DNA of 64,000 nt from positions 260,934-324,933 of the forward strand of contig JAJCZU010000006.1 in the NCBI GenBank assembly GCA_029262235.1, written 5' to 3'. The position numbers and the translations under genes were made by a program. The notes below the pieces were generated by a model. The model was not told where the DNA came from and made no database searches. It saw only the letters and a list, made by a program, of their open reading frames with translations. Below, piece after piece: positions 1 through 64,000 of the stretch. Origin of the DNA: Candidatus Eiseniibacteriota bacterium (GTDB lineage: Bacteria > Orphanbacterota > Orphanbacteria > Orphanbacterales > Orphanbacteraceae). How positions within the stretch are numbered: position 1 is the stretch's first letter; each line of letters opens with the position of its first letter.

Positions 1-1
1 G

Positions 2-1105
2 CGCCGCTTTCTCGCGGCGTCCCTGGCGCCCACGGTCTTCAGTCTGGGATGGGTGGCCGGGGCGATCTTCGCGCTCTATTTCGCCGAGGAGACGGGGCCG
101 CGGCTCGACTACTACTGCTACGGTCTGCTTGCCGGTTCGCTCGGCCAGTTCCTGGTGCAGCTGCCGGCGCTCCGGAACGCGGGGATTACGCTGATGCGCT
201 GGCGCGGCCCCCGCATGCCGGAACTGCGCATCATCGGCGGTCTCATGCTGCCGGGGATCGCGGGCCTTGCCGTCGTGCAGATCAACTCGCTTGCCGACAC
301 GATCTTCGCGACGCTGCTCCCTACCGGCGCGGTGACGGCTCTCAGCCTCGGGAACCGGGTCATGCTGCTCCCGCTCGCGATCTTCGCGACGGCCGTTTCA
401 TCCGCGGCCCTTCCCGCGCTTTCGAATCAGGTACACACGGACGGACCGGTGCGCGCGAAAGCTTCTGTTTCGTTTTCGCTCCGTTTTCTGCTGTTCTTTC
501 TGATCCCGTCGACCGTCGGTCTCTGGCTGCTTGCCCGACCGATCATCCGGCTTCTGTTCCTGCGCGGCGAGTTCGACGAGGAATCGCTTACGATGACCGC
601 GGCGGCGCTCGGCTTTTACGCGATCGGGCTTATCGCGTTCGGTTGCCTGAAAGCAGTGGCCCCGTACTTCTTCTCGATGCGGGACACGCGCACGCCTGTC
701 GTGGCGGGCGCCGTCGCCATGGCGGTGAACATCGTCATGAACGCCTTGCTCTACAAGCCGATGGGAGTCACGGGGCTCGCGCTTGCGACGTCGGTCGCCG
801 GATTCGTGAACCTCGCCCTTCTTCTCGTGATTCTGGCGAAGCGTCACGGATGGCTCGAGTCGCCCGTGGCCGTACCGGCTCTTCGCCTGACGCTGGCCGC
901 GCTCTTCATGGTGCCCGCAATCCTGTGGATCTCGCCGCTGCTCGAACCGGCGGCGGGCGCCGGCACCCTGGCCCAGCTCGGGCATGTGGGGGGCGCGATC
1001 GGCGCCGGACTCCTCGCATACGGGGCGGCCGCACTCGTGATCGCACGCGAGTTGACGCGGGAAGTGTTCTCGTCGCTTTTCGGACGGGCCTTGTCCCGGC
1101 GATGA
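2..1105 (+). CDS. murJ: Lipid II flippase MurJ (MviN family), 5' truncated by window edge
   Basis: This is the C-terminal 367 residues of a polytopic MurJ/MviN-type membrane protein, which moves lipid II across the inner membrane during peptidoglycan synthesis. The reading frame is already open at base 2, and the family usually has about 500 residues, so roughly 150 N-terminal residues lie outside the window. Many hydrophobic helices alternate with short charged loops. The stretch LPTGAVTALSLGNRVMLLPL and the segment YFFSMRDTRTPVVAGAVAMA resemble the MurJ core. The stop at 1103-1105 lies 33 bases before uvrC, with no terminator visible between them. The identification rests on family resemblance of the membrane core; another MOP-superfamily exporter is less likely. 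Confidence 0.88.
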   Translation, partial: RRFLAASLAPTVFSLGWVAGAIFALYFAEETGPRLDYYCYGLLAGSLGQFLVQLPALRNAGITLMRWRGPRMPELRIIGGLMLPGIAGLAVVQINSLADTIFATLLPTGAVTALSLGNRVMLLPLAIFATAVSSAALPALSNQVHTDGPVRAKASVSFSLRFLLFFLIPSTVGLWLLARPIIRLLFLRGEFDEESLTMTAAALGFYAIGLIAFGCLKAVAPYFFSMRDTRTPVVAGAVAMAVNIVMNALLYKPMGVTGLALATSVAGFVNLALLLVILAKRHGWLESPVAVPALRLTLAALFMVPAILWISPLLEPAAGAGTLAQLGHVGGAIGAGLLAYGAAALVIARELTREVFSSLFGRALSRR

Positions 1106-1138
1106 TCCTCCCCTATTTTGAGTGGGAGGACCGCACGC

Positions 1139-2941
1139 ATGATGGACCGTGACAAACTCGACGAGCTGCCAGAGCACCCCGGCGTCTACCTGATGAAGGA
1201 TGACGAGGCCTCGATCCTGTACGTCGGGAAAGCCAACAGCCTCCGCAAGCGCGTGCGCAGTTACTTCGACCGCACCCACGACTCACCCCGTCTCCGCGCA
1301 CTCGTGAACCGCGTACGCGCGATCGACACGATCCTCGTCGATTCGGAAAAAGAGGCGCTGCTTCTCGAGCAGAATCTCATCAAGCAGCATCAGCCGCGAT
1401 ACAACGTGCGACTCAAAGACGACAAGAAGTACCCCTTCATCAAGCTCACGATGGGCGATCTCTATCCCCGGATCTACGCGACCCGCAACATAGAGAGCGA
1501 CGGGTCCGTGTACTTCGGGCCGTACACGAACGTGAAGGCGATGCGCCGCGTTCTGAAGTTGATCCATCAAATATTTCCCATTCGCACGTGTACGTACAAA
1601 TTTCCCACGAAGACACCGGTCAAGCTCTGCCTCGACTATCAGATCGGGCGCTGCCTGGGGCCCTGCGAAGAAAAGGTCTCGAAAGGGGAGTACGACCGCA
1701 TGGTCGAGCGCGCGATTCTGCTGCTGCAGGGCAGGAACCGATCGGTCGTGAACGATCTGCGAAAGGCGATGCGGGATGCGTCGGACAACCACCGTTTCGA
1801 AGTGGCGGCGATCTATCGCGACCAGATCCGTTCGATCGAACGTGTCATGGAACGGCAGAGAATCACTTCGCAGGACGGGATCGATCGCGACGTGTTCGCG
1901 ATTGCCGGCAGCGGGAGTGACGCCGTAGCGGTTCTCCTGCGCGTGCGGGAAGGAAAGATGAGCGGGCGCGAGGTGTTTCCGATCGACGAAGGCGCCGAGA
2001 CGGACATCATGGATGCGTTGCTGAAGAAACTCTACGGTTCGGGGATGCCCGTGCCGAAAGAGGTGCTTTGCGACCGTGTGGTCGTGGACAGGGAAGGAAT
2101 CATTCCCTGGCTTTCGGAACTCCGCGGTTCGACCGTGAAAGTGCTGGTGCCCGAACGCGGCGAAAAGCGGAAGCTCCTGGCGCTGGCCCGGGCGAACGCG
2201 GAGCACCAGCGGGAAGCGCTGATGATTCAGAAGCTCGCGCGCAAAGACCGTTCGTACCATGCGCTGCGCGAACTGCAGCGCGCGCTCGAAATTCCGCTGC
2301 TCCCGCGTAGAATCGAATGCTTTGACATTTCGAATCTCGGCGACCGCGATCTCGTCGCGTCGTCTGTCTGCTTCCTCGACGGGCTGCCCGAGAAAGCGCG
2401 CTACCGGAAGTACCGCATTCGTACGGTCGACGGCGTCGACGACTTCGCTTCGATGCATGAAGTCGTCCTGCGGAGGTTTCGCAAACTCCTGCGCGAGGGT
2501 GACGAACTTCCTGATCTCGTTGTCGTCGACGGCGGCAAGGGGCAGCTTTCCGCGGCCTTACGGGCGCTCAAGGAAGTGAACGCCGTCGACATGCGGCTCA
2601 TCGCGCTCGCGAAGAAGGAAGAGGAGATCTTTCGCCCCGGGTTTCGCGAGTCTCTCAAACTCCCCGACGGCCCCGGCCTCACACTTCTGCGACGCATCCG
2701 GGACGAAGCGCACCGTTTCGCGATCGGGTACCAGCGCGACCGTCGCGCACGCGGCACGCGCGCTTCGGCGCTCGACGCCATTCCCGGTGTCGGCGACGAG
2801 CGAAAGACCGCCATCCTGAAACATTTCGGATCCGTGAAGCGCGTGAAAGAAGCTTCGGTCGAGGACCTCTGCGCGGTCCCGGGTGTCGGGCCGAAGCTGG
2901 CCCGCACGATTCGAGAACGATTGAGCGAGGCGGCGCGATGA
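1139..2941 (+). CDS. uvrC: UvrABC excinuclease subunit C
   Basis: UvrC makes both incisions around DNA lesions during nucleotide excision repair. The 600-residue protein has the full family architecture. The N-terminal GIY-YIG nuclease is at about 15-50 (GVYLM, LYVGKA). A four-cysteine cluster at about 150-178 (RTCTY, LCLDY, GRCLGPC) is the kind now linked to an Fe-S cluster in the family. A UVR motif follows near 210, then an RNase H-like 3' incision domain (FDISNLGDRDL near 394), and tandem helix-hairpin-helix motifs at the end (IPGVGDERKTAIL, VPGVGPKLARTI). I chose ATG 1139 because GGGAGG at 1124-1129 sits 9 bases upstream; a TTG at 1118 would precede that site. The end overlaps the next gene by ATGA. 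Confidence 0.97.
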   Translation: MMDRDKLDELPEHPGVYLMKDDEASILYVGKANSLRKRVRSYFDRTHDSPRLRALVNRVRAIDTILVDSEKEALLLEQNLIKQHQPRYNVRLKDDKKYPFIKLTMGDLYPRIYATRNIESDGSVYFGPYTNVKAMRRVLKLIHQIFPIRTCTYKFPTKTPVKLCLDYQIGRCLGPCEEKVSKGEYDRMVERAILLLQGRNRSVVNDLRKAMRDASDNHRFEVAAIYRDQIRSIERVMERQRITSQDGIDRDVFAIAGSGSDAVAVLLRVREGKMSGREVFPIDEGAETDIMDALLKKLYGSGMPVPKEVLCDRVVVDREGIIPWLSELRGSTVKVLVPERGEKRKLLALARANAEHQREALMIQKLARKDRSYHALRELQRALEIPLLPRRIECFDISNLGDRDLVASSVCFLDGLPEKARYRKYRIRTVDGVDDFASMHEVVLRRFRKLLREGDELPDLVVVDGGKGQLSAALRALKEVNAVDMRLIALAKKEEEIFRPGFRESLKLPDGPGLTLLRRIRDEAHRFAIGYQRDRRARGTRASALDAIPGVGDERKTAILKHFGSVKRVKEASVEDLCAVPGVGPKLARTIRERLSEAAR

Positions 2942-3903
2942 AGCGCGACGACGCGAAGAAGCGCGACGACGGCCCCAAGGCGAAACAGAGCGCCGTGGAG
3001 GACCGCGAATTTCCGTTCGCGGGGCCTTTCCGCGAGTTTCTCGTGTTTCTGAAAACCGAGCGCGCCCTTTCGCCCCATACGATCGATTCGTACCGGCGCG
3101 ATCTCGCCGCGTATCTTCTCTGGCTCGACGACCGCGGCATCCGCGCTCTGCGCAATACGAAGCGCGACGATCTGCGCGCGTATGCCACCCACATCGCGAA
3201 GCGGGGGCTCGCCGCCCGCACGCTGGCGCGCAAGTTCTCGTCGCTTCGCATCTTCCACAGGCATCTGGTCGAGCGCGGTCACCTGAAGGAGGATCCCACG
3301 TCGGTGCTCCTTTCGCCGCGGCTCCCGCTTCGGCTGCCGCACGCGCTTCCGGTCGCCACGATCGAAAAGCTGCTCGACGCGACCGAACCTGACGGCAATC
3401 TGGGCGCGCGCGATCGAGCGATGTTCGAGTTTCTGTACGCGACGGGCATGCGCGTCAGCGAGCTCATTCAGTTTCCTCTCCGCAGCTACCATCCCGACGA
3501 CCGTATGGTGCGCTGCACCGGCAAAGGGAACAAGGAGCGCCTCATTCCGCTCGGGAGCCGGGCGATCGAATCCGTGGACCGCTATCTCGACCTTTCCCGC
3601 TGGAAGCTCCTCCAGGGCAAGCGTTCGCCCCAACTCTTTCTGAATGCGCGCGGCTCCGGGCTCTCCCGCATGGGTTTCTGGAAGATCCTGCGGAAGCGCG
3701 CGATCGAGGCCGGAGTCAGCGAAAAGCTCTCCCCCCACACGTTCCGCCACTCGTTCGCGACGCATCTTCTCGAAGGGGGGGCGTCTCTGCGCGACGTACA
3801 GGAGATGCTGGGCCACAGCGACCTGTCGACCACCCAGATCTACACGGCCGTCGACCGCACCTATCTGAAAGAGGTCCACCGCCAGTTTCATCCGCGTGCC
3901 TGA
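2938..3903 (+). CDS. xerD: Site-specific tyrosine recombinase, XerD/XerC type
   Basis: This 321-residue tyrosine recombinase probably resolves chromosome dimers at dif. It has an N-terminal SAM-like DNA-binding domain (SPHTIDSYRRDLAAYLLWL) and a complete catalytic set: Arg in TGMRVSEL (about 170), Lys in GKGNKERL, His-x-x-Arg in SPHTFRHS, His in LGHSDLS and the nucleophilic Tyr in TQIYTAV near 301. A charged 30-residue N-terminal extension (KRDDAKKRDD) precedes the core. It overlaps uvrC by four bases and is probably cotranscribed. There are no inverted repeats or integrase partners around it, so a housekeeping Xer role is more likely than a phage integrase. I cannot separate XerC from XerD without an alignment. 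Confidence 0.9.
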   Translation: MKRDDAKKRDDGPKAKQSAVEDREFPFAGPFREFLVFLKTERALSPHTIDSYRRDLAAYLLWLDDRGIRALRNTKRDDLRAYATHIAKRGLAARTLARKFSSLRIFHRHLVERGHLKEDPTSVLLSPRLPLRLPHALPVATIEKLLDATEPDGNLGARDRAMFEFLYATGMRVSELIQFPLRSYHPDDRMVRCTGKGNKERLIPLGSRAIESVDRYLDLSRWKLLQGKRSPQLFLNARGSGLSRMGFWKILRKRAIEAGVSEKLSPHTFRHSFATHLLEGGASLRDVQEMLGHSDLSTTQIYTAVDRTYLKEVHRQFHPRA

Positions 3904-4016
3904 CCCCGCCTCCTGACCCCTCCCGGGTCGCTGAACCCCTTTAAAATCACGCTTTTTCGTGGCGCGGGGGGGTGCCCTATGCTTAAATGAGCCATCAGTA
4001 CGGGAGGTGGCGAAGC

Positions 4017-4976
4017 ATGGTCCCTGCGACCGAGGAAATCAAAGGCACAGGCTATCGGGTCAACCTCGAGAACTTCGAGGGCCCGCTCGATCTGCTGCTC
4101 TATCTGATCAAGCGCGACGAGATCGACATCTACGACATCCCGATCGCGCGGGTCACGTCGCAGTACCTGGAACACGTGCGTCTGCTGGAATCGCTCGACC
4201 TCGAAATCGCGGGCGAATTCCTGCTCATGGCGGCCACGCTGATGCGCATCAAATCGAAGATGCTGCTGCCGCGCCAGCTCGACGACGACGGGGAAGAGGA
4301 AGAAGGCGATCCCCGCGACGAACTCGTGCAGCGTCTGCTCGAGTATCGCGGCTACAAACGTGTCGCCGAGAAACTGTCCGAGCAGGCCGACCTCCGCAAG
4401 CAGCTTGTCGGGCGCCAGTCGCCCCCGTATGAGCAGGGCGACGCGGAAGAGCCCGAGCTCCTGATCCCCGTGGATCTCGTGGGGCTGCTCCGCACGTTTA
4501 CGACGTTGCTCGAGAACGCCCCTCGCATGGAACCGTACGAGGTCATGCTCGAGGAGTACACGCTCGAGGAGAAGAACGAGCTGATCCTGCAATGGATCGA
4601 ACGGAACGAGCGCGTGGAGTTCACGACGCTCTTTCCCGCGAAGGCGACACGATCGGAAATCGTCGCGACATTCATATCGATGCTGGAACTGCTGCGCCTG
4701 CAACGGATCACGATCAGTCAGAGTGATACCTTCGGGCGCATCTGGATACGAAGACGGGAGGGGGGTGACGAGTATGGAGACGAACGAGAAGACGGAGCCG
4801 AAGTCGGATACGCAGACGGAGAATTCGCAGGAAATGACACCGGAAGAGCCGACGGAAGAGATGACGGAAGAGCCGAAGGCGATGGAATCGAACGAGAGTT
4901 CGAAACCGAAGAAGAAGCGCAGGTCGAAGTCGAAGAAGCCGAAACCGGAAAAGAAAACGGAAACGGCACGGGCTGA
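4017..4976 (+). CDS. scpA: Segregation and condensation protein A (kleisin), with an out-of-frame C-terminal tail
   Basis: ScpA is the kleisin subunit of the SMC-ScpAB condensin and bridges the SMC heads. The N-terminal signature is clear (ENFEGPLDLLLYLIKRDEID, FLLMAATLMRIKSKMLLPR), and the C-terminal winged helix ends at about residue 247 (SDTFGRIWIR). The family normally stops here. This frame instead runs on for about 70 acidic, Gly-rich residues that overlap the start of scpB by 203 bases. Codon third positions in that tail are A-rich, while the scpB frame has the genome-like GC-rich third positions, so the tail looks like run-on coding. I chose ATG 4017 because GGGAGG at 4002-4007 has 9-base spacing; ATG 3987 lies upstream of the site. 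Confidence 0.93.
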   Translation: MVPATEEIKGTGYRVNLENFEGPLDLLLYLIKRDEIDIYDIPIARVTSQYLEHVRLLESLDLEIAGEFLLMAATLMRIKSKMLLPRQLDDDGEEEEGDPRDELVQRLLEYRGYKRVAEKLSEQADLRKQLVGRQSPPYEQGDAEEPELLIPVDLVGLLRTFTTLLENAPRMEPYEVMLEEYTLEEKNELILQWIERNERVEFTTLFPAKATRSEIVATFISMLELLRLQRITISQSDTFGRIWIRRREGGDEYGDEREDGAEVGYADGEFAGNDTGRADGRDDGRAEGDGIEREFETEEEAQVEVEEAETGKENGNGTG

Positions 4977-5895
4977 CGCGGCTTCCGGAGCTCCGACCGG
5001 CGGAGACGCCGGCGCCGACTCGCCCGACGAAGCGGAACGGCTGGCGCGCGCGCGCGAAGTGAAGCGCATTCTCGAAGGTCTTCTGTTCGCCGCGGACGAG
5101 CCGCTTTCGATTACCCAGATCCGCCGTTTCTGGAAGGATCTGCAGCCGAAAGAGGCGAGCCACGCGATTCGCGAACTCGCCGAAGAGTACGAGCGCGAAG
5201 ATCGCAGCTTCCATCTCGTCGAAATTGAAAACGGCTACCAGCTTTTGACGAAGCGCGAGTACTACCCCTGGGTCGGGCGCATGCGGAACGACATCAAGAC
5301 GTTTCGCCTGTCGCGGGCCGCGCTCGAAACGCTGGCGATCATTTCTTACAAGCAGCCCGTCACGCGAGCCGAGATCGAAGAGATCCGGGGCGTTGACGTG
5401 GGCGGTGTGCTGAAGAAGCTCATGGATCGCAATTTGATTACACTCAAAGGGCGGGCTGAAGGCGTGGGACGCCCGCTTCTCTATGGGACGACCGAGTTTT
5501 TCCTGAATCACTTCGGGCTTCGTTCGCTTGATGACATGCCGAAACCAGAGGAGCTGAGCGAGCTCATGAAGTCGAAAGAACTTCAGGAGATCCACGAAGA
5601 AGTGGAAGACAAGCTCGGCCCGGCTCCTCAGAACGAAGACGCGGAGGACGAATCCTTCGCCGCAGAGGATGACGATGCCCGAGAGAACGACAGTGCAGAA
5701 GCCGAACCGGAGCGGAGCGAAAGCCCCGACGAAGGCGGCGAGCAAGACGGTGAAGTCGTCGGCGAAGCAGCCGACGGGCGAGCCGGACTCCAAGCCGGCG
5801 ACGATGCCCGAGAGCAGCCCGGAGACGCCACCTTCGAAGACGAACCAGACGACTCCCGCAGCCCGGACGAAGCGCTCGCGGCCGGAGAAAGCTGA
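4774..5895 (+). CDS. scpB: Segregation and condensation protein B
   Basis: ScpB is the dimeric winged-helix partner of ScpA in bacterial condensin. The conserved core spans about residues 89-275 (VKRILEGLLFAADEPLSITQ, AALETLAIISYKQPVTRAEI, GRPLLYGTTEFFLNHFGL). It is flanked by a Lys/Pro/Glu-rich head of about 88 residues and an acidic tail of about 98 residues, each overlapping a neighbouring gene in another frame. ATG 4774 follows the G-rich site near 4756-4765; GTG 4723 and GTG 4765 are alternatives. Third-position GC is high in the head but lower in the tail, where the downstream pseudouridine synthase frame looks more codon-biased. It is probably translated from the same mRNA as scpA. Confidence 0.93.
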   Translation: METNEKTEPKSDTQTENSQEMTPEEPTEEMTEEPKAMESNESSKPKKKRRSKSKKPKPEKKTETARADAASGAPTGGDAGADSPDEAERLARAREVKRILEGLLFAADEPLSITQIRRFWKDLQPKEASHAIRELAEEYEREDRSFHLVEIENGYQLLTKREYYPWVGRMRNDIKTFRLSRAALETLAIISYKQPVTRAEIEEIRGVDVGGVLKKLMDRNLITLKGRAEGVGRPLLYGTTEFFLNHFGLRSLDDMPKPEELSELMKSKELQEIHEEVEDKLGPAPQNEDAEDESFAAEDDDARENDSAEAEPERSESPDEGGEQDGEVVGEAADGRAGLQAGDDAREQPGDATFEDEPDDSRSPDEALAAGES

Positions 5896-6634
5896 TCTCG
5901 TGTCCGATGTCCGGATCAACCGGTTTCTGGCCAACGCCGGACTCGGGTCGCGGCGGAAGGTGGAAGATCTCGTCCGCCAGGGCCGGGTCACGATCAACGG
6001 ACAGACGGTGTCCGATCTCTCCACCCGCGTGGATTCCGATCGCGATTGCGTACGGGTCGGCGGACGCACGATCAAAGTGGCGCGTCGCGTCGTTTATCTC
6101 GTACTGAACAAGCCGGTCGACACGCTTACGACCTCGAACGATCCCAAGGGCCGCCGCACCGTATACGATCTGCTGGCGGGCGCGCCGCATCCGATTTTCC
6201 CGGTGGGACGACTCGACCGCATGAGCGAAGGCCTGATCATCTTCACGAACGACGGTCAACTTTCGCATCGACTCGCGCACCCGCGCTACGGCATCCCGCG
6301 CGTTTATCGCCTTCATCTGACCCGCGCCGTCGACAGTTCGATGGTCGCCCGCTTTCGCCGCGGCGTGCGGATCAAGGGGGAGCTGATCCGGCCGAAGGAG
6401 GTCGAGGTCGTGCATTCCGGCCCGAAGTCCGCGACGCTCGAAGTCGTATTGCTCGAAGGGAAGAACCGTGAGATCCGGCGCATCTGCGAAGCCCTCGATC
6501 TGCGCATCGCCAAGCTGAGGCGCATCAGTTTCGGCGCGGTCAGCGTGCGCGGCCTCCCGATCGGAACCTGGCGCATGCTCCATGAGTCGGAAGTGGACTC
6601 TCTGCGGAAACAGGTCGGTCTCGGGGTTTCGTAA
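5675..6634 (+). CDS. 23S rRNA pseudouridine synthase, RluB/RsuA family
   Basis: The enzyme isomerises a specific uridine of rRNA to pseudouridine. An S4 RNA-binding domain starts near residue 77 (RINRFLANAGLGSRRKVEDL). The RsuA/RluB catalytic block follows, with the nucleophilic Asp in GRLDRMSEGLIIFTND and the downstream motif EGKNREIRRICEAL. The N-terminal 75 residues are Lys/Pro/Thr-rich and share DNA with the scpB tail, with high third-position GC in this frame. ATG 5675 has AGAGG about 6 bases upstream. A GTG at 5900 just after the scpB stop would give a compact protein starting with the S4 domain and cannot be ruled out. RluB is the likeliest subfamily from its neighbourhood next to scpB. 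Confidence 0.9.
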   Translation: MPERTTVQKPNRSGAKAPTKAASKTVKSSAKQPTGEPDSKPATMPESSPETPPSKTNQTTPAARTKRSRPEKADLVSDVRINRFLANAGLGSRRKVEDLVRQGRVTINGQTVSDLSTRVDSDRDCVRVGGRTIKVARRVVYLVLNKPVDTLTTSNDPKGRRTVYDLLAGAPHPIFPVGRLDRMSEGLIIFTNDGQLSHRLAHPRYGIPRVYRLHLTRAVDSSMVARFRRGVRIKGELIRPKEVEVVHSGPKSATLEVVLLEGKNREIRRICEALDLRIAKLRRISFGAVSVRGLPIGTWRMLHESEVDSLRKQVGLGVS

Positions 6635-6637
6635 GCA

Positions 6638-7651
6638 ATGATTCTTCATGTCAAAAGGAATTGCACCGCTGCGCAGCGGCGGAAGCTCGATCGCAAACTC
6701 GCTCTGATCGGGGCTACCGTTTACGAGTCGCCCGGCTCGAACGGTCGCATTCTGGCCGTGATCGGGAACCCGAAAGAGCTGCGTGCGGCAGGATTCGATC
6801 AAGAGCCCGCCGTTTCACGCTCGATTCCGATCGATACTCCGTACAAACTCGCGAATCGGGAGTTTCGCCCGAAAAACGCGGTCGTGCACGTGGGCGATCT
6901 CGCGTTCGGCGGAACGGAGGTCCCCGTGATCGCGGGGCCGTGCTCGGTGGAGAACAGGACCGACCTTCTCGCGCTCGCCCGCGCCGTCAAGAAGGGCGGC
7001 GCCACGCTGCTCCGCGGCGGTGCTTTCAAGCCCCGCACCTCCCCCTACAGTTTTCAGGGGCTCGGCGAAGAGGGGCTGTCGATTCTGGCTGAAGCCAGGC
7101 AGGAAACGGGCCTCATGATCGTTACCGAGGTCATGGACACCCGCGATGTGGATCTCGTCTGCCGGTACGCGGACATGCTTCAGGTCGGGGCTCGCAACAT
7201 TCAGAACTTCAATCTGCTGAAGGAAGTGGGCAAGGCGGGGAAGCCGGTCCTGCTGAAGCGCGGCATGATGACCACGCTCAAGGAGTTTCTGATGTCGGCT
7301 GAGTACATACTTTCTAACGGGAATTTCGATGTCGTACTCTGCGAGCGCGGCATTCGTTCCTTCGATACGGCTACACGCAATCTGCTCGATCTCACGATCG
7401 TGCCGCTCATTCATCACTGGAGTCATCTTCCCGTCGTGGTCGACCCTGCGCACGGAACGGGCGATACGCGCTGGGTTCCGATCATGGCGCGCGCCGGAAT
7501 CGCGGCGGGCGCCGACGGGCTTATGGTGGAAGTGCACCAGGATCCGGAGAACGCGTACTCCGACGGCGACCAGTCGCTGCTTCCTGATGATTTTGCTTCA
7601 CTCATGAAGGGACTCCGTCCGGTCGCGAAGGCGATCGGGCGAAAGGTCTGA
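6638..7651 (+). CDS. aroF: 3-deoxy-7-phosphoheptulonate (DAHP) synthase, type I-beta with N-terminal ACT-like domain
   Basis: This enzyme condenses phosphoenolpyruvate and erythrose 4-phosphate, the first step of the shikimate pathway. The catalytic barrel shows VIAGPCSVEN, LLRGGAFKPRTSPYSFQG, QVGARNIQNF, LLKRGMMTTLKEFL and VVDPAHGTGD, all family hallmarks. Its first 70 residues (ILHVKRNCTAAQRRKLDRKL to IPIDTPYKLA) match the small ferredoxin/ACT-like regulatory domain found in Thermotoga-type enzymes, so feedback control by an aromatic amino acid is likely. It lies 3 bases after the pseudouridine synthase gene and 2 bases before aroA, which carries out a later step of the same pathway. Confidence 0.94.
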   Translation: MILHVKRNCTAAQRRKLDRKLALIGATVYESPGSNGRILAVIGNPKELRAAGFDQEPAVSRSIPIDTPYKLANREFRPKNAVVHVGDLAFGGTEVPVIAGPCSVENRTDLLALARAVKKGGATLLRGGAFKPRTSPYSFQGLGEEGLSILAEARQETGLMIVTEVMDTRDVDLVCRYADMLQVGARNIQNFNLLKEVGKAGKPVLLKRGMMTTLKEFLMSAEYILSNGNFDVVLCERGIRSFDTATRNLLDLTIVPLIHHWSHLPVVVDPAHGTGDTRWVPIMARAGIAAGADGLMVEVHQDPENAYSDGDQSLLPDDFASLMKGLRPVAKAIGRKV

Positions 7652-7653
7652 TC

Positions 7654-8985
7654 ATGGGAACGCGCCGCGACTTCGTCGTAAAACCGCGCGAAACGCCAGG
7701 CGGAACGGTTACGATTCCCGGCGACAAATCCGTTACCCATCGCATTTTCCTGCTCGGCTCCTGGGCTTCGGGGACGACACGTGTCCGCGGTGCGAACCGC
7801 GGCGACGATTGTATGCGCACTCTCGCGGCCATGCGGTCGCTCGGCGTCGAGGTCGAAGACGACGGCGTCACGATCACGCTGCGCGGCCGCGACGGCGCGT
7901 TCGCGGTTCCGGACGGCCCGCTCGACATGGGGAACTCCGGCACGGGCACGAGGCTGCTCGCCGGGCTTCTCGCGACGCAGAAGTTTTCGTCGACGCTTAC
8001 AGGCGACGAGTCTCTGAAGACGCGGCCGATGGGGCGCGTTGTCACGCCGCTCCGCAAGATGGGGGCCGTGATTACGGGGAATCGCGACGGCAGCCTGCTC
8101 CCGATCACGATCGAGGGCGGCGCGCTCGAGGGCATCGAGTACAGCACGCCGGTTGCTTCGGCGCAGGTGAAGTCGGCGGTTCTGCTCGCGGGTCTCGGCG
8201 CTGCGGGGGAGACGGTCGTGACAGAGCCGGCGCACTCGCGCGATCATACGGAGCGAATGATGGCCGCCATGGGAGCGGACATCGTTTGCGAAGGGACCTC
8301 GGTTCGCCTTCAGGGGGGCGGGGCACTCCGGGGACTCGAGATGGAAGTCGGAGGCGACCCTTCGTCGGCCGCTTTCCTGATCGTGGCGGGGCTGCTGATC
8401 CCCGACGCCGAAATTGCCGTGGACGGGCTGCTCGACAACCCCACGCGCACGGCATTTCTCGATGTGCTCGATCGCATGGGCGCGAACCTCGAGCGCATCC
8501 CGCTCGGAGACGAAGGCCCCGAGAAGCGGGTGCGCGTGATCGCGCGATACGGCCCGCTCCGCGCGACAGAAGTCAGCGGCGCCGAGATACCCGCGCTGAT
8601 CGACGAGATCCCGATCCTGGCCGTAGCCGGCGCCACCGCGCGTGGCAACTTCCGTGTGCGGGACGCGGCCGAGCTTCGCGTCAAGGAGTCCGACCGGATC
8701 GCCACGACAGTAGCCATGCTCCGGGCGTTCGGCGTGGAAGCGGACGAGGACGAGGACGGGTTCGTTCTGCAGGGGCCGAAACCGGGCAAGAAGAATCTGA
8801 AGGGGGCGAAGATCGACGCGGCGAAGGACCACCGGATTGCGATGGCGGCCGTTGTCGCCGCGCTCGCGGCGAAGGGCAAGAGCCGCATCGAAGACGTGGC
8901 CTGTGTCGAAACGTCGTTCCCCGAGTTTCTCGATCTGTTCCGCGCGCTCGGACTCGAGCAGTCCATTCGTTTAGAGGAGAAGTAA
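7654..8985 (+). CDS. aroA: 3-phosphoshikimate 1-carboxyvinyltransferase (EPSP synthase)
   Basis: EPSP synthase transfers the enolpyruvyl group of PEP to shikimate 3-phosphate. The 443-residue protein has the two-lobed family pattern: GDKSVTHRIFLLGS near the N-terminus, LDMGNSGTGTRLLAGLL, the SAQVKSAVLLAGL block, the RVKESDRIAT block and DHRIAMAAVVAAL near the end. It is sandwiched between DAHP synthase and cmk. The stop TAA overlaps the cmk start (TAATG). The overall length is as expected, and no catalytic substitution is obvious. Confidence 0.96.
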   Translation: MGTRRDFVVKPRETPGGTVTIPGDKSVTHRIFLLGSWASGTTRVRGANRGDDCMRTLAAMRSLGVEVEDDGVTITLRGRDGAFAVPDGPLDMGNSGTGTRLLAGLLATQKFSSTLTGDESLKTRPMGRVVTPLRKMGAVITGNRDGSLLPITIEGGALEGIEYSTPVASAQVKSAVLLAGLGAAGETVVTEPAHSRDHTERMMAAMGADIVCEGTSVRLQGGGALRGLEMEVGGDPSSAAFLIVAGLLIPDAEIAVDGLLDNPTRTAFLDVLDRMGANLERIPLGDEGPEKRVRVIARYGPLRATEVSGAEIPALIDEIPILAVAGATARGNFRVRDAAELRVKESDRIATTVAMLRAFGVEADEDEDGFVLQGPKPGKKNLKGAKIDAAKDHRIAMAAVVAALAAKGKSRIEDVACVETSFPEFLDLFRALGLEQSIRLEEK

Positions 8986-9653
8986 TGGCGATCGTGATCA
9001 CGATCGACGGGCCGGCGGGCGCGGGAAAGACGACGACAGCGCGCGGCGTTGCAGACGAGCTCGGCTATCACTATCTCGACACCGGCGCTCTCTATCGCGG
9101 TTTCGCCGTCATCGCGCTCCGTGCCGGAATCGATGACGCGGCCTCGCCGGCGCTGCTCGATGCATTGCGCGGCGTTGCGGTCGAGGCGTACTGGGACGAG
9201 AACGGCATGCGCGTTCGCGTCGACGGCGAAGACGTAACGGGGGAACTGCGCCGACCCGCCGTGACGAAGCTCGTTTCTCCTCTTTCGGCGATCCCCGAGT
9301 TTCGCGACAGGCTCATGCCCGTGCAGCGGGCGGCGGCCGATCTCGGGGGACTGGTCGTTGACGGACGCGATACCGGATCGGTCGTGTTTCCGAACGCCGA
9401 CCTCAAGATCTTCCTCGTGGCCGACGTGCACGAACGCGCGCTCAGGCGGTCGCGCGAACTCGCCGCCGCCGGTGTCGAGCACGACGTGAAAGACGTGCAG
9501 CGCGAGATCGCCGAACGCGACGCCCGCGATTCGGGGCGCAAAGTCGCTCCCCTCGTTTTTCCCGACGGCGGCATCCGGATCGACACGACCGGGCTTTCGA
9601 TCGGCGATCAGATCGCGCGGATCGTGGCGCTTGCCAGAGAGCGCGGCGCATGA
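8985..9653 (+). CDS. cmk: Cytidylate kinase
   Basis: Cmk phosphorylates CMP and dCMP to the diphosphates. The 222-residue protein starts with MAIVITIDGPAGAGKTTTAR, a P-loop typical of the family. It also carries YHYLDTGALYRGFAVIAL, the CMP-binding insert region, and VVDGRDTGSVVFPNADLKIF. ATG 8985 is preceded by AGAGGAGAAG and overlaps the aroA stop by one base. The end overlaps plsC by ATGA. The cmk-plsC-rpsA order is common in bacteria and supports the assignment. Confidence 0.96.
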   Translation: MAIVITIDGPAGAGKTTTARGVADELGYHYLDTGALYRGFAVIALRAGIDDAASPALLDALRGVAVEAYWDENGMRVRVDGEDVTGELRRPAVTKLVSPLSAIPEFRDRLMPVQRAAADLGGLVVDGRDTGSVVFPNADLKIFLVADVHERALRRSRELAAAGVEHDVKDVQREIAERDARDSGRKVAPLVFPDGGIRIDTTGLSIGDQIARIVALARERGA

Positions 9654-10297
9654 GACCCCATTACTGGTTCGGTTGGAATTTCCTGCGACTTTCGGCCCGG
9701 CTCCTGTTCGGATTTCGCGTAATCGGGGAGGAGAAGATCCCGCTTGAAGGCGGTGTGATCATCGCCCCGAACCACGTTTCGTACTTCGATCCTCCGATCG
9801 CGGGACTCGCGTGCCGGCGCGAGGCGCATTTTCTCGCGAAGCGGGAACTGTTCCAGATCTGGTTTCTGGGCTGGTTGATCGCGAAATACAACGCGGTCCC
9901 GGTGCGGCGCGGCGCCATCGCAAAAAGCACGCTCCAGAACGTCCTTGGCGTCCTCCGGGGCGGGGGGGCGCTCCTGCTGTTCCCGGAAGGAACGCGCTCG
10001 AAATCGGGCCGCGTCGGGGAGCCGTTCCCCGGAATCGGCATGATCGCGGCTCAGGCGGGCGTTCCGATCGTGCCGGTCTATGTGCGTGGCACGAACCGTC
10101 TTGCCCGCTCGATCTGGAAGCGGGGCCACCTCACGGCCTTCGTAGGGGATCCGATCCCGCCGCTCCAGGTCGCTCCCGGCGAGGATCGCAAGGAGCGGTA
10201 CAGGGAACTCGCGGTTACTGTCACGGCCCGGATCCGGGAGCTGTCCGAAAAGCACCGGGAACCGGCGAACGTCGGTACGGCGAAGGCAGATCTCTGA
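9650..10297 (+). CDS. plsC: 1-acyl-sn-glycerol-3-phosphate acyltransferase
   Basis: PlsC acylates lysophosphatidic acid to phosphatidic acid at the inner membrane. The 215-residue protein has the catalytic HX4D motif (APNHVSYFDPP near residue 42), the substrate-binding FPEGTRSKSG motif near 110, and VPIVPVYVRGTN as the third conserved block. A hydrophobic N-terminus (FLRLSARLLFGFRVIG) can anchor it to the membrane. It is translationally coupled to cmk (ATGA). The rpsA promoter begins 8 bases after its stop. Confidence 0.95.
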   Translation: MRPHYWFGWNFLRLSARLLFGFRVIGEEKIPLEGGVIIAPNHVSYFDPPIAGLACRREAHFLAKRELFQIWFLGWLIAKYNAVPVRRGAIAKSTLQNVLGVLRGGGALLLFPEGTRSKSGRVGEPFPGIGMIAAQAGVPIVPVYVRGTNRLARSIWKRGHLTAFVGDPIPPLQVAPGEDRKERYRELAVTVTARIRELSEKHREPANVGTAKADL

Positions 10298-10305
10298 TTT
10301 TCTGT

Positions 10306-10379
10306 TTGTGATTCCATCCCCGATGTGCCTATCATATGGGTTCGCGCTCTGTGAGCGCCGAACGCCCTTTTCGAGGGCG
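10306..10379 (+). promoter_or_regulatory. Sigma-70-type promoter and leader hairpin for rpsA
   Basis: TTGTGA (10306-10311) and TATCAT (10330-10335) are separated by 18 bases. The predicted leader is about 70 bases and contains a 6-bp hairpin, CGCCCT (10363-10368) with AGGGCG (10374-10379), just before GAGGAGG (10393-10399). The Shine-Dalgarno site lies 13 bases from the ATG, which is long. S1 autoregulates translation in other bacteria, so this structured leader is a plausible control site. Confidence 0.55.
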
Positions 10380-10412
10380 AATCTCAATGTCCGAGGAGGC
10401 AGAGTTACTAGT

Positions 10413-12356
10413 ATGGAAGATAGGAAATTCGAACGTCGACCCCGCCATGAGGAAGACGATTTCGACGATGACGTGGCTACCACCACAGAACCCGTGAAGA
10501 AAGAGCCGAGAATTCGGCTCGTAAACGTGGATGAGGAGGAAGAGGGCGCTCGCGAAAGCGCTCAGGCACTTCTCGACATGTACGAAGAGTCGATGAAGGA
10601 GATCGCGGAAGGTCAGATCGTAAGCGGCACCGTACTCCGCGTCGGCGTCAATGAAGTGATGGTGGATGTCGGCTTCAAATCAGAAGGCGTCATTCCGATT
10701 CACGAATTCCAGGAACCGGTGAACATCCAGGTCGGCGAGCAGATCGACGTTTACCTGGAACGGCTCGAGAATCAGGACGGCCTCGTCGTTCTCTCGAAGC
10801 AGCGCGCGGACTTCCTCAAGGTCTGGGGAGAAATCAAGGACGCGTACGACAACGGCAACGTCGTACAGGGTCGTGTGCTTCGTCGCATCAAAGGTGGTCT
10901 CGTTGTGGACCTCTTCGGCGTGGAAGCGTTTCTGCCCGGTTCGCAGGTCGCACTTCGCCAGGTTCCGAATCTCGACGAACTGATCGAGAAGGATTTTCCG
11001 TTCAAGATCATCAAGCTCAACAAGCGCCGCCGGAACATCGTGGTTTCGCGTCGTGTCGTGCTTGAAGAAGAACGGTTCACTAAGAAAGAAGCTCTCATCA
11101 AGGAGCTCGAGAAGGGCCAGATCCGCAAGGGCGTCGTCAAGAACATCACCGACTTCGGTGCGTTCGTCGACCTCGGCGGCATCGACGGTCTCCTTCATAT
11201 TACGGATATGTCGTGGGGCCGCATCGGCCACCCGTCGGAAGTCGTATCCATCGGGGACGAAATCGAAGTCAAGGTGCTCGAGTTCGACCGCGAGAAGGAG
11301 CGCATTTCGCTCGGTCTCAAGCAGATGACTCCGTATCCGTGGGAAGATGTCGAGAAGCGCTATCCCGTCAACGAGAAGATCGTCGGCCGCGTGGTTTCGA
11401 TCACGGACTACGGCGCGTTCATCGAACTCGAGAAGGGAATCGAAGGGCTCATTCACGTTTCGGAGATGTCGTGGACGAAGCACGTTCGCCATCCCAGCAA
11501 GATCGTGAATGTCGGCGATCAGGTCGAAGCCGTCGTGCTGAAAGTCGATCGCGAGAACGAAAAAATCTCGCTCGGCCTGAAGCAGGCGGAACCGGATCCG
11601 TGGCTCAGCATCGATCAGCGCTACCCGGTCGGCTCGAAATTCGCCGGCACCGTACGCAACCTCACGAACTTCGGCGCCTTCGTCGAACTCGAAGAGGGGA
11701 TCGACGGGCTCGTGCATATTTCGGATATGTCCTGGACGAAACGAATCAAGCACGCGAACGAAGTCGTCAAGAAGGGCGATGAAGTCGAAGTGATGGTTCT
11801 GAATATCGATAAGGAGAACCGACGGATCTCGCTCGGCCTGAAGCAGGTGCAGAACGATCCGTGGGAAACGCTTGCACACCAGATGCCCGAAGGCACCAAG
11901 ATCGACGGAACCGTCGTGAAGGTCGTCGATCGTGGTGTCGTGGTCGATGTGGGCGACGATCTCGAAGGCTTCGTACCGCTGAACCAGGTGCCCGAGGAGA
12001 TGACGAAGAACAACTTCGCCGGTCTCGCAGAAGGCACCGCGCTTCAGCTGCGCGTCGTACGTCTCGATCCGCAGAATCGCCGGATCGTCCTCTCCGTGAA
12101 AGCGTTCTTCGAAGGCGAAGAGCGTGAGGAGGTGGAAGGTTACCGGGCGCGTTCCGGCGGTGAAGGCGGCGGCGGTGGCGGTGGCGGCGGTGGTGGCGGC
12201 GGAACGACGCTGGCTGATATGGTCGACCTCTCGGGAGCAGCCGCGGTCGCCGACGCGAACGCGGAGGCAGCTGCCGGAGGCGCCGAGCCCGCTGCCGGTG
12301 ACGCTGAGCCCGCTGAAACGGCCGATTCGGAGGAGGATGAGACGGAATCGTCTTGA
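10413..12356 (+). CDS. rpsA: 30S ribosomal protein S1 with six S1 domains
   Basis: S1 helps load mRNA onto the 30S subunit. The protein has 647 residues and six S1 RNA-binding repeats starting near residues 66, 148, 234, 319, 406 and 493 (for example GQIVSGTVLRVG, GQIRKGVVKNITDFGAFVDL, NEKIVGRVVSITDYGAFIEL, GSKFAGTVRNLTNFGAFVEL). Repeats 3-5 are the most canonical. The N-terminal 60 residues are very acidic. After the sixth repeat comes a run of glycines at about 584-597, then an Ala/Glu-rich tail. ATG 10413 is the first start after the GAGGAGG site. The -35 box of the next tRNA promoter overlaps the stop codon. Confidence 0.96.
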   Translation: MEDRKFERRPRHEEDDFDDDVATTTEPVKKEPRIRLVNVDEEEEGARESAQALLDMYEESMKEIAEGQIVSGTVLRVGVNEVMVDVGFKSEGVIPIHEFQEPVNIQVGEQIDVYLERLENQDGLVVLSKQRADFLKVWGEIKDAYDNGNVVQGRVLRRIKGGLVVDLFGVEAFLPGSQVALRQVPNLDELIEKDFPFKIIKLNKRRRNIVVSRRVVLEEERFTKKEALIKELEKGQIRKGVVKNITDFGAFVDLGGIDGLLHITDMSWGRIGHPSEVVSIGDEIEVKVLEFDREKERISLGLKQMTPYPWEDVEKRYPVNEKIVGRVVSITDYGAFIELEKGIEGLIHVSEMSWTKHVRHPSKIVNVGDQVEAVVLKVDRENEKISLGLKQAEPDPWLSIDQRYPVGSKFAGTVRNLTNFGAFVELEEGIDGLVHISDMSWTKRIKHANEVVKKGDEVEVMVLNIDKENRRISLGLKQVQNDPWETLAHQMPEGTKIDGTVVKVVDRGVVVDVGDDLEGFVPLNQVPEEMTKNNFAGLAEGTALQLRVVRLDPQNRRIVLSVKAFFEGEEREEVEGYRARSGGEGGGGGGGGGGGGGTTLADMVDLSGAAAVADANAEAAAGGAEPAAGDAEPAETADSEEDETESS

Positions 12357-12381
12357 CAACGATCAAGGCCGGACCGATCAT
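12353..12381 (+). promoter_or_regulatory. Promoter of tRNA-Val
   Basis: A perfect TTGACA (12353-12358) overlaps the rpsA stop codon. GATCAT (12376-12381) follows after 17 bases. The predicted start near 12388 lies about 20 bases before the tRNA. Confidence 0.55.
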
Positions 12382-12408
12382 CTTCCGTTAGCTAGGTTGT
12401 TTGTGGAC

Positions 12409-12485
12409 GGGCGATTAGCTCAGCTGGTTAGAGTGCTTGCTTGACATGCAAGAGGTCACTGGTTCAAGTCCAGTATCGCCCACCA
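12409..12485 (+). tRNA. tRNA-Val (anticodon GAC)
   Basis: The 77-base cloverleaf has acceptor arms GGGCGAT and ATCGCCC, D-arm TAGCTCAGCTGGTTAGAG, and anticodon stem CTTGC/GCAAG around loop TTGACAT. The anticodon GAC is at 12443-12445. The T-loop is GTTCAAGTC, and the CCA end is encoded at 12483-12485. It reads GUC (and GUU) valine codons. Confidence 0.97.
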
Positions 12486-12508
12486 TTTTTGTTCGTTATC
12501 GGTCGGAA

Positions 12509-12533
12509 CGGGGCTTCCACTGTGGAGGCCCCG
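12509..12533 (+). promoter_or_regulatory. Strong hairpin between tRNA-Val and thrS
   Basis: GGGGCTTCCA (12510-12519) pairs with TGGAGGCCCC (12523-12532) around a 3-base loop, extended by a C-G pair. No T-tract follows immediately, so it is a weak terminator candidate. It may instead be a leader structure controlling thrS, or a processing barrier after the tRNA. Its function is not determined from sequence. Confidence 0.4.
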
Positions 12534-12579
12534 GTCTGCCGTTTTCAGCTTTCCGCCAATCGGGGAGCGGGGTAATACG

Positions 12580-14379
12580 TTGACGATGCAGGTTGTCCCG
12601 AAAACGGGAACGGAAAACGACGCCTACTGGATATACCGTCACTCGACGGCACATCTGATGGCGTCCGCGATCCAGCGGCTCTGGCCCGACGCGCAGTTCG
12701 CGATCGGTCCTCCCACGAAGCTCGGAGAGAAGTTCGGCGGCGTCGGCTTCTACTACGATCTCGACATGGAGCAGACGCTGACGCCCGAAGACCTCGAGAA
12801 GATCGAAGAGGTCATGAAGGAGATCGCGAGCGAAGATCAGGAGTTCGTGCGTGAGGAGATCTCGCGCGACGACGCGATCGCGCTGTTCAAGAAGCTCGGC
12901 CAGAACTACAAGGTGGAGCTGATCGAGTCGTTCCCGGCCGATGACGGCCTGTCGCTCTACAAGAACGGCAGCTTCACGGATCTCTGTCGCGGGCCGCATC
13001 TCAAGTCGACGAAGGAAATCAAGGCGTTCAAGCTGATGTCGCTCGCGGGCGCCTACTGGCGCGGCGATGAAAAGAACAAGATGCTGCAGCGGATCTACGG
13101 GGTCGTCTTCAAGACGCCGAAGGACCTGAAGAAGTATCTGCATCAGCTCGACGAAGCGGAGAAGCGCGACCATCGCCGGCTCGGGAAAGAGCTCGATCTC
13201 TTCTCGAGCGACGACAAGTACGGTTCGGGCCTGATCTTCTGGCATCCGAAAGGCGCGCGCATCCGGAACGAGATGGAGCGCTTCTGGTACGACGCGCATC
13301 TGAAGAACGGATACGATCTGCTCTATACGCCGCATCTGGCGAAAGAGCATTTGTGGGATACGAGCGGGCATACCGAGTACTACAGCGACCGGATGTATGC
13401 GCCGATGGAAATCGACGGCGTGAACTATCGGGTCAAACCGATGAACTGCCCGTTCCACATCCACATTTACAAGACGCGGATTCGAAGCTACCGCGAACTG
13501 CCGATCCGCTACGCGGAGCTCGGCACGGTCTATCGATATGAGCAGTCAGGCGAGCTGCACGGGCTGAAGCGCGTACGCGGATTCACGCAGGACGACGCGC
13601 ATCTTTTCTGCACGCAGGACAACCTGCGCGAAGAGATCGCGTCGACGCTCGAGTTCACGCTCTACATGCTGCGCACGTTCGGATTCTCGGAGTTCGAAGT
13701 GTTTCTTTCGACGCGCCCCGAGAAATCGGTCGGCAGCGACGACGACTGGGATCGCGCGACGCAGGCGCTCCGGGACGCGCTCGATTCGTCGGAGTTCGAT
13801 TACGAAATCGATCCGGGCGAAGGCGTTTTCTACGGGCCGAAGATCGACATCAAAATCCGGGACAGCCTCGGACGCGCGTGGCAGTGCTCGACCATCCAGG
13901 TCGACTTTAATCTGCCCGATCGTTTTGATATGAAATATCGCGGCTCCGACGGAGGAGAGCATCGCCCGATCATGATTCACCGGGCGCTTCTCGGGAGCTT
14001 CGAACGATTCTTTGCCTGCCTGGTCGAGCACTACGCCGGAGCGTTTCCGGTTTGGCTCGCCCCGGAGCAGGTTCGTCTGCTGCCGGTCACGGAGAATCAG
14101 GTGGCGTACGCGAACGAAGTCGCCGACCGTTTCAAGGCGGCGAACGTCCGCGTGATCGTCGACAACAGCGACGAAAAACTCGGGTTCAAAATTCGCAAAG
14201 CCCGGGGGGACCGGCTTCCGTACATGCTCATTATCGGTGAGCGTGAAGCGGAAGCGGACACGGTCTCGGTGCGAGGCCGGGGGGGCGACGAAGGAGTCGT
14301 GCCCGTCGGTGAGTTTCTGGAAAGAATTCGGGGCGAGATTGAGAGCCGCAAAACGGTCCTCGTCCCGGTGGAGGGGTAG
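12580..14379 (+). CDS. thrS: Threonyl-tRNA synthetase lacking the N-terminal TGS domain
   Basis: ThrRS charges tRNA-Thr. The 599-residue protein begins almost directly with the editing domain. HSTAH lies at residues 21-25, where typical enzymes place it after a TGS domain of about 60 residues, and the editing-site Cys is in SFTDLCRGPH near 136. The catalytic core shows VKPMNCPFHIHIY (zinc-binding Cys), RYEQSGELHGLKRVRGFTQD (motif 2) and RPIMIHRALLGSFERF (motif 3). The anticodon-binding domain follows. The start TTG 12580 has GGGG about 7 bases upstream; ATG 12586 is the alternative. No TGS-like sequence exists upstream because the tRNA and its hairpin fill the space. infC follows after 2 bases. 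Confidence 0.95.
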   Translation: MTMQVVPKTGTENDAYWIYRHSTAHLMASAIQRLWPDAQFAIGPPTKLGEKFGGVGFYYDLDMEQTLTPEDLEKIEEVMKEIASEDQEFVREEISRDDAIALFKKLGQNYKVELIESFPADDGLSLYKNGSFTDLCRGPHLKSTKEIKAFKLMSLAGAYWRGDEKNKMLQRIYGVVFKTPKDLKKYLHQLDEAEKRDHRRLGKELDLFSSDDKYGSGLIFWHPKGARIRNEMERFWYDAHLKNGYDLLYTPHLAKEHLWDTSGHTEYYSDRMYAPMEIDGVNYRVKPMNCPFHIHIYKTRIRSYRELPIRYAELGTVYRYEQSGELHGLKRVRGFTQDDAHLFCTQDNLREEIASTLEFTLYMLRTFGFSEFEVFLSTRPEKSVGSDDDWDRATQALRDALDSSEFDYEIDPGEGVFYGPKIDIKIRDSLGRAWQCSTIQVDFNLPDRFDMKYRGSDGGEHRPIMIHRALLGSFERFFACLVEHYAGAFPVWLAPEQVRLLPVTENQVAYANEVADRFKAANVRVIVDNSDEKLGFKIRKARGDRLPYMLIIGEREAEADTVSVRGRGGDEGVVPVGEFLERIRGEIESRKTVLVPVEG

Positions 14380-14381
14380 CA

Positions 14382-14948
14382 ATCAAAGGTAAACGTGCGC
14401 CGGAAGTCAGAGTCAATCACAGGATCCGCGTTCCGCAGGTCCGCGTCATCGATGAAGAAGGGGAGATGGTCGGCATTGTCGACACTCCGCAGGCCCTCGC
14501 GCTCGCCGCGGAAAAGGGGCTCGATCTCGTTGAGGTCGCCGCGAACTCGCGGCCACCCGTCTGTCGTATCATGGACTACGGAAAGTTCAAGTACGAAGCG
14601 GCGAAGCGGACCAAGAAAGCGAAGGCGAAGCAGCACACCACGCAACTGAAAGAGGTGAAGCTGCGGCCGAAGATCGAGAAGCATGACTTCGATTTCAAAC
14701 TGCGCCACGCCCTCAAGTTTCTCGAGGGGCGCGATAAAGTCAAAGTGACGGTGATATTCCGCGGTCGTGAGCTTGCGCATATCGATCTCGGGAGAAAAGT
14801 CCTCGATGCATTTGTCGAGGCCATCGGAGAGAATGCCGTGGTCGAACTCCATCCCAAGATGGAGGGGCGGAACATGTCCATGGTGCTCGCTCCCAGATCA
14901 CAGAAGAACAAAGTGACGTCCTCGAAAGAAGAGGATTCTCAGGTTTAA
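14382..14948 (+). CDS. infC: Translation initiation factor IF-3, with AUC start codon
   Basis: IF-3 prevents premature subunit joining and proofreads the start codon. The protein is 188 residues if translation starts at ATC 14382. The reading then gives KGKRAPEVRVNHRIRVPQVR, the expected IF-3 N-terminus, and no ATG, GTG or TTG occurs in frame before the internal ATG at 14466. GGAGGGG lies at 14370-14376, just before the ATC. The internal ATG would delete most of the N-terminal domain. The remaining motifs are canonical (VCRIMDYGKFKYE, LKEVKLRPKIEKHDFDFKLR, GRELAHIDLGRKVL). IF-3 genes are known to use rare AUU, AUC or AUA starts for autoregulation, which fits. Confidence 0.93.
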   Translation: MKGKRAPEVRVNHRIRVPQVRVIDEEGEMVGIVDTPQALALAAEKGLDLVEVAANSRPPVCRIMDYGKFKYEAAKRTKKAKAKQHTTQLKEVKLRPKIEKHDFDFKLRHALKFLEGRDKVKVTVIFRGRELAHIDLGRKVLDAFVEAIGENAVVELHPKMEGRNMSMVLAPRSQKNKVTSSKEEDSQV

Positions 14949-14960
14949 TCAGGAGGCATC

Positions 14961-15338
14961 ATGCCCAGAGCAAAAAGCGGCCCTCCGGGGTCCAGAAAAC
15001 ATCGCAAAGTACTGAACCGCGCGAAGGGGTTCGTCGGGAGCCGCGGGAATCTCTACCGCACGGCGTCCACGTCGGTCATCAAAGCCCTGCAGCACGCGTA
15101 TGTCGGTCGGAAGCTCAAGAAGCAGCAGTATCGTCAGCTGTGGATCGTGCGAATCGGCGCGGCGGCCCGCCTGAACGGCATGTCGTACAGCCGCTTCATG
15201 AACGGTCTCAGCAAGTCGGGGATCGAGCTGAACCGGAAGGTTCTGGCGCACCTGGCCGCCCACGATGAAGCGGCGTTCGCCGATCTCGTGGAAGTGGCGA
15301 AGAGCGCCCAGACTGAGGCGAAGGGCGCCCAGGCTTAA
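14961..15338 (+). CDS. rplT: 50S ribosomal protein L20
   Basis: L20 is an early-assembly 23S rRNA-binding protein. The 125-residue sequence matches the family throughout (RKVLNRAKGFVGSRGNLYRT, ALQHAYVGRKLKKQQYRQLW, RIGAAARLNGMSYSRFMNGL). An AGGAGG site lies 7 bases before ATG 14961. Only 12 bases separate it from infC, leaving no room for rpmI (L35), which normally sits between these two genes. A short Ala/Lys-rich tail ends the protein. Confidence 0.97.
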   Translation: MPRAKSGPPGSRKHRKVLNRAKGFVGSRGNLYRTASTSVIKALQHAYVGRKLKKQQYRQLWIVRIGAAARLNGMSYSRFMNGLSKSGIELNRKVLAHLAAHDEAAFADLVEVAKSAQTEAKGAQA

Positions 15339-15406
15339 GTTTCGGAAAGAATGGCCTTTTCTCTGCCCGATGTCCTATGCTAAGAAGGGCTAAGGGGAGT
15401 GACTTC

Positions 15407-15682
15407 ATGAGCAGCTTGAACTTCGATCGTCTCGATCGATCCATCGACCGTCTTCGGCGCCGCCTCCAGGACCTGGAGCGCGAGCGTGACAAGTGGGCGA
15501 TGGAGCGGGAACGCCTCGAGCGCAAGTTACAGGCGCTCGAAACCGAAGTCATGCGTCTTTCCGATGCCGACCGCCATGCGGCGAGTCTGCGCAATGAAAA
15601 CGAGCAATACAAGAAGAGCCAGGCTATCGTTCGCGACCAGGTCGTGAAGATGCTCGACAGGATTCAAACCATCGAGCAGTAA
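15407..15682 (+). CDS. Small coiled-coil protein, possibly a cell-division (ZapB-like) partner
   Basis: The product is a 91-residue, highly charged protein predicted to be almost entirely coiled coil (heptads such as RLDRSIDRLRRRLQDLERER and ERLERKLQALETEVMRL). No catalytic motif is visible. ATG 15407 has AAGGGGAG at 15392-15399. A TATGCT element lies further upstream at about 15376. A clear terminator follows its stop, and zapA comes 144 bases later. Small coiled-coil genes beside zapA are common, and a role with the FtsZ ring is a guess from context. I do not recognise a specific family. Confidence 0.75.
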   Translation: MSSLNFDRLDRSIDRLRRRLQDLERERDKWAMERERLERKLQALETEVMRLSDADRHAASLRNENEQYKKSQAIVRDQVVKMLDRIQTIEQ

Positions 15683-15705
15683 GAGCCGGGCTCTTTCTTT
15701 TTTTA
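15680..15705 (+). terminator. Rho-independent terminator after the coiled-coil gene
   Basis: AAGAGC (15681-15686) pairs with GCTCTT (15690-15695) around a CGG loop and is followed by a T-rich run. The stem overlaps the stop codon. Confidence 0.85.
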
Positions 15706-15826
15706 TAGAGTGCGAAGTTCGAGGGCGGGGCAACGGCGTAATCCACGCAACGGTGTTTGGATTGCGGAACCGGCGCAATGTGCGTGACGCCCTGATTGAA
15801 ACGAATCCAACGTTTGCGAGGTCGTC

Positions 15827-16120
15827 TTGGAATCTCCCAAGGGAAGCGCAAAGGTCACGATATTCGGGAACGAATACCAGGTACAGGCGTCCGAAGATCC
15901 CGGGTACATTGAAAAGATCGCCCGTTATGTCGACGGGAAAATGCGCGAACTGCAAAGCCGGAGCACGATTTCTTCTTCGACGAAGATCGCGATCCTGGTC
16001 GCTATGAACATCGCCGACGAACTGCACAAGGAGTTGGAGGCGAAGGAAGCGATCCAGCGCGATGTCGATGAACGTGCCGGCGCCCTGGAGTTGATCCTGG
16101 AGGGACAGGCCGGCGACTGA
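15827..16120 (+). CDS. zapA: Cell division protein ZapA
   Basis: ZapA crosslinks FtsZ filaments at midcell. The 97-residue protein has the family pattern: a beta strand (KVTIFGNEYQVQASEDPGYI), IARYVDGKMRELQ, and a helix beginning KIAILVAMNIADELHKELEA that forms the C-terminal coiled coil. The only plausible start is TTG 15827, with GAGG about 6 bases upstream. The 15706-15826 stretch before it holds no gene that I can identify and probably carries its promoter. Confidence 0.9.
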   Translation: MESPKGSAKVTIFGNEYQVQASEDPGYIEKIARYVDGKMRELQSRSTISSSTKIAILVAMNIADELHKELEAKEAIQRDVDERAGALELILEGQAGD

Positions 16121-16168
16121 CCCGCCGTGCCGCCGCATCGCGATTCGTTTCATTCATGTGTTTTCGTT

Positions 16169-16226
16169 GCCCTGTCGGGTCCGTGCCGGAACATCCTCCG
16201 GTAAGCGACTCTGGCAGGGTTTTTTT
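16169..16226 (+). terminator. Long hairpin plus T7 tract between zapA and rny
   Basis: CCCTG (16170-16174) and downstream bases pair with the arm ending CAGGG (16215-16219), with an inner CCGG/CCGG hairpin, and seven T residues follow. This looks like a terminator or the 3' end of a short structured RNA. The zapA-rny gap is where some bacteria carry 6S RNA, but I see no full 6S fold in the roughly 200 bases available. Confidence 0.6.
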
Positions 16227-16329
16227 CTGGCCGCTTTTCCGTCGGGACGACGCGAACGTCGTGCGACGCAACGTCATCACGACGCGGCCGGCTCATAAAT
16301 AGGGAGGCACGCCTCCCGGGAGGACGGGG

Positions 16330-17889
16330 ATGACTCTGCTCCAAATCGGTATTGCTGCCGGCGTAGGGATCCTTCTCTCGCTGGTCTTCTGGTTCCTTCA
16401 GATGCGCGTCGGACGCGGCCGGGTACAGTCCGCGCAGAACGTGGCCTCGAAAATCATCGACGAGGCGAAGAAGGAAGCGGAGACCCGCAAGAAAGAAGCG
16501 ACGCTCGAAGCCAAAGACGAGTGGTTCAAAGCAAAAGAGAAATTCGATCGCGAGACCGAGCAGAAGAAACGTGAAATTGCCAAGCTCGAGAAGCGCGTTA
16601 CGGATAAAGAAGCGAGTTTGAACAGGCGGGTCGATCTTCTCGACAAGAAGGACGCCGAGAACAAACAGAAGGAAACGGACCTGAAGGGCCTCGAAGCGGG
16701 GCTGCGATCGCGTGAAGGGGAACTGGCGGATCTGATCGACAGGCAGAATGTCCAGCTGGAACGCATTGCCGGACTTTCGACGTCCGAAGCGAAGACGATC
16801 CTGATGACCAACCTCGAAGACGAGGCGCGCCACGAAGCCTCGAAGCAGCTCCGGGCCATCCGCGATGAAACGAAGCGGACCGCGGAGAAAGAGGCGAAGA
16901 AGATCGTGACGCTGGCCATCCAGCGCTGTGCCGCGGACCATTCGGCCGAGACGACCGTTTCGGTCATCACGATTCCGAACGACGAAATGAAGGGCCGCAT
17001 CATCGGGCGCGAGGGGCGGAATATCCGCGCGTTCGAACAGGCGACCGGCATCGACGTGATCATCGACGACACGCCGGGTGCTGTCGTGCTCTCGGGCTTC
17101 GATCCGGTACGTCGCGAAATCGCGCGGGCCTCGCTCGACCGCCTGATCAGCGACGGCCGCATTCATCCGGGACGCATCGAAGAGGTGGTCCAGAAGGCCG
17201 CGAAAGAGATGGACGAGAAGATCATCGACCTCGGAGAGCGCACCACGCTCGAAATGGGCACAGTGGGCGTTCACGAACGCATCGTCAAGCTGCTGGGAAG
17301 GCTCCACTACCGCACGTCGTACGGGCAGAACGTGCTCGCCCACTCGAAAGAAGTGGCGTGGCTCTGCGGCATCATGGCCGCGGAACTCCGGCTCGACCAG
17401 ACGCTCGCGAAGCGGGCCGGGCTTCTTCACGATATCGGGAAGGCGCTCACGCATGAAGTCGAAGGCCTGCATTCGCTGATCGGGGGCGACGTGGCCGAGA
17501 AGTGCAACGAGAACAAGATCATCGTGAACGCAATCCGCGCGCATCATGACGACGTGGAGCCGATTTCGCTCTATGTGCCGATCGTGCAGGCGGCGGATGC
17601 GATTTCGGGGGCGCGTCCGGGCGCGCGCGGCGAGACGATCGAAACCTACGTGCAGCGTCTCGAGAAACTCGAGGACATCGCGAATTCCTTCAAGGGAGTC
17701 GAAAAATCGTTCGCCATCCAGGCGGGCAGGGAAGTGCGTATCATGGTGGAGGGCGGGATCGTCACGGATGACGAAGCGTCCAACATGTCCGCTTCGATCG
17801 CGCGCAAAATCGAGAAGGAACTCGAGTACCCCGGCCAGATCAAAGTCACCGTGATTCGAGAAACCCGTTCCGTGGAGTACGCAAGATAA
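16330..17889 (+). CDS. rny: Ribonuclease Y
   Basis: RNase Y is a membrane-anchored endoribonuclease that starts mRNA decay. The 519-residue protein has an N-terminal membrane helix ([18 protein letters not shown]), a long coiled coil at about 30-190, a KH domain ([20 protein letters not shown]), and an HD domain with [15 protein letters not shown] and [20 protein letters not shown] lies just before ATG 16330. folD follows after 2 bases. All expected domains and metal-binding residues are present. Confidence 0.95.
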
Positions 17890-17891
17890 CG

Positions 17892-18785
17892 ATGCAGTCT
17901 GTCGCACAGAAGAACATTGACGGCAAACTCCTCGCGAAGGAGATCGAAGCGAAAGTCGGCGCGGCCGTTGATCGTTTGAAGACACGGGGCGTGACGCCGC
18001 GTCTCGTGTCGCTCGCGGTCGACGAAGAGGATGCGTCGTTCGATTCCTACATGCGTCAGCGTGACAAGGCCTGCGTCCGTGTGGGAATCGAGTCGTCGGT
18101 CGAGAAAGTGCCGCTTGCAGGGGGGGAGCGCGAGCTCAATCGAGCCCTTGCCAGGCTGAGCGCCGACTCGACCGTGCATGGCATCTTGATCAAGCAACCG
18201 CTTCCTTCAGGGTTCAATGAACAGGCGCTGCTTGCGAACCTCGATCCGAAGAAGGACGTCGAAGGGATTCATCCCTATAACCTGGGGCTGCTCGCGCTCG
18301 GGCGTCCGCGCTTCGTTCCGTGTACGGCGCTGGCCGTGATGGAAATCATGGATCGCTTCAACGTGGAGATGGACGGGCGCCACATCGTGGTCCTCGGCAG
18401 GAGCAAAGTCGTGGGGGCCCCGCTTACGACCATGCTCTTGCAGAAGCGCTCGGGCGGGAACGGCACGGTCACCGTATGTCATTCGCGTACGCGTGATCTG
18501 CCGAGCTACGTTCGTCAGGCCGAGATCCTGATTGCCGCGATCGGCCAGCCGGAGTTCGTGCGCGGCGAATGGCTTCGCGAGGGTGCCGTCGTGATCGACG
18601 TCGGCACACATGCGATCGACGCGCCCGATACGAAGAAGGGATGGAAGCTCGTCGGCGACGTGCACGCGGCAAGCGCTCTCCCCGTCGTTTCGCGCATGAC
18701 GCCCGTACCGGGCGGTGTCGGTCCCGTCACCACGTCTCTGCTGCTGCAGGCGACCGCGCGCGCAGCCTCCGGAGCGGAGGAGTAA
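17892..18785 (+). CDS. folD: Methylenetetrahydrofolate dehydrogenase / cyclohydrolase, with atypical YxxxR
   Basis: FolD interconverts 5,10-methylene-, methenyl- and 10-formyl-tetrahydrofolate. The 297-residue protein has GILIKQPLPSGFNEQALLAN, DVEGIHPYNLGLLALGR, VVLGRSKVVGAPLTTML and MTPVPGGVGPVTTSLLL. The usual active-site YxxxK (YVASKRKAC in E. coli) reads YMRQRDKAC here, so the lysine needed for cyclohydrolase chemistry is replaced by arginine, while the second lysine of the block remains. The preceding conserved Pro-Ala-Ser region is also changed (EEDASFDSY). NADP-binding features look intact. The stop overlaps xseA (TAATG). Confidence 0.93.
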   Translation: MQSVAQKNIDGKLLAKEIEAKVGAAVDRLKTRGVTPRLVSLAVDEEDASFDSYMRQRDKACVRVGIESSVEKVPLAGGERELNRALARLSADSTVHGILIKQPLPSGFNEQALLANLDPKKDVEGIHPYNLGLLALGRPRFVPCTALAVMEIMDRFNVEMDGRHIVVLGRSKVVGAPLTTMLLQKRSGGNGTVTVCHSRTRDLPSYVRQAEILIAAIGQPEFVRGEWLREGAVVIDVGTHAIDAPDTKKGWKLVGDVHAASALPVVSRMTPVPGGVGPVTTSLLLQATARAASGAEE

Positions 18786-20203
18786 TGGGCTACCCGGCCC
18801 CCCGGGGCGGACGCGCCGGCGAGGGCCGGCAGAGTCAATCGCGGCGTGGCGAGCGGAAAATACTGACTGTTTCCGAGCTCGCGGCCCGTGTCAAAGATCT
18901 CATCGAGCGCTCGATTCCCCACGTCTGGATCGAGGGCGAGATTTCGAACTTCGTGCATCACGCCTCCGGCCACATGTATTTCTCCCTGAAAGACGAGCGG
19001 TCGCAGATCAGCGCCGCGTTTTTCGCCGGTGACAACCGCACGCTCAAGTTCCGGCCCGAGAACGGCATGAAAGTGTACGCGTTCGGGAGTCCGACGATTT
19101 ATGGTGTGCGCGGGGCGTATCAGATCGTCGTGAGCCGCATGCAGCCGGCGGGGGTCGGCGATCTCGAGCTTGCATTTCGCCAGCTGAAGGACAAGCTCGA
19201 CAAAGAGGGCTTGTTCCGCGCCGATCGCAAGAGACCGATTCCGCGCTACCCGCGTGTCGTGGCGCTCGTCACCTCCCCGTCAGGTGCGGCGGTTCACGAC
19301 ATGCTGCGCGCGCTTCACAGACGCTTTCCATTAGACGTAAAGATCATACCGGTTCGGGTACAGGGTGACGGCGCGGCGCGGGACATCGCCGCCGGTCTCG
19401 ACCGTGCCAATCGTCTCACGGGCGCTGACGTGATCCTGCTCGGCCGCGGCGGCGGATCGCTGGAGGACCTCTGGGCGTTCAACGAGGAGATCGTGGCGCG
19501 GGCAGTGGCCGACTCTCGCATTCCGGTGGTGACCGGAATCGGGCACGAGGTCGATACGACCATCGCGGACTTCGTGGCGGATCTGCGGGCGGCGACGCCG
19601 ACGGCGGCCGCGGAACTCGTCGTTCCCGACAGGCGGGAAGTGCTCGACAGCCTTCGTCATTCGGAAATGCGCCTCGCGCGCCGGATCAGCGAGCGACTCG
19701 CCCTTCTGAAAGAACGGCTGGCCCGTTTCGCCGAGAGCCGTGCACTGGCCGAGCCGCGCGCGCGGCTTCTGACCGAAGCGCAGCGTCTGGACGATCAGAC
19801 CGACCGGATGGCGCGCGCTCTGCACAACCTGCAGCTCCGCACGGCGGACGAACTGCGCGAGAGCGCCCGGCGGATGGTGCGCGCCCACAGGAACGAACAG
19901 AGCCGCTGCGGCGTGCGACTCACGGAGCAGGCGCGCCGCATGGTGCAGGCGCTCCGAAACTGGGAGGGCCGTGTGACCGGTCGTGTGGAGCTCGTGAACG
20001 AAAAACTCGCCGCACTCGATCCGCTTGCGGTGCTGAAGCGCGGCTACGCGATCGCGCGCACTGCGGAATCGGGGGCGACGATTACGGACGCTTCCACCGT
20101 GGCCGCCGGCGATGCCATCACAATACGATTTCGGAAGGGGGAGGCGGACGCCGTGATCGAGCGCGTTCGGCCGACCGCCCCGGGGGAGACGAAGGATTCA
20201 TGA
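18785..20203 (+). CDS. xseA: Exodeoxyribonuclease VII large subunit
   Basis: With XseB this forms exonuclease VII, which degrades single-stranded DNA. The 472-residue protein has an N-terminal OB fold (VWIEGEISNFVHHASGHMYF), the catalytic domain (VALVTSPSGAAVHDMLRAL, ILLGRGGGSLEDLWAFNEE, VTGIGHEVDTTIADFVAD, RAATPTAAAELV), and a long coiled coil at the end. ATG 18785 has GGAGG just upstream and overlaps the folD stop by one base. xseB follows with an ATGA overlap, the normal pairing for this enzyme. Confidence 0.95.
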   Translation: MGYPAPRGGRAGEGRQSQSRRGERKILTVSELAARVKDLIERSIPHVWIEGEISNFVHHASGHMYFSLKDERSQISAAFFAGDNRTLKFRPENGMKVYAFGSPTIYGVRGAYQIVVSRMQPAGVGDLELAFRQLKDKLDKEGLFRADRKRPIPRYPRVVALVTSPSGAAVHDMLRALHRRFPLDVKIIPVRVQGDGAARDIAAGLDRANRLTGADVILLGRGGGSLEDLWAFNEEIVARAVADSRIPVVTGIGHEVDTTIADFVADLRAATPTAAAELVVPDRREVLDSLRHSEMRLARRISERLALLKERLARFAESRALAEPRARLLTEAQRLDDQTDRMARALHNLQLRTADELRESARRMVRAHRNEQSRCGVRLTEQARRMVQALRNWEGRVTGRVELVNEKLAALDPLAVLKRGYAIARTAESGATITDASTVAAGDAITIRFRKGEADAVIERVRPTAPGETKDS

Positions 20204-20445
20204 CGAAGGAAACGAAAGAATTCGACTGGGACGCCAAGATGAAGCGGATCGAAGAGATCGTGAAGACGCTCGAGGCGGGCGGAGCCGGTCTCGACGATTC
20301 GATCAAGCTGTTCGAAGAGGGAACGAAGCTCGTACAGGAGAGCCGGAAGGAACTCGACCGGGCCGAACTCCGCGTGACGAAGCTGATCGAGGAAAACGGT
20401 TCGTTCAAAGAGACGCTGTTCGAAGAGGGGAGCGACGATTCGTGA
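20200..20445 (+). CDS. xseB: Exodeoxyribonuclease VII small subunit
   Basis: This 81-residue partner of XseA has the typical helical hairpin sequence (WDAKMKRIEEIVKTLEAGGA, GLDDSIKLFEEGTKLVQESR, KELDRAELRVTKLIEENG). It overlaps xseA by ATGA at its start and the prenyl synthase gene by GTGA at its end, as in many bacterial xseB-ispA clusters. Confidence 0.95.
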   Translation: MTKETKEFDWDAKMKRIEEIVKTLEAGGAGLDDSIKLFEEGTKLVQESRKELDRAELRVTKLIEENGSFKETLFEEGSDDS

Positions 20446-21323
20446 ACGCGGCCCCGGCACGGTGGGACGCGCATCGAAAGAGCGTGGAGCGCGCGCTGCG
20501 CGAGGCGCTCGACGGATCGGGCGCGGACAACCGCGTGGTCCAGGCGATGCAGTACTCGCTGACTGCCGGTGGGAAGCGTGTCCGCCCGATTCTGCTGCTG
20601 CTCGCGCATGAAGCCGCGGGCGGGCGTGCGGATGGGGCGGCCCAGGCGGCGGCAGCGCTCGAGATGATCCACACCTACTCGCTGATCCACGACGACCTGC
20701 CCTGCATGGACGACGACGATCTTCGCCGCGGGCGTGCGACCTGCCACGTCGCGTTCGGCGAAGCGGCGGCTCTCCTTGCCGGCGACGCCCTTCTGACGCA
20801 CGCGTTCGCCCTCCTTGCCGAAGCGCCGGGCGTCGACCCGGCGGTCCGCTGCCGGATGATTGCGACCCTGGTCGGCGCGATCGGATATGATGGCATGATC
20901 GGCGGGCAGATGCTCGATCTCGACGCCGAGCAGAAGGACGGACTCTCGATCGCGGAGCTGCAGACGATTCATGAACGGAAGACCGGTGCGTTCCTCGAGG
21001 CAGCCCCGGCGCTCGGTGCCATGGCGGCCGGCGCAACCGATGAAGTCGTAGCAGGCTTTCGAGAGTATGGACGCAAGATCGGTCTCGCATTCCAGATTGC
21101 GGACGATCTGCTCGACGTTACCGGTACGGCAGAGGACGCCGGCAAGCGTGTCGGGAAGGATGCCGCACGGGGGAAAGCAACGTACCCCGGGCTTCTCGGA
21201 ATCGACCAGTCCCGCGCCCGCGCGCAGGAGCTCGTGGAGGACGCGATCCGGGCGCTCCCGTGCGACACGGCCGACGGCGATCTGGCCGTTCTCGCGCGCT
21301 ACATCGTAGAACGAATTCACTAG
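20442..21323 (+). CDS. ispA: Polyprenyl (farnesyl/geranylgeranyl) diphosphate synthase
   Basis: This enzyme condenses isopentenyl diphosphate with allylic diphosphates. The 293-residue protein has the first Asp-rich motif (HDDLPCMDDDDLRRGRATCH, with a two-residue Cys-Met insertion typical of bacterial FPP synthases), GGKRVRPILLLLA near the N-terminus, HERKTGAFLEAA, and the second Asp-rich motif (FQIADDLLDVTG). The start is GTG 20442 inside the xseB end. The chain length of the product cannot be read with certainty; FPP is likely from the xseB neighbourhood and motif type. Confidence 0.92.
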   Translation: MNAAPARWDAHRKSVERALREALDGSGADNRVVQAMQYSLTAGGKRVRPILLLLAHEAAGGRADGAAQAAAALEMIHTYSLIHDDLPCMDDDDLRRGRATCHVAFGEAAALLAGDALLTHAFALLAEAPGVDPAVRCRMIATLVGAIGYDGMIGGQMLDLDAEQKDGLSIAELQTIHERKTGAFLEAAPALGAMAAGATDEVVAGFREYGRKIGLAFQIADDLLDVTGTAEDAGKRVGKDAARGKATYPGLLGIDQSRARAQELVEDAIRALPCDTADGDLAVLARYIVERIH

Positions 21324-21332
21324 GCGGGCACC

Positions 21333-22184
21333 ATGCGAGTCGGAGTCATCGCGAATCAGACGAAGGAAGGCGCGGAGCACGCAATCAGCGTGCTCGAGTC
21401 GTGGGCGGCGAAGCAGGGGCACGAGCTCGTTTTGAATCGAGAAGAGCATCCGCCGCGCGAGATGCAGCGTGCGCTCCTTCGCTCGCACGTGATCGTGACG
21501 CTCGGAGGCGACGGCACGATGCTCGGCGGGGCGCGGATCGTCGGAAAGAGTCAGATCCCGATCCTGGGCGTCAACCTCGGGAAGTTCGGATTTCTCGCCG
21601 AGACCTCCGTCGACAAACTCGCCGCCACACTCGATCTGGTCGCGGCGGACGAACATCAGATCGTGGAGCGCATGAATCTCGGGGGCCGCATCGAACGGCC
21701 CGGACGCGACACGATTTCGTTTTCCGCGCTGAACGACGCGGTGATTTCGCGCGCGGATGCTACGCGCATCGGTCGCTTCGAGACGTTTCTTCAGGGAGAG
21801 ATGATCAACTCGTACACGGCCGACGGGCTGATTCTCGCGACACCGACCGGCTCGACCGCGTACAATCTGTCCGCGGGGGGGCCGATCGTTTCGCCCGACA
21901 TGCGCGCGATCCTCGTCACGCCGATCTGTCCCCACACCCTGGGGATTCGTCCTCTCGTGCTTCCGCAGCACGAAGAGATTCGGGTACAGTTCCCCGAGGG
22001 GCGCGAAAAGTACGAACTGACGGTCGACGGCCAGAGGCTCTACCACCTGACGCCCGACACCACCGTAACCGTTTTCATGGCCCCGTTCGTGACGCGACTG
22101 GTCCGCGTCGGCGGGCCTCGTTTCTATCATGTACTTCGGCAAAAACTTTACTGGGGAAAACGGGACTCGACCTTGGAGTCGTAA
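21333..22184 (+). CDS. nadK: NAD kinase
   Basis: NadK phosphorylates NAD to NADP. The 283-residue protein has VTLGGDGTMLGGAR (the GGDG ATP-binding motif), ILGVNLGKFGFLAE, DGLILATPTGSTAYNLSAGG and PICPHTLGIRPLVLP. The N-terminus (MRVGVIANQTKEGAEHAISV) is also typical. It lies 9 bases after the prenyl synthase gene and 2 bases before recN, an order seen in many bacteria. Confidence 0.96.
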   Translation: MRVGVIANQTKEGAEHAISVLESWAAKQGHELVLNREEHPPREMQRALLRSHVIVTLGGDGTMLGGARIVGKSQIPILGVNLGKFGFLAETSVDKLAATLDLVAADEHQIVERMNLGGRIERPGRDTISFSALNDAVISRADATRIGRFETFLQGEMINSYTADGLILATPTGSTAYNLSAGGPIVSPDMRAILVTPICPHTLGIRPLVLPQHEEIRVQFPEGREKYELTVDGQRLYHLTPDTTVTVFMAPFVTRLVRVGGPRFYHVLRQKLYWGKRDSTLES

Positions 22185-22186
22185 CC

Positions 22187-23881
22187 ATGCTGCGAGAACT
22201 TCGCATCCAGAACTTCGCCCTCGTCGATCGTCTCACGATCGAATTCGAGAGCGGCCTCAATATCATTACGGGCGAAACCGGCGCCGGGAAGACCATTCTC
22301 TTCCAGGCGCTGAACGCGTTGCTCGGCGGCAAATCGAAGCGACCGCCCGTGCGCGAGGGGGCGAAAGCCGCCGTGCTGCAGGGGTTGTTCGATGTTTCGG
22401 GTCTCACCGATTTTCCGGGCGCGGAATACGCGGAAGACGGCGAGCTCATTCTCGAACGCAAGATCCCGGCCACCGGGCGCGGACGTATCGAGGCGAACGG
22501 CCGCCTGATTCCGCTCGACCGGCTGCGCGAATGGAGTTCCTGGCTCGTGGACTTTCACGGACAGAGTGACAAAGAGGGGCTCGTGCATGCGTCCCGCCAG
22601 CGCGCGTATCTCGACCGCTACGGCAATCTCGACGCGGAGCTCGAGGCGTATCGCGAGGCGCTTCGTGTGCGGCGCGACGCGGAGGCCGCGCTGAAAGAAG
22701 AAGAAGAGCGCATTGCCGGGCTTCGTGAACGCGAGGACTTTCTGCGCTGGCAGGTACGCGAAATCGATGAAGCGGAACTGAAGCCGGGCGAGAAGGAAGA
22801 GCTGGAAGAGGAGATCCGTCTGCTGCAGGAAGCGGAGAAGTTGCGCGAAGTCGTGTACGCGGCGCGACAGACACTGCACGAAGACGACGGATCGGCGGTT
22901 GAGCGGATCGGAACCATCGCAGACAAACTCGAACGCTTCACCGACTACGGTGACGAGGCGGCGACGGCGGCGGAAGGTTGCCGGCGCGCGCTTCTGGAGA
23001 TCGACGACGCTCTTCGCGCGATCGACCGTCTCGAAGAAAGGGTCGATGCGCCCGCGGGCCGCCTGGAAGAAGCGATCGAGCGCTGCGAGATCATCATTCG
23101 CCTCGAACGCAAGATGCGGAAGGAAGTGCCGGAGATCCTGAAGCATCGCGACGAATCGCAGGCCGAACTCGAGACACTCGACCGCAGCGACGAGATCGTG
23201 AAAAAGATGCGCGCGGAACTTGCGGAGAAAACGATCGCGCTCTCGTCGTGTGCGGAAGCGCTTTCGAAGAGGCGCACGGTCACCGCGAAGAAGCTCGCGA
23301 AACGAATCGAACAGGGTCTCGAGGATCTGTCGTTTCGGGGGGCGCAGTTCAAGATCGAAGCGACGCGCGTTCCGGATGCGGCGGGCGAAGTCGTGATCGG
23401 AGGGGAGCCGTTCCGCGCCGATCGCGACGGGATCGACCGGATCCGGTTTCAGCTCTCGGCCAACGTGGGAGAGCCCATTCGCGACCTGAAAAGTGTGGCA
23501 TCCGGCGGCGAGCTCTCGCGCATCATGCTCGCGCTGAAGCGCGTTCTCGCGGATTCGTCCCCCGTGCCGACCGTGCTGTTCGATGAAATCGACGCGGGCG
23601 TCGGAGGCGATGTCGGCGAGAAGATCGGCCTCGCGCTGCGGGACGTCGCGCAGGCACGACAAGTACTCTGCATCACGCATCTCCCTTCGATTGCGGGCAT
23701 GGCCCGTCGACACTTTCATGTCGGCAAGGAAGTCGACGGGGGGAGGACGCTGATCCGACTTTCGATTCTGGAGGATGCCGAGCGCGTGGACGAACTCGTG
23801 CGCATGCTCGGGGGCGGAGGAAAGAAGGCAAGCGTCGCGCACGCCGAGGAGATTCTGCGCGCAGCCGGACAGGGCGTCTGA
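22187..23881 (+). CDS. recN: DNA repair protein RecN
   Basis: RecN is an SMC-like ATPase in double-strand break repair. The 564-residue protein starts with MLRELRIQNFALVDRLTIEF and a Walker A GETGAGKTILFQAL. It has a long coiled coil in the middle, then the signature VASGGELSRIMLALKRVLAD, Walker B TVLFDEIDAGVGGDVGEKIG, and the H-loop VLCITHLPSIAGMA. GGAG precedes ATG 22187, which lies 2 bases after the nadK stop. An open frame extends upstream over nadK but has no coding character. Confidence 0.96.
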   Translation: MLRELRIQNFALVDRLTIEFESGLNIITGETGAGKTILFQALNALLGGKSKRPPVREGAKAAVLQGLFDVSGLTDFPGAEYAEDGELILERKIPATGRGRIEANGRLIPLDRLREWSSWLVDFHGQSDKEGLVHASRQRAYLDRYGNLDAELEAYREALRVRRDAEAALKEEEERIAGLREREDFLRWQVREIDEAELKPGEKEELEEEIRLLQEAEKLREVVYAARQTLHEDDGSAVERIGTIADKLERFTDYGDEAATAAEGCRRALLEIDDALRAIDRLEERVDAPAGRLEEAIERCEIIIRLERKMRKEVPEILKHRDESQAELETLDRSDEIVKKMRAELAEKTIALSSCAEALSKRRTVTAKKLAKRIEQGLEDLSFRGAQFKIEATRVPDAAGEVVIGGEPFRADRDGIDRIRFQLSANVGEPIRDLKSVASGGELSRIMLALKRVLADSSPVPTVLFDEIDAGVGGDVGEKIGLALRDVAQARQVLCITHLPSIAGMARRHFHVGKEVDGGRTLIRLSILEDAERVDELVRMLGGGGKKASVAHAEEILRAAGQGV

Positions 23882-23948
23882 CAGCGCGCCGAGAGCCGTG
23901 AAAGCAGTCCGCCGTTCCGGGAAATCGCTTGACACCCCTTGCCTGCGA

Positions 23949-23976
23949 TTGCACACTGAACTCCCTAGGATACAAT
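23949..23976 (+). promoter_or_regulatory. Promoter of the trp operon
   Basis: TTGCAC (23949-23954) and TACAAT (23971-23976) are separated by 16 bases. A perfect TTGACA lies further upstream at 23929-23934 but has no good -10 at normal spacing. Confidence 0.5.
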
Positions 23977-23990
23977 CAGTTAACGATTTT

Positions 23991-24017
23991 TCGGACGCAT
24001 AAAATCTCACCGTCCGA
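23991..24017 (+). promoter_or_regulatory. Inverted repeat in the trpE leader
   Basis: TCGGACG (23991-23997) and CGTCCGA (24011-24017) form a perfect 7-bp inverted repeat just before the AGGTG site of trpE. It is a candidate operator or translational control hairpin. No Trp-rich leader peptide or attenuator T-tract is present. Confidence 0.35.
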
Positions 24018-24030
24018 GCACAGGTGAATC

Positions 24031-25512
<1,482 letters not shown>

Positions 25513-25521
25513 GATACGCCG

Positions 25522-26088
25522 TTGATTCTCCTGATCGACAATTACGACTCGTTTACGTACAACATCGCGCAATACTTCGGCGAGATGGGCGAGAAGATCG
25601 AGGTCGTCCGTAACGACGCCATCACGGTTGCCGAGATCCGGAAGAAGAAGCCGGATCAGATCGTGATCTCGCCCGGGCCGGGCTATCCGAAGAGCGCGGG
25701 CATCAGTCTCGATGTCGTGCGCAAACTGGGCGCCCAGATCCCGATACTCGGCGTGTGTCTCGGGCATCAGGCGATCGGGGAAGCGTATGGCGGCAAGATC
25801 GTGCACGCGAAAACGCTCATGCACGGCAAGACTTCGCACGTCATTCATGAAGGGCGCGGCATTTTCCGCGGGATAGAAAACCCGTTCGAAGCCACCAGGT
25901 ATCACTCGCTCGTCGTGCAGCGTAAGGGGCTCCCCGAGGAGCTCGAGATCACGGCGTGGACAGCGGACAAAGAGATTATGGGCTTCCAGCACAAAACCCA
26001 TCCCGTCTATGGCGTGCAGTTTCATCCCGAGTCGATTATTACGATGCGCGGCAAGCAGTTGCTCCGCAACTTCCTCGAAGTGTCCTGA
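25522..26088 (+). CDS. trpG: Anthranilate synthase component II (glutamine amidotransferase)
   Basis: TrpG releases ammonia from glutamine for TrpE. The 188-residue class I amidotransferase has the catalytic triad: Cys in GVCLGHQAIGEAYGG, and His and Glu in VQFHPESIIT. The N-terminus ILLIDNYDSFTYNIAQYFGE is typical. The start codon is TTG 25522, with TAGGA about 8 bases upstream. The protein could also serve p-aminobenzoate synthesis, as no separate pabA is in the window. Confidence 0.95.
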   Translation: MILLIDNYDSFTYNIAQYFGEMGEKIEVVRNDAITVAEIRKKKPDQIVISPGPGYPKSAGISLDVVRKLGAQIPILGVCLGHQAIGEAYGGKIVHAKTLMHGKTSHVIHEGRGIFRGIENPFEATRYHSLVVQRKGLPEELEITAWTADKEIMGFQHKTHPVYGVQFHPESIITMRGKQLLRNFLEVS

Positions 26089-26102
26089 CAAACGAGCATC
26101 AG

Positions 26103-27146
26103 ATGGACCCCATTCTCGCAGCCAGTATCAAGCGGATCATCGACGAGCGCGCCGACCTGACGGTCGAGGAAATGCAGGGTTCCATGAAGGCGATCATGGA
26201 AGGCCGGGCGACGGACGCGCAGATCGCGGCGTTTCTGATCGGCCTGCGGCTCAAGGGCGAAACGATCGACGAAATCGTGGGCGCCGCTTCCGTGATGCGC
26301 GAAAAGGCGAAGCGGATTCGGCCCGCCGCCCGGGAGGTACTCGATACGTGCGGGACCGGCGGCGATCGCAAGGGCACGCTCAATATATCCACGATGACGG
26401 CGATCGTTGCTGCCGGTGCCGGCGTGCCCGTTGCGAAGCACGGCAATTACTCCGTTTCGAGCAAGTGCGGGAGCGCCGATCTTCTCGAAGCATTAGGTGT
26501 CAATATTCGACTTTCCGTGCCGGATCTCGAGGCGTGTCTCGGCGACGGCGGCATCGCTTTTCTCTTCGCCCCGATGCTTCACGAGGCCATGAAATTTGCC
26601 ATCGGCCCCCGAAAGGAAGTGGGCGTTCGCACCATTTTCAACGTTCTCGGGCCGCTCACGAATCCGGCCGGCGCGCGCTTTCAACTGCTCGGTGTCTATG
26701 ATCCGGACCTTGCGGAGCCGATCGCGACCGTGCTCTCCCGGCTCGGCACGAAGGCCGCCTGGGTCGTACACGGTGAAGACGGAACAGATGAGATTACGCT
26801 GACGGGAAAGACGCGCGTCGCGGAACTGAAGGACGGCGCTGTCACCATGCGCACGGTCAGCCCCGCCGACTTCGACCTTCCCGTATCTCCGCATGACGCG
26901 ATCGCGGGCGGGGAACCGGCCGACAACGCCGAAGCCACGATTCGGATTCTGGGCGGCGAAGCGCATCCGGCGCGCGACACGGTGGTCGCGAACGCGGCCG
27001 CCGCGCTCTATGTGCTCGGAAAAGCGAAGAGCCTGCCCGAAGGCGCCTATCTCGCGAGCACGGCTCTCGATTCGGGTGCCGCAAGCGCCAAACTCGATTT
27101 CCTCCGCACGTTTGGCGGTCCGAACCCGAACCTGCCCGGCGACTAG
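26103..27146 (+). CDS. trpD: Anthranilate phosphoribosyltransferase
   Basis: TrpD adds the phosphoribosyl group to anthranilate. The 347-residue protein shows the glycine-rich DTCGTGGDRKGTLNISTMTA, KHGNYSVSSKCGSADLLEAL, and RTIFNVLGPLTNPAGARFQL, all canonical PRPP and anthranilate-binding blocks. ATG 26103 is the start; its Shine-Dalgarno site is weak, and the gene follows trpG by 14 bases. The gene is separate, not fused to trpG. Confidence 0.95.
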   Translation: MDPILAASIKRIIDERADLTVEEMQGSMKAIMEGRATDAQIAAFLIGLRLKGETIDEIVGAASVMREKAKRIRPAAREVLDTCGTGGDRKGTLNISTMTAIVAAGAGVPVAKHGNYSVSSKCGSADLLEALGVNIRLSVPDLEACLGDGGIAFLFAPMLHEAMKFAIGPRKEVGVRTIFNVLGPLTNPAGARFQLLGVYDPDLAEPIATVLSRLGTKAAWVVHGEDGTDEITLTGKTRVAELKDGAVTMRTVSPADFDLPVSPHDAIAGGEPADNAEATIRILGGEAHPARDTVVANAAAALYVLGKAKSLPEGAYLASTALDSGAASAKLDFLRTFGGPNPNLPGD

Positions 27147-27150
27147 CGCC

Positions 27151-27930
27151 ATGATTCTCGATCGCATCGTCGAAACCAAACGCGAGGAAGTGGCGGAGCG
27201 CAAGGCCAAGCACCCGTACGCGTCGCTGCTCCGTTCCGCGGAAGAGAGAACCGATCAGCGTTCGTTCGAGAGCGCCCTTCGTGCCGCCGGAATCTCGCTC
27301 ATCGCGGAACTGAAACGCGCATCACCCTCGGCCGGCGTGATCCGCGACGACTTCGACATTCCGTTTCTATTGAAGCAGTACGAAAGCGGCGGGGCGCGCG
27401 CTCTCTCGATCCTGACCGACGCGCCGTATTTTCAAGGGGCGCTCGGCTACCTGAGCGAAGCGCGCAAGATCACGTCGCTCCCGGCGCTGCGCAAGGATTT
27501 CCTGATCGACGAGTATCAGATTGCCGAGGCGGGCGCTGCCGGAGCCGACGCGTTTCTGCTGATCGTCGCGATCCTTTCGACGCAGCAGCTGTCGGACTAC
27601 ATCGCGTTCGGTGCCGGTCTCGGCATGGGCGCGCTCGTTGAAATTCACGACAGGCGGGAGCTCGATCGCGCCGTGGAAGCCGGTGCGAAGATCATCGGCA
27701 TCAACAATCGCGACCTGCGCAGTTTTCGCGTGGACCTCGAGACTTCGGTCGAACTCGGAAAAGCGCTCCCCGAAGAGTGCGTGCGTGTCAGCGAGAGCGG
27801 AATCTACACGCGGGACGATGTGGAAATGCTGGAAGGTGCCGGCTTCGACGCGGTACTCGTCGGGACGAGCCTGATGCGTAAGCCGGAGCCGTCGCATCTG
27901 ATCCGCGAACTTCTCGGCCGCGAGAGATAA
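27151..27930 (+). CDS. trpC: Indole-3-glycerol-phosphate synthase
   Basis: TrpC closes the indole ring from CdRP. The 259-residue TIM barrel has ILDRIVETKREEVAERKA, LIAELKRASPSAGVIRDDFD, ALSILTDAPYFQGALGYLSE, LRKDFLIDEYQIAEA, IIGINNRDLRSFRVDLETS and VSESGIYTRDDVEML. ATG 27151 lies 4 bases after trpD. No obvious substitutions are seen in the catalytic Lys and Glu positions. Confidence 0.95.
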   Translation: MILDRIVETKREEVAERKAKHPYASLLRSAEERTDQRSFESALRAAGISLIAELKRASPSAGVIRDDFDIPFLLKQYESGGARALSILTDAPYFQGALGYLSEARKITSLPALRKDFLIDEYQIAEAGAAGADAFLLIVAILSTQQLSDYIAFGAGLGMGALVEIHDRRELDRAVEAGAKIIGINNRDLRSFRVDLETSVELGKALPEECVRVSESGIYTRDDVEMLEGAGFDAVLVGTSLMRKPEPSHLIRELLGRER

Positions 27931-27943
27931 TGGAAACGGCGTC

Positions 27944-28582
27944 GTGGGCATGATCAAAATCTGCGGGCTTACGAACGAGGAAGATGTCGCCGCCGTGACG
28001 CGTCTGCATGTGGATCTGGCGGGTTTCCTGTTCGCGCCGAGCCCGCGCCGTCTCGATCCGGCGAAGGCCGCGGATCTGATTGCCACGCTCCCTGCGGGCG
28101 GGCCGGAGCCGGTCGGCGTCTTCGTAAACGAAACACGGGAACGCGTGGCGCAAATCGTAGAGCTTTGCGGGCTCGCGTGGATCCAGTTGCACGGCGAGGA
28201 ACCGGCGGATTTCGCCCGCGGCATTTCCGCCCGCGTCATGCGGGCCGTGCGCGTGGGCGGCGGGCGCGACTGGGATGAAATCGCGGGCGACCCGGCGGAT
28301 CTCGTTCTGCTCGACTCATTCGTTCCTGGCGAAGCGGGCGGCACGGGGAAGACATTCGCGTGGGACCGAATCGATTCACGCATGCAGGATCGCGGGTTTC
28401 TGCTGGCAGGCGGGCTGGGGCCCGACAATGTCGCCGAGGCGATCCGGGTTGCGCGCCCGTCCGGCGTCGATGTCTCGTCCGGCGTCGAACGAGAACCCGG
28501 ACGGAAAGACCACGCAAAGATGGAACTGTTCGTGCGCCGCGCGCGGCGTGCCTGGGAGGAGTGGACCGATGCTGCGAAGTGA
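27944..28582 (+). CDS. trpF: Phosphoribosylanthranilate isomerase
   Basis: TrpF carries out the Amadori rearrangement of phosphoribosylanthranilate. The 212-residue barrel starts [20 protein letters not shown], with the catalytic Cys in ICGLT and the catalytic Asp near VLLDSFVPG. It also has [20 protein letters not shown] and [19 protein letters not shown]. The start is GTG 27944 or ATG 27950; the latter gives the more typical N-terminus. Its end overlaps trpB by 14 bases. Confidence 0.94.
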
Positions 28583-29774
28583 ACCCAGCCGGGCCGGATA
28601 TTTCGGCCGACACGGCGGTCGATTCGTACCCGAAACCGTCATGCCCGCGCTCCTCGAGCTGGACGATGCGTATCGCGCCGCAAAGCGTGATGCCGCGTTT
28701 CAGAAAGAGCTCCGCCGATGCCTGCACGATTACTGCGGCCGCCCGACACCGCTCACGTTTGCCGAGCGCATGACGAACGACCTCGGCGGCGCGCGTATTT
28801 ACTTGAAGCGCGAAGATCTGGTACACACCGGCGCGCACAAGATCAACAACGCAATCGGCCAGGTATTCCTCGCGGACCGCATGGGCAAGAACCGCATCAT
28901 CGCCGAAACGGGTGCAGGCCAGCATGGCGTGGCCACCGCGACCGCGGCCGCGCTGCTCGGCAAAGAGTGCATCATATATATGGGCGTCGACGATACCGTG
29001 CGTCAGGCTCTCAATGTCTTTCGGATGAAAATGCTGGGCGCAAAGGTCGTCCCGGTCGACTCGGGATCACGCACGCTGAAAGACGCGATCAACGAAGCGA
29101 TGCGTGACTGGGTCACGAACATTCGCGATACGTACTACCTGATCGGCTCCGTTCTCGGCCCGCACCCGTATCCGGTCATCGTGCGCGACTTTCAGAAAGT
29201 GATCGGGCAGGAGGCGCGCCGCCAGATCCTGAAGGCCGAGGGGAAGCTTCCGGACCTGCTCGTGGCGTGCGTCGGCGGCGGTTCGAATTCGATCGGCCTC
29301 TTTCACCGCTTTCTCGGTGATGAATCCGTTCGCATGGTCGGTGTGGAAGGAGGGGGGCGTGGTAAGGCGCTCGGCGATCACGCCGCTCGTTTCTCCGGCG
29401 GATCGATCGGTGTGCTGCAGGGAACGAAGAGCTACATCCTGCACGACAAGGCGGGCCAGATCGCGGCAACGCATTCCGTCTCGGCGGGCCTCGACTATCC
29501 CGCGGTCGGCCCGGAGCACAGTAATCTGCACGATCTCGATCGCGTGGAGTACACCTGCACGCGCGACCCCGACGCCCTCAAGGCCTTCTACTACCTGTCG
29601 CGCACCGAGGGGCTCGTACCGGCGCTCGAATCCGCCCACGCGATTGCGTATGCGATGAAAGTCGCGCCGAAGATGAAGAAGACCGAAGTCATCGTCGTGA
29701 ATCTTTCGGGCCGCGGCGACAAGGACGTGATGGCCGTCGCCGAACTCGAGTCGAAGGGACAGGGATCAGTTTAG
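28569..29774 (+). CDS. trpB: Tryptophan synthase beta subunit
   Basis: TrpB makes tryptophan from indole and serine with pyridoxal phosphate. The 401-residue protein is of the TrpB1 (alpha-dependent) type: [37 protein letters not shown] with the PLP lysine, [57 protein letters not shown] and [20 protein letters not shown] precedes ATG 28569. The gene ends the operon: no trpA follows, and a tRNA gene comes instead. An alpha subunit must be encoded elsewhere, or indole must come from another source. Confidence 0.96.
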
Positions 29775-29838
29775 GGGTAGTGCCCCCCGTGGGCTTGCCC
29801 TACAATTCAGGGCTCGCACACGATTGCAGCCGTTTCGT

Positions 29839-29914
29839 GCGCCCGTAGCTCAGTGGATAGAGCACTGGCCTCCGGAGCCAGGTGTCGGAGGTTCGAATCC
29901 TCCCGGGCGTACCA
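29839..29914 (+). tRNA. tRNA-Arg (anticodon CCG)
   Basis: The 76-base cloverleaf has acceptor arms GCGCCCG and CGGGCGT (first pair G-U), anticodon stem CTGGC/GCCAG around loop CTCCGGA, T-loop GTTCGAATC and encoded CCA. The anticodon CCG (29872-29874) reads CGG arginine codons. A TACAAT at 29801-29806 may be its -10 box, with no good -35 visible. Confidence 0.97.
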
Positions 29915-30034
29915 TTCGATACAGGCCAAAGCCGTCGACGATCTGTCGGCGGCTTTTGTATTGAGGGGTCCCTTTGTTTCTGGGATCATGAATCTCCAGC
30001 TTGTCACGACGCGTCCAACCCGGAGTCTCCCTGC

Positions 30035-31264
30035 ATGGTCAATCGCCTTCTCTTCAGCTATTCGCGCAAGGATTCCGCATTCGCCGCGCGTCTGGCGAAA
30101 GACCTCCGGGCCGCGGGCGTACGCATCTGGATCGACCAGCTCGACATTCCCGCCGGAGCGCGCTGGGACGAGGCGATTCAGGAAGCGCTCCTCGAGTCGG
30201 AGTCGCTGCTGATCATTCTATCGCCCCATTCGGTCGCGTCACAGAACGTGCAGGACGAAGTGGGGTACGCCCTCGACGAGAAACGCAGGGTCATTCCCGT
30301 TCTCTACCAGGAATGCAGGATTCCGTTCCGGCTGCGCCGGGTGCAGTACATCGACTTCACGTCCGATTACGATTCGGCGCTCGACCGACTGGAAGCCGCA
30401 CTCGGTCGCGAAGCGAGGGATCGTTCCGCGGCGCTGGATCGCATGGGGGGAGGGGGCGCCGACCGCGTGCCGGGGCCGCGGGGAGTGGCCGGGCCTTCGA
30501 GGAACCGCCTCGCGGCCTGGGTGATTGCCGCGCTCGTCATCATCGGTTTCGCGGGAGCATGGGGCATACGTTCGTTTCGCCCGACACAGCCTCCCGTGAA
30601 CCAGATCGCGGAGAACACGGGCGCCGAATCAGCGGACGAAAGCAAGGAGCTGAAACCGAGGGCGAAGACGGATACGGTTCCGGTAGAGGCACCCCCGATC
30701 GATGTCCCCCTGCCGCCGGCGCCTCTGATTCGTGCCGATGTCGACGGGTACGACTCGCCTCCCGGGGAAACGCAGCCGGGATTCGTCAGAATGAGCGCTC
30801 CGGGAATGACGGGCAACGGTTCGAACGGGATCTATCATCTGACCGTCACCTCCGGCGGCATCACCGTCCGGGCGTCCGGACTATCCTGGCGTGACCGGGA
30901 CGTGCCGCCTTCGCACCAATCGTACGCGCACGTCATCCGCGACATGGTCGGCGCCTGTGGCGAGGGCGCAGAGATTACCATTTCGGTTTCCGGCCTCCCG
31001 GCGGGGAAATTCGACGTGACGACCTTTCATGTCGACTGGCACGTGGCCGCCAGGCCGAACCACTTCGACATTCTCGTCTACGACGCGCTCGGCAAAGAAC
31101 GTATGGTCCGCGAGCACATCGAGTTTGCCCCTGACGTGAACTACCAGGGTGAGACGTACCAGGTGGTTTCGAACGGGCAGGATGATGTCGTGATTCGCCT
31201 GCGCGAGAATTCGGAGAGCGACAACTGCGTCCGGTTCAATGGAATCGTCATCGTACCCTCGTGA
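30035..31264 (+). CDS. TIR-domain protein with transmembrane helix and periplasmic beta-rich domain
   Basis: This 409-residue fusion has an N-terminal TIR domain (about 1-120: LLFSYSRKDSAFAARLAKDL, VRIWIDQLDIPAGARWDEAI, LLIILSPHSVASQNVQDEVG). The Glu in the VQDEV position matches the catalytic glutamate of NAD-consuming TIR enzymes. A flexible Gly/Pro linker leads to one membrane helix (AAWVIAALVIIGFAGAWGI, about 159-178). A Pro/Thr-rich spacer and an outward-facing domain follow, with beta-sandwich features (GIYHLTVTSGGITVRASGLS, HFDILVYDALGKERM), resembling carbohydrate- or ligand-binding modules. ATG 30035 has GGAG 9 bases upstream. The gene stands alone after a tRNA. A role in signalling or NAD-based defence is possible but not shown; a TIR scaffold role is the alternative. 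Confidence 0.8.
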   Translation: MVNRLLFSYSRKDSAFAARLAKDLRAAGVRIWIDQLDIPAGARWDEAIQEALLESESLLIILSPHSVASQNVQDEVGYALDEKRRVIPVLYQECRIPFRLRRVQYIDFTSDYDSALDRLEAALGREARDRSAALDRMGGGGADRVPGPRGVAGPSRNRLAAWVIAALVIIGFAGAWGIRSFRPTQPPVNQIAENTGAESADESKELKPRAKTDTVPVEAPPIDVPLPPAPLIRADVDGYDSPPGETQPGFVRMSAPGMTGNGSNGIYHLTVTSGGITVRASGLSWRDRDVPPSHQSYAHVIRDMVGACGEGAEITISVSGLPAGKFDVTTFHVDWHVAARPNHFDILVYDALGKERMVREHIEFAPDVNYQGETYQVVSNGQDDVVIRLRENSESDNCVRFNGIVIVPS

Positions 31265-31987
31265 GTCAGGCTTCCCGCGCACGGATCCGTCACCTGAGCA
31301 TGTGCGCCAGGAGTCTCCAAGGCCCCTCGCGGGCCCCTTTCAGCCCTCTCTGACGCCCTTCGCGAATGTTGTGGAAAGATTCGCCATCAGGCTCTAAGAT
31401 GTACTGGGCTCATGAGTTGGCTCCGGGTGCGCGCGTTCGTTTCGCCGGTCTGACTGGCGTTTTGAAGGATTCCGGTCGGTCTGCCCGGTAGCACTCAGAA
31501 CTTTTTTTCGCCCGGAACCGGTTGCCCGGTGGCGCCTTACGCGCGATCAGGATTTCCTTTCGGAATTTCTGGTTGACACTCGGGTACCCCGTTTCTAAAA
31601 TCGCGATCCCTTTCCAGGAGTGCAATCCGGTCAGGGATGGAGGAAAGCCTGAATACTCAAGGCCTGGTTTTGTAACTGATTGATATTACGGCTGTTTGGT
31701 AGCCCGTTTTGGATGGGTTGGGATGGTGTTACGGGAATGGCGGGGACGAAGTGCCGGGGGCGCAGCGGACTCGCACGGTTCACCCCCTGACTCCCGGGAC
31801 TCCCCGCCTTACTCGCTGGACCATTGCCGCATTGTAGAAAAATGAGCCGCTTGACCGTTCGGATCTAATGCGCGAGGGTGGACGTCCGCACCTTCACCCC
31901 CCTTAGAATCACGGCGGGAAGGCGGCCATTTTCTTTTCTTACCGGGGCGTTTCCTGATAGTGTGTCCGAAATGACGGAGCCGCTGGA
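31265..31987 (+). other. 723-bp gene-free interval with structured sequence
   Basis: No convincing protein gene is visible on either strand. A GC-rich hairpin (GGCCC ctcgc GGGCC near 31321) may end the TIR gene. A near-consensus promoter at 31573-31601 points toward pilM. Downstream of it, GGCGGGG (near 31740) can pair with CCCCGCC (near 31803), with inner CCGGG/CCCGG arms. The interval may therefore hold a structured RNA or a long pilM leader. I recognise no known RNA family. Confidence 0.5.
31573..31601 (+). promoter_or_regulatory. Near-consensus sigma-70 promoter in a gene-free interval
   Basis: TTGACA (31573-31578) and TAAAAT (31596-31601) are separated by exactly 17 bases. The nearest downstream gene is pilM, about 380 bases away, so it drives either a non-coding RNA or a long leader. 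Confidence 0.65.
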
Positions 31988-33019
31988 ATGATTCGTTTTC
32001 CCCGCACGGTTGTCGCTCTCGACTGGACAGGAGAGACGGCCAAACTCCTCAAGGTCCGCATCGCCGGCTCCCGTTCCCAGATTCTCGACTACGCCGTTTC
32101 TCTTCCTGCTCAGGCTCGTGATATCGGCCCGCTTGTCCGCGACTTCGCCGGACGATTCCGCAAGCAACTCCATGTAACATATCCCGGCCGGCAGGCCCAG
32201 ATCCGTCAGATCGACCTTCCCATCGCCTCGGAATCCGACCTCGCCTCGAGCCTCCCGTTCGAAATCCGACGGCATGTTCCGTTCGCGGGAACCGAGGACT
32301 GGGGCGTTTACTATCAGATTCTGCGCAAGGACCGTGAGAAGGGGCGGCTGTCGATCCTCGCCGCTGTCGCGGATCGTGCCGAGAGAGGGCGCGCCGTCGA
32401 ATTGCTCGCTTCCGGAGGGCTCGAGCCGCGGCGCATGGAGCTGGCGCCGCTGGCCGCTGTGAATCACCTCATCCACGCCGGAGAGCGCGATACCGACGAT
32501 TGCTGGGGAGTCCTCGACGTGGGGGCCACGGGAAGCTGGCTGGTCCTGAAGCGCCGCGGAGCCCCCCTGCACGTCCGCTCGCTTCCGGTGGGCTGCGCCA
32601 GCTTTGCGCAGGAGATCGTCGTCCGGTGCGGCGTGAGCCGTCAGGAGGCGGACCTCGTGCAGCGGGCCGAGATCTCCCTCTCCAAAGTGAAACCGGAGTG
32701 GCGTGACCGGACCGCGACGCTTCCGTCGCTTCTGCGCAACACCCTCGACGAACTCGCCGTGGAGACCATGCAGCAGATCAATCAGTTCCGGATGCGCCAG
32801 GGCCCGGTACGACGTCTTCATCTGGGCGGGGGCGGGGCGCTCGTCCACGGGATCGCGACCGTGCTTCAGAATAAGATCGCCATTCCCGTTCTCCCCGCGC
32901 ATCCGTTACAGGCGTTCGCGATTCCCGGCACCTGGGACGACAAGAAACGCGATCATTTCGAAGCGGTTTCGCCGCAGTTTCTCGTGGCGGCGGGGCTGAC
33001 ACGCTGGTGGGAACGCTGA
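31988..33019 (+). CDS. PilM-like actin-fold protein (type IV pilus / type II secretion assembly)
   Basis: The 343-residue protein resembles PilM, the cytoplasmic actin-like protein that binds the PilN tail. Seen motifs include an N-terminal phosphate-1-like strand (VVALDWTGETAKLLKVRI), the IASESDLASSLPFEIRRHVP block typical of PilM, a second phosphate-like loop (WGVLDVGATGSWLVLK), and the adenosine-type loop LHLGGGGALVHGIATVLQNK. GGAG at 31976-31979 lies 8 bases before ATG 31988, and an extended -10 element (TGaTAGTGT, 31955-31963) lies just upstream. The stop overlaps the next gene (TGATG). It heads a four-gene pilMNOP-like operon. Confidence 0.8.
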   Translation: MIRFPRTVVALDWTGETAKLLKVRIAGSRSQILDYAVSLPAQARDIGPLVRDFAGRFRKQLHVTYPGRQAQIRQIDLPIASESDLASSLPFEIRRHVPFAGTEDWGVYYQILRKDREKGRLSILAAVADRAERGRAVELLASGGLEPRRMELAPLAAVNHLIHAGERDTDDCWGVLDVGATGSWLVLKRRGAPLHVRSLPVGCASFAQEIVVRCGVSRQEADLVQRAEISLSKVKPEWRDRTATLPSLLRNTLDELAVETMQQINQFRMRQGPVRRLHLGGGGALVHGIATVLQNKIAIPVLPAHPLQAFAIPGTWDDKKRDHFEAVSPQFLVAAGLTRWWER

Positions 33020-33525
33020 TGTACGACATGAACCTGCTGCAGGAACGTGTGGCAACGGGGGCGTCATTTCGTACGGCAACGCGCTGGCTCTTCGTACTCG
33101 GACTGGCGGCGATACTCGTCCATACGGGCAATCGGGCGCAGGGCGTATGGAAAGCGGAGCGTGCCCGCAGCGAGCGATCCCGTGTCGCGGAGAACCTGGC
33201 CGCGCGCGAGCGTGTCGTCGAACACGAGCTCGCCGCACGGACGCAGTGGATGCACGCCAGGGCGACGCGCGTTCTCTGGGGACCTTCGCTTACGACCCTC
33301 TCGCAGCTACTTCCCTCGCAGATCGCGCTCAGCAGGATTACATACGAACGCGCCGGGGAAACGGTGCTGCTGCATCTGCGCGGCGGCGCCACGGAAGATC
33401 GAAGCGATTTCCTTCGCCTTCTTCGGGTCGACCCGATCCTCGCGCAGTCGTTCAGCCACTATTCGATCATCGAGGAGAACGGCGATCAGTTTACGGTCCT
33501 CGCCGAAGTGAAGGTGGACCGATGA
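33019..33525 (+). CDS. PilN-like inner-membrane protein
   Basis: The 168-residue bitopic protein has a short cytoplasmic N-terminus with MNLLQERVA, which resembles the PilN motif that binds PilM. It then has one membrane helix (TRWLFVLGLAAILVHTG), a coiled coil, and a periplasmic ferredoxin-like domain (TLSQLLPSQIALSRITYERA, LLHLRGGATEDRSDFLRLLR). ATG 33019 overlaps the pilM stop, and the end overlaps the next gene by ATGA. The identification rests on position and architecture more than on sequence conservation. Confidence 0.7.
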   Translation: MYDMNLLQERVATGASFRTATRWLFVLGLAAILVHTGNRAQGVWKAERARSERSRVAENLAARERVVEHELAARTQWMHARATRVLWGPSLTTLSQLLPSQIALSRITYERAGETVLLHLRGGATEDRSDFLRLLRVDPILAQSFSHYSIIEENGDQFTVLAEVKVDR

Positions 33526-33986
33526 GAAACGTGGCCATCCTGCTCGCCGGACCGCTCCTTGCTTTCCTGTTCGTCATGACCGACGTCTGGGCGATGCGGT
33601 ACGGGGGCGACAGTGAAGCGATCGTGAGCAGCACGCAGTTCGCCCGCCGGGAGGCGCAGTTGCGCGACGCGCGCGAACTGCTTTCGCAACTGAACACGTA
33701 TCACGCAAAGGCCCGTGATCGCGAGCCGGACCCTCGCGTGGCATGGTCTGATCATCTTGCCGACTGGGACGCCGCTCACTATCGCTGGAGCTCTGACCCG
33801 GCCGACCCCTCACTCTACGAACTGACGGGCGATGCGCCGTTCGCGGACGTGCACGCTCTTCTCTCCGCCGTCGATCAGGAGGAAGGGCCGTGGATCGTCG
33901 AGGAGCTGTCGATCGAACCCGGAGAACGCGGCGCCCGTTTCCGTCTGTTGATCCAGGCACCGCACGAAGAGGGGACGGAAGAATGA
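33522..33986 (+). CDS. PilO-like inner-membrane protein
   Basis: The 154-residue protein has an N-terminal membrane helix (VAILLAGPLLAFLFVMTDVW), a coiled coil (FARREAQLRDARELLSQLNT) and a small periplasmic domain ending in VEELSIEPGERGARFRLLIQ, as in PilO or GspM. It is stop/start coupled to both neighbours. It is shorter than typical PilO, and its assignment depends on its place after the PilN-like gene. Confidence 0.65.
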   Translation: MRNVAILLAGPLLAFLFVMTDVWAMRYGGDSEAIVSSTQFARREAQLRDARELLSQLNTYHAKARDREPDPRVAWSDHLADWDAAHYRWSSDPADPSLYELTGDAPFADVHALLSAVDQEEGPWIVEELSIEPGERGARFRLLIQAPHEEGTEE

Positions 33987-34504
33987 CCGCTATCGAACGC
34001 GTGGGGCTCGTGCTTCTTTTTGCGGCCGTACTTCTGGGCGTCTGGAGAACCGCGGACGGGTTCAGCCCGCAGGAGAGCGGCGTTCCGACCGTGACGGACT
34101 ATGCGCCGGGCTCGCTTCCGGGAGCGGAAGTTCTGGCTTCTGCGATTCGCACCGATCTGCTCGCGGCCGAACTCCGCTCGAAGCCGCCGGCACGTACGCC
34201 GTTCCGGAGCGTCCCGCGGGCCGCACAAGCCACGACCCGAAGCACATCGGCACCCGCCACGAAACGCAGCGCATCGCCGCCTGCCGTGAGCCGGCCGCGT
34301 GAGTCCCGCTCGTCGACAGTTCCGCGCGTCATGCTCGTGATCCGGGACGAAAGCGGCCCGCGTGTCGTGCTCTCCCTCGGCGAGAACAAGAGCGGCCCGC
34401 TCAGCGCCGGCGAAGACTTTTCGCACTGGAAAGTGAGAGAAATCGGCGTGGAGAAAGTCTACCTGGAAAAGAGCGGAATCCGCCTTACTCTTCCGATTCC
34501 TTAA
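33983..34504 (+). CDS. PilP/GspC-like protein
   Basis: The 173-residue protein has an N-terminal membrane helix (RVGLVLLFAAVLLGVWRTAD), a long Pro/Ser/Arg-rich linker, and a compact C-terminal beta domain (VMLVIRDESGPRVVLSLGEN, WKVREIGVEKVYLEKSGIRL) that resembles the HR domain of GspC/PilP, which contacts the secretin. No secretin gene follows. Its last 20 bases overlap the end of the opposing membrane-protein gene. Confidence 0.6.
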   Translation: MTAIERVGLVLLFAAVLLGVWRTADGFSPQESGVPTVTDYAPGSLPGAEVLASAIRTDLLAAELRSKPPARTPFRSVPRAAQATTRSTSAPATKRSASPPAVSRPRESRSSTVPRVMLVIRDESGPRVVLSLGENKSGPLSAGEDFSHWKVREIGVEKVYLEKSGIRLTLPIP

Positions 34505-36038
34505 ACCGTAAAGCAAAAAAGAGCAGCACGAGTCCGATCAGCAGCGCGACTTCGATCGTCCACGCGAGCGCGATCGGAAATCCGTAGAGTGCGTGCGCCT
34601 GCGCCGGCCAGAGGTCGAGCGGATAGTCGTGCGATCGGCCTGCGCGCGGTGCGATCGATTGCACCGCCGCCATGGCATGCGCGGTAAGTCGCGTTCGGCG
34701 CCAGTCGTGCCACGTATCTTCCCGTGTCACCGTGCGATCGATCGAAAGCAGTCCCGCTTCATGCAACGGGGCCGAGAGTTCCGTCAGCCCCCCCAGATGC
34801 CACAGCACGCCGAGCACCTGCACGCTCACTGAAACCACGATCAGGCCCTGGGCGAAGAATCGCCCGGGTGCGAGGAATCGCCCGGGTGCGAGGAATCGCC
34901 CGGGTGCGAGGAATCGCCCGGGTGCGAGGAATCGCCCGGAGGCGAGGAATCGCCCGGGTGCGAGATTTCCCCGCTTTCCCTTGATCGCCTCCATGCCGAA
35001 CATGGCGGGCGCCAGTAGAAAGGGGATGGCGGGAATCAGAAAGCGGGGGCCCCAGGTGTAGGCGTGAAACCACCACGAGGCGTAGAGACAGAGAAGGGAT
35101 GCCGGGATCCCCACCGCGAGCAGCGCTCCGCCCCGATGCGCGCGGGCGAGTCTGTGCAGACCGAAGAACGCGAGAATGAGGACGGGCGAATAAAGGAACA
35201 CGGACTCACCCGGGCTCGCGATCAAGCCCCACAGACCCTCGAAGAACGGGGTGGTGAACCCGCCGGTTCGCCATCGGTATACGTCGAAGAGCGACCCGAA
35301 CCGCCACCAGTTGAAAGAGAGCGATAAGAGAACGAAAGCGGCCGTGAAGCCGGCGGCCATGCGAACGAGCGCGCCGATTCGGCGCTGGGGCATTCGCACG
35401 AGAAGGTAAAGGGGAAGCCATGGCAGAACGACCACGCCCGTCACGCGAAAGGAGGCGACCACACCGGCGAGGACGCCGGCGAAGAAGATGTCGCGCGACC
35501 GCCCCGTCCGCGTAAAGCGCGTCACGAGCCATACGGCCGCCAGAAGCGCCGTCATCTGCGGGACCTCGGTCCAGCTTCGCTTCGTGTAGGGCCAGAGCAT
35601 CGTGGCTGTCGCGAACAGCAGGGCGCCCGCTTGTGATGTCCGTGCCCCGAGGCCGAGTTCGCGCAGCCAGAAGAAGAAGAGGGCGACGGCGAGGGCGGCG
35701 AGCAGCGGGCTCACCATGCTTGCCAGCGCCCCCTCGAAATAGACCTGGGAGGCGGGAGCGATCCAGCCGGCGCTTACGGCGTATCGTGCGATGGCGCTGG
35801 CCGGCACGAAAAGGAGGGAGTGCAGTGGCTCGAACTTCGCGTAGCTCCGTCCGTCCTTCGGCGAAACGAATGTGAGCTGGCCGAACGACGGGATGGCGAG
35901 CGAGCCCTGCTGGACGAGCGCGCGTGCGGTCTGCAGCTTGATATGGGAGTCGTTTACGTAGAGACGCCCCCCGCTCGTCATCAGAAAGAGCGCGAGGGCG
36001 AGAATTCCGAGAAGAATGCCTCGTTTCCGGTCCGTCAT
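34485..36038 (-). CDS. Polytopic membrane protein, glycosyltransferase-39/ArnT-like
   Basis: The 517-residue protein has about ten membrane helices. Its N-terminal periplasmic loop (GRLYVNDSHIKLQTARALVQ) and the segment ATMLWPYTKRSWTEVPQMTA resemble dolichyl/undecaprenyl-phosphate-sugar glycosyltransferases of the GT-C fold. The loop after KGKRGNL carries at least six tandem copies of a six-residue unit (APGRFL and variants) encoded by an 18-bp repeat. A -10-like TATCTT lies 6 bases before the ATG with no Shine-Dalgarno site, suggesting a leaderless message. Its 3' end overlaps the PilP-like gene in convergent orientation. The sugar donor and acceptor are unknown. Confidence 0.7.
   Translation of the reverse strand: MTDRKRGILLGILALALFLMTSGGRLYVNDSHIKLQTARALVQQGSLAIPSFGQLTFVSPKDGRSYAKFEPLHSLLFVPASAIARYAVSAGWIAPASQVYFEGALASMVSPLLAALAVALFFFWLRELGLGARTSQAGALLFATATMLWPYTKRSWTEVPQMTALLAAVWLVTRFTRTGRSRDIFFAGVLAGVVASFRVTGVVVLPWLPLYLLVRMPQRRIGALVRMAAGFTAAFVLLSLSFNWWRFGSLFDVYRWRTGGFTTPFFEGLWGLIASPGESVFLYSPVLILAFFGLHRLARAHRGGALLAVGIPASLLCLYASWWFHAYTWGPRFLIPAIPFLLAPAMFGMEAIKGKRGNLAPGRFLASGRFLAPGRFLAPGRFLAPGRFLAPGRFFAQGLIVVSVSVQVLGVLWHLGGLTELSAPLHEAGLLSIDRTVTREDTWHDWRRTRLTAHAMAAVQSIAPRAGRSHDYPLDLWPAQAHALYGFPIALAWTIEVALLIGLVLLFFALRFKESEE
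34851..34963. repeat. In-frame 18-bp tandem repeat array (6-7 copies)
   Basis: The unit (TCGCCCGGGTGCGAGGAA on the + strand) repeats with almost no change and adds six residues per copy to the opposing membrane protein. The first and last copies are diverged, and one internal copy has GGAGGC in place of GGGTGC. Its near-perfect identity suggests recent copy-number change. Confidence 0.95.
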
Positions 36039-36517
36039 GCGGGGAAGATACGGGAGCGGGGGGACGGATACAAGCGTTTCTCCAGCGCGCGCGCAGGCTC
36101 CCGGGGAATCGAAATGGAGCTACATGATTTGTAGTTTGTGAACCGCCGGAGCAACTTTGCATAGTGTGCTTCGTAAAGCGTTGTTCAATAGCTGAATAAA
36201 TGGATGACTTGAAGTATTATGGGAAGTATTGCCCTACGTATTGTGTAGTATGTGTTCCGCTTAATCTGTAAACATAGTAGTCGCTTGAAATAGAGCCGCT
36301 AAGTGGATGAAATCACTTCTGTTAGCGGGTACCAACTTCCCACCGGATTGGCATGTAACTTGATGAGTATTGTTATCGAAAACAACACGATGTGTCAGCC
36401 AGATCTGACCCCCTGCGCAGCTCGTGATCACGCTTCATCATGAGCCAAATCGATAAGGGATCCATAACTACCCTGGGTTTCCAAGTTGCGTGCACGGTCC
36501 AGCGGGGGGTCGTTTTG
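36039..36517. other. AT-richer gene-free stretch between divergent genes
   Basis: No protein gene is supported. Base composition is visibly more A/T-rich than its surroundings from about 36110 to 36400. It contains a strong hairpin near 36296-36327 (CCGCTAAGTG pairing with CAC...TTAGCGG), a perfect palindrome CGTGATCACG near 36425, and short inverted repeats near 36390. A strong + strand terminator closes it, so a non-coding RNA is possible. Confidence 0.5.
36045..36073 (-). promoter_or_regulatory. Promoter placed for a leaderless transcript
   Basis: On the minus strand TTGTAT (36068-36073) and TATCTT (36045-36050) are separated by 17 bases, and the ATG of the membrane-protein gene begins 6 bases after the -10 box. 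Confidence 0.45.
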
Positions 36518-36546
36518 AAGCCGGTCTTCGGACCGGCTTTCTTTTT
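36518..36546 (+). terminator. Strong Rho-independent terminator
   Basis: AAGCCGGTC (36518-36526) and GACCGGCTT (36531-36539) form a perfect 9-bp stem with a TTCG tetraloop, followed by TCTTTTT. No protein gene ends just before it on the + strand. Confidence 0.9.
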
Positions 36547-36573
36547 GCCCGTTTCCCCTGCTAAGCTCGCCGC

Positions 36574-37449
36574 ATGAAAGCGCTTGTCATCGTCAATCCG
36601 CGCGCCGGGATCGCGCGTGATCGCCAGAAGATCGCGCGGCAGGTCGAGGGCGCTCTGCCGGAGTACGCGGTCGAGATCGCAACACCGGGGAGTATCGCCG
36701 GCCTGCGTGAAACGGTGACCGGAGCCGTTGCAGCCGGGGCGGGGCTCGTGATCGCGGTGGGGGGCGACGGGACCGTCCACGAGGTGGGCCGGCATCTGAT
36801 CGGCACCCGGACGGCGCTCGGCATCCTTCCGCTCGGCTCGGGGAACGGACTCGCCCGGGGACTCGGGATCGGTTTCACGGCCAAACAGGCGCTCGACGTG
36901 CTCCGTGATGGAGGCGAGCGCACCATCGACGTCGGCTACGTGAATGAGGAGCCGTTCTTCAGCGTTTCCGGGATCGGGTTCGACGCGGCCGTCGGCGAGG
37001 GCTTCGCGAAGAGCAAAGTGCGCGGCATTCTGCCCTATCTCAGCATCGCGGCCCGCGAGTCGATTCAGTTCAAGCCGGTCGAAGTTTCGATCCGGTTCGG
37101 CGGGCGGGAAATCGTGGCGAAAGTTCTTCTGGTCGCAGTCGCCAATACGGACGAATTCGGATCGGGGGCGAAGATTGCGCCGAACGCCGATCCGTCGGAC
37201 GGGCTTCTGGATATCGTCGTGATCCGGAACGTAAACGTGCTCGAAATGCTCGTTAACTCGCCCCGGCTCTTCGACGGCACCATTCAGGATGCCGGTCCGG
37301 TCGAGATGTATCAGGCGAGCGAGATTCGAATCCTGCGGCCGCAGTCAGCCCCTCTCCATGTAGACGGCGAACCGCTGGAAGAAGGCCCGGTCCTTCATTA
37401 TAAAGTGGCTCGTGGCGCACTCCGCGTGCGCGTCCCGAAAACACCGTGA
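36574..37449 (+). CDS. Diacylglycerol/lipid kinase family protein
   Basis: The 291-residue protein belongs to the DAGK catalytic-domain family (YegS/BmrU/DgkB type), which phosphorylates lipids such as diacylglycerol. It has VIVNPRAGIARDRQKIARQV, the nucleotide-binding VIAVGGDGTVHEVGRHLIG, GILPLGSGNGLARGLGI, and a C-terminal lobe with SGIGFDAAVGEGFAKSKV and LHVDGEPLEEGPVLHYKV. A TAAGCT element ends 6 bases before ATG 36574, and there is no Shine-Dalgarno site, so translation may be leaderless. The lipid substrate cannot be read from sequence. Confidence 0.88.
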   Translation: MKALVIVNPRAGIARDRQKIARQVEGALPEYAVEIATPGSIAGLRETVTGAVAAGAGLVIAVGGDGTVHEVGRHLIGTRTALGILPLGSGNGLARGLGIGFTAKQALDVLRDGGERTIDVGYVNEEPFFSVSGIGFDAAVGEGFAKSKVRGILPYLSIAARESIQFKPVEVSIRFGGREIVAKVLLVAVANTDEFGSGAKIAPNADPSDGLLDIVVIRNVNVLEMLVNSPRLFDGTIQDAGPVEMYQASEIRILRPQSAPLHVDGEPLEEGPVLHYKVARGALRVRVPKTP

Positions 37450-37468
37450 GCGGAGCCACGCGATCCGC

Positions 37469-37497
37469 TTGCGATCCGGGCGCTCCTTCGTTAGGGT
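37469..37497 (+). promoter_or_regulatory. Promoter of the selenoprotein thioredoxin gene (leaderless)
   Basis: TTGCGA (37469-37474) and TAGGGT (37492-37497) are separated by 17 bases. ATG 37505 begins 8 bases after the last base of the -10 box, where transcription would start, and no Shine-Dalgarno site is present. Confidence 0.5.
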
Positions 37498-37504
37498 ATT
37501 TCGC

Positions 37505-38779
37505 ATGAAAGCGAGCACGACCACGACCACGAGCATGACCACGGCTGCAATACGCGGTGCGTTTCCATGCGCCGGCCGCCTGTTGCTGACGATCATCGGC
37601 GGCGCATGTGTTCTTGCGGGCGCCGGTTGCGGCGGCCTCGACGACTCCATCACCACGACCGTGAGGCCGATGGGAACGGATGAAGTGTGGAGCGCCGACT
37701 CTCCCCGGATCATGATGGAGTCGGGAACGCCCTTTTCGATCGCGAACTATCGTTCCAGGATCTATCCGTACTCCGCGGAGCTGCCGGTCGGGAGCGAAGG
37801 CGGCGTCCGTCCGAAAGTGATGGTGCAGGGGACGGAAGAAGGGGAGCTCTTCAATCAGCAGCTCTTCCTGAGCTTCGGTACGGAAGGCGGGTTCCGGCCG
37901 ACGAGCGCCACGTTCACGCCGCTTGCCGACCATCCCGGCTACTATGAAGCGACCGACCTCGACATCCCGATCGAAATTCTCGTGAACGGAAAGAAACACG
38001 AGCGGGCGGTTACGGTTTCCCCGCTGCTCCGGTGCCGGGATGGGAAAGTTCAGTTTCGATACTCCTCCCCGAACGTGCGCGAAGGCCGGTTTCCGGCGAT
38101 CGGTGTTCCGTTCCTGCTCTATGACGCTGATGTAAACGGCCTGTTCGACTCCAGTGACGTACTCGTGATCGACCATAACGGCGACGGTTTCTTCGACGGC
38201 AATCGGAACAGTATCGAGCGTTACTCGCTGTTCGAACCGTTCGACCTCGGTGGCCACGCCTACGCGATCACTTCCGTGCAGTGGGACGGCTCCCGTGTGC
38301 AGTGGGGCGATTCCGACGCCACCGTCGTGCCGCGTGATCCCCTGCTGGTCGGCGAACGCGCCCCCGACTTCACGCTTCCCGATCCGCAGGGAAACATGCT
38401 TTCGTTTCACGAAGTGCGCGATGGAAAGCCGGTGCTTCTTTCATACTGGGCCACGTGGTGACCCGGGTGTGTTGAGGAGTCTCCTCAACTCGCAAAACTG
38501 AACGAAGAGTATGGCGATCGCCTCACGGTTTTCGGCGTGAGCTACGACGATTCGGCATCGGCGGTCACCCGCTTCTTCGAAGAGAAGGGATACTCGTATC
38601 CTGTCGTGATGGACACGCGCATGGGCGGTGTGACGGGGCCGCTCTACCAGGTGGGGGGGATTCCGACGCTCATGCTGATCGGAGCGGACGGCACCGTGTT
38701 CGAACGTCGCATCGGGTTCGAGCCGGGTGACGAGCATGATCTTCGAAACGCCGTGGAACGCCTCCTGGCGGCTCGATGA
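37505..38779 (+). CDS. Selenocysteine-containing lipoprotein thioredoxin (TlpA/ResA-like), TGA at 38459 read as Sec
   Basis: Read through one in-frame TGA, this is a single 424-residue protein. The N-terminus is a lipoprotein signal ending LAGAGCGG (Cys42). A middle domain of unknown function (about 60-275) includes Asp-rich loops (YDADVNGLFDSSDV, IDHNGDGFFDGN). The C-terminal thioredoxin domain begins GERAPDFTLPDPQGNMLSFH. Its active site is SYWATW-U319-PGC322, where TlpA proteins normally have WCxxC. The fold continues in the same frame after the TGA (EESPQLAKLNEEYGDRLTVF, then cis-Pro VGGIPTLMLIGADGTVFERR). A bacterial SECIS-like hairpin lies directly downstream. The true stop overlaps the next gene by ATGA, showing that the ribosome is expected to reach it. 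A disabling nonsense mutation is the alternative and is less likely. Confidence 0.9.
38459..38493 (+). promoter_or_regulatory. Selenocysteine codon and bacterial SECIS-like hairpin
   Basis: TGA (38459-38461) is followed by GTTGAGGA (38471-38478), loop GTC, and TCCTCAAC (38482-38489): a perfect 8-bp stem. It extends by three more pairs after one T-T mismatch. The loop starts with G and lies 17 bases after the TGA, inside the 16-37-base window described for bacterial SECIS elements. Confidence 0.88.
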
Positions 38780-39864
38780 CAGAACGCCGGCGCGTCTACG
38801 CGGGATTCCTCGCAGCGACGCTTCTCTTTTTCCTCTTCTTTTTTCTGACCGCGCGCACGATCGGCGACGCTTTCCCCTCGACCGACACGACACTGTTCGA
38901 TCAAAAGCTGGCCGAGTTGTTCGGGTCTGAAGATCCGTACGACGTGATCTTTGTCGGCTCGAGTCGCGTGTACCGGCATGTTCGCCCCGCCACCTTCGAT
39001 TCCGTTCTCGCCGCGCACGACATTCCCGTGCACTCCTACAACCTCGGCTCCCCCGGTACGAACGCGTTCGAAACGCCGTTTCAGCTCCGCACGATCTTGA
39101 AGCGTGATCGCGAAGCGCGCATTCGATGGGTGTTCGTCGCTCTCGAGGGACTCGAATGGAACATGGAGGAGATGAACCTCGCAAGCGATCGGGTTTCCCG
39201 CTATTTCGACTGGCGTACTTTTCTGCGCGCGGCGCGGCTCCTGGGCGCAAACGAAACACGAGCGGATGAAGATCGACTCGCCGCGCTGCTCGATCGCGTG
39301 CCGCCGCTGTTCCGAAACGTGACGGCGTATGCGAGAGGCGGGAACTGGCTTCGCGAGCAGATCGAGCCGGGGCGAAGCATGGCGGCGTCTTCGCTGGCCA
39401 GACATGAGGACGGCTTTCTCTCGCTGGACACCGCGTATGAGTATTCCGAGGGGGCCGTGCGGGAAGATCTCGATGAGAGGATCGAAACGTACACGCGCAA
39501 CCGCGAGAAACGAGCGTTCAGAAAGGGGCGGGGCGATACGGACTCGACGGACGTGTCGCATCAGGCTCCCGTGCTCGGTGATCTCGTGCGCGAGATCGAG
39601 GAAATCGTGCGCGGGCACGGCGCGGAAGGCGTTTTCTTCGAACGGAACTTCAATCCGGGCGCGCCCGACCTGCAAGCGATGAAACGCGCGGGGCGGATCA
39701 GGCATTTGATTTCGCTCGAAGATGCCGTTCGCTATCCGGCGCTCCATGATGACCGGCACCGGTTCGACGGCGGTCACTTCGGTGCCGAGGGGGCGGAAGT
39801 TCTGACCCGGTATCTTGCGGAGGCGTTCGTGCCGATTGCACGAGGGAACGGCGGCGGCTCTTGA
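38776..39864 (+). CDS. Membrane-anchored SGNH-like (AlgJ/AlgX/DltD-like) protein, copy 1
   Basis: The 362-residue protein has an N-terminal membrane anchor (FLAATLLFFLFFFLTA) and an outward-facing SGNH-hydrolase-like domain. The nucleophile block is DVIFVGSSRVYRHVRPATFD (Ser near 62), and the C-terminal D-x-x-H block is FDGGHFGAEGAEVLTRYLAE (about 331-335). Such proteins work with MBOAT acyltransferases to acylate exported polymers. It is coupled by ATGA to the selenoprotein gene before it and by TTGA to the MBOAT gene after it. A second copy lies at 41.4 kb. The acceptor is unknown. Confidence 0.82.
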   Translation: MTERRRVYAGFLAATLLFFLFFFLTARTIGDAFPSTDTTLFDQKLAELFGSEDPYDVIFVGSSRVYRHVRPATFDSVLAAHDIPVHSYNLGSPGTNAFETPFQLRTILKRDREARIRWVFVALEGLEWNMEEMNLASDRVSRYFDWRTFLRAARLLGANETRADEDRLAALLDRVPPLFRNVTAYARGGNWLREQIEPGRSMAASSLARHEDGFLSLDTAYEYSEGAVREDLDERIETYTRNREKRAFRKGRGDTDSTDVSHQAPVLGDLVREIEEIVRGHGAEGVFFERNFNPGAPDLQAMKRAGRIRHLISLEDAVRYPALHDDRHRFDGGHFGAEGAEVLTRYLAEAFVPIARGNGGGS

Positions 39865-41261
39865 TTTTCACGGAGCTGCGCTTTCTGGTCTTCTTCGCGA
39901 TCGTGCTCGGCGTCCACTGGGTGCTCCCCCGAAACCGGCCCCGCAAGGTGTGGCTTCTCGCTGCAAGCTACGTGTTTTATGCCGCCTGGGACTGGCGCTT
40001 CCTGAGCCTGATTCTCGGTTCCACGATCGTGGACTATATCGTCGGGCTCAAGCTCGAGAGCGGTGGCGACCCGCGCATGCGGCGCGGATGGATTGCCGTA
40101 AGCGTGGTCGTGAACCTGTCGCTTCTGGCCGTCTTCAAGTATTTCCACTTCTTCGCCGACTCGGCCGCCGCTCTACTGCAGGCGCTCGGCCTCACGGTCG
40201 AGCCTGCGTCCCTGCGCATCATTCTTCCCGTGGGAATCAGTTTCTATACGTTTCAAACGATGAGCTATTCGCTCGACATCTATCGGGGGAAGCTCCGGGC
40301 GACGCGCGACTTTCTGGACCTTGCGCTTTTCGTGGGCTTCTTCCCGCAGCTCGTGGCCGGCCCGATCGTGCGTGCCCGTGATTTTCTGCCGCAGCTTCTC
40401 CGCCGTCGTGTTTCATCGGACATTGCTTTTCGCCCGCTGCTTCTCCTGTTCCTTTCCGGTTTCTTCAAGAAAGCGTGTATCTCCGACAATATATCCGGCG
40501 TAGTCGATGCCTACTTCACAGACCCGACTGCGTACGACGCCTTGAGCGCATGGATCGCCGTGCTTCTTTACGCCGTGCAGATCTACTGCGACTTCTCCGG
40601 CTATTCGGACATGGCGATCGCGACGGCCGGATTTCTCGGCTACTCGCTCTGCGAGAACTTCGCGTTCCCGTATTTCGCGGGGAGCATTCAGGACTTCTGG
40701 CGGCGCTGGCACATCAGCCTGTCGTCCTGGCTGCGTGACTACCTCTATATTCCTCTCGGCGGAAGCTATGGCGGAAAGCTCTACCGCTATCGCAACCTGA
40801 TGCTGACCATGCTGCTGGGCGGTCTGTGGCACGGGGCGGCCTGGCGCTTCGTGATCTGGGGCGGGCTGCACGGTCTGGCCCTGATCGTGCATCGCGAGTT
40901 TCACGAACGGGTGCGTGGGAGTTCGTTCCGCGTTCCCCCCGCGATCGGCATTGCCGTCACGTTCTGGTGGGTGGGCCTTACGTGGATCTTTTTTCGCGCA
41001 GCGGACTGGCAGTCGGCATTTGTGACCGCCCGCGCCTATCTGCTGTTCGAGAGCCCGGGTACGAGCAGCCTTCCCGTGCAATCCTTCGGGATGTTCGCGC
41101 TGCTTGCCATCATGCACGCCGCGGCCTGCCGGGGGACGTGGCGGAACAGATTACTCAGGGCGCCGCGCCCTCTCTTCGGCGCGTGTGTCGGCGCGATCGT
41201 GGCGCTGATTCTGATCTTCAAGGCCGCGTCGGTCAGCCCCTTCATCTACTTTCAGTTTTGA
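39861..41261 (+). CDS. MBOAT family O-acyltransferase (DltB/AlgI-like), copy 1
   Basis: The 466-residue polytopic protein matches the MBOAT/AlgI family, which moves acyl groups across the membrane. It has FTELRFLVFFAIVLGVHW, PVGISFYTFQTMSYSLDIYR, VAGPIVRARDFLPQL, WRRWHISLSSWLRDYLYIPL and the active-site histidine in LLGGLWHGAAWRFVIWGGLH (near residue 324). The start is TTG 39861, overlapping the stop of the SGNH-like gene. Alginate is not implied: no alginate genes are present here. Confidence 0.93.
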   Translation: MIFTELRFLVFFAIVLGVHWVLPRNRPRKVWLLAASYVFYAAWDWRFLSLILGSTIVDYIVGLKLESGGDPRMRRGWIAVSVVVNLSLLAVFKYFHFFADSAAALLQALGLTVEPASLRIILPVGISFYTFQTMSYSLDIYRGKLRATRDFLDLALFVGFFPQLVAGPIVRARDFLPQLLRRRVSSDIAFRPLLLLFLSGFFKKACISDNISGVVDAYFTDPTAYDALSAWIAVLLYAVQIYCDFSGYSDMAIATAGFLGYSLCENFAFPYFAGSIQDFWRRWHISLSSWLRDYLYIPLGGSYGGKLYRYRNLMLTMLLGGLWHGAAWRFVIWGGLHGLALIVHREFHERVRGSSFRVPPAIGIAVTFWWVGLTWIFFRAADWQSAFVTARAYLLFESPGTSSLPVQSFGMFALLAIMHAAACRGTWRNRLLRAPRPLFGACVGAIVALILIFKAASVSPFIYFQF

Positions 41262-41275
41262 TCGCACCGGAGTCC

Positions 41276-41304
41276 TTGTCACACCGCCGCCGCTTCGCTA
41301 GGCT
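41276..41304 (+). promoter_or_regulatory. Promoter before the second SGNH-MBOAT pair
   Basis: TTGTCA (41276-41281) and TAGGCT (41299-41304) have 17-base spacing. An ATG at 41312 would open a 17-codon leaderless ORF ending just before the SGNH copy 2 start, so the pair may have its own regulated leader. Confidence 0.5.
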
Positions 41305-41372
41305 CTGCCTCATGATCGGAATGAGAAATCACAGGGGTGGCCGACGATTCCCCGCAACAGGTTGACGCCACT

Positions 41373-42455
41373 ATGTCTCTACCGGTGAATCGCGTCGTGA
41401 AATCGCTCCTCAGCATGGTTCTGTTTCTGTCGACCCTTGCGATTGCGGCGCACTTTATCGGCGGCGCGTTCCCTTCGAACGACAACCGGTTCTTCGATCG
41501 CAAACTCGCGCAGTTTGCAGCGGCCGACCCACCCTACGATGTGATCTTTACCGGTTCGAGTCGCGTCTACCGGCATATCCATCCCGCGATGTTCGATTCG
41601 GTCACGGCCGCGAACGGAATCTCCACGCATTCGTACAATTTCGGTTATACGGGAACGACTCCGCTCGAGACACCACACCAGCTCAGGCAGATCCTGGCGG
41701 AAGATCAGGCGGGGCATGTGCGCTGGGTCTTCGTTTCGCTCGAAGGGCTCGAAACGCAGCTCGAGAAGATGAACCTGCGAAGTGATCGCGTGGCGCTCTA
41801 TCACGACCGTCACACGTTCGCGCGCTATGCGCGACTGCTTGTCGCGAACGGGAGTCTGACCTGGAAAGAGCGGCTCGAAGCGCTCGGCGAACGGGTCCTG
41901 CCGCTCTTCATCCACTACACGGGCCACGGGAGGGGCGGTACCTGGTTCCGGGAGCGGATCGAGGCACGCCCGGTCGGCATCGCCGAAACGTGGTGGCAGC
42001 ACGAGGACGGTTTTCTTTCGCTCGACAGCGCCGTCGTGTATGCCCGGGGTGTGGCGAAGGATCGGCTCGAAAAACGCCGTGACAAACTCGTGGGTCGGCC
42101 CGCTGATCAAACGGACAGCTTCGCGGCAGACTATCCCGACCTTTCGTACCAGCAGCCGGTGCTCGAAGATCTCATCGCGGATATCAGCGCCGTGGTGCGG
42201 GGGCATGGCGCGGAAGTCGTGTTCTTCGTTCGCACCATGGACGCTGAGGCGGCGCACGACCTCGAGTCCGCGCGCCGTGACGGCGCCCTTACGCATCTCA
42301 TCTCGCTCGACGACGCCGCTCGCTACCCGGAGCTCCATGACAGGCGCTACCTGTTCGACGAAGGCCACTTCGGGGCGGAGGGGGCCGCGTTCTTTACGCG
42401 GTATCTTGCCGAAGGCTTCGTGCCCGTCGCGAAGCGAAGCGGGGACGCGCGATGA
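41373..42455 (+). CDS. Membrane-anchored SGNH-like protein, copy 2
   Basis: This about 360-residue protein is clearly homologous to the product of 38776-39864. It has an N-terminal membrane anchor (LLSMVLFLSTLAIAAHFI), DVIFTGSSRVYRHIHPAMFD with the nucleophile Ser, WVFVSLEGLETQLEKMNL, and FDEGHFGAEGAAFFTRYLAE with the D-x-x-H block. ATG 41373 is favoured; GTG 41337 is an alternative that adds 12 residues before the anchor. Neither has a strong Shine-Dalgarno site. The end overlaps the MBOAT copy 2 by ATGA. It is probably a product of tandem duplication of the two-gene unit. Confidence 0.82.
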   Translation: MSLPVNRVVKSLLSMVLFLSTLAIAAHFIGGAFPSNDNRFFDRKLAQFAAADPPYDVIFTGSSRVYRHIHPAMFDSVTAANGISTHSYNFGYTGTTPLETPHQLRQILAEDQAGHVRWVFVSLEGLETQLEKMNLRSDRVALYHDRHTFARYARLLVANGSLTWKERLEALGERVLPLFIHYTGHGRGGTWFRERIEARPVGIAETWWQHEDGFLSLDSAVVYARGVAKDRLEKRRDKLVGRPADQTDSFAADYPDLSYQQPVLEDLIADISAVVRGHGAEVVFFVRTMDAEAAHDLESARRDGALTHLISLDDAARYPELHDRRYLFDEGHFGAEGAAFFTRYLAEGFVPVAKRSGDAR

Positions 42456-43855
42456 TTTTCACCGAGTTTCGCTTTCTCGCATTCTTCGCGGTCGTCCTCG
42501 CCGTTCACTGGGCACTGCCGCGCAACCGACCACGCAAGCTGTGGCTGCTGCTCGCGAGCTATGCGTTTTACGCGGCGTGGGACTGGCGGTTTTTGAGCCT
42601 GATTCTCGGGTCGACGGTTCTCGACTACTTCGTGGGGCGCAAGCTCGACGAGGAGGGCAGGAGCGACCGCGCGCGCAAGCGATGGGTCTCGCTGAGCGTT
42701 GTCGGCAACCTGGGGCTCCTGAGCGCCTTCAAGTACTTCCATTTCTTCGCGGATTCGGCGCTGGCGCTTCTACAGGCTCTCGGCTTTCATGCCGATCCGC
42801 TCACGCTCAGGATCATCCTGCCGGTCGGCATCAGTTTCTATACGTTTCAAACGATGAGCTACTCGCTCGACATCTATCGCAGGAAGATGCGCGCGACCCA
42901 TGACATTCTGGATCTCGCACTGTTCGTCGGCTTTTTTCCCCAGCTCGTGGCGGGACCGATCGTGCGCGCGCGCGAGTTTATCCCTCAGCTGGCACGCCGG
43001 CGCGCCTTATCGGACGTACGCTTTCGTCCGTACCTGCTTCTGTTTCTCGCGGGGTTTTTCAAGAAGGCGTGCGTATCGGACAACATCGTGGGCGTGGTCG
43101 ACCGCTACTTCGCCGACCCGTCATCATACGACGCCCTCAGCACCTGGATCGCCGTGCTCCTCTACACGATTCAGATCTACTGCGATTTCTCAGGCTACTC
43201 GGACATCGCAATCGCAACGGCGGGGTTTCTCGGGTACACGCTCTGCGAGAACTTCGCCTTTCCGTACTTCTCGGGAAGCATTCAGGATCTCTGGCGGCGC
43301 TGGCACATCAGCCTGTCCTCGTGGCTCCGTGACTATCTCTATATTCCGCTCGGGGGGAGCAAGGGAGGCAAGCTGTTCCGGTATCGCAATCTGATGCTCA
43401 CGATGCTCCTTGGCGGACTCTGGCACGGCGCGGCGTGGCGGTTCGTGATCTGGGGAGGCCTGCACGGTGTTTCGCTCGTATTTCATCGCGAGTTTCACGA
43501 ATGGATGGAGCGAAGAGGATGGCGCGTGCCGTCTCCCGCGGGTATCGCCATCACAATGTGGTGGTTCATGCTCACGCTCATCTGTTTTCGCTCCGAGAGC
43601 TGGACGAACGCATACACGACCACGCGCGCGTATCTGCTGTTCGAAAGCCCGGGGGCACGAAGTCTGCCCCGTGAGCTTCTCGCGGTCATCGTTCTGCTCG
43701 GTGTCATGCACGCCATCGCGTATCGAGCGCCGTTTCGCGGCCTTCTGGAGCGTGTGCCCGGGCCGGTTTTCGCGATGATCGTCGGGCTGGCGACGGCGGT
43801 CATATTGACGTTCATGGCGACCGACGTGACCCCCTTCATCTACTTCCAGTTCTAA
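42452..43855 (+). CDS. MBOAT family O-acyltransferase, copy 2
   Basis: The 467-residue protein is a close paralogue of the 39861-41261 product. The two share long identical stretches such as PVGISFYTFQTMSYSLDIYR and WHISLSSWLRDYLYIPLGGS, and the catalytic LLGGLWHGAAWRFVIWGGLH. Differences concentrate in the loops and C-terminal third. The start is ATG 42452, overlapping its SGNH partner. Each MBOAT thus has its own partner, suggesting two acylation activities with different acceptors or donors. No terminator is obvious after it. Confidence 0.93.
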   Translation: MIFTEFRFLAFFAVVLAVHWALPRNRPRKLWLLLASYAFYAAWDWRFLSLILGSTVLDYFVGRKLDEEGRSDRARKRWVSLSVVGNLGLLSAFKYFHFFADSALALLQALGFHADPLTLRIILPVGISFYTFQTMSYSLDIYRRKMRATHDILDLALFVGFFPQLVAGPIVRAREFIPQLARRRALSDVRFRPYLLLFLAGFFKKACVSDNIVGVVDRYFADPSSYDALSTWIAVLLYTIQIYCDFSGYSDIAIATAGFLGYTLCENFAFPYFSGSIQDLWRRWHISLSSWLRDYLYIPLGGSKGGKLFRYRNLMLTMLLGGLWHGAAWRFVIWGGLHGVSLVFHREFHEWMERRGWRVPSPAGIAITMWWFMLTLICFRSESWTNAYTTTRAYLLFESPGARSLPRELLAVIVLLGVMHAIAYRAPFRGLLERVPGPVFAMIVGLATAVILTFMATDVTPFIYFQF

Positions 43856-43876
43856 ACCCCCGATTGCGGACCCCCC

Positions 43877-43904
43877 TTGGCGGTTTCCGTGTTTTTCGTA
43901 TAGT
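43877..43904 (+). promoter_or_regulatory. Promoter of the ECF sigma / VWA operon
   Basis: TTGGCG (43877-43882) and TATAGT (43899-43904) are separated by 16 bases. The predicted leader is about 85 bases. Confidence 0.45.
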
Positions 43905-43994
43905 ACGGCACGCCGTGTAAACGAAATGCTCCGTGACCACGACATTCACTACGAGCAACGGCCCAGTCGTTGCAGAGCGGCGAAAGGAGAGGAC

Positions 43995-44576
43995 ATGCCG
44001 GATTCCCGAGTCGAGATGTCGCTGGTCACGCGGCTCAAACAGGACGAAGATCTCGCGTGGCGGGAGCTTTACGATTCGTGCCGGGGTCGCCTCTTCGGCC
44101 TTCTCTGCTATCAGACGGGGGATCGCGAGGAAGCGCTCGACCTTCTCCAGGATACGTTCGTCGCCGCCGTAAGCGGCATCGGATCGTTTCGAGGAGAAGG
44201 ACCGATCGAAGCGTGGCTGGCCGGAATCGCGCTTCGCAAGGCGCTCGACTGGAAACGCCGCGCTCTGAAGCGGATCAAATCGACACTTTCGCTCGATCAG
44301 GCACCGGAACCTTCGACGAACGTTCCCTTCGAAGATGCTTTGGGCGCGAAATATCTGCACCGCGCGCTCGGGCACCTTTCGGGAAAGCAGAAGGGCGCCG
44401 TGGTGCTGCGCGAATGGATGGACTACTCGTTTCGTGAAGTTGCCGAGGCTCTCGGTACGAGCGAGGCGACCGCCCGCGTCCATTACCATCGCGGCCGCCA
44501 GCGACTCACCGCATTGCTCACCGATGAATCCGCCACCCTCGCACAAGACTCTCGTGTTCAGGAGCAACGAACATGA
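43995..44576 (+). CDS. ECF-type RNA polymerase sigma factor
   Basis: The 193-residue protein has sigma region 2 (LAWRELYDSCRGRLFGLLCY, REEALDLLQDTFVAAVSGIG, IEAWLAGIALRKALDWKRR) and region 4 (FREVAEALGTSEATARVHYH), the two parts of an extracytoplasmic-function sigma factor. AGGAGAGG lies at 43985-43992, just before ATG 43995; the upstream ATG 43926 has no such site. It overlaps the next gene by ATGA, and that gene's N-terminus could serve as its membrane-bound regulator. Target promoters are unknown. Confidence 0.9.
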   Translation: MPDSRVEMSLVTRLKQDEDLAWRELYDSCRGRLFGLLCYQTGDREEALDLLQDTFVAAVSGIGSFRGEGPIEAWLAGIALRKALDWKRRALKRIKSTLSLDQAPEPSTNVPFEDALGAKYLHRALGHLSGKQKGAVVLREWMDYSFREVAEALGTSEATARVHYHRGRQRLTALLTDESATLAQDSRVQEQRT

Positions 44577-47500
44577 AAAAGCATTTCGAACAGAACAAAC
44601 CGATGATGACCGACGCCGAGCAGCGCCGTGTCTGGAACGCGATTCACCATGCCCGCCGTGCGGGACGGAAGTCGGCCCCGCGCCGCTTTGCGATGCCGAT
44701 CGCGGCGCTCGGCGGAGTGGCCGTGGCGCTCCTTGTCGTATTACGCATGGGGGCCCTCGACTCGACCGAACGGCATGCGGTCGACCAGCTCGTGAAGGCG
44801 CAGCCCGAAATGGCGGCGCCGGCGATGGAGCAGGCGCCGCGAAACGATCAGCTGGCGAAGGATGCGACGACGGCATCCGCCGCGGCAGCGCAGGATCAGA
44901 CGGCACCGCCCGCCCCCGCTGCGACAGGAGTCACGGGGTCTGTAGAAAATGCCGCGGACGATCAGAGCGGAGCAGTGGCATCGAAGGGAGCGGGGGCATC
45001 ACAGGCGAATGATGCGGCTCTCGCGGGCGCGGCTGTCCTGAAACGGTCCGAGCCCGTGGATTCCCCGGAGAAGAAACAGGAAGCCGTGTCCGGCTCTGCC
45101 CGGGAAACGGTTTCGCCCGCGGATCATGCCAGCGCCCGGCGCGCCGCGACGCTGCGACAGCAGACCCAGGACGAGTCCCTGCGCGCAGGCGCCGTCACGC
45201 AACTCGAAGAGTCGCTCGGGAGGGCGCCGTCGCAATCGCTGTCTTCGAACGGAAACTCTCCGGGGGACGGAAAGCCCGCGCCGGATGCCATGAAGGCCAG
45301 GATCGTGCCGCTCGATGCTCTCGGCGGCAATGGGTCGATCCAGGCCGCCTCTTTCGTCGGCAGCGCAGTCGGATCGCTGGCGGTTCTTTGGAAAGCGGAG
45401 GAGACCCGTCGGCTCGAGCAGGCGGCGATCCAGAGAAAAGAACAGGAGAGGCGTCAGGCGGAAAACGCGGCGGAAAAAAGGGAGGCCGCCGAGCGCCGCC
45501 ACGACGAGCTCGTCAGGAAAGTGAGCGCGCATCAGGCAGAGCTCGAGAAGCAGGGTTATGTCGTAGTCGTTCCGAGCGCCGCGGGAGACGCCAACGGGGC
45601 AGGCAAACTGCACGGAATCGTGATCGGCGAGAACCTCACGATCGTCCCCTTTGCGGACATCGTGCTGAAGGGGAGTGGACGGGGAGGCATCACGCAGCGG
45701 GACGGGACTTTCGAGATTCCGAACGTACCGCACGGATCGTATAAAGTGCTCGTCAATCGAGTCGGCTACACGTCGCACAAGATTGAGAACGTCGCCGTGC
45801 GCGGCGGCCTCGATACCGAGCTCATCGTGCTCGTGAAGCGGAACGAGCAGACGGCGGGGCGCGTCGTGATCGAAGAGGATATCGATCAGATCGATGTCCA
45901 GAGCAGCAGCACGAGTTACAAAATTAGCAAGGAAGAGTTCAAGATCCGGGCGACCAACAACGTAACCGACGCGCTTTCGGCGACGCCCGGTGCGGTCGTG
46001 GATCCGAACGGCGGCGTGCACGTGCGAGGCGCGCGCACTGACGAAACGAAGTATGCGGTGGACGGCAAGCCAATTCCCCGTTCCGAGTCCACCGAAATCC
46101 TTCTTTCCAAGCATGCTGATATCGAAGTCTCTGCGCGACAGAGCCGCCCCATCATGAGCGGTCCTCCGTCCGGTATGCCGGCCGAAAGAAGCGAGAAGAA
46201 CCGTTCTCCGATTTCCGTCGGCGGCACGGACCCGGTCAACGGCCGTAAGTTCGACGCGATGTTTTTCGAACACTATGGTGTGAATCCGTTCGTCGACGCC
46301 CGGGAAGATCGCCTCGCGACGTTCGCCGTGGACGTAGACAATGCGTCTTACACGCTGACGCGTTCGTACCTCGAGCGCAATGCGCTGCCCCCCAAAGAAG
46401 CCGTGCGCGTCGAAGAGTTCATCAACTCGTTCAAGCATGACTACACGCCGCCGCCCGCGAAGCCGTTCCGCGCCGCGAGCTTCACGGAGCCGCGCGAGGA
46501 CGAGGCGGGAACGGATCATGACGCGTTCGCGGTGCATGTCGCTGTCGCACCGTCGCGCTTCGGCGATGACCTGCTCCTGATGCGCGTCGGCCTCAAGGGG
46601 CGCGAAGTGCATCGGCTCGACCGCAAACCCGCGAACCTGACGTTCGTGATCGATGTTTCCGGGTCGATGAATCGCGAGAATCGTCTCGGACTCGTGAAAC
46701 GTTCCCTGCACTTGCTGCTGAACGAACTGACGCCGACCGACCGTGTCGCGATCGTTGCTTACGGCAGCACCGCACATACCGTTCTGCCCCCGACGTCGCT
46801 CGAAGAGCGCGATCTGATCGAGAACGCGATCGATCGTCTTTCGACCGGCGGGTCGACCAACGCCGAACACGGGCTCGTCGAAGGCTACATCAATGCCGCG
46901 CGTGCGTTTCAGTTCGGCGCGATCAACCGTGTCATTCTTTGCTCCGACGGCGTCGCGAATGTCGGACGGACCGGCGCCGACGAGATCCTGGCGCGCATCG
47001 GCCGCGACGCGAGCAGGGGCATCGAATTGACGACCGTCGGTTTCGGCATGGGTAATTACAATGACGTGCTCATGGAGAAACTCGCGAACAACGGCAACGG
47101 CAACTACTTTTACGTCGATCAGCTTCGCGAAGCACGCCGCGTGTTTGTCGAGAACGTGACCGGTACCCTGCAGACGATCGCGCAGCAGGTGAAAGCCCAG
47201 GTGGAGTTCAATGATGATGTCGTGCGGCGCTATCGCCTGCTCGGCTATGAAAATCGCGATGTTGCCGACAAGGATTTTCGAAACGACGCCGTCGATGCCG
47301 GCGAGATCGGAGCGGGTCATGAAGTAACGGCCCTCTTCGAGATCAAGCTCGAGAAGAATGCGCGCGATCGCGGCCGCCTCGCAACCGTACGCGTGCGGCA
47401 CGAAGACCCGGTGACGTTCGAGATCACCGAGCGCAAGCGCGACGTTGATCTGCGCGAAGCGCACAAGGACTTCAACGCAACCGATCCGACGTTTCGCCTC

Positions 47501-47722
47501 GACGCCGCTGTCGCGGAGTTCGCCGAGATCCTGCGCCACTCGTACTGGGCAAAAGACAGCGACCTGAACGAAGTCTACCGCGTTGCCTACATGGCCGCGA
47601 GCGAACTGCGCTCCCGCGAACAGGCCGATGAATTCCTGCGGCTCGTCGATCGTGCAAAGGGACTCCGTGACGGTCTCGCGCAGAACTGGGATCGTCCGGA
47701 CTGGATGCCCGACGACTATTAG
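44573..47722 (+). CDS. Membrane-anchored multidomain protein: CarboxypepD_reg + TonB-plug-like + YfbK-type VWA
   Basis: The 1049-residue protein starts with a short cytoplasmic part (FEQNKPMMTDAEQRRVWNAI), as in anti-sigma factors, and one membrane helix (PIAALGGVAVALLVVLRMGA). A long Ala/Gln-rich stretch and coiled coil follow to about 340. Next is a carboxypeptidase-regulatory-like beta domain (343-425: GKLHGIVIGENLTIVPFADI, QRDGTFEIPNVPHGSYKVLV), then a TonB-plug-like segment (about 450-500: ATNNVTDALSATPGAVVDPN, VHVRGARTDETKYAVDGKPI) with no barrel after it. A YfbK-type module with a VWA domain (685-860; MIDAS motif FVIDVSGSMNREN) and its C-terminal partner domain complete it. It is coupled to the ECF sigma gene by ATGA. 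Its ligand is unknown; it may sense or scaffold envelope components. Confidence 0.85.
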   Translation: MKKHFEQNKPMMTDAEQRRVWNAIHHARRAGRKSAPRRFAMPIAALGGVAVALLVVLRMGALDSTERHAVDQLVKAQPEMAAPAMEQAPRNDQLAKDATTASAAAAQDQTAPPAPAATGVTGSVENAADDQSGAVASKGAGASQANDAALAGAAVLKRSEPVDSPEKKQEAVSGSARETVSPADHASARRAATLRQQTQDESLRAGAVTQLEESLGRAPSQSLSSNGNSPGDGKPAPDAMKARIVPLDALGGNGSIQAASFVGSAVGSLAVLWKAEETRRLEQAAIQRKEQERRQAENAAEKREAAERRHDELVRKVSAHQAELEKQGYVVVVPSAAGDANGAGKLHGIVIGENLTIVPFADIVLKGSGRGGITQRDGTFEIPNVPHGSYKVLVNRVGYTSHKIENVAVRGGLDTELIVLVKRNEQTAGRVVIEEDIDQIDVQSSSTSYKISKEEFKIRATNNVTDALSATPGAVVDPNGGVHVRGARTDETKYAVDGKPIPRSESTEILLSKHADIEVSARQSRPIMSGPPSGMPAERSEKNRSPISVGGTDPVNGRKFDAMFFEHYGVNPFVDAREDRLATFAVDVDNASYTLTRSYLERNALPPKEAVRVEEFINSFKHDYTPPPAKPFRAASFTEPREDEAGTDHDAFAVHVAVAPSRFGDDLLLMRVGLKGREVHRLDRKPANLTFVIDVSGSMNRENRLGLVKRSLHLLLNELTPTDRVAIVAYGSTAHTVLPPTSLEERDLIENAIDRLSTGGSTNAEHGLVEGYINAARAFQFGAINRVILCSDGVANVGRTGADEILARIGRDASRGIELTTVGFGMGNYNDVLMEKLANNGNGNYFYVDQLREARRVFVENVTGTLQTIAQQVKAQVEFNDDVVRRYRLLGYENRDVADKDFRNDAVDAGEIGAGHEVTALFEIKLEKNARDRGRLATVRVRHEDPVTFEITERKRDVDLREAHKDFNATDPTFRLDAAVAEFAEILRHSYWAKDSDLNEVYRVAYMAASELRSREQADEFLRLVDRAKGLRDGLAQNWDRPDWMPDDY

Positions 47723-47725
47723 TGG

Positions 47726-47787
47726 CGCTTGACCGGATTCCCCTCCGCTTGACCGGATTCGCCTCGCCCTCGCGCTTGACCGGATTC
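47726..47787. repeat. Three direct copies of a 15-bp element
   Basis: CGCTTGACCGGATTC occurs three times just after the VWA gene stop (starting near 47726, 47746 and 47773), with a GCCTCGCCCTCG spacer repeated after the second and third copies. Each copy contains a TTGACC -35-like core. Confidence 0.9.
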
Positions 47788-47864
47788 GCCTCGCCCTCGT
47801 CCTCGGCGTACGGCTATCGGACTCGGGACTCGGCGAACCGGTCTTCGCGCGCGAGAGGAATCAG

Positions 47865-47912
47865 GAAAGGGGAAGGAATCAGGAGCGGGAAGAGAATCAG
47901 GAGCGGGAAGGG
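47865..47912. repeat. Purine-rich tandem repeat
   Basis: About three copies of a 17-20-bp unit built on GAATCAGGAGCGGGAAGA follow one another. There is no coding evidence. Confidence 0.8.
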
Positions 47913-47932
47913 ATCGGCAGTGGACAAGACGT

Positions 47933-47980
47933 AAAGAGAACGCACGGTTCTTGCTCTTTTCTTCTCTTTTCTTCTCCTAA
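47933..47980 (+). terminator. Probable terminator of the ECF/VWA operon
   Basis: AGAAC (47937-47941) pairs with GTTCT (47947-47951), with flanking AAAG/CTTT pairing, followed by a long T/C-rich run. The stem is weaker than the other terminators in the window. Confidence 0.5.
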
Positions 47981-48010
47981 TACACAAGCGAGCACGGGGG
48001 GCTGGTCGGA

Positions 48011-48217
48011 GGCGCGAGGAGTTGTTTCCCGGATCCCGCTCGGCCTCCGTACTTGGCCATTTGGCCAGGTCGAGCGGGTCGAGGGGAACAACGACCTCGC
48101 GCCCCGATCAGTCTTCACAGACGAGCACCCCCTCCGTACTTGGCCATTTGGCCAGCCGAGCGGGTCGAGGGGAACAACGACCTCGCGCACCCCGACAGTC
48201 TTCGGGACGAGCGAGCA
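48011..48217. repeat. 87-bp direct repeat pair preceded by an inverted partial copy
   Basis: Two nearly identical units begin at 48044 and 48131 (period 87 bases). Each starts CCTCCGTACTTGGCCATTTG and contains the dyad TGGCCA-TT-TGGCCA. Bases 48011-48045 are an imperfect reverse complement of the GAGCGGG...CGACCTCGCGC part of both units, so a hairpin of about 35 pairs can form with either. The element sits between convergent genes. I recognise no known repeat family. The rest of 48218-48320 holds nothing that I can identify. Confidence 0.85.
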
Positions 48218-48320
48218 CAAAGGCCGGGGGACGTTCCCTGGCGGGATGACCGTGGCGGCTCCCGTTATGGGGGCGCGACCCGGCCGCACTTGTCTGCATG
48301 AGGCTCGAGGAGAATGAACT

Positions 48321-50168
48321 CTACTTCTTCTGGCTCGAGGATGCGGGCTTCTTGTCGCGGACTCCGGAAACGACTACGCGCTTCTTCTTGAGCGCCACGC
48401 GCACTTTCTTTGCATTGGGATGTTTCAGCAGATAGCGTGAAATCGGCTGCAGGATGTGCGTCTCGACGAGACGGGCGAGATGACTGGCGCCGCCGGTTTT
48501 CGAACCGCCCTCGTCTGCGACGAATTGAATGACTTCATGCGGCACGGTGAGGATGATCCCGCGCTCGTACAGACGTTCCTCGATCTGGGCGATCTGCAGT
48601 TCGGTAATTTCGCAGATCGATTCGGGAGTGAGCGGGTCGAAGAAGACGAGTTCGTCGAACGACATCAGAAACTCGGTGCCGAAGAAACTGCGCGTGCCGT
48701 TCTCGATTGCCTTGCGCTGATTCTCGATCTTGTTCGTTTCCGCAGCTTCGGTAAAGCCTACGGTCTTCTCTTCCTCGCCGAGCAGATTGTCGCTGTTCGC
48801 GATAACGACCATGGTCGTGCTGGCGAAGCTGAGCATGCGGCCTTCGCCGTCGACGACCTGCCCGTCGTTCAGTATCTGCAGCAGAATCGGGCCGACTTTC
48901 GAGTTGGCTTTTTCGATTCCCTCGATCACGAATACGGCATTCGGGCGATGGGCGAGAATGCGCGGCAGGATTCCCTTGGTCTCACCGGGGCCGCGTCCGC
49001 CGATCAGCTTCATCGCGGCGTCGTCTTCGGTGTACTGGGTCATGTCGAGCCGGATCAGATGTTCTTCGGAGCCGAAGAGCTCGAGGGCGAGCGAGCGGGC
49101 CAGTTCGTTCTTTCCGACGCCGTTCGGACCGACGAAGAAGAACACGCCGTCAGGCCGTTGCGGTTTCGCGGAGAGATTCTGTTTCGCAACACGAATGACG
49201 TCCGCTACCTGCGCGATCGCCCGATCCTGTCCCTTGACGCGCTGCCCGAGACGATCCTCGAGCAGAAGCAGGTCGCTCCCGGCGCGATGGTGCAGTTTCT
49301 CGATCGGGATGCCGAGCCGGTTGCTGAGGGTTCTCTCGATAGCCTTCCCGTCGACGACAGCGCCGCCGGCGGTCCGGGATCGCATGTTGCGGATCACGGC
49401 CTCGGCGCACGCCTCATCGAGGATTTCGAGGGCCTTGCCGGGAAGAACGCGTGTTTTCAGATAATAATTGGAAAGATCGATCGCGCGATCGACGGCTTCG
49501 GTCGTGATTTCGAGCTCATGGAATTTCTCGAGCTTGGCCCGTACGACGCGCAGGATCTTCTTCGCCATGTCTCGTGACGGCTCCTGGATGGTCACGGAGG
49601 CCATGTTGTAGCGAATCCAGCTGTTCTCGTTCACGACCTTGCGATAGGCCCAGTCGGACATCGAAGCGATCACCTGCAGGTCGCGCTGCCGCGTAGCCGC
49701 ATCTAATAGATAGGAAGCATCGAGAAAGCCGCCCTCGGCGGTCCCGATGAAATTGTCGAGCTGGTTGAAATAGAGGATGACGTCCTTGCGATCGAGGGCC
49801 TCCTTGACCGCGAGGAAGAGAATCTTCTCAAATTCCTCGGAATCCTGGATCAGCGGAAGGACGGACTGGAGCCCGATCTCGAGAATCTTCTTGTTGCGCA
49901 GCCGCGAGGGAACTCGTCCTGCGGCGATCTGCTCCGCAAGCCGCATCACCATCGTCCGTTTCCCGACCCCCGTGGGCCCGAGCATCAGCACATTGTGGTT
50001 CGTGCGCTTCTGCAGCGTTTCGAGCAGCCGGTTGACCTCCTCCTTCCAGGGGACAATCGAACCGAACTTTCTTTCGAAAAGCGATTGAGAAAGATCGAGC
50101 GAGATTTGATCCAGAATCGACTCATCTTCGTGAGATTTGACTTCTCGAATGACCTCGGGCTGCTCCAT
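48321..50168 (-). CDS. Clp/HSP100-like two-domain AAA+ protein with degenerate Walker B motifs
   Basis: The 615-residue protein aligns with ClpA/ClpC-type unfoldases but lacks the Clp N-domain and the middle coiled coil. Domain 1 has Walker A GPTGVGKRTM (64-73), but its Walker B reads ILYFNQLDN where the family has an Asp-Glu pair. Domain 2 has Walker A GPNGVGKNEL (347-356), with Walker B AVFVIEGIEKA in place of the usual LLDEIEKA. The domain-2 pore motif GYVG is replaced by GGRGPGETKG, and no KYRG-like pore loop is seen in domain 1. The Lys-rich tail has no ClpP-binding IGF-type loop that I can identify. ATP may be bound but hydrolysed poorly. It is transcribed away from the TPR/ExbBD operon, and a role with that machine is only a contextual guess. 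Confidence 0.85.
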   Translation of the reverse strand: MEQPEVIREVKSHEDESILDQISLDLSQSLFERKFGSIVPWKEEVNRLLETLQKRTNHNVLMLGPTGVGKRTMVMRLAEQIAAGRVPSRLRNKKILEIGLQSVLPLIQDSEEFEKILFLAVKEALDRKDVILYFNQLDNFIGTAEGGFLDASYLLDAATRQRDLQVIASMSDWAYRKVVNENSWIRYNMASVTIQEPSRDMAKKILRVVRAKLEKFHELEITTEAVDRAIDLSNYYLKTRVLPGKALEILDEACAEAVIRNMRSRTAGGAVVDGKAIERTLSNRLGIPIEKLHHRAGSDLLLLEDRLGQRVKGQDRAIAQVADVIRVAKQNLSAKPQRPDGVFFFVGPNGVGKNELARSLALELFGSEEHLIRLDMTQYTEDDAAMKLIGGRGPGETKGILPRILAHRPNAVFVIEGIEKANSKVGPILLQILNDGQVVDGEGRMLSFASTTMVVIANSDNLLGEEEKTVGFTEAAETNKIENQRKAIENGTRSFFGTEFLMSFDELVFFDPLTPESICEITELQIAQIEERLYERGIILTVPHEVIQFVADEGGSKTGGASHLARLVETHILQPISRYLLKHPNAKKVRVALKKKRVVVSGVRDKKPASSSQKK

Positions 50169-50210
50169 GTGGATTTCCTTCTTAGGGTTTCGCTTCGAAA
50201 CACCGATCCA

Positions 50211-50239
50211 AGGTTATGAGGAATCTGTGACCACGTCAA
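50211..50239 (-). promoter_or_regulatory. Promoter of the Clp-like gene
   Basis: On the minus strand TTGACG (50234-50239) and TAACCT (50211-50216) are separated by 17 bases. The predicted start is about 35 bases before the ATG. The rest of the 326-bp divergent gap (50169-50494) holds no gene that I can support. Confidence 0.5.
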
Positions 50240-50494
50240 CGGTTCCCCTTTGTATAAGCATCGAACAATCGGAGCAGGGGTTGAGCACCAAGTGTGGTCC
50301 GCCAGCAAAAGACGCTGATCCGGTGTTGCACATCGTCGCCGACGAGGCGATTGATTCGGGGCTGAATCGGGGCGAATTCGACTGAAACGCTCCATGCGGC
50401 ACTCGATGGCACACGTTTTGCCCCCTGATGACGTTTGACGGAAAAGATTGCGCGTTTCGGGTCAGCCGAATCTGAAGCGCGAGGAGAGGCAATC

Positions 50495-52279
50495 ATGAAA
50501 GTTTGGATGAGAAGCGTGGCCATGCTCGTAGTTCTGGCTGCCACGACGATGGGTTGCACGCAGCACGTGCAGATGAAGCGCCAGGATCCTGTGGAAAGCC
50601 TGCCCGTGCAGAACGTGGCTGTGCTGCTTTTCTATCAGGACACCGAAACCGGCCCGGATTACCTCGCCGAACTGGCGACGGACGCTTTCTCCATGCAGGC
50701 GCACCGGTATTTCCCGGGGCTTGTGGATCGTTACAAGGTGCGCGACTTCCTGAAGCAGCGTGGTTACGAGCATGCGAATGCGCTGACGCCGCACATATTA
50801 AAGGAGATGGGTGAAGTATTCGAGGTGGACGCCGTTTTCACGGGAACGATCACGGGCTACAGCGAAGAAGAGTCGTTCCTCGGCTGGAAGGGGAAGGCGC
50901 ACTTCAAGATGGGGTGCCGGCTCCTTTCGACGACAGACGGCCGCGACCTGATTGCGGCCCAGGTCGACGTGGGCGGCAGCTATCTGCTTCCCGTGGAGAA
51001 CCCGCGCGATCGCGTGAGGCTCGGCGTCAAGATGCTGACGAACAGCATGCGCCTCGATGAACGATTCGGCCCCCTCTACATCACGCGCCTCGATCCGCTC
51101 TGGATCAAGGCGATGGAGCATTACGAGGCGCGCGAGTTCTGGGACGCCACGGAGATCTTCTCCGAAATCGTGACGACGTTCGGCAAGAGCGACCTTCGTG
51201 ACGAAGCGGAATTCTATCTCGGCCGCTCGCTTGAAGAGCTGTCGCTTGCAAGTACTGCCAGACGCGTGTACACGCGTCTTGGCGTTGACGCTTTCGCTTC
51301 GCGCGCGGCGTATCAGCTCGCGCAGATTCGCTTTCAGGAAGGTGACGACGACGGTGTGGTGCAGGCGCTGCAGAGTTTCGTTTCACGTTTCCCGAAGGAT
51401 CCGTTGCTCGGCGGCATGCGCTACACGACGGGACTGTCCTACATGAGACTGGGTGACCCGGCTGCGGCGGTTCGCACGCTCGCGCTGGTGCCCGAAGAGA
51501 GCAACTGGTACAAGTTCGCGCGCTACGCCATGGCCGATCCTTACCGTGCCATGGGTGATACGACGAGCGCACGCCTGGCTCTCGAGCGCGCGGCCGAACC
51601 GTTCGGCGGTAGCGAATCGGACCGCCGGCTCGAAGGGCGCGCCCGGCTCGCACTCGGCGATCTGCACTTCTCGCTCGGCAATCATGCGGAGGCGCTTCGC
51701 TGGTATCAGAAGTCCGATCTCGAGTTTCTGCCCCGCGCGCGGCTCGGCATGGCGTGGGTGGCCGCGGAGGGCGGCGATTTCGTCGGTGCGATTCATTCCA
51801 TCGCGAAGATCGACGGACCGATGGAGCTCCGCTATCTGAGCGAGGCGCACTTCCTGGCAGGCACCTGTCTTGCGAGGCTGCAGCGTTTCGACGATTCCGC
51901 GGACAGCTTCGACGAGGCGCTTGCGACGTGTCGTTCCTGGAAAGCCGAAGAGGCGAAGCAGCAGGAACTCCGCGTTTCCTGGTCGACCGCAAAGCAGCAG
52001 TACGAAGAAACGATGCGCCCGCGTGAAGCGGATATCGCGTCGCTGCTCTATCTGGAGCCGTCACCCGATACGGAAGACCGGCTCACGATCATTCGCAAGG
52101 AACACGAAAAACTGGCACGGCGTGTGAGCGATCTGGCCGGGAAACTCGATGGAGAGAGCAATCCCGAAGAAGACGCCGTTGCTCGGAAACAGATTCAGGA
52201 GCGCGCGGAATTCTCGCTCGCACAGATCCGCTACGAAAAGCAGATCACGGGCGCGCACGGAGGAGGCGAATCTCGATGA
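50495..52279 (+). CDS. Lipoprotein with LpoB/GNA1162-like N-domain and TPR repeats
   Basis: The 594-residue protein starts with a lipoprotein signal (MLVVLAATTMGC). An N-terminal alpha/beta domain follows (VQNVAVLLFYQDTETGPDYL, DAVFTGTITGYSEEESFLGW), similar to the CsgG/LpoB/GNA1162 family of periplasmic lipoproteins. From about residue 205 it is a tetratricopeptide-like solenoid (DEAEFYLGRSLEELSLASTA, ARLALGDLHFSLGNHAEALR), with a coiled coil at the end. ATG 50495 has GAGGAGAGG upstream. It heads an operon running to 59.76 kb and overlaps the next gene by four bases. It probably acts as an outer-membrane-linked scaffold of the ExbBD-type machine. Confidence 0.8.
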   Translation: MKVWMRSVAMLVVLAATTMGCTQHVQMKRQDPVESLPVQNVAVLLFYQDTETGPDYLAELATDAFSMQAHRYFPGLVDRYKVRDFLKQRGYEHANALTPHILKEMGEVFEVDAVFTGTITGYSEEESFLGWKGKAHFKMGCRLLSTTDGRDLIAAQVDVGGSYLLPVENPRDRVRLGVKMLTNSMRLDERFGPLYITRLDPLWIKAMEHYEAREFWDATEIFSEIVTTFGKSDLRDEAEFYLGRSLEELSLASTARRVYTRLGVDAFASRAAYQLAQIRFQEGDDDGVVQALQSFVSRFPKDPLLGGMRYTTGLSYMRLGDPAAAVRTLALVPEESNWYKFARYAMADPYRAMGDTTSARLALERAAEPFGGSESDRRLEGRARLALGDLHFSLGNHAEALRWYQKSDLEFLPRARLGMAWVAAEGGDFVGAIHSIAKIDGPMELRYLSEAHFLAGTCLARLQRFDDSADSFDEALATCRSWKAEEAKQQELRVSWSTAKQQYEETMRPREADIASLLYLEPSPDTEDRLTIIRKEHEKLARRVSDLAGKLDGESNPEEDAVARKQIQERAEFSLAQIRYEKQITGAHGGGESR

Positions 52280-52776
52280 CGAATGGAATCAACAGAATGC
52301 TCTTCGCGCTTTTCGCGATCGCAACGGTTGCGTTCACGTGGGGCAGCGCCGATGCGCAGGAAGTGAGCGGGGATCAGATTCTGCTCGCGGATCTCTCCTG
52401 GCGGGGAGGTTCGATCATCGCGATCGACGCGGCGGACCTGCAGCTGCAGAAAGCGCCTGGCGAAAAGACCGAGATGATTCCGCTTGCGGAAGTGCGCGAA
52501 ATCCGGTGGGCGAACGGCCGAACACAGGAGTTCCCCATCGTGCAGGATCCGTACGACAACGTCGACCTGAGCGCGAAATCGCTCCGGTCGTCGACGCTGT
52601 TCAGAAAAGACGATCTGGAACTGTCGCGAGGCGAAGTTCTCAACAATGCGTGGGGGCGCGGACTGATTGCGGGAACCCTGTTTACTTTCTTCGGAGACGA
52701 TGCGTCTTCGAAAAAATGGGCATTCCTGACAGGTTTCAGCCTGCAGTTCGGCCTCTCGTTCTACATGGGATGGTAG
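52276..52776 (+). CDS. Secreted protein of unknown function
   Basis: The 166-residue product has a signal peptide (MLFALFAIATVAFTWGSADA). A beta-rich body follows, in which ILLADLSWRGGSIIAIDAAD and MIPLAEVREIRWANG look like a small SH3/LSm-like fold that reads out an attribute-effect pattern. A C-terminal hydrophobic stretch (WAFLTGFSLQFGLSFYMGW) may insert in a membrane. I do not recognise a family. It overlaps the preceding gene by ATGA and lies inside the envelope operon, so it is likely to work at the cell surface with its neighbours. Confidence 0.75.
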   Translation: MTNGINRMLFALFAIATVAFTWGSADAQEVSGDQILLADLSWRGGSIIAIDAADLQLQKAPGEKTEMIPLAEVREIRWANGRTQEFPIVQDPYDNVDLSAKSLRSSTLFRKDDLELSRGEVLNNAWGRGLIAGTLFTFFGDDASSKKWAFLTGFSLQFGLSFYMGW

Positions 52777-52786
52777 GGGGTTGATG

Positions 52787-53374
52787 ATGTCTGTTGTCGT
52801 GAAGACGTGCTGTTTCGTTCTGGCCGTTTCTCTGTTCGCGGGTTGTGCGGCTCACAACAAGGTCGCGCCGCAGACCATTCTCGAGGGGGGCAGAACCGTC
52901 GTCGTGTTGCCGTTCCGGGGTGCGGAAGGACCGGGGGGAACGAACGGTACCGGCAATCGGCAGCTGGCGAGCCAGTTCGCGGGAGAACTGAGCCTGAGTG
53001 ACTTTCGCGTCGTCGAAACGCACCAGGTCGACGCGGTTCTCGCGGAGCACGGGCTGAAGATGCCCGAGACGATTCAGGACGTGTCGGCCGTCGACTGGAA
53101 CGCTCTCTTCGGTGCCGACTACATCGTCTTCGGGAACCTGCGAAAGTGGTTCGCGGGGGACAAGATGACGCCCGCGTCCGTTGTGATGGCTGTCGAGCTC
53201 GTGCGGGCTTCGGACGGCCAGAGAGTGTATCGAAAAGTCAGGCAACTACCGGGGCCGATCGACCGGGCCGTACCGCGAGACGTGCATGAACTGTCGCTCT
53301 ACTGCGCGAAGCGTCTTGCGGACGACATGAAACGGGACATCGGATTCAGCGAGGATCAAGCAGCATGGCGTTAA
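52787..53374 (+). CDS. LpoB/GNA1162-like lipoprotein
   Basis: The 195-residue lipoprotein has a signal with lipobox SLFAGCAAH. A single alpha/beta domain follows (RTVVVLPFRGAEGPGGTNGT, LASQFAGELSLSDFRVVETH, ADYIVFGNLRKWFAGDKMTP, AVELVRASDGQRVYRKVRQL), related to the LpoB/CsgG-like proteins that contact peptidoglycan synthases or form outer-membrane assemblies. Three starts cluster at 52781, 52784 and 52787; the G-run at 52776-52780 best serves ATG 52787. Its end overlaps the large TPR gene by 10 bases. The similarity to the N-domain of the first lipoprotein in the operon suggests related partners. Confidence 0.8.
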   Translation: MSVVVKTCCFVLAVSLFAGCAAHNKVAPQTILEGGRTVVVLPFRGAEGPGGTNGTGNRQLASQFAGELSLSDFRVVETHQVDAVLAEHGLKMPETIQDVSAVDWNALFGADYIVFGNLRKWFAGDKMTPASVVMAVELVRASDGQRVYRKVRQLPGPIDRAVPRDVHELSLYCAKRLADDMKRDIGFSEDQAAWR

Positions 53375-56300
53375 TGAATCGATGGCGCGGATCGACGCTC
53401 CGTCTGGCGTTCGGGATTCTGCTCGGGACTGCGCTCACCGTGAGCGCGGATCAGGCGAGCGACGTAACGGCCGAGAGGCAGGCGAGCATCGAGCGCTTCG
53501 AGGAACTCCTGGAACGGTATCCCGACAGCGAAATGCGGGCGCCGATCGTTCTCATGCTCGGTAATCTGTATGCCGAGCGCGAGAAGGAGCGCTATCTCAC
53601 GGAGATCGTGCAGTACGAGGACGGTCTGCTGGAAGTCGCTCCGACGATCGACTACAACCCGTCGATCGCTCTCTACGAGGAGATCATCGATAAGTACCCC
53701 GCGTTTCACGGACGTGCCGAGGCGCTGTTTGCGCTCGGCGTCTGCTACGAGGAGATGGGGCAGCCGAAGAATGCCGAAGGGCGCCTGGAAGAGCTTGTCA
53801 CGCTCTCCGAAGATCCCGTCGTGCGCGGGGCGGCGCACGTGCGGATTGCCGATATCCGCTTCGACGAGAAAGCCTGGGCCGCGGCGCGGTTCGGATACAT
53901 GCGCGCTCTCGAAGAGGGAGTGGATCCGGCGGAACACAGGCTCGACTACAAAATCGGCTGGTGCTTTCTGAAAGAGGACAATCTGCGTGAGGCGGGGCGT
54001 CACTTCCGCAAAGCGTCCGACCGCAGCTACGCCGGGCTGATCGAGCATCAGAACGGGCGCGAGGGCCTGCTGGAAGTGCTCCGCTCGCTTGCGCTGGTGC
54101 AGAGCGAAACGGATCCCTCGAACGTGAGCGGATTTGCGGCTCAGTTCGAGGAGGACCACTATCGCGCGCTTGCGCTGCGCGAACTCGGCGATGTGCTTCT
54201 CGCGAATGACCGCCCGAAGTACGCGGAAGTCGCGTACAGGCAGGTGCTCGAACTGGAACCGCTTGCGCTTGACGCGCCGGTGATCAGCGATCAGCTGATC
54301 GAGTGCTACACCATGCAGACGAAAAAGAACGCCGCGCTTACGGCAAGGGAAGAATACTGCGATCTCTACTGGCCCGGATCGGCCTGGGAGCAGGCGCACG
54401 CGAACGACCAGGATCGTGTCGGCGACACGCATTCCCGCGTGGAACGGAATCTGTGGAACGCCGCGCTTCTGCGTTACACGCGCGCGACGAACGAAGATTA
54501 TCAGGCGGCGGCGAAACACTTCGAACGGTACGTGAACGATCTCGGTGCCACGGAGCACAAGACCAAGGGACTCGTGTTCGCCGCGGAGGCGTGGTACAAG
54601 ACGGGCGAATTCGCGCGGAGCGCGCGCCTGTACGATGCCGTACCCACGGAAGGCCTGAGCGACGAGGAGCGTGAGTCCGTACTGCACGGGGCTTTTCTCG
54701 CGCACCGGGATGCCGGGTCCGAGGCGAGCCTGATCGCCGACGCGGCGCTGCGCTACTGGAGCGGCTTCGAAAAGAGCCCCGAGGCGCAGAAGACCGTTCT
54801 TTATGCGTCAGAGCAGCTCGAAGCGGCCGGTGACGGCCCGCGGGCTCTCGAACTCTCGAAGTGGATTGCGCGTCAGGAGGACGCGCAGCTCCGCGGAGAA
54901 GCCGCGCTCCGTGCGGGCAAGATCGCGTCCGTGCTCGAAGATCCGGCCGACGCGGAGATCTGGTTCAAGGTCTCTGCGGATGCCGCCGGTGACGAGACCG
55001 AGCGCAAGGAACGAGTGGAGCGCGCGGGCGCCAGCGCGTTTCTGCAGGCGCAGGGACTCGAGGACGCCAAGCAGTACCGCGAAGCCGTTGTCGCGTATCG
55101 CAAGGTGCGGACCGAATACGCGCAGACAGCTGTGGCCCGCGACGCGCTCCGGCGTGAATTCGTATGTTGCGTTCTCGGCGAAGATCACGTGGCCGCCGGC
55201 GAGCTCGTCGACACGCTGCTTGCCACGTTCCCGGGCGACGAGATCATGCGCGACGCGTTTCGCGCGGCGGCTCTCAAGGCGCACGAGCGCGAAGAACACA
55301 ACCTCGTGGCCGTCCTTCTCGACGCCTCGTTCCAGACGATTCCCGACGTGCAGGATCGCTACGAAGCGGCCCGCGCCTGGGATCGCATCGGCAACATGCC
55401 GGAAGCCGAACTTCGCTATCGCGATCTGCTCGGCCGCTACCCGAAAGCCGAACAGCTGACGCCCGCCCGCTGGCGTCTCGCTCACATTCTCGATGTTACG
55501 GAACGCTACGAAGAAGCGGGGGCGGTCTACGACCTCTGTCGCAAGGACACGAAGTTCGACGAAGTTTCCCGCACGCAGCTCTCGGGCCTTGCGGCGGAAG
55601 CGTATCGAAAGGCCGGCCTCATGAAGCTGGCCGAAGATCGCTGGCTGAAGGCCGTCGAGCACTACCGGGTGGAGGCGAACAGCGCGCCCGACAGCGCGAA
55701 CGAGGATCTCGATCCGAGCGCGCTCTACGCCGCGAAAGCACTGCGCGGCCTCGCGGATCTCAGGAAGCCGGGACTCGATGACGCGATTCGGAACTGGCGC
55801 AAGACCCATAAGAACGGCACGGCGTCCACGCGCCTCGACGAGTACGTGGGACACATGCGCGAGCTGATCGCGATTCGTATCGAGGGGATGACGAAGCCCG
55901 CCGTTCTGGAGCTCGCGAACTGTCTCGAATGGTACGGACGAACCGCGTTTCAGCATGAGTGGGAGCGGGGCCGCATTCCGGAGCCCGCGCTCGTGGAGCC
56001 GTTCTACGCGGACGCCGCGAACCTTTACGAAAGCGACGATCAGTCGAGCCGCGATTTGTACGCGGCGCTCGCGGATTCCGTGCGTGACGCGGCCGACCGT
56101 GAGATCGCGTCCGATCGGGAAGCTCCGCCTGAAGGCGCGTCGAACAAGGAAATCGAAAGCTATTCCGAATGGCTCGTGGCGTGGCTCGAACGCGTGGAGT
56201 TTGCGGAAGAACGGCGCCGGACGGCCGACGCCCTTTATGAAATCGAAATCGAGCGTGACGGCGCACCGTCGCTCGCGCTCGTTTCGTCCCGCCGCGAGGT

Positions 56301-56556
56301 TCATCTCGAAGCGGCGGACGCCATGAATCAGTGTGCGCATCTTCTTCGCACGGCGCCGGCTCCCGGCGGCCTGACCGAAGAGGAGAGCGCGCTCTATCGA
56401 TCCGTTCTGGAAGAGCGTGGCGCGGAATATCAAAGCCGTGCGCTCGTCTGGATGGAGGCCGTCGCGGCGTTCGAACCGCAGGCACCAGGAGCAGAGGAAC
56501 CAGGGAACGTCGCGGTCCCCGATGACGAGGGACTGGTTTGGGGGAGTTCACAATGA
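53365..56556 (+). CDS. Large exported TPR-repeat protein
   Basis: The 1063-residue protein has a signal peptide (LRLAFGILLGTALTVSADQ). Helical repeats follow throughout (for example FHGRAEALFALGVCYEEMGQ, RALALRELGDVLLANDRPKY, DRYEAARAWDRIGNMPEAEL, PARWRLAHILDVTERYEEAG), typical of periplasmic TPR scaffolds such as the Tol-associated or gliding-machine proteins. It ends in an acidic, Pro-rich tail. The start is ATG 53365 with GAGG upstream; ATG 53374 overlaps the previous stop and is an alternative. It overlaps the next gene by ATGA. No enzyme motif is visible. Confidence 0.85.
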   Translation: MALMNRWRGSTLRLAFGILLGTALTVSADQASDVTAERQASIERFEELLERYPDSEMRAPIVLMLGNLYAEREKERYLTEIVQYEDGLLEVAPTIDYNPSIALYEEIIDKYPAFHGRAEALFALGVCYEEMGQPKNAEGRLEELVTLSEDPVVRGAAHVRIADIRFDEKAWAAARFGYMRALEEGVDPAEHRLDYKIGWCFLKEDNLREAGRHFRKASDRSYAGLIEHQNGREGLLEVLRSLALVQSETDPSNVSGFAAQFEEDHYRALALRELGDVLLANDRPKYAEVAYRQVLELEPLALDAPVISDQLIECYTMQTKKNAALTAREEYCDLYWPGSAWEQAHANDQDRVGDTHSRVERNLWNAALLRYTRATNEDYQAAAKHFERYVNDLGATEHKTKGLVFAAEAWYKTGEFARSARLYDAVPTEGLSDEERESVLHGAFLAHRDAGSEASLIADAALRYWSGFEKSPEAQKTVLYASEQLEAAGDGPRALELSKWIARQEDAQLRGEAALRAGKIASVLEDPADAEIWFKVSADAAGDETERKERVERAGASAFLQAQGLEDAKQYREAVVAYRKVRTEYAQTAVARDALRREFVCCVLGEDHVAAGELVDTLLATFPGDEIMRDAFRAAALKAHEREEHNLVAVLLDASFQTIPDVQDRYEAARAWDRIGNMPEAELRYRDLLGRYPKAEQLTPARWRLAHILDVTERYEEAGAVYDLCRKDTKFDEVSRTQLSGLAAEAYRKAGLMKLAEDRWLKAVEHYRVEANSAPDSANEDLDPSALYAAKALRGLADLRKPGLDDAIRNWRKTHKNGTASTRLDEYVGHMRELIAIRIEGMTKPAVLELANCLEWYGRTAFQHEWERGRIPEPALVEPFYADAANLYESDDQSSRDLYAALADSVRDAADREIASDREAPPEGASNKEIESYSEWLVAWLERVEFAEERRRTADALYEIEIERDGAPSLALVSSRREVHLEAADAMNQCAHLLRTAPAPGGLTEEESALYRSVLEERGAEYQSRALVWMEAVAAFEPQAPGAEEPGNVAVPDDEGLVWGSSQ

Positions 56557-56834
56557 TCAAGCGAATCGCATTCGGAATGCTTGTGATGGCCGCACTCTCG
56601 TTCGCGGGAACGGCGCATGCACAGGGCAAACCGAAACGTCAGGTTGTCGACCTGCAAAAGCTGGAGATCGACGGGAAGGTATCGAATCCTTCCACGATGT
56701 TCATTCGAGAGCGAAACGGGGGAGCGCTTTACGAACTCTTCCCGCTCAAGAGGGAGCTGTCGACGGGATGGCTTCTTCCGATCATGAAAATGAAACACGA
56801 TCGGCAGACCGTTGCCATCGCGGATCACAGTTAG
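56553..56834 (+). CDS. Small secreted protein of unknown function
   Basis: The 93-residue product has a signal peptide (FGMLVMAALSFAGTAHAQ). Its short mature region (RQVVDLQKLEIDGKVSNPST, MFIRERNGGALYELFPLKRE) resembles the small proteins encoded just before ExbB in AgmX-type operons. ATG 56553 overlaps the stop of the TPR gene. There are no cysteines or enzyme motifs. A structural role in the assembly is inferred from its position only. Confidence 0.75.
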   Translation: MIKRIAFGMLVMAALSFAGTAHAQGKPKRQVVDLQKLEIDGKVSNPSTMFIRERNGGALYELFPLKRELSTGWLLPIMKMKHDRQTVAIADHS

Positions 56835-56874
56835 TTTGAGTAAGGCTGGATCAGTCAGGAAAGGGGTTTGGATC

Positions 56875-57846
56875 ATGAAATGGAAACTCGTGTTTCCGAT
56901 CCTGGGTCTCGGGATTCTGCTCGCATTTCCGGCGGGCACCTGGGCTCAGACAGAGAGCGCGTCGAACGCCGCGTCGACGGCGAACGGCACGGCGCCGGGC
57001 GCCACGGCGGGTGCACCCGGTGCAGCGGGTGCAACGGGTACGATGCCGGCGTCCGTGACGCCGGTGCAGGGAATCGGTCTCGAAGCGGGCGCGCAGCCTG
57101 AAGCGGCGACGGGTTCGGGCGGATCGAACTTTCTCCGCTTCGCGAGCAACGCGTTCACCGGAGCGGGTGCGGCGTTCATGTGGGCGATTCTCGTCGTGAG
57201 CGCCTTCTCGGTCGCGATCGCGATCGACAAGATCATTCTCCTGATGTTCAAGACGTCGGGGCGGGATGACGGATCGCTCGAGGAAATGACGAAACTCGTG
57301 CGCGCCAATCGCATGGAAGACGCGCGCCGTGTTGCCGAGGGCATGAACACGCCGTTCGGACGCATCGCGAGCCGCGTGCTGAGCCTGCGTCCCGGTCATT
57401 CGAAGGACGAGCTGCAGAACGTCGTCGACGAGGCGTACCTTGCCGAAACGCCGCAGTTCCATCGCCGGCTTCCGTTGCTCGCCGTGAGCGCGAACCTGTC
57501 GACGCTGCTCGGCCTGCTCGGTACGATCGCCGGTCTTGTAATTGCATTCGAAGCCGTAGCGCACGTTGCGGCCGCGCAGAGAACGGCCGCGCTTGCGGGA
57601 GGGATCTCGGTTGCCATGGCCACGACGGGATTCGGCCTTACGGTAGCGATTCCGACGCTCGCGCTGCACGGTCTTCTCGGGGGCCGCGCGGATCGCGCTC
57701 TCGAAGACATCGAAGCACGGATGGCCGTGCTGACGAACGTGATCGAAGAGAGCAGCCGGAGCACGCAGAGCGCGCCTCGCGAGAATGCGAAGCAGGGTAC
57801 GCGCAATGCGAAGCTGGAAGACATGGTCACTGCGGGGAAAGCGTAA
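56875..57846 (+). CDS. MotA/TolQ/ExbB family proton channel protein with signal peptide and Gly/Ala linker
   Basis: The 323-residue protein starts with a cleavable-looking signal (PILGLGILLAFPAGTWAQ) and a Gly/Ala/Thr-rich linker. The ExbB core has three membrane helices: AAFMWAILVVSAFSVAIAID, LLAVSANLSTLLGLLGTIAG (the family signature) and ISVAMATTGFGLTVAIPTLA. The cytoplasmic loop is typical. With the ExbD-like proteins it should form a stator that uses the proton gradient to drive envelope work. ATG 56875 has GGAAAGGGG upstream. The stop overlaps the first exbD-like gene (TAATG). Confidence 0.92.
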   Translation: MKWKLVFPILGLGILLAFPAGTWAQTESASNAASTANGTAPGATAGAPGAAGATGTMPASVTPVQGIGLEAGAQPEAATGSGGSNFLRFASNAFTGAGAAFMWAILVVSAFSVAIAIDKIILLMFKTSGRDDGSLEEMTKLVRANRMEDARRVAEGMNTPFGRIASRVLSLRPGHSKDELQNVVDEAYLAETPQFHRRLPLLAVSANLSTLLGLLGTIAGLVIAFEAVAHVAAAQRTAALAGGISVAMATTGFGLTVAIPTLALHGLLGGRADRALEDIEARMAVLTNVIEESSRSTQSAPRENAKQGTRNAKLEDMVTAGKA

Positions 57847-58337
57847 TGCGACCCGGCGGTAAGCAGGGACGAGCGACTCCGGTTTCAGACATCGACATGG
57901 TGCCGATGATGAATCTGTTCACCGTGCTCGTGCCGGTTCTGCTTCTCGCGGCCGTATTCGCGAACGTAACGGTGCTCGAACTCCAGCTTCCTCCCAAGGG
58001 AAGCGGAGAAGAGGGCGCCGAACGGTTCGTCGAGAAAGAGGCGTTGAATCTGATGGTGGTCATTTCGACGGAAGGGATCACTGTCGGAGGGAGCGGAGGC
58101 TTTCTGCCGAGCGTGCTGAAAACGGAAGGGCATTATGACCCGAACGAACTCATCGCGCTTCTCCAGATCGTGCGGAACGAGTTTCCGGACGAGGCTGAAG
58201 TCACCGTCGCTTCCGAACCGACGATTCCGTACGAGAACGTGATGGCCGTCATGGACATTTGCAGGGAACGCGGTTTTAACCGGATCGCGCTCGTCGGACT
58301 TCACATGCAGCCCGTGCTGCCTGGGGAGGGAGCCTGA
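57846..58337 (+). CDS. ExbD/TolR-like protein 1, with Asn at the proton-carrying Asp position
   Basis: The 163-residue protein has one N-terminal membrane helix (SDIDMVPMMNLFTVLVPVLL) and a periplasmic domain (EALNLMVVISTEGITVGGSG, EVTVASEPTIPYENVMAVMD, GFNRIALVGLH) with the ExbD/TolR fold. Aligned to ExbD (DINVTPFIDVML), the essential membrane aspartate is asparagine here (Asn23). It probably cannot carry protons alone and may pair with the second ExbD-like protein. The gene overlaps both neighbours (TAATG and TGATG). Confidence 0.9.
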   Translation: MRPGGKQGRATPVSDIDMVPMMNLFTVLVPVLLLAAVFANVTVLELQLPPKGSGEEGAERFVEKEALNLMVVISTEGITVGGSGGFLPSVLKTEGHYDPNELIALLQIVRNEFPDEAEVTVASEPTIPYENVMAVMDICRERGFNRIALVGLHMQPVLPGEGA

Positions 58338-58837
58338 TGCGAGTCAACAATTCCCGCGCGCGCGCGGCGGGGGCCAAACGGCGAACGCGTTTCGCCACCG
58401 TGCTCTCGGTTACGTCGCTCGTCGACATTCTGTCGATCCTGCTGATCTTTCTACTGATGTCGTTCGCTCCGGAAGGCGCGGTGATTCATGCCGCGCAGGA
58501 TCTCGAGCTGCCCGAGTCGACCTCTCCCGAAAAGGTGGAGGGGAGCGATCTCGTGCTCGCGGTTACGGAGCGGGGCGTTTCGGTCGGGGAGCACATGGTC
58601 GCCGGACTCGAAAACTGGGAAGGACAGCTCTGGATTCCGGAACTCGGCGCGGCGATCGGGCCCGTGAGTGAAGACGATCCGGCGGCGGCTTCGCGCCGCG
58701 TGCTGGTGCAGGGCGACAAGACGATTCCCTTCGATCTTCTCTATGCGGTTCTCTTCACGGCGCACCAGGTCGGCTATCAGAAGCTGGCGCTTGCTGCGTA
58801 CGAGAAGGCGCCCGACCAGATGGGAGGCGTCCAGTGA
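58337..58837 (+). CDS. ExbD/TolR-like protein 2
   Basis: The 166-residue protein has a cationic N-terminus, a membrane helix with the conserved aspartate (VTSLVDILSILLIFLLMSFA), and a periplasmic domain (LVLAVTERGVSVGEHMVAGL, VLVQGDKTIPFDLLYAVLFT, KLALAAYEK) of the TolR/ExbD fold. It therefore carries the residue that its paralogue lacks. It is coupled to exbD-like 1 by TGATG and to the TonB-like gene by GTGA. Confidence 0.92.
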   Translation: MRVNNSRARAAGAKRRTRFATVLSVTSLVDILSILLIFLLMSFAPEGAVIHAAQDLELPESTSPEKVEGSDLVLAVTERGVSVGEHMVAGLENWEGQLWIPELGAAIGPVSEDDPAAASRRVLVQGDKTIPFDLLYAVLFTAHQVGYQKLALAAYEKAPDQMGGVQ

Positions 58838-59763
58838 AACGCGAAGATAATTTTCTGAAACGGGTCTTCATCGCGTCGCTCGCGGCGCACGGGATTCTCG
58901 GTTTCGTCGTAACCCAGCTCGACATCGCACCGATGGTTCCTGCGGGAGTCTGGGCGATGGAAGAGGATGCGGTGATCGAAATCAGACTGCCTGATCCGAT
59001 CGAGATCGCGAAGATCGAGCCGAAGGAAGTGAAAGTAGAGCCGAAAGAAAATGCGGCGCCGAAGCGGCGTGGTATTCAGGACGCGAAGCCGAAGGGCAAG
59101 CGCTCGGGCGGCGGGGGCGGTGATCCGCTCGCGCGCGTCACGAAGATGGGCGTGCTCGGCAAGCTCACGGGGTCGACGAAAGCCGTGCGTGCACAGGCCG
59201 ACCAGGACGGCGTGACATACGCGTCGGACGGGCTCACACAGCTCATCCGCGGCGTCGGCGACACGCGCAAGGTTTCAGGCGGTGCGGCGAAAGGCGAGTC
59301 GGGGATCGGTTTCGGCAACGGTGTCGGATCCGGTTTCGGCGGCGGCAAGGCCAAAGAGCGCGCGTCGGATCTCGTCGCGTCTCTCGGTGACGGCTCGAGC
59401 AACGATCTCGTTCTCGAACGACGGGACGGCGTAATCGACGGCGAAGAACTCGCGCTCGGCGGCGACGACGGTTGCCGGGAAGAGTCCTCGCTCGCGTCGA
59501 TCGTACAGAAGAAGAAAGGCGGCATTCGCAGCTGCTACAACCGTTCGCTCATTCGCACCCCGGGTGAGCAGGGCGAAATCGCGGTTCGATTCGTGATCGC
59601 GCCTCGGGGAAATATTACGGACGTCTCGATTCTGTCGAGCAGCGTGGCCGACCCCGAGCTCGAGAAGTGCATTCTCGAACGGATCTACAACTGGTCGTTC
59701 CCGGCGAAAGAGGGATGTGAAACGGTGGTTCGCTACACGTTCCATTTCTCGTTCGAGGGATAG
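58834..59763 (+). CDS. TonB-like energy transducer with AgmX/PglI C-terminal domain
   Basis: The 309-residue protein has an N-terminal membrane helix (VFIASLAAHGILGFVVTQL). A proline- and charge-rich region with EIRLPDPIEIAKIEPKEVKV follows, as in TonB, then a Gly-rich spacer. The C-terminal domain reads QKKKGGIRSCYNRSLIRTPG, EIAVRFVIAPRGNITDVSIL and LEKCILERIYNWSFPAKEG, the AgmX/PglI family known from myxobacterial gliding operons and related systems. The start is GTG 58834. It ends the operon, and a strong terminator lies 77 bases further on. Confidence 0.9.
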   Translation: MKREDNFLKRVFIASLAAHGILGFVVTQLDIAPMVPAGVWAMEEDAVIEIRLPDPIEIAKIEPKEVKVEPKENAAPKRRGIQDAKPKGKRSGGGGGDPLARVTKMGVLGKLTGSTKAVRAQADQDGVTYASDGLTQLIRGVGDTRKVSGGAAKGESGIGFGNGVGSGFGGGKAKERASDLVASLGDGSSNDLVLERRDGVIDGEELALGGDDGCREESSLASIVQKKKGGIRSCYNRSLIRTPGEQGEIAVRFVIAPRGNITDVSILSSSVADPELEKCILERIYNWSFPAKEGCETVVRYTFHFSFEG

Positions 59764-59840
59764 ACGGCAGTTCGATTCGCCCCGTGGGGGCGACCCTTGC
59801 CCGGCCGGGCGATCCGGCCACTGACAGTTCCAGCCTGAGG

Positions 59841-59870
59841 GGCCGCGGCATTCGCCGCGGCCTTTCGTTT
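59841..59870 (+). terminator. Strong terminator of the envelope operon
   Basis: GGCCGCGG (59841-59848) pairs with CCGCGGCC (59855-59862) around loop CATTCG, followed by TTTCGTTT. Confidence 0.9.
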
Positions 59871-59896
59871 CTGCTCAACCCGCCCGCCGAGCCCCT

Positions 59897-59919
59897 GCGG
59901 CATTCGCCGCGGCCTTTTC
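59897..59919 (+). terminator. Second, repeated terminator hairpin
   Basis: GCGGCATTCGCCGCGGCC plus TTTT repeats the core of the preceding terminator 52 bases downstream, with a shorter stem. It may be a backup terminator from a local duplication. Confidence 0.6.
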
Positions 59920-59931
59920 GCTTGAAACGAC

Positions 59932-59960
59932 TTCCGCTTCGCGTTCCTTCCTTATATAAT
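59932..59960 (+). promoter_or_regulatory. Promoter of the metallo-hydrolase gene
   Basis: A perfect TATAAT (59955-59960) has a weak TTCCGC (59932-59937) 17 bases upstream. Confidence 0.5.
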
Positions 59961-60003
59961 GCGCTCATTCAGTCAATCGGGACCATTCTGAGGAGTTGAT
60001 TCG

Positions 60004-60657
60004 ATGGAAGCGCGCTATCTCGGCCACTCCGCCGTCATTCTAAAGGGGAGCAGGACGATCGTGATCGACCCGTTTCTGACCGGAAACCCGGTCGCGGCGA
60101 TCGAAGCGAAGGAGATCACGGAAGCCGATTTCGTGATCGCGACGCACGATCACATGGATCACCTCGGAGACTCTTTCGAAATCTGCAAGCGGACGGGGGC
60201 GACGTTCGTGGCCGCGTTCGAAGTAGCCGAGAGCGCCGAAGCGCTGGGGATCGCGATCGAACCGATGGGCATCGGCGGATCGATCGAGTCGAAAGGCGTG
60301 CGCTTCAGCATGACCAATGCGGCCCACACTTCGCATCTCGCCGCCCCGACCGGCATCATCGTCGAAATGGACGGGAAGACGGTTTATCACATGGGCGACA
60401 CGGGACTGATCCCGGACTTCGCGCTCCTCCCCGAGTTCTTTTCCATCGACCTCGCGTTCGTGCCGATCGGCGATCGTTTCACGATGGGAGCGCCTTCGGC
60501 AGCCAAAGCCGTCGCGATGTGCGGGGCGGAGATCGCCGTCCCCGTTCACTACGCCACGTGGCCTCTGCTTGATTCTACAGCCGTTCGCTTTGTAGAATCA
60601 GTGGGCGGGCGTGCGGACGTCCGCGTTCTCGCGCCCGGGGAGAGCATCAAACTATGA
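60004..60657 (+). CDS. Metallo-beta-lactamase-fold hydrolase (UlaG / UPF0173 type)
   Basis: The 217-residue protein has the metal-binding set of the UPF0173 family: YLGHSAVILKGSRTIVIDPF, IATHDHMDHLGDSFE (HxHxDH), NAAHTSHLAAPTG, YHMGDTGLIPDF and VPVHYATWP. It probably hydrolyses a phosphoester or lactone-like bond; the substrate is unknown. GAGGAG lies 8 bases before ATG 60004. It has its own promoter and stands alone. A perfect 10-bp inverted repeat is embedded near its 3' end. Confidence 0.9.
   Translation: MEARYLGHSAVILKGSRTIVIDPFLTGNPVAAIEAKEITEADFVIATHDHMDHLGDSFEICKRTGATFVAAFEVAESAEALGIAIEPMGIGGSIESKGVRFSMTNAAHTSHLAAPTGIIVEMDGKTVYHMGDTGLIPDFALLPEFFSIDLAFVPIGDRFTMGAPSAAKAVAMCGAEIAVPVHYATWPLLDSTAVRFVESVGGRADVRVLAPGESIKL
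60570..60600. repeat. Perfect inverted repeat inside the hydrolase gene
   Basis: TGATTCTACA (60570-60579) and TGTAGAATCA (60591-60600) are exact reverse complements separated by 11 bases, within the codons for LLDSTAVRFVESV. It could be a regulatory hairpin or chance coding constraint. Confidence 0.9.
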
Positions 60658-60733
60658 CCCCCGCCGCCTCATCGCGGAATGAGGGGTGGTCACTCCCGGC
60701 GATCTTGAGGATAATCGGGGGCGAGCCGACAAC

Positions 60734-60761
60734 TGGACGTTAATTGAAAGTTCTGTAATAA
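60734..60761 (+). promoter_or_regulatory. Promoter candidate for the DUF3857 gene
   Basis: TGGACG (60734-60739) and TAATAA (60756-60761) have 16-base spacing in a locally AT-rich stretch. TTGAAA at 60764-60769 minus 20 (60744-60749) is an alternative -35 with a poorer -10. Confidence 0.35.
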
Positions 60762-60814
60762 TAATTGATTAGCTCATTTTGAAGAGAATCCCCATGAAGG
60801 GAAGGAATCGCGGT

Positions 60815-62974
60815 ATGAAGGGAATTGGATGGCGGATCGTCGGACCGGTGATTCTGCTCGGGGCCCTGCTGGCGCCGAACGCGGATGCGGACGAGAAGAC
60901 GGAGCGGTTCTGGCAGGACCTGCTCAGGAAGTACAAGGGCCAGAGCCTCGTGCAGCTTCTCGACGACGTGGAGCTCGGTCTCGAATATACGGGCAAGGTG
61001 CAGAAGGTCGACGCCACGGCGCAAAGTGACGTTACATCCGACTCCCGCAGTTCGGCCCGCGCGCTCGGCTCGACGTTCACGACGAGCCAGCGATGGACCA
61101 AGTACTATGCGGTTCTCGACGAAGTCGCCGCCTCTCGGTTCCGCGAATGGATCGTGCCGCTCGACGCCGGGGAGACGGCCGTGCGAACCAAGGTCGAGAT
61201 CATCGACCGCCAGGGAAAATTCGTGGACGCCCCGAGTGATCCCATCTCGACACGTACCGCCTTGCCGGAAGACGCGGACGTATACGGGAATGTCCGTGAC
61301 CTCGTGTTCAACCTCGACGCGCTTCCCGTGCCGTGTATCGTACGTCTCTATTATACGATCGAGGGAGAGAACGAGGCGGGGCACCTCGACTACGCATTTA
61401 CGAACACGATCCCCACGTACCGCGTGAATTTCGAGTACAACTTCTTCAATTCCCAGTCGGCCCAGTTCCCTCACCTGAAGGACGCGATCCAGTCGATGCG
61501 CGCCGACGAACGCATGAGCGAGTTCACGACGAACACGACGTCCGCGGGTACGATCAACCGTTACATTTACAAGGCGCAGAACATCCGGCCGCTGCCGGTC
61601 GAACCGTATTCGCAGCCGGCCATCACCACCGTGCCCCGCGTCATCGTCGCCCCGAACTTCGAATCGGACTGGGGGCTGATTCTCGAGTGGTACGCGACCG
61701 AGATCGACAAGCAGCTCAAGAGCCGGGCCGATGATGTCGTGCTCGACCCGATCCTGAAAGAGACTACGGAAGGACTCGAGCTTGCCGACGAGAAGATTCG
61801 TGCCATCTACGAATACTGCCAGCAGAAGTACGATGTGATCGATCTTCCGATCGAACGCACCGGCTACCTGCCGAACCGTCCGACCGCCATCGCCCACCTC
61901 GAGCGTGTCACATCGGCCGATCTCGCACTGCTCATGACGGCTCTTCTCCGCCGCGCGGAAATCGAAGCGAACTTCGCTCTCGTGGCATCGACCGACTTCG
62001 GAACGGTCAACGAAAACATCAAAAGCCTCTCGCAGTTCAATCGCGCCGTGGTCGTTGCGGATGACGACGGCTTCCTGTTCTATCTCGATCCGGCCGAAAA
62101 GACAGCGAGCTATGAAGACGCGCCCGCGTCTATCGAAGGCACGCCGCTTCTGCTCGTAAAAGCCGGTGATCCCGAATGGATCGACATCGAATACTCCCGC
62201 TCCGACGGGAACGCCTACAGCGTGTATACGGAGTTGACGCTCGACGAGGAGTCAGGACTCGTGGGCGGCAAGGCGAGCATGTCGCTCGCGGGCGAGCAGA
62301 ATCGCCTCTTCCGGAAGAAGTTCTACGGCCAGGGACCGAACCAGGCGAGCGTGGAGCGAGAGAACTGGCTTGCGGCGAACTACCCCGAGGATACGTTCAT
62401 CGACGAGTGGCAGATCGAAAAGGGCGACCACAATGACGAGCAGTTTCGCGTCACGTTCCGGGCCACGTACCCGGAATCGTTCGTTATGAAGAACGACGAC
62501 ACGATCGAACTGAACGGTCTCGCATTCGGCATGATGGGGCCCGCGCAGAATTTCGCGGTGGATCCCGCGGAGCGAAAGACCGTCGTACAGTTTCCGTTCT
62601 CGGAATCGGGCAAGCAGACGACGCGGTTCATGATTCCCGAGGGCTACGAAGTGGACGAAAGCACGCTGCCCGAGTCGTACGACGTCGCTACGGGACCCGA
62701 CAAGTCGCTGCAGCTCGGCATGGAATGGCGGGCGGGCACGGACTTTATCGATCTATATGACACGCTTGCCGTTGATGATTCTGTCGAGGTCGTGCCGAGT
62801 GGCGATTTTCTCACGGTCAACTTCATCGAGTATCAGATGGCGTACGACCTCGAACCGCAGCAGAACCGCATTCCGGTCGAGCGCATGAACGAACTCAAAA
62901 AATACTTCGAGGAGTTCCGGCACAACCAGAACATGAAGATCGTCCTGCGGCGCGTCGAAGAAGACGCTTCGTAG
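60815..62974 (+). CDS. Exported DUF3857 / transglutaminase-like protein with degenerate catalytic site
   Basis: The 719-residue protein has a signal peptide (RIVGPVILLGALLAPNADA). An N-terminal DUF3857 beta domain follows (TKVEIIDRQGKFVDAPSDPI, VRLYYTIEGENEAGHLDYAF). The central region has transglutaminase-core features (IRAIYEYCQQKYDVIDLPIE, LERVTSADLALLMTALLRRA). The usual GDC-K/D-K catalytic cysteine block reads RVTSADLALL, so the nucleophile appears lost. A C-terminal beta domain completes the protein. ATG 60815 has GGAAGG upstream; ATG 60794 would put a longer, more basic region ahead of the signal. It is probably a binding or structural envelope protein. Confidence 0.8.
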   Translation: MKGIGWRIVGPVILLGALLAPNADADEKTERFWQDLLRKYKGQSLVQLLDDVELGLEYTGKVQKVDATAQSDVTSDSRSSARALGSTFTTSQRWTKYYAVLDEVAASRFREWIVPLDAGETAVRTKVEIIDRQGKFVDAPSDPISTRTALPEDADVYGNVRDLVFNLDALPVPCIVRLYYTIEGENEAGHLDYAFTNTIPTYRVNFEYNFFNSQSAQFPHLKDAIQSMRADERMSEFTTNTTSAGTINRYIYKAQNIRPLPVEPYSQPAITTVPRVIVAPNFESDWGLILEWYATEIDKQLKSRADDVVLDPILKETTEGLELADEKIRAIYEYCQQKYDVIDLPIERTGYLPNRPTAIAHLERVTSADLALLMTALLRRAEIEANFALVASTDFGTVNENIKSLSQFNRAVVVADDDGFLFYLDPAEKTASYEDAPASIEGTPLLLVKAGDPEWIDIEYSRSDGNAYSVYTELTLDEESGLVGGKASMSLAGEQNRLFRKKFYGQGPNQASVERENWLAANYPEDTFIDEWQIEKGDHNDEQFRVTFRATYPESFVMKNDDTIELNGLAFGMMGPAQNFAVDPAERKTVVQFPFSESGKQTTRFMIPEGYEVDESTLPESYDVATGPDKSLQLGMEWRAGTDFIDLYDTLAVDDSVEVVPSGDFLTVNFIEYQMAYDLEPQQNRIPVERMNELKKYFEEFRHNQNMKIVLRRVEEDAS

Positions 62975-62984
62975 GAGGGCTGAT

Positions 62985-63986
62985 CTAGCCGGGATCGATC
63001 GAGAGAGCCTGGGGGAGGTTCGGCGCCAGTTTACCGGCGTCGTCTTCCCCCATTTTCTTTTGCGACACGAGCCGCGCGAGAGATTCGAGGAAGGATTGAT
63101 CGCCGGCGTTCCGCTCGAGCATTCCCGTCAGCGCGGCGAAGTCCTCACGGAGGATCGCGCGCACGCAGTCTTCCGTCACGCGCGCGACCGATGTCACCGC
63201 GAACGGGTTGCCGGTCCGATCCGTGCCGACCCGGACCGCAATGACCCCGGCGAGACTCTTCGCCAGCCTTCGCGAATCCCCGCCGTCCGCGCGAAACCAT
63301 TCCAGGGCGCGATCGATCGCGTCGCCCCCGTCCCTGCCCGTCATTGTGACAATCGCGCCGTGACCCGCAAGCGAACACCCGAGAGCGAGCGCGGCGTCGT
63401 CGGCCGTTCGAATTTCGGGGAACGCGAGGTACGAGGGGCGGAGCGCGCTCAGCATCGCACGCGTACTTTGTCGCGCGTCTTCCGACGCGGGGTAGGGGAC
63501 GGGAACGATGAGACCCTGTTCACTCTTCGCATCCCATTCGCCGAGCTGAATCACCGCGTCGCCCCGCTCCGCGAGCGCGGCAAGTACCGCCGCGTGGAGC
63601 TGTGCGGCGACTTCGGGAGTGTCGCCCACGAGAAACAGCAGCTTGCCGCGTGTCGCCAGCAGCCCCTCGACCGCTTCGGGTACGAGGTTCATTTTCTCGA
63701 GCGCGATCGGCTTCCGGATCGGCCGCAGCATGAGGCGCTCGCCGTGCCAGTCGTGCCTCACGCGGTAGCGCACACCGTTGTACAGAAGTACGCTACACTC
63801 GCCGGCGCGCTTCACGGCATCGCGCGCGACATCGCTCGACACGGTACCTTCCAGCACGTGCGTCACGCGCCCTCCCTGCAGTACGAGCGGGTGACGCCCC
63901 GGCTCGAGATAGAGCCGCGCGCCCTTCGTTTCCGCAAAGCGAGTGAGCAGCGTATCGAGCGGCGGCGTTTCGCCTTCCTCCGACAC
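62985..63986 (-). CDS. PilT-like secretion-ATPase homologue without a P-loop, possibly 5' truncated
   Basis: The 333 visible residues follow the PilT/GspE layout: an N-terminal PAS-like domain (RLYLEPGRHPLVLQGGRVTH, YRVRHDWHGERLMLRPIRKP), then the ATPase domain (ALEKMNLVPEAVEGLLATRG). The Walker A position, normally GPTGSGKST, reads VGDTPEVAAQL (about 120-130), with no Gly-Lys-Ser/Thr. The Walker B/His-box region PSYLAFPEIRTADDAALALG and AGHGAIVTMTGRD matches PilT's VGEMRD and GHLV-TLHT. A GTG at 63986 gives this length, but the frame stays open to the window edge, so the true start may be outside. It may be a regulatory pseudo-ATPase for the pilMNOP-like system. Confidence 0.72.
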   Translation of the reverse strand: MSEEGETPPLDTLLTRFAETKGARLYLEPGRHPLVLQGGRVTHVLEGTVSSDVARDAVKRAGECSVLLYNGVRYRVRHDWHGERLMLRPIRKPIALEKMNLVPEAVEGLLATRGKLLFLVGDTPEVAAQLHAAVLAALAERGDAVIQLGEWDAKSEQGLIVPVPYPASEDARQSTRAMLSALRPSYLAFPEIRTADDAALALGCSLAGHGAIVTMTGRDGGDAIDRALEWFRADGGDSRRLAKSLAGVIAVRVGTDRTGNPFAVTSVARVTEDCVRAILREDFAALTGMLERNAGDQSFLESLARLVSQKKMGEDDAGKLAPNLPQALSIDPG

Positions 63987-64000
63987 TTCCTGTTCCAGCA

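Follow-up and report, generated by a model that had tools for sequence, protein, structure and literature searches.

A predicted selenoprotein gene for an exported, probably lipid-anchored TlpA/ResA-type thioredoxin with an orphan N-terminal domain in Candidatus Eiseniibacteriota

The DNA analysed here, referred to as the window, is a stretch of 64,000 nucleotides of contig JAJCZU010000006.1 from a Candidatus Eiseniibacteriota bacterium (GCA_029262235.1). It contains a long reading frame that starts at ATG 37505 and is interrupted at codon 319 by an in-frame TGA (Table 1). The frame 5' of this TGA ends in LLSYWATW while the frame 3' of it opens with PGCVEESPQL, giving the active-site context WATW-U-PG-C, with TGA in place of the first Cys of a TlpA/ResA-type site. 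The distal stop, TGA 38777-38779, overlaps ATG 38776 of the following open reading frame (ATGA). Because Sec is written as an in-frame TGA, the standard list of open reading frames has the gene as two separate entries of 349 aa (37412-38461) and 80 aa (38537-38779), and ordinary annotation likewise divides it. A sequence-only reading had described a lipoprotein/thioredoxin frame split by the TGA, with WATW before and PGC after it, a distal stop overlapping the next gene by ATGA and a locus that gene callers would cut in two. Apart from lipid attachment, which is probable, these points were borne out by direct reading of the sequence, by the list of open reading frames and by a Pfam match to Redoxin/AhpC-TSA that continues across the TGA (residues 282-416, E 6e-21). 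A scan of the window for TGA codons flanked on either side by open frame and accompanied by a nearby Cys and a hairpin yielded ten candidates, among which only 38459 has a recognisable active-site context, the other nine being judged by eye.

The gene of a YegS/DAGK-type lipid kinase lies directly upstream, as it does in two of the genomes carrying an orthologue, and offers no clear functional lead for the selenoprotein. Downstream, two tandem gene pairs occupy window positions 38776-43855, in each of which a gene for a protein of approximately 365 aa without a Pfam match precedes one for an MBOAT O-acyltransferase. The genes within each pair overlap by a few bases, and the pairs resemble polysaccharide acylation pairs. 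Further upstream, on the minus strand, a PMT_2 glycosyltransferase gene (34485-36038) contains a short in-frame APGRFL repeat of about six copies (window 34840-34960).

Table 1. Positions in the window of the predicted selenoprotein gene, its parts and its upstream neighbour
Feature	Positions	Strand	Basis or remark
YegS/DAGK-type lipid kinase gene	36574-37449	+	Upstream neighbour in G004 and G005 too
Selenoprotein gene (predicted)	37505-38779	+	424 codons and a stop, codon 319 (TGA) taken as Sec; sequence, Pfam, orthologue alignment
Signal peptide and probable lipid-attachment Cys42 (codon 37628-37630)	37505-37630	+	Cys42 and next Gly invariant in 6 orthologues after hydrophobic stretch
Orphan N-terminal domain, predicted all-beta	37640-38329	+	No Pfam family over cut-off, no PDB fold match at E <= 0.001
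Two EF-hand-like acidic loops	38123-38197	+	Residues 207-218 DADVNGLFDSSD and 223-231 DHNGDGFFD; invariant alignment columns
TlpA/ResA-type thioredoxin domain	38342-38776	+	Pfam Redoxin/AhpC-TSA, ResA 4nmu E 4e-18, Foldseek to ResA/DsbE
In-frame TGA, predicted Sec319, first residue of UxxC active site	38459-38461	+	TGA in G000, G001, G004, G005 and G006; TGC in G277
Cys322, predicted resolving cysteine of UPGC	38468-38470	+	Invariant in orthologue alignment
Predicted SECIS hairpin	38471-38489	+	Stem 38471-38478 / 38482-38489, loop GTC 38479-38481
Pro387 of cis-Pro loop (GGIPT)	38663-38665	+	I386-P387-T388 invariant in 6 orthologues

The encoded protein is predicted to be exported and is probably lipid-anchored, as suggested by Cys42, which together with Gly43 is invariant in six of six orthologues at the end of a hydrophobic segment; the lipobox of the host copy, AGAG-C, is loose at position -3 (Gly). 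The N-terminal domain that follows comprises some 230 residues and its predicted structure is all-beta (mean pLDDT 82). It reached the cut-off of no Pfam family, and the best match in a fold search of the PDB had an E of 0.019. When the whole protein was used in a fold search of a viral library, the matches were limited to thioredoxin and peroxidase folds, the N-terminal domain being left without identity. A TlpA protein of Bacteroidota that partly overlapped this domain in tblastn showed no relation to it in a profile comparison (hhalign probability 0.1). In the two acidic loops of the domain, the residues D207, D209, N211, G212 and D218 and the residues D223, N225, D227, G228 and D231, respectively, are invariant, and on the basis of these columns the domain may bind calcium in an EF-hand-like manner. 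That it could position the redox domain or recognise a substrate is guesswork.

The thioredoxin domain is closest in the PDB to ResA and DsbE-type proteins, with a Foldseek E of 2.5e-10 and a TM-score on the target of 0.79. The Redoxin/AhpC-TSA fold, the CxxC-type site and the cis-Pro loop place it in the TlpA/ResA-type superfamily. Throughout the six aligned orthologues, Cys42, Sec319 and Cys322 are the only invariant Cys/Sec positions.

The genome in which the gene resides (4.47 Mb, 95.5 % complete) contains a complete Sec pathway. One tRNA-Sec, with anticodon UCA, scores over the Rfam cut-off (70.7 bits), and SelA (538 bits), a full-length SelB of 641 aa (370 bits) and SelD (349 bits) are present, so that the search for selA, selB, selD and a tRNA-Sec that had been proposed from the sequence yielded all four. 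The selD gene has an in-frame TGA of its own in a CGU motif (GLSRTCGUAAK; locus L018, G000:C3:455857-456780) with a predicted hairpin downstream. As a second, classical selenoprotein gene in the same genome, it serves as an internal control. Another SelD (L019, 1348-3849, minus strand; 833 aa) has Cys (CAGC) in place of Sec and carries a fused NADH-dehydrogenase-like domain; fusions of this type have been described before (PMC2398784).

Orthologues were sought in seven genomes of the phylum, all belonging to one family. Besides the host, the genomes of four further species of this family were found to have full-length orthologues, with 85, 47, 41 and 40 % identity, and all have TGA at exactly codon 319. 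The carriers of the TGA (the host G000 as well as G001, G004, G005 and G006) represent three genera, and their active-site motifs are UPGC, USGC or UGGC. The nearest relative, G001, shares its contig with a MAG deposited under the name Gemmatimonadetes bacterium SS_bin_27, and because of this the two records were counted once. Two of these assemblies are fragmented; in G001 (82 % complete), neither SelA nor a tRNA-Sec scoring above the cut-off was detected, and G006 (91 % complete) gave no SelA match. At the threshold used, G002 and G003 contain shorter TlpA-type proteins with CxxC only; SelA and tRNA-Sec are present in both genomes. Outside the home family, searches of 386 and 385 genomes, in which four candidates were scored per genome, uncovered no orthologue of the same architecture except one in G277, a member of another phylum found among the 386 genomes sampled as relatives. 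This full-length orthologue has TGC (Cys) at the position of the TGA, in the motif CGGC. The position of codon 319 is accordingly occupied by Sec or Cys and nothing else in the full-length homologues, as had been anticipated from the sequence, and by Cys in ResA-type relatives as well. The observations named beforehand as fatal to a Sec reading, a lack of Sec machinery and a sense codon other than Cys at this site, were not encountered.

Directly downstream of the TGA, the sequences GTTGAGGA/TCCTCAAC form a stem of eight Watson-Crick pairs. The perfect 8-bp hairpin with a G-first three-base loop proposed in the sequence-only reading was thus confirmed, whereas the distance of 17 bases from the TGA given there is true of the loop; the stem starts at 9 nt. 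Bacterial SECIS elements are described as having a loop of 3-9 nt, a stem of 4-16 bp, a G in the first two loop positions, a spacing of 16-37 nt and an MFE of at most -7.5 kcal/mol (PMC13188914). Scoring of the hairpin, a check suggested earlier, showed agreement with every one of these constraints (3 nt, 8 bp, G first, 17 nt and, for the isolated hairpin, -10.7 kcal/mol). Only 7 of the 1578 TGA trinucleotides in the window (0.44 %) are followed by a qualifying hairpin of at least eight Watson-Crick pairs. The free energy of a 52-nt stretch is only 1.45 sd below that of shuffled sequences.

All five Sec genes have an identical stem, and their loops (GTC, GGT or GGC) always start with G. At columns where all five Sec proteins have the same residue, the codons are identical in 5 of 6 cases in the hairpin versus 14 of 104 elsewhere (Fisher p = 5e-4). 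The hairpin codons are mostly rare ones (GTT, CCT, CAA and TCT), and the chance of finding all five required wobble bases, given the amino acids and the codon usage of the genome, is 4e-5 for G000, 7e-4 for G004 and 2e-5 for G005, values that are not independent since the genes share ancestry. Conserved residues are encoded by the hairpin as well, so that its conservation is due in part to the protein.

The Cys gene of G277 has kept the hairpin, in the form GTTGCGGA-GTT-TCCGCAAC (L032, G277:C157, minus strand, locus 1780-1803), with eight pairs, a loop starting with G and a free energy of -12.4 kcal/mol. Relative to the Sec genes, one stem pair has changed on both sides, from A-U to C-G, which is a compensatory change, and by codon usage the G277 stem has a p of 9e-4. 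In a shuffle control on the stem pairs, 72 of 500 shuffles reached the one covarying pair; this control is weak because seven of the eight stem pairs never vary. The G277 genome still contains SelA and a tRNA-Sec with anticodon UCA. A second tRNA-Sec-like match in this genome (50 bits), considered as a Sec tRNA for another codon, proved to be a tRNA-Leu(UAA).

The simplest reading of these data is that the G277 hairpin would be a remnant SECIS element in a former Sec gene that was converted to a Cys gene, the direction of the change being suggested by the hairpin and the single covarying pair constituting limited evidence. Remnant SECIS-like structures have been reported in Cys-containing FdhA and HesB-like proteins, and the number of families with Sec-to-Cys events was given as only four (PMC1794560). 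As in FdhA of M. succiniciproducens and the HesB-like protein of D. hafniense, a Cys codon is followed by a SECIS-like hairpin in G277 (PMC1794560); the difference is that the present case concerns a UxxC thiol-redox family and a stem with a two-sided compensatory change. It is unlikely that the hairpin has been kept because the Sec machinery of G277 still inserts Sec at the UGC part of the time. Some Sec is reported to be inserted at UGC by the E. coli machinery in recombinant constructs bearing a SECIS element (PMC3834832) and, if the same were true in G277, one gene would specify a facultative Cys/Sec active site. Sharing one RNA hairpin, the Sec and Cys orthologues lend themselves to a natural comparison of what Sec gains over Cys in a periplasmic redox protein and of how a Sec gene becomes a Cys gene.

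The overlap of the hairpin with a conserved peptide (VEExPQL) and its persistence in the Cys orthologue would also fit a mere by-product of the coding sequence, with another element directing Sec insertion. Such an explanation is very improbable, as the fixed rare wobble bases coincide exactly with paired positions, one stem pair was changed on both sides, and the loop and spacing fit the SECIS model. Slightly less probable still is a reading of the TGA as another residue, either by stop-codon read-through or by a reassigned code in which TGA specifies Trp. The frame is indeed open past the TGA, but TGA is also the ordinary stop of the same gene, the position aligns with a catalytic Cys and never with Trp, and a SECIS-like hairpin as well as the full Sec pathway are present.

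The part of the gene downstream of the TGA appears to have been under the same constraint as the part upstream of it: omega before and after the TGA is 0.147 and 0.141 for the G000/G001 pair and 0.26 and 0.17 for the G005/G006 pair. Purifying selection is thus alike on both sides, which argues that the downstream part is translated. An ordinary stop, arisen by nonsense mutation or by a sequencing or assembly error in a Cys (TGC/TGT) gene, would require a single base change from the TGC seen in G277, but is hardly credible in view of this selection, the conserved hairpin, the Sec machinery and the recurrence of this TGA in five genomes, spanning three genera and protein identities as low as 40 %, which makes a sequencing error implausible; a pseudogene was dismissed on the same grounds.

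The locus is therefore almost certainly a selenoprotein gene, encoding an exported, probably lipid-anchored protein in which an all-beta N-terminal domain precedes a TlpA/ResA-type thioredoxin with the active site U-P-G-C. Judging from the machinery and the conserved signal, SelB carrying Sec-tRNA(Sec) would bind the hairpin and Sec would be inserted at the UGA. In the established chemistry of TlpA, ResA and thioredoxin, attack comes from the motif's exposed first residue and resolution from the second Cys. By analogy, the Sec319 selenolate would act on a partner in the periplasm, attacking its disulfide or another oxidised thiol, after which Cys322 would resolve the mixed selenenylsulfide. 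The host genome encodes one DsbD_TM protein and, going by the family, the oxidised selenoprotein may be re-reduced via this DsbD-type membrane reductase. Both the reductase direction and the nature of the substrate are extrapolated from these relatives.

UxxC selenoproteins of the TlpA, redoxin and Prx-like types have been listed in surveys (PMC1088965; PMC2398784; PMC13188914), the catalogued groups including 'Thiol-disulfide isomerase-like protein' (cd02966) and 'Trx-like 1' (COG0526) (PMC13188914; PMC1088965; PMC2398784). The present protein shares with them the replacement by Sec of the first Cys of CxxC in a TlpA-like fold and the SECIS element directly downstream, and differs by its 230-residue N-terminal domain without a Pfam family, located after a probable lipoprotein signal. 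Proteins associated with Unknown_3 also combine a Redoxin domain with UxxC, some members being fused to an unknown domain (PMC2398784). Conserved Cys residues, among them a CxxC, are described for Unknown_3, whereas the N-terminal domain found here has no invariant Cys, a distinction made by description. Periplasmic thiol-disulfide oxidoreductases of the ResA/DsbE (CcmG) type (4nmu, 3gl3 and 1st9) share the thioredoxin domain but have Cys in CxxC and are without the N-terminal domain; the cut-offs of the NCBIfam models for ResA (NF002854; 77 versus 170 bits) and DsbE (TIGR00385; 60 versus 123 bits) were not reached. NF041054 (WAxxUGC_long) represents a ResA-like selenoprotein family as well, but its motif is the adjacent UGC instead of UPGC (UxxC), and the score of 40 bits is below its cut-off of 300. 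As no NCBIfam model reached its cut-off on the selenoprotein, the subfamily with the N-terminal domain appears to be unnamed in NCBIfam. It may be among the unlabelled sequences of the published surveys.

In conclusion, a subfamily that is broken at the TGA by gene callers and has no name in the family models checked adds a bacterial lineage that has been little sampled to those with Sec-dependent redox proteins of the envelope. Selenoproteins of the UxxC TlpA/redoxin type were already known; what is new is a probable lipid-anchored subfamily with an orphan N-terminal domain.
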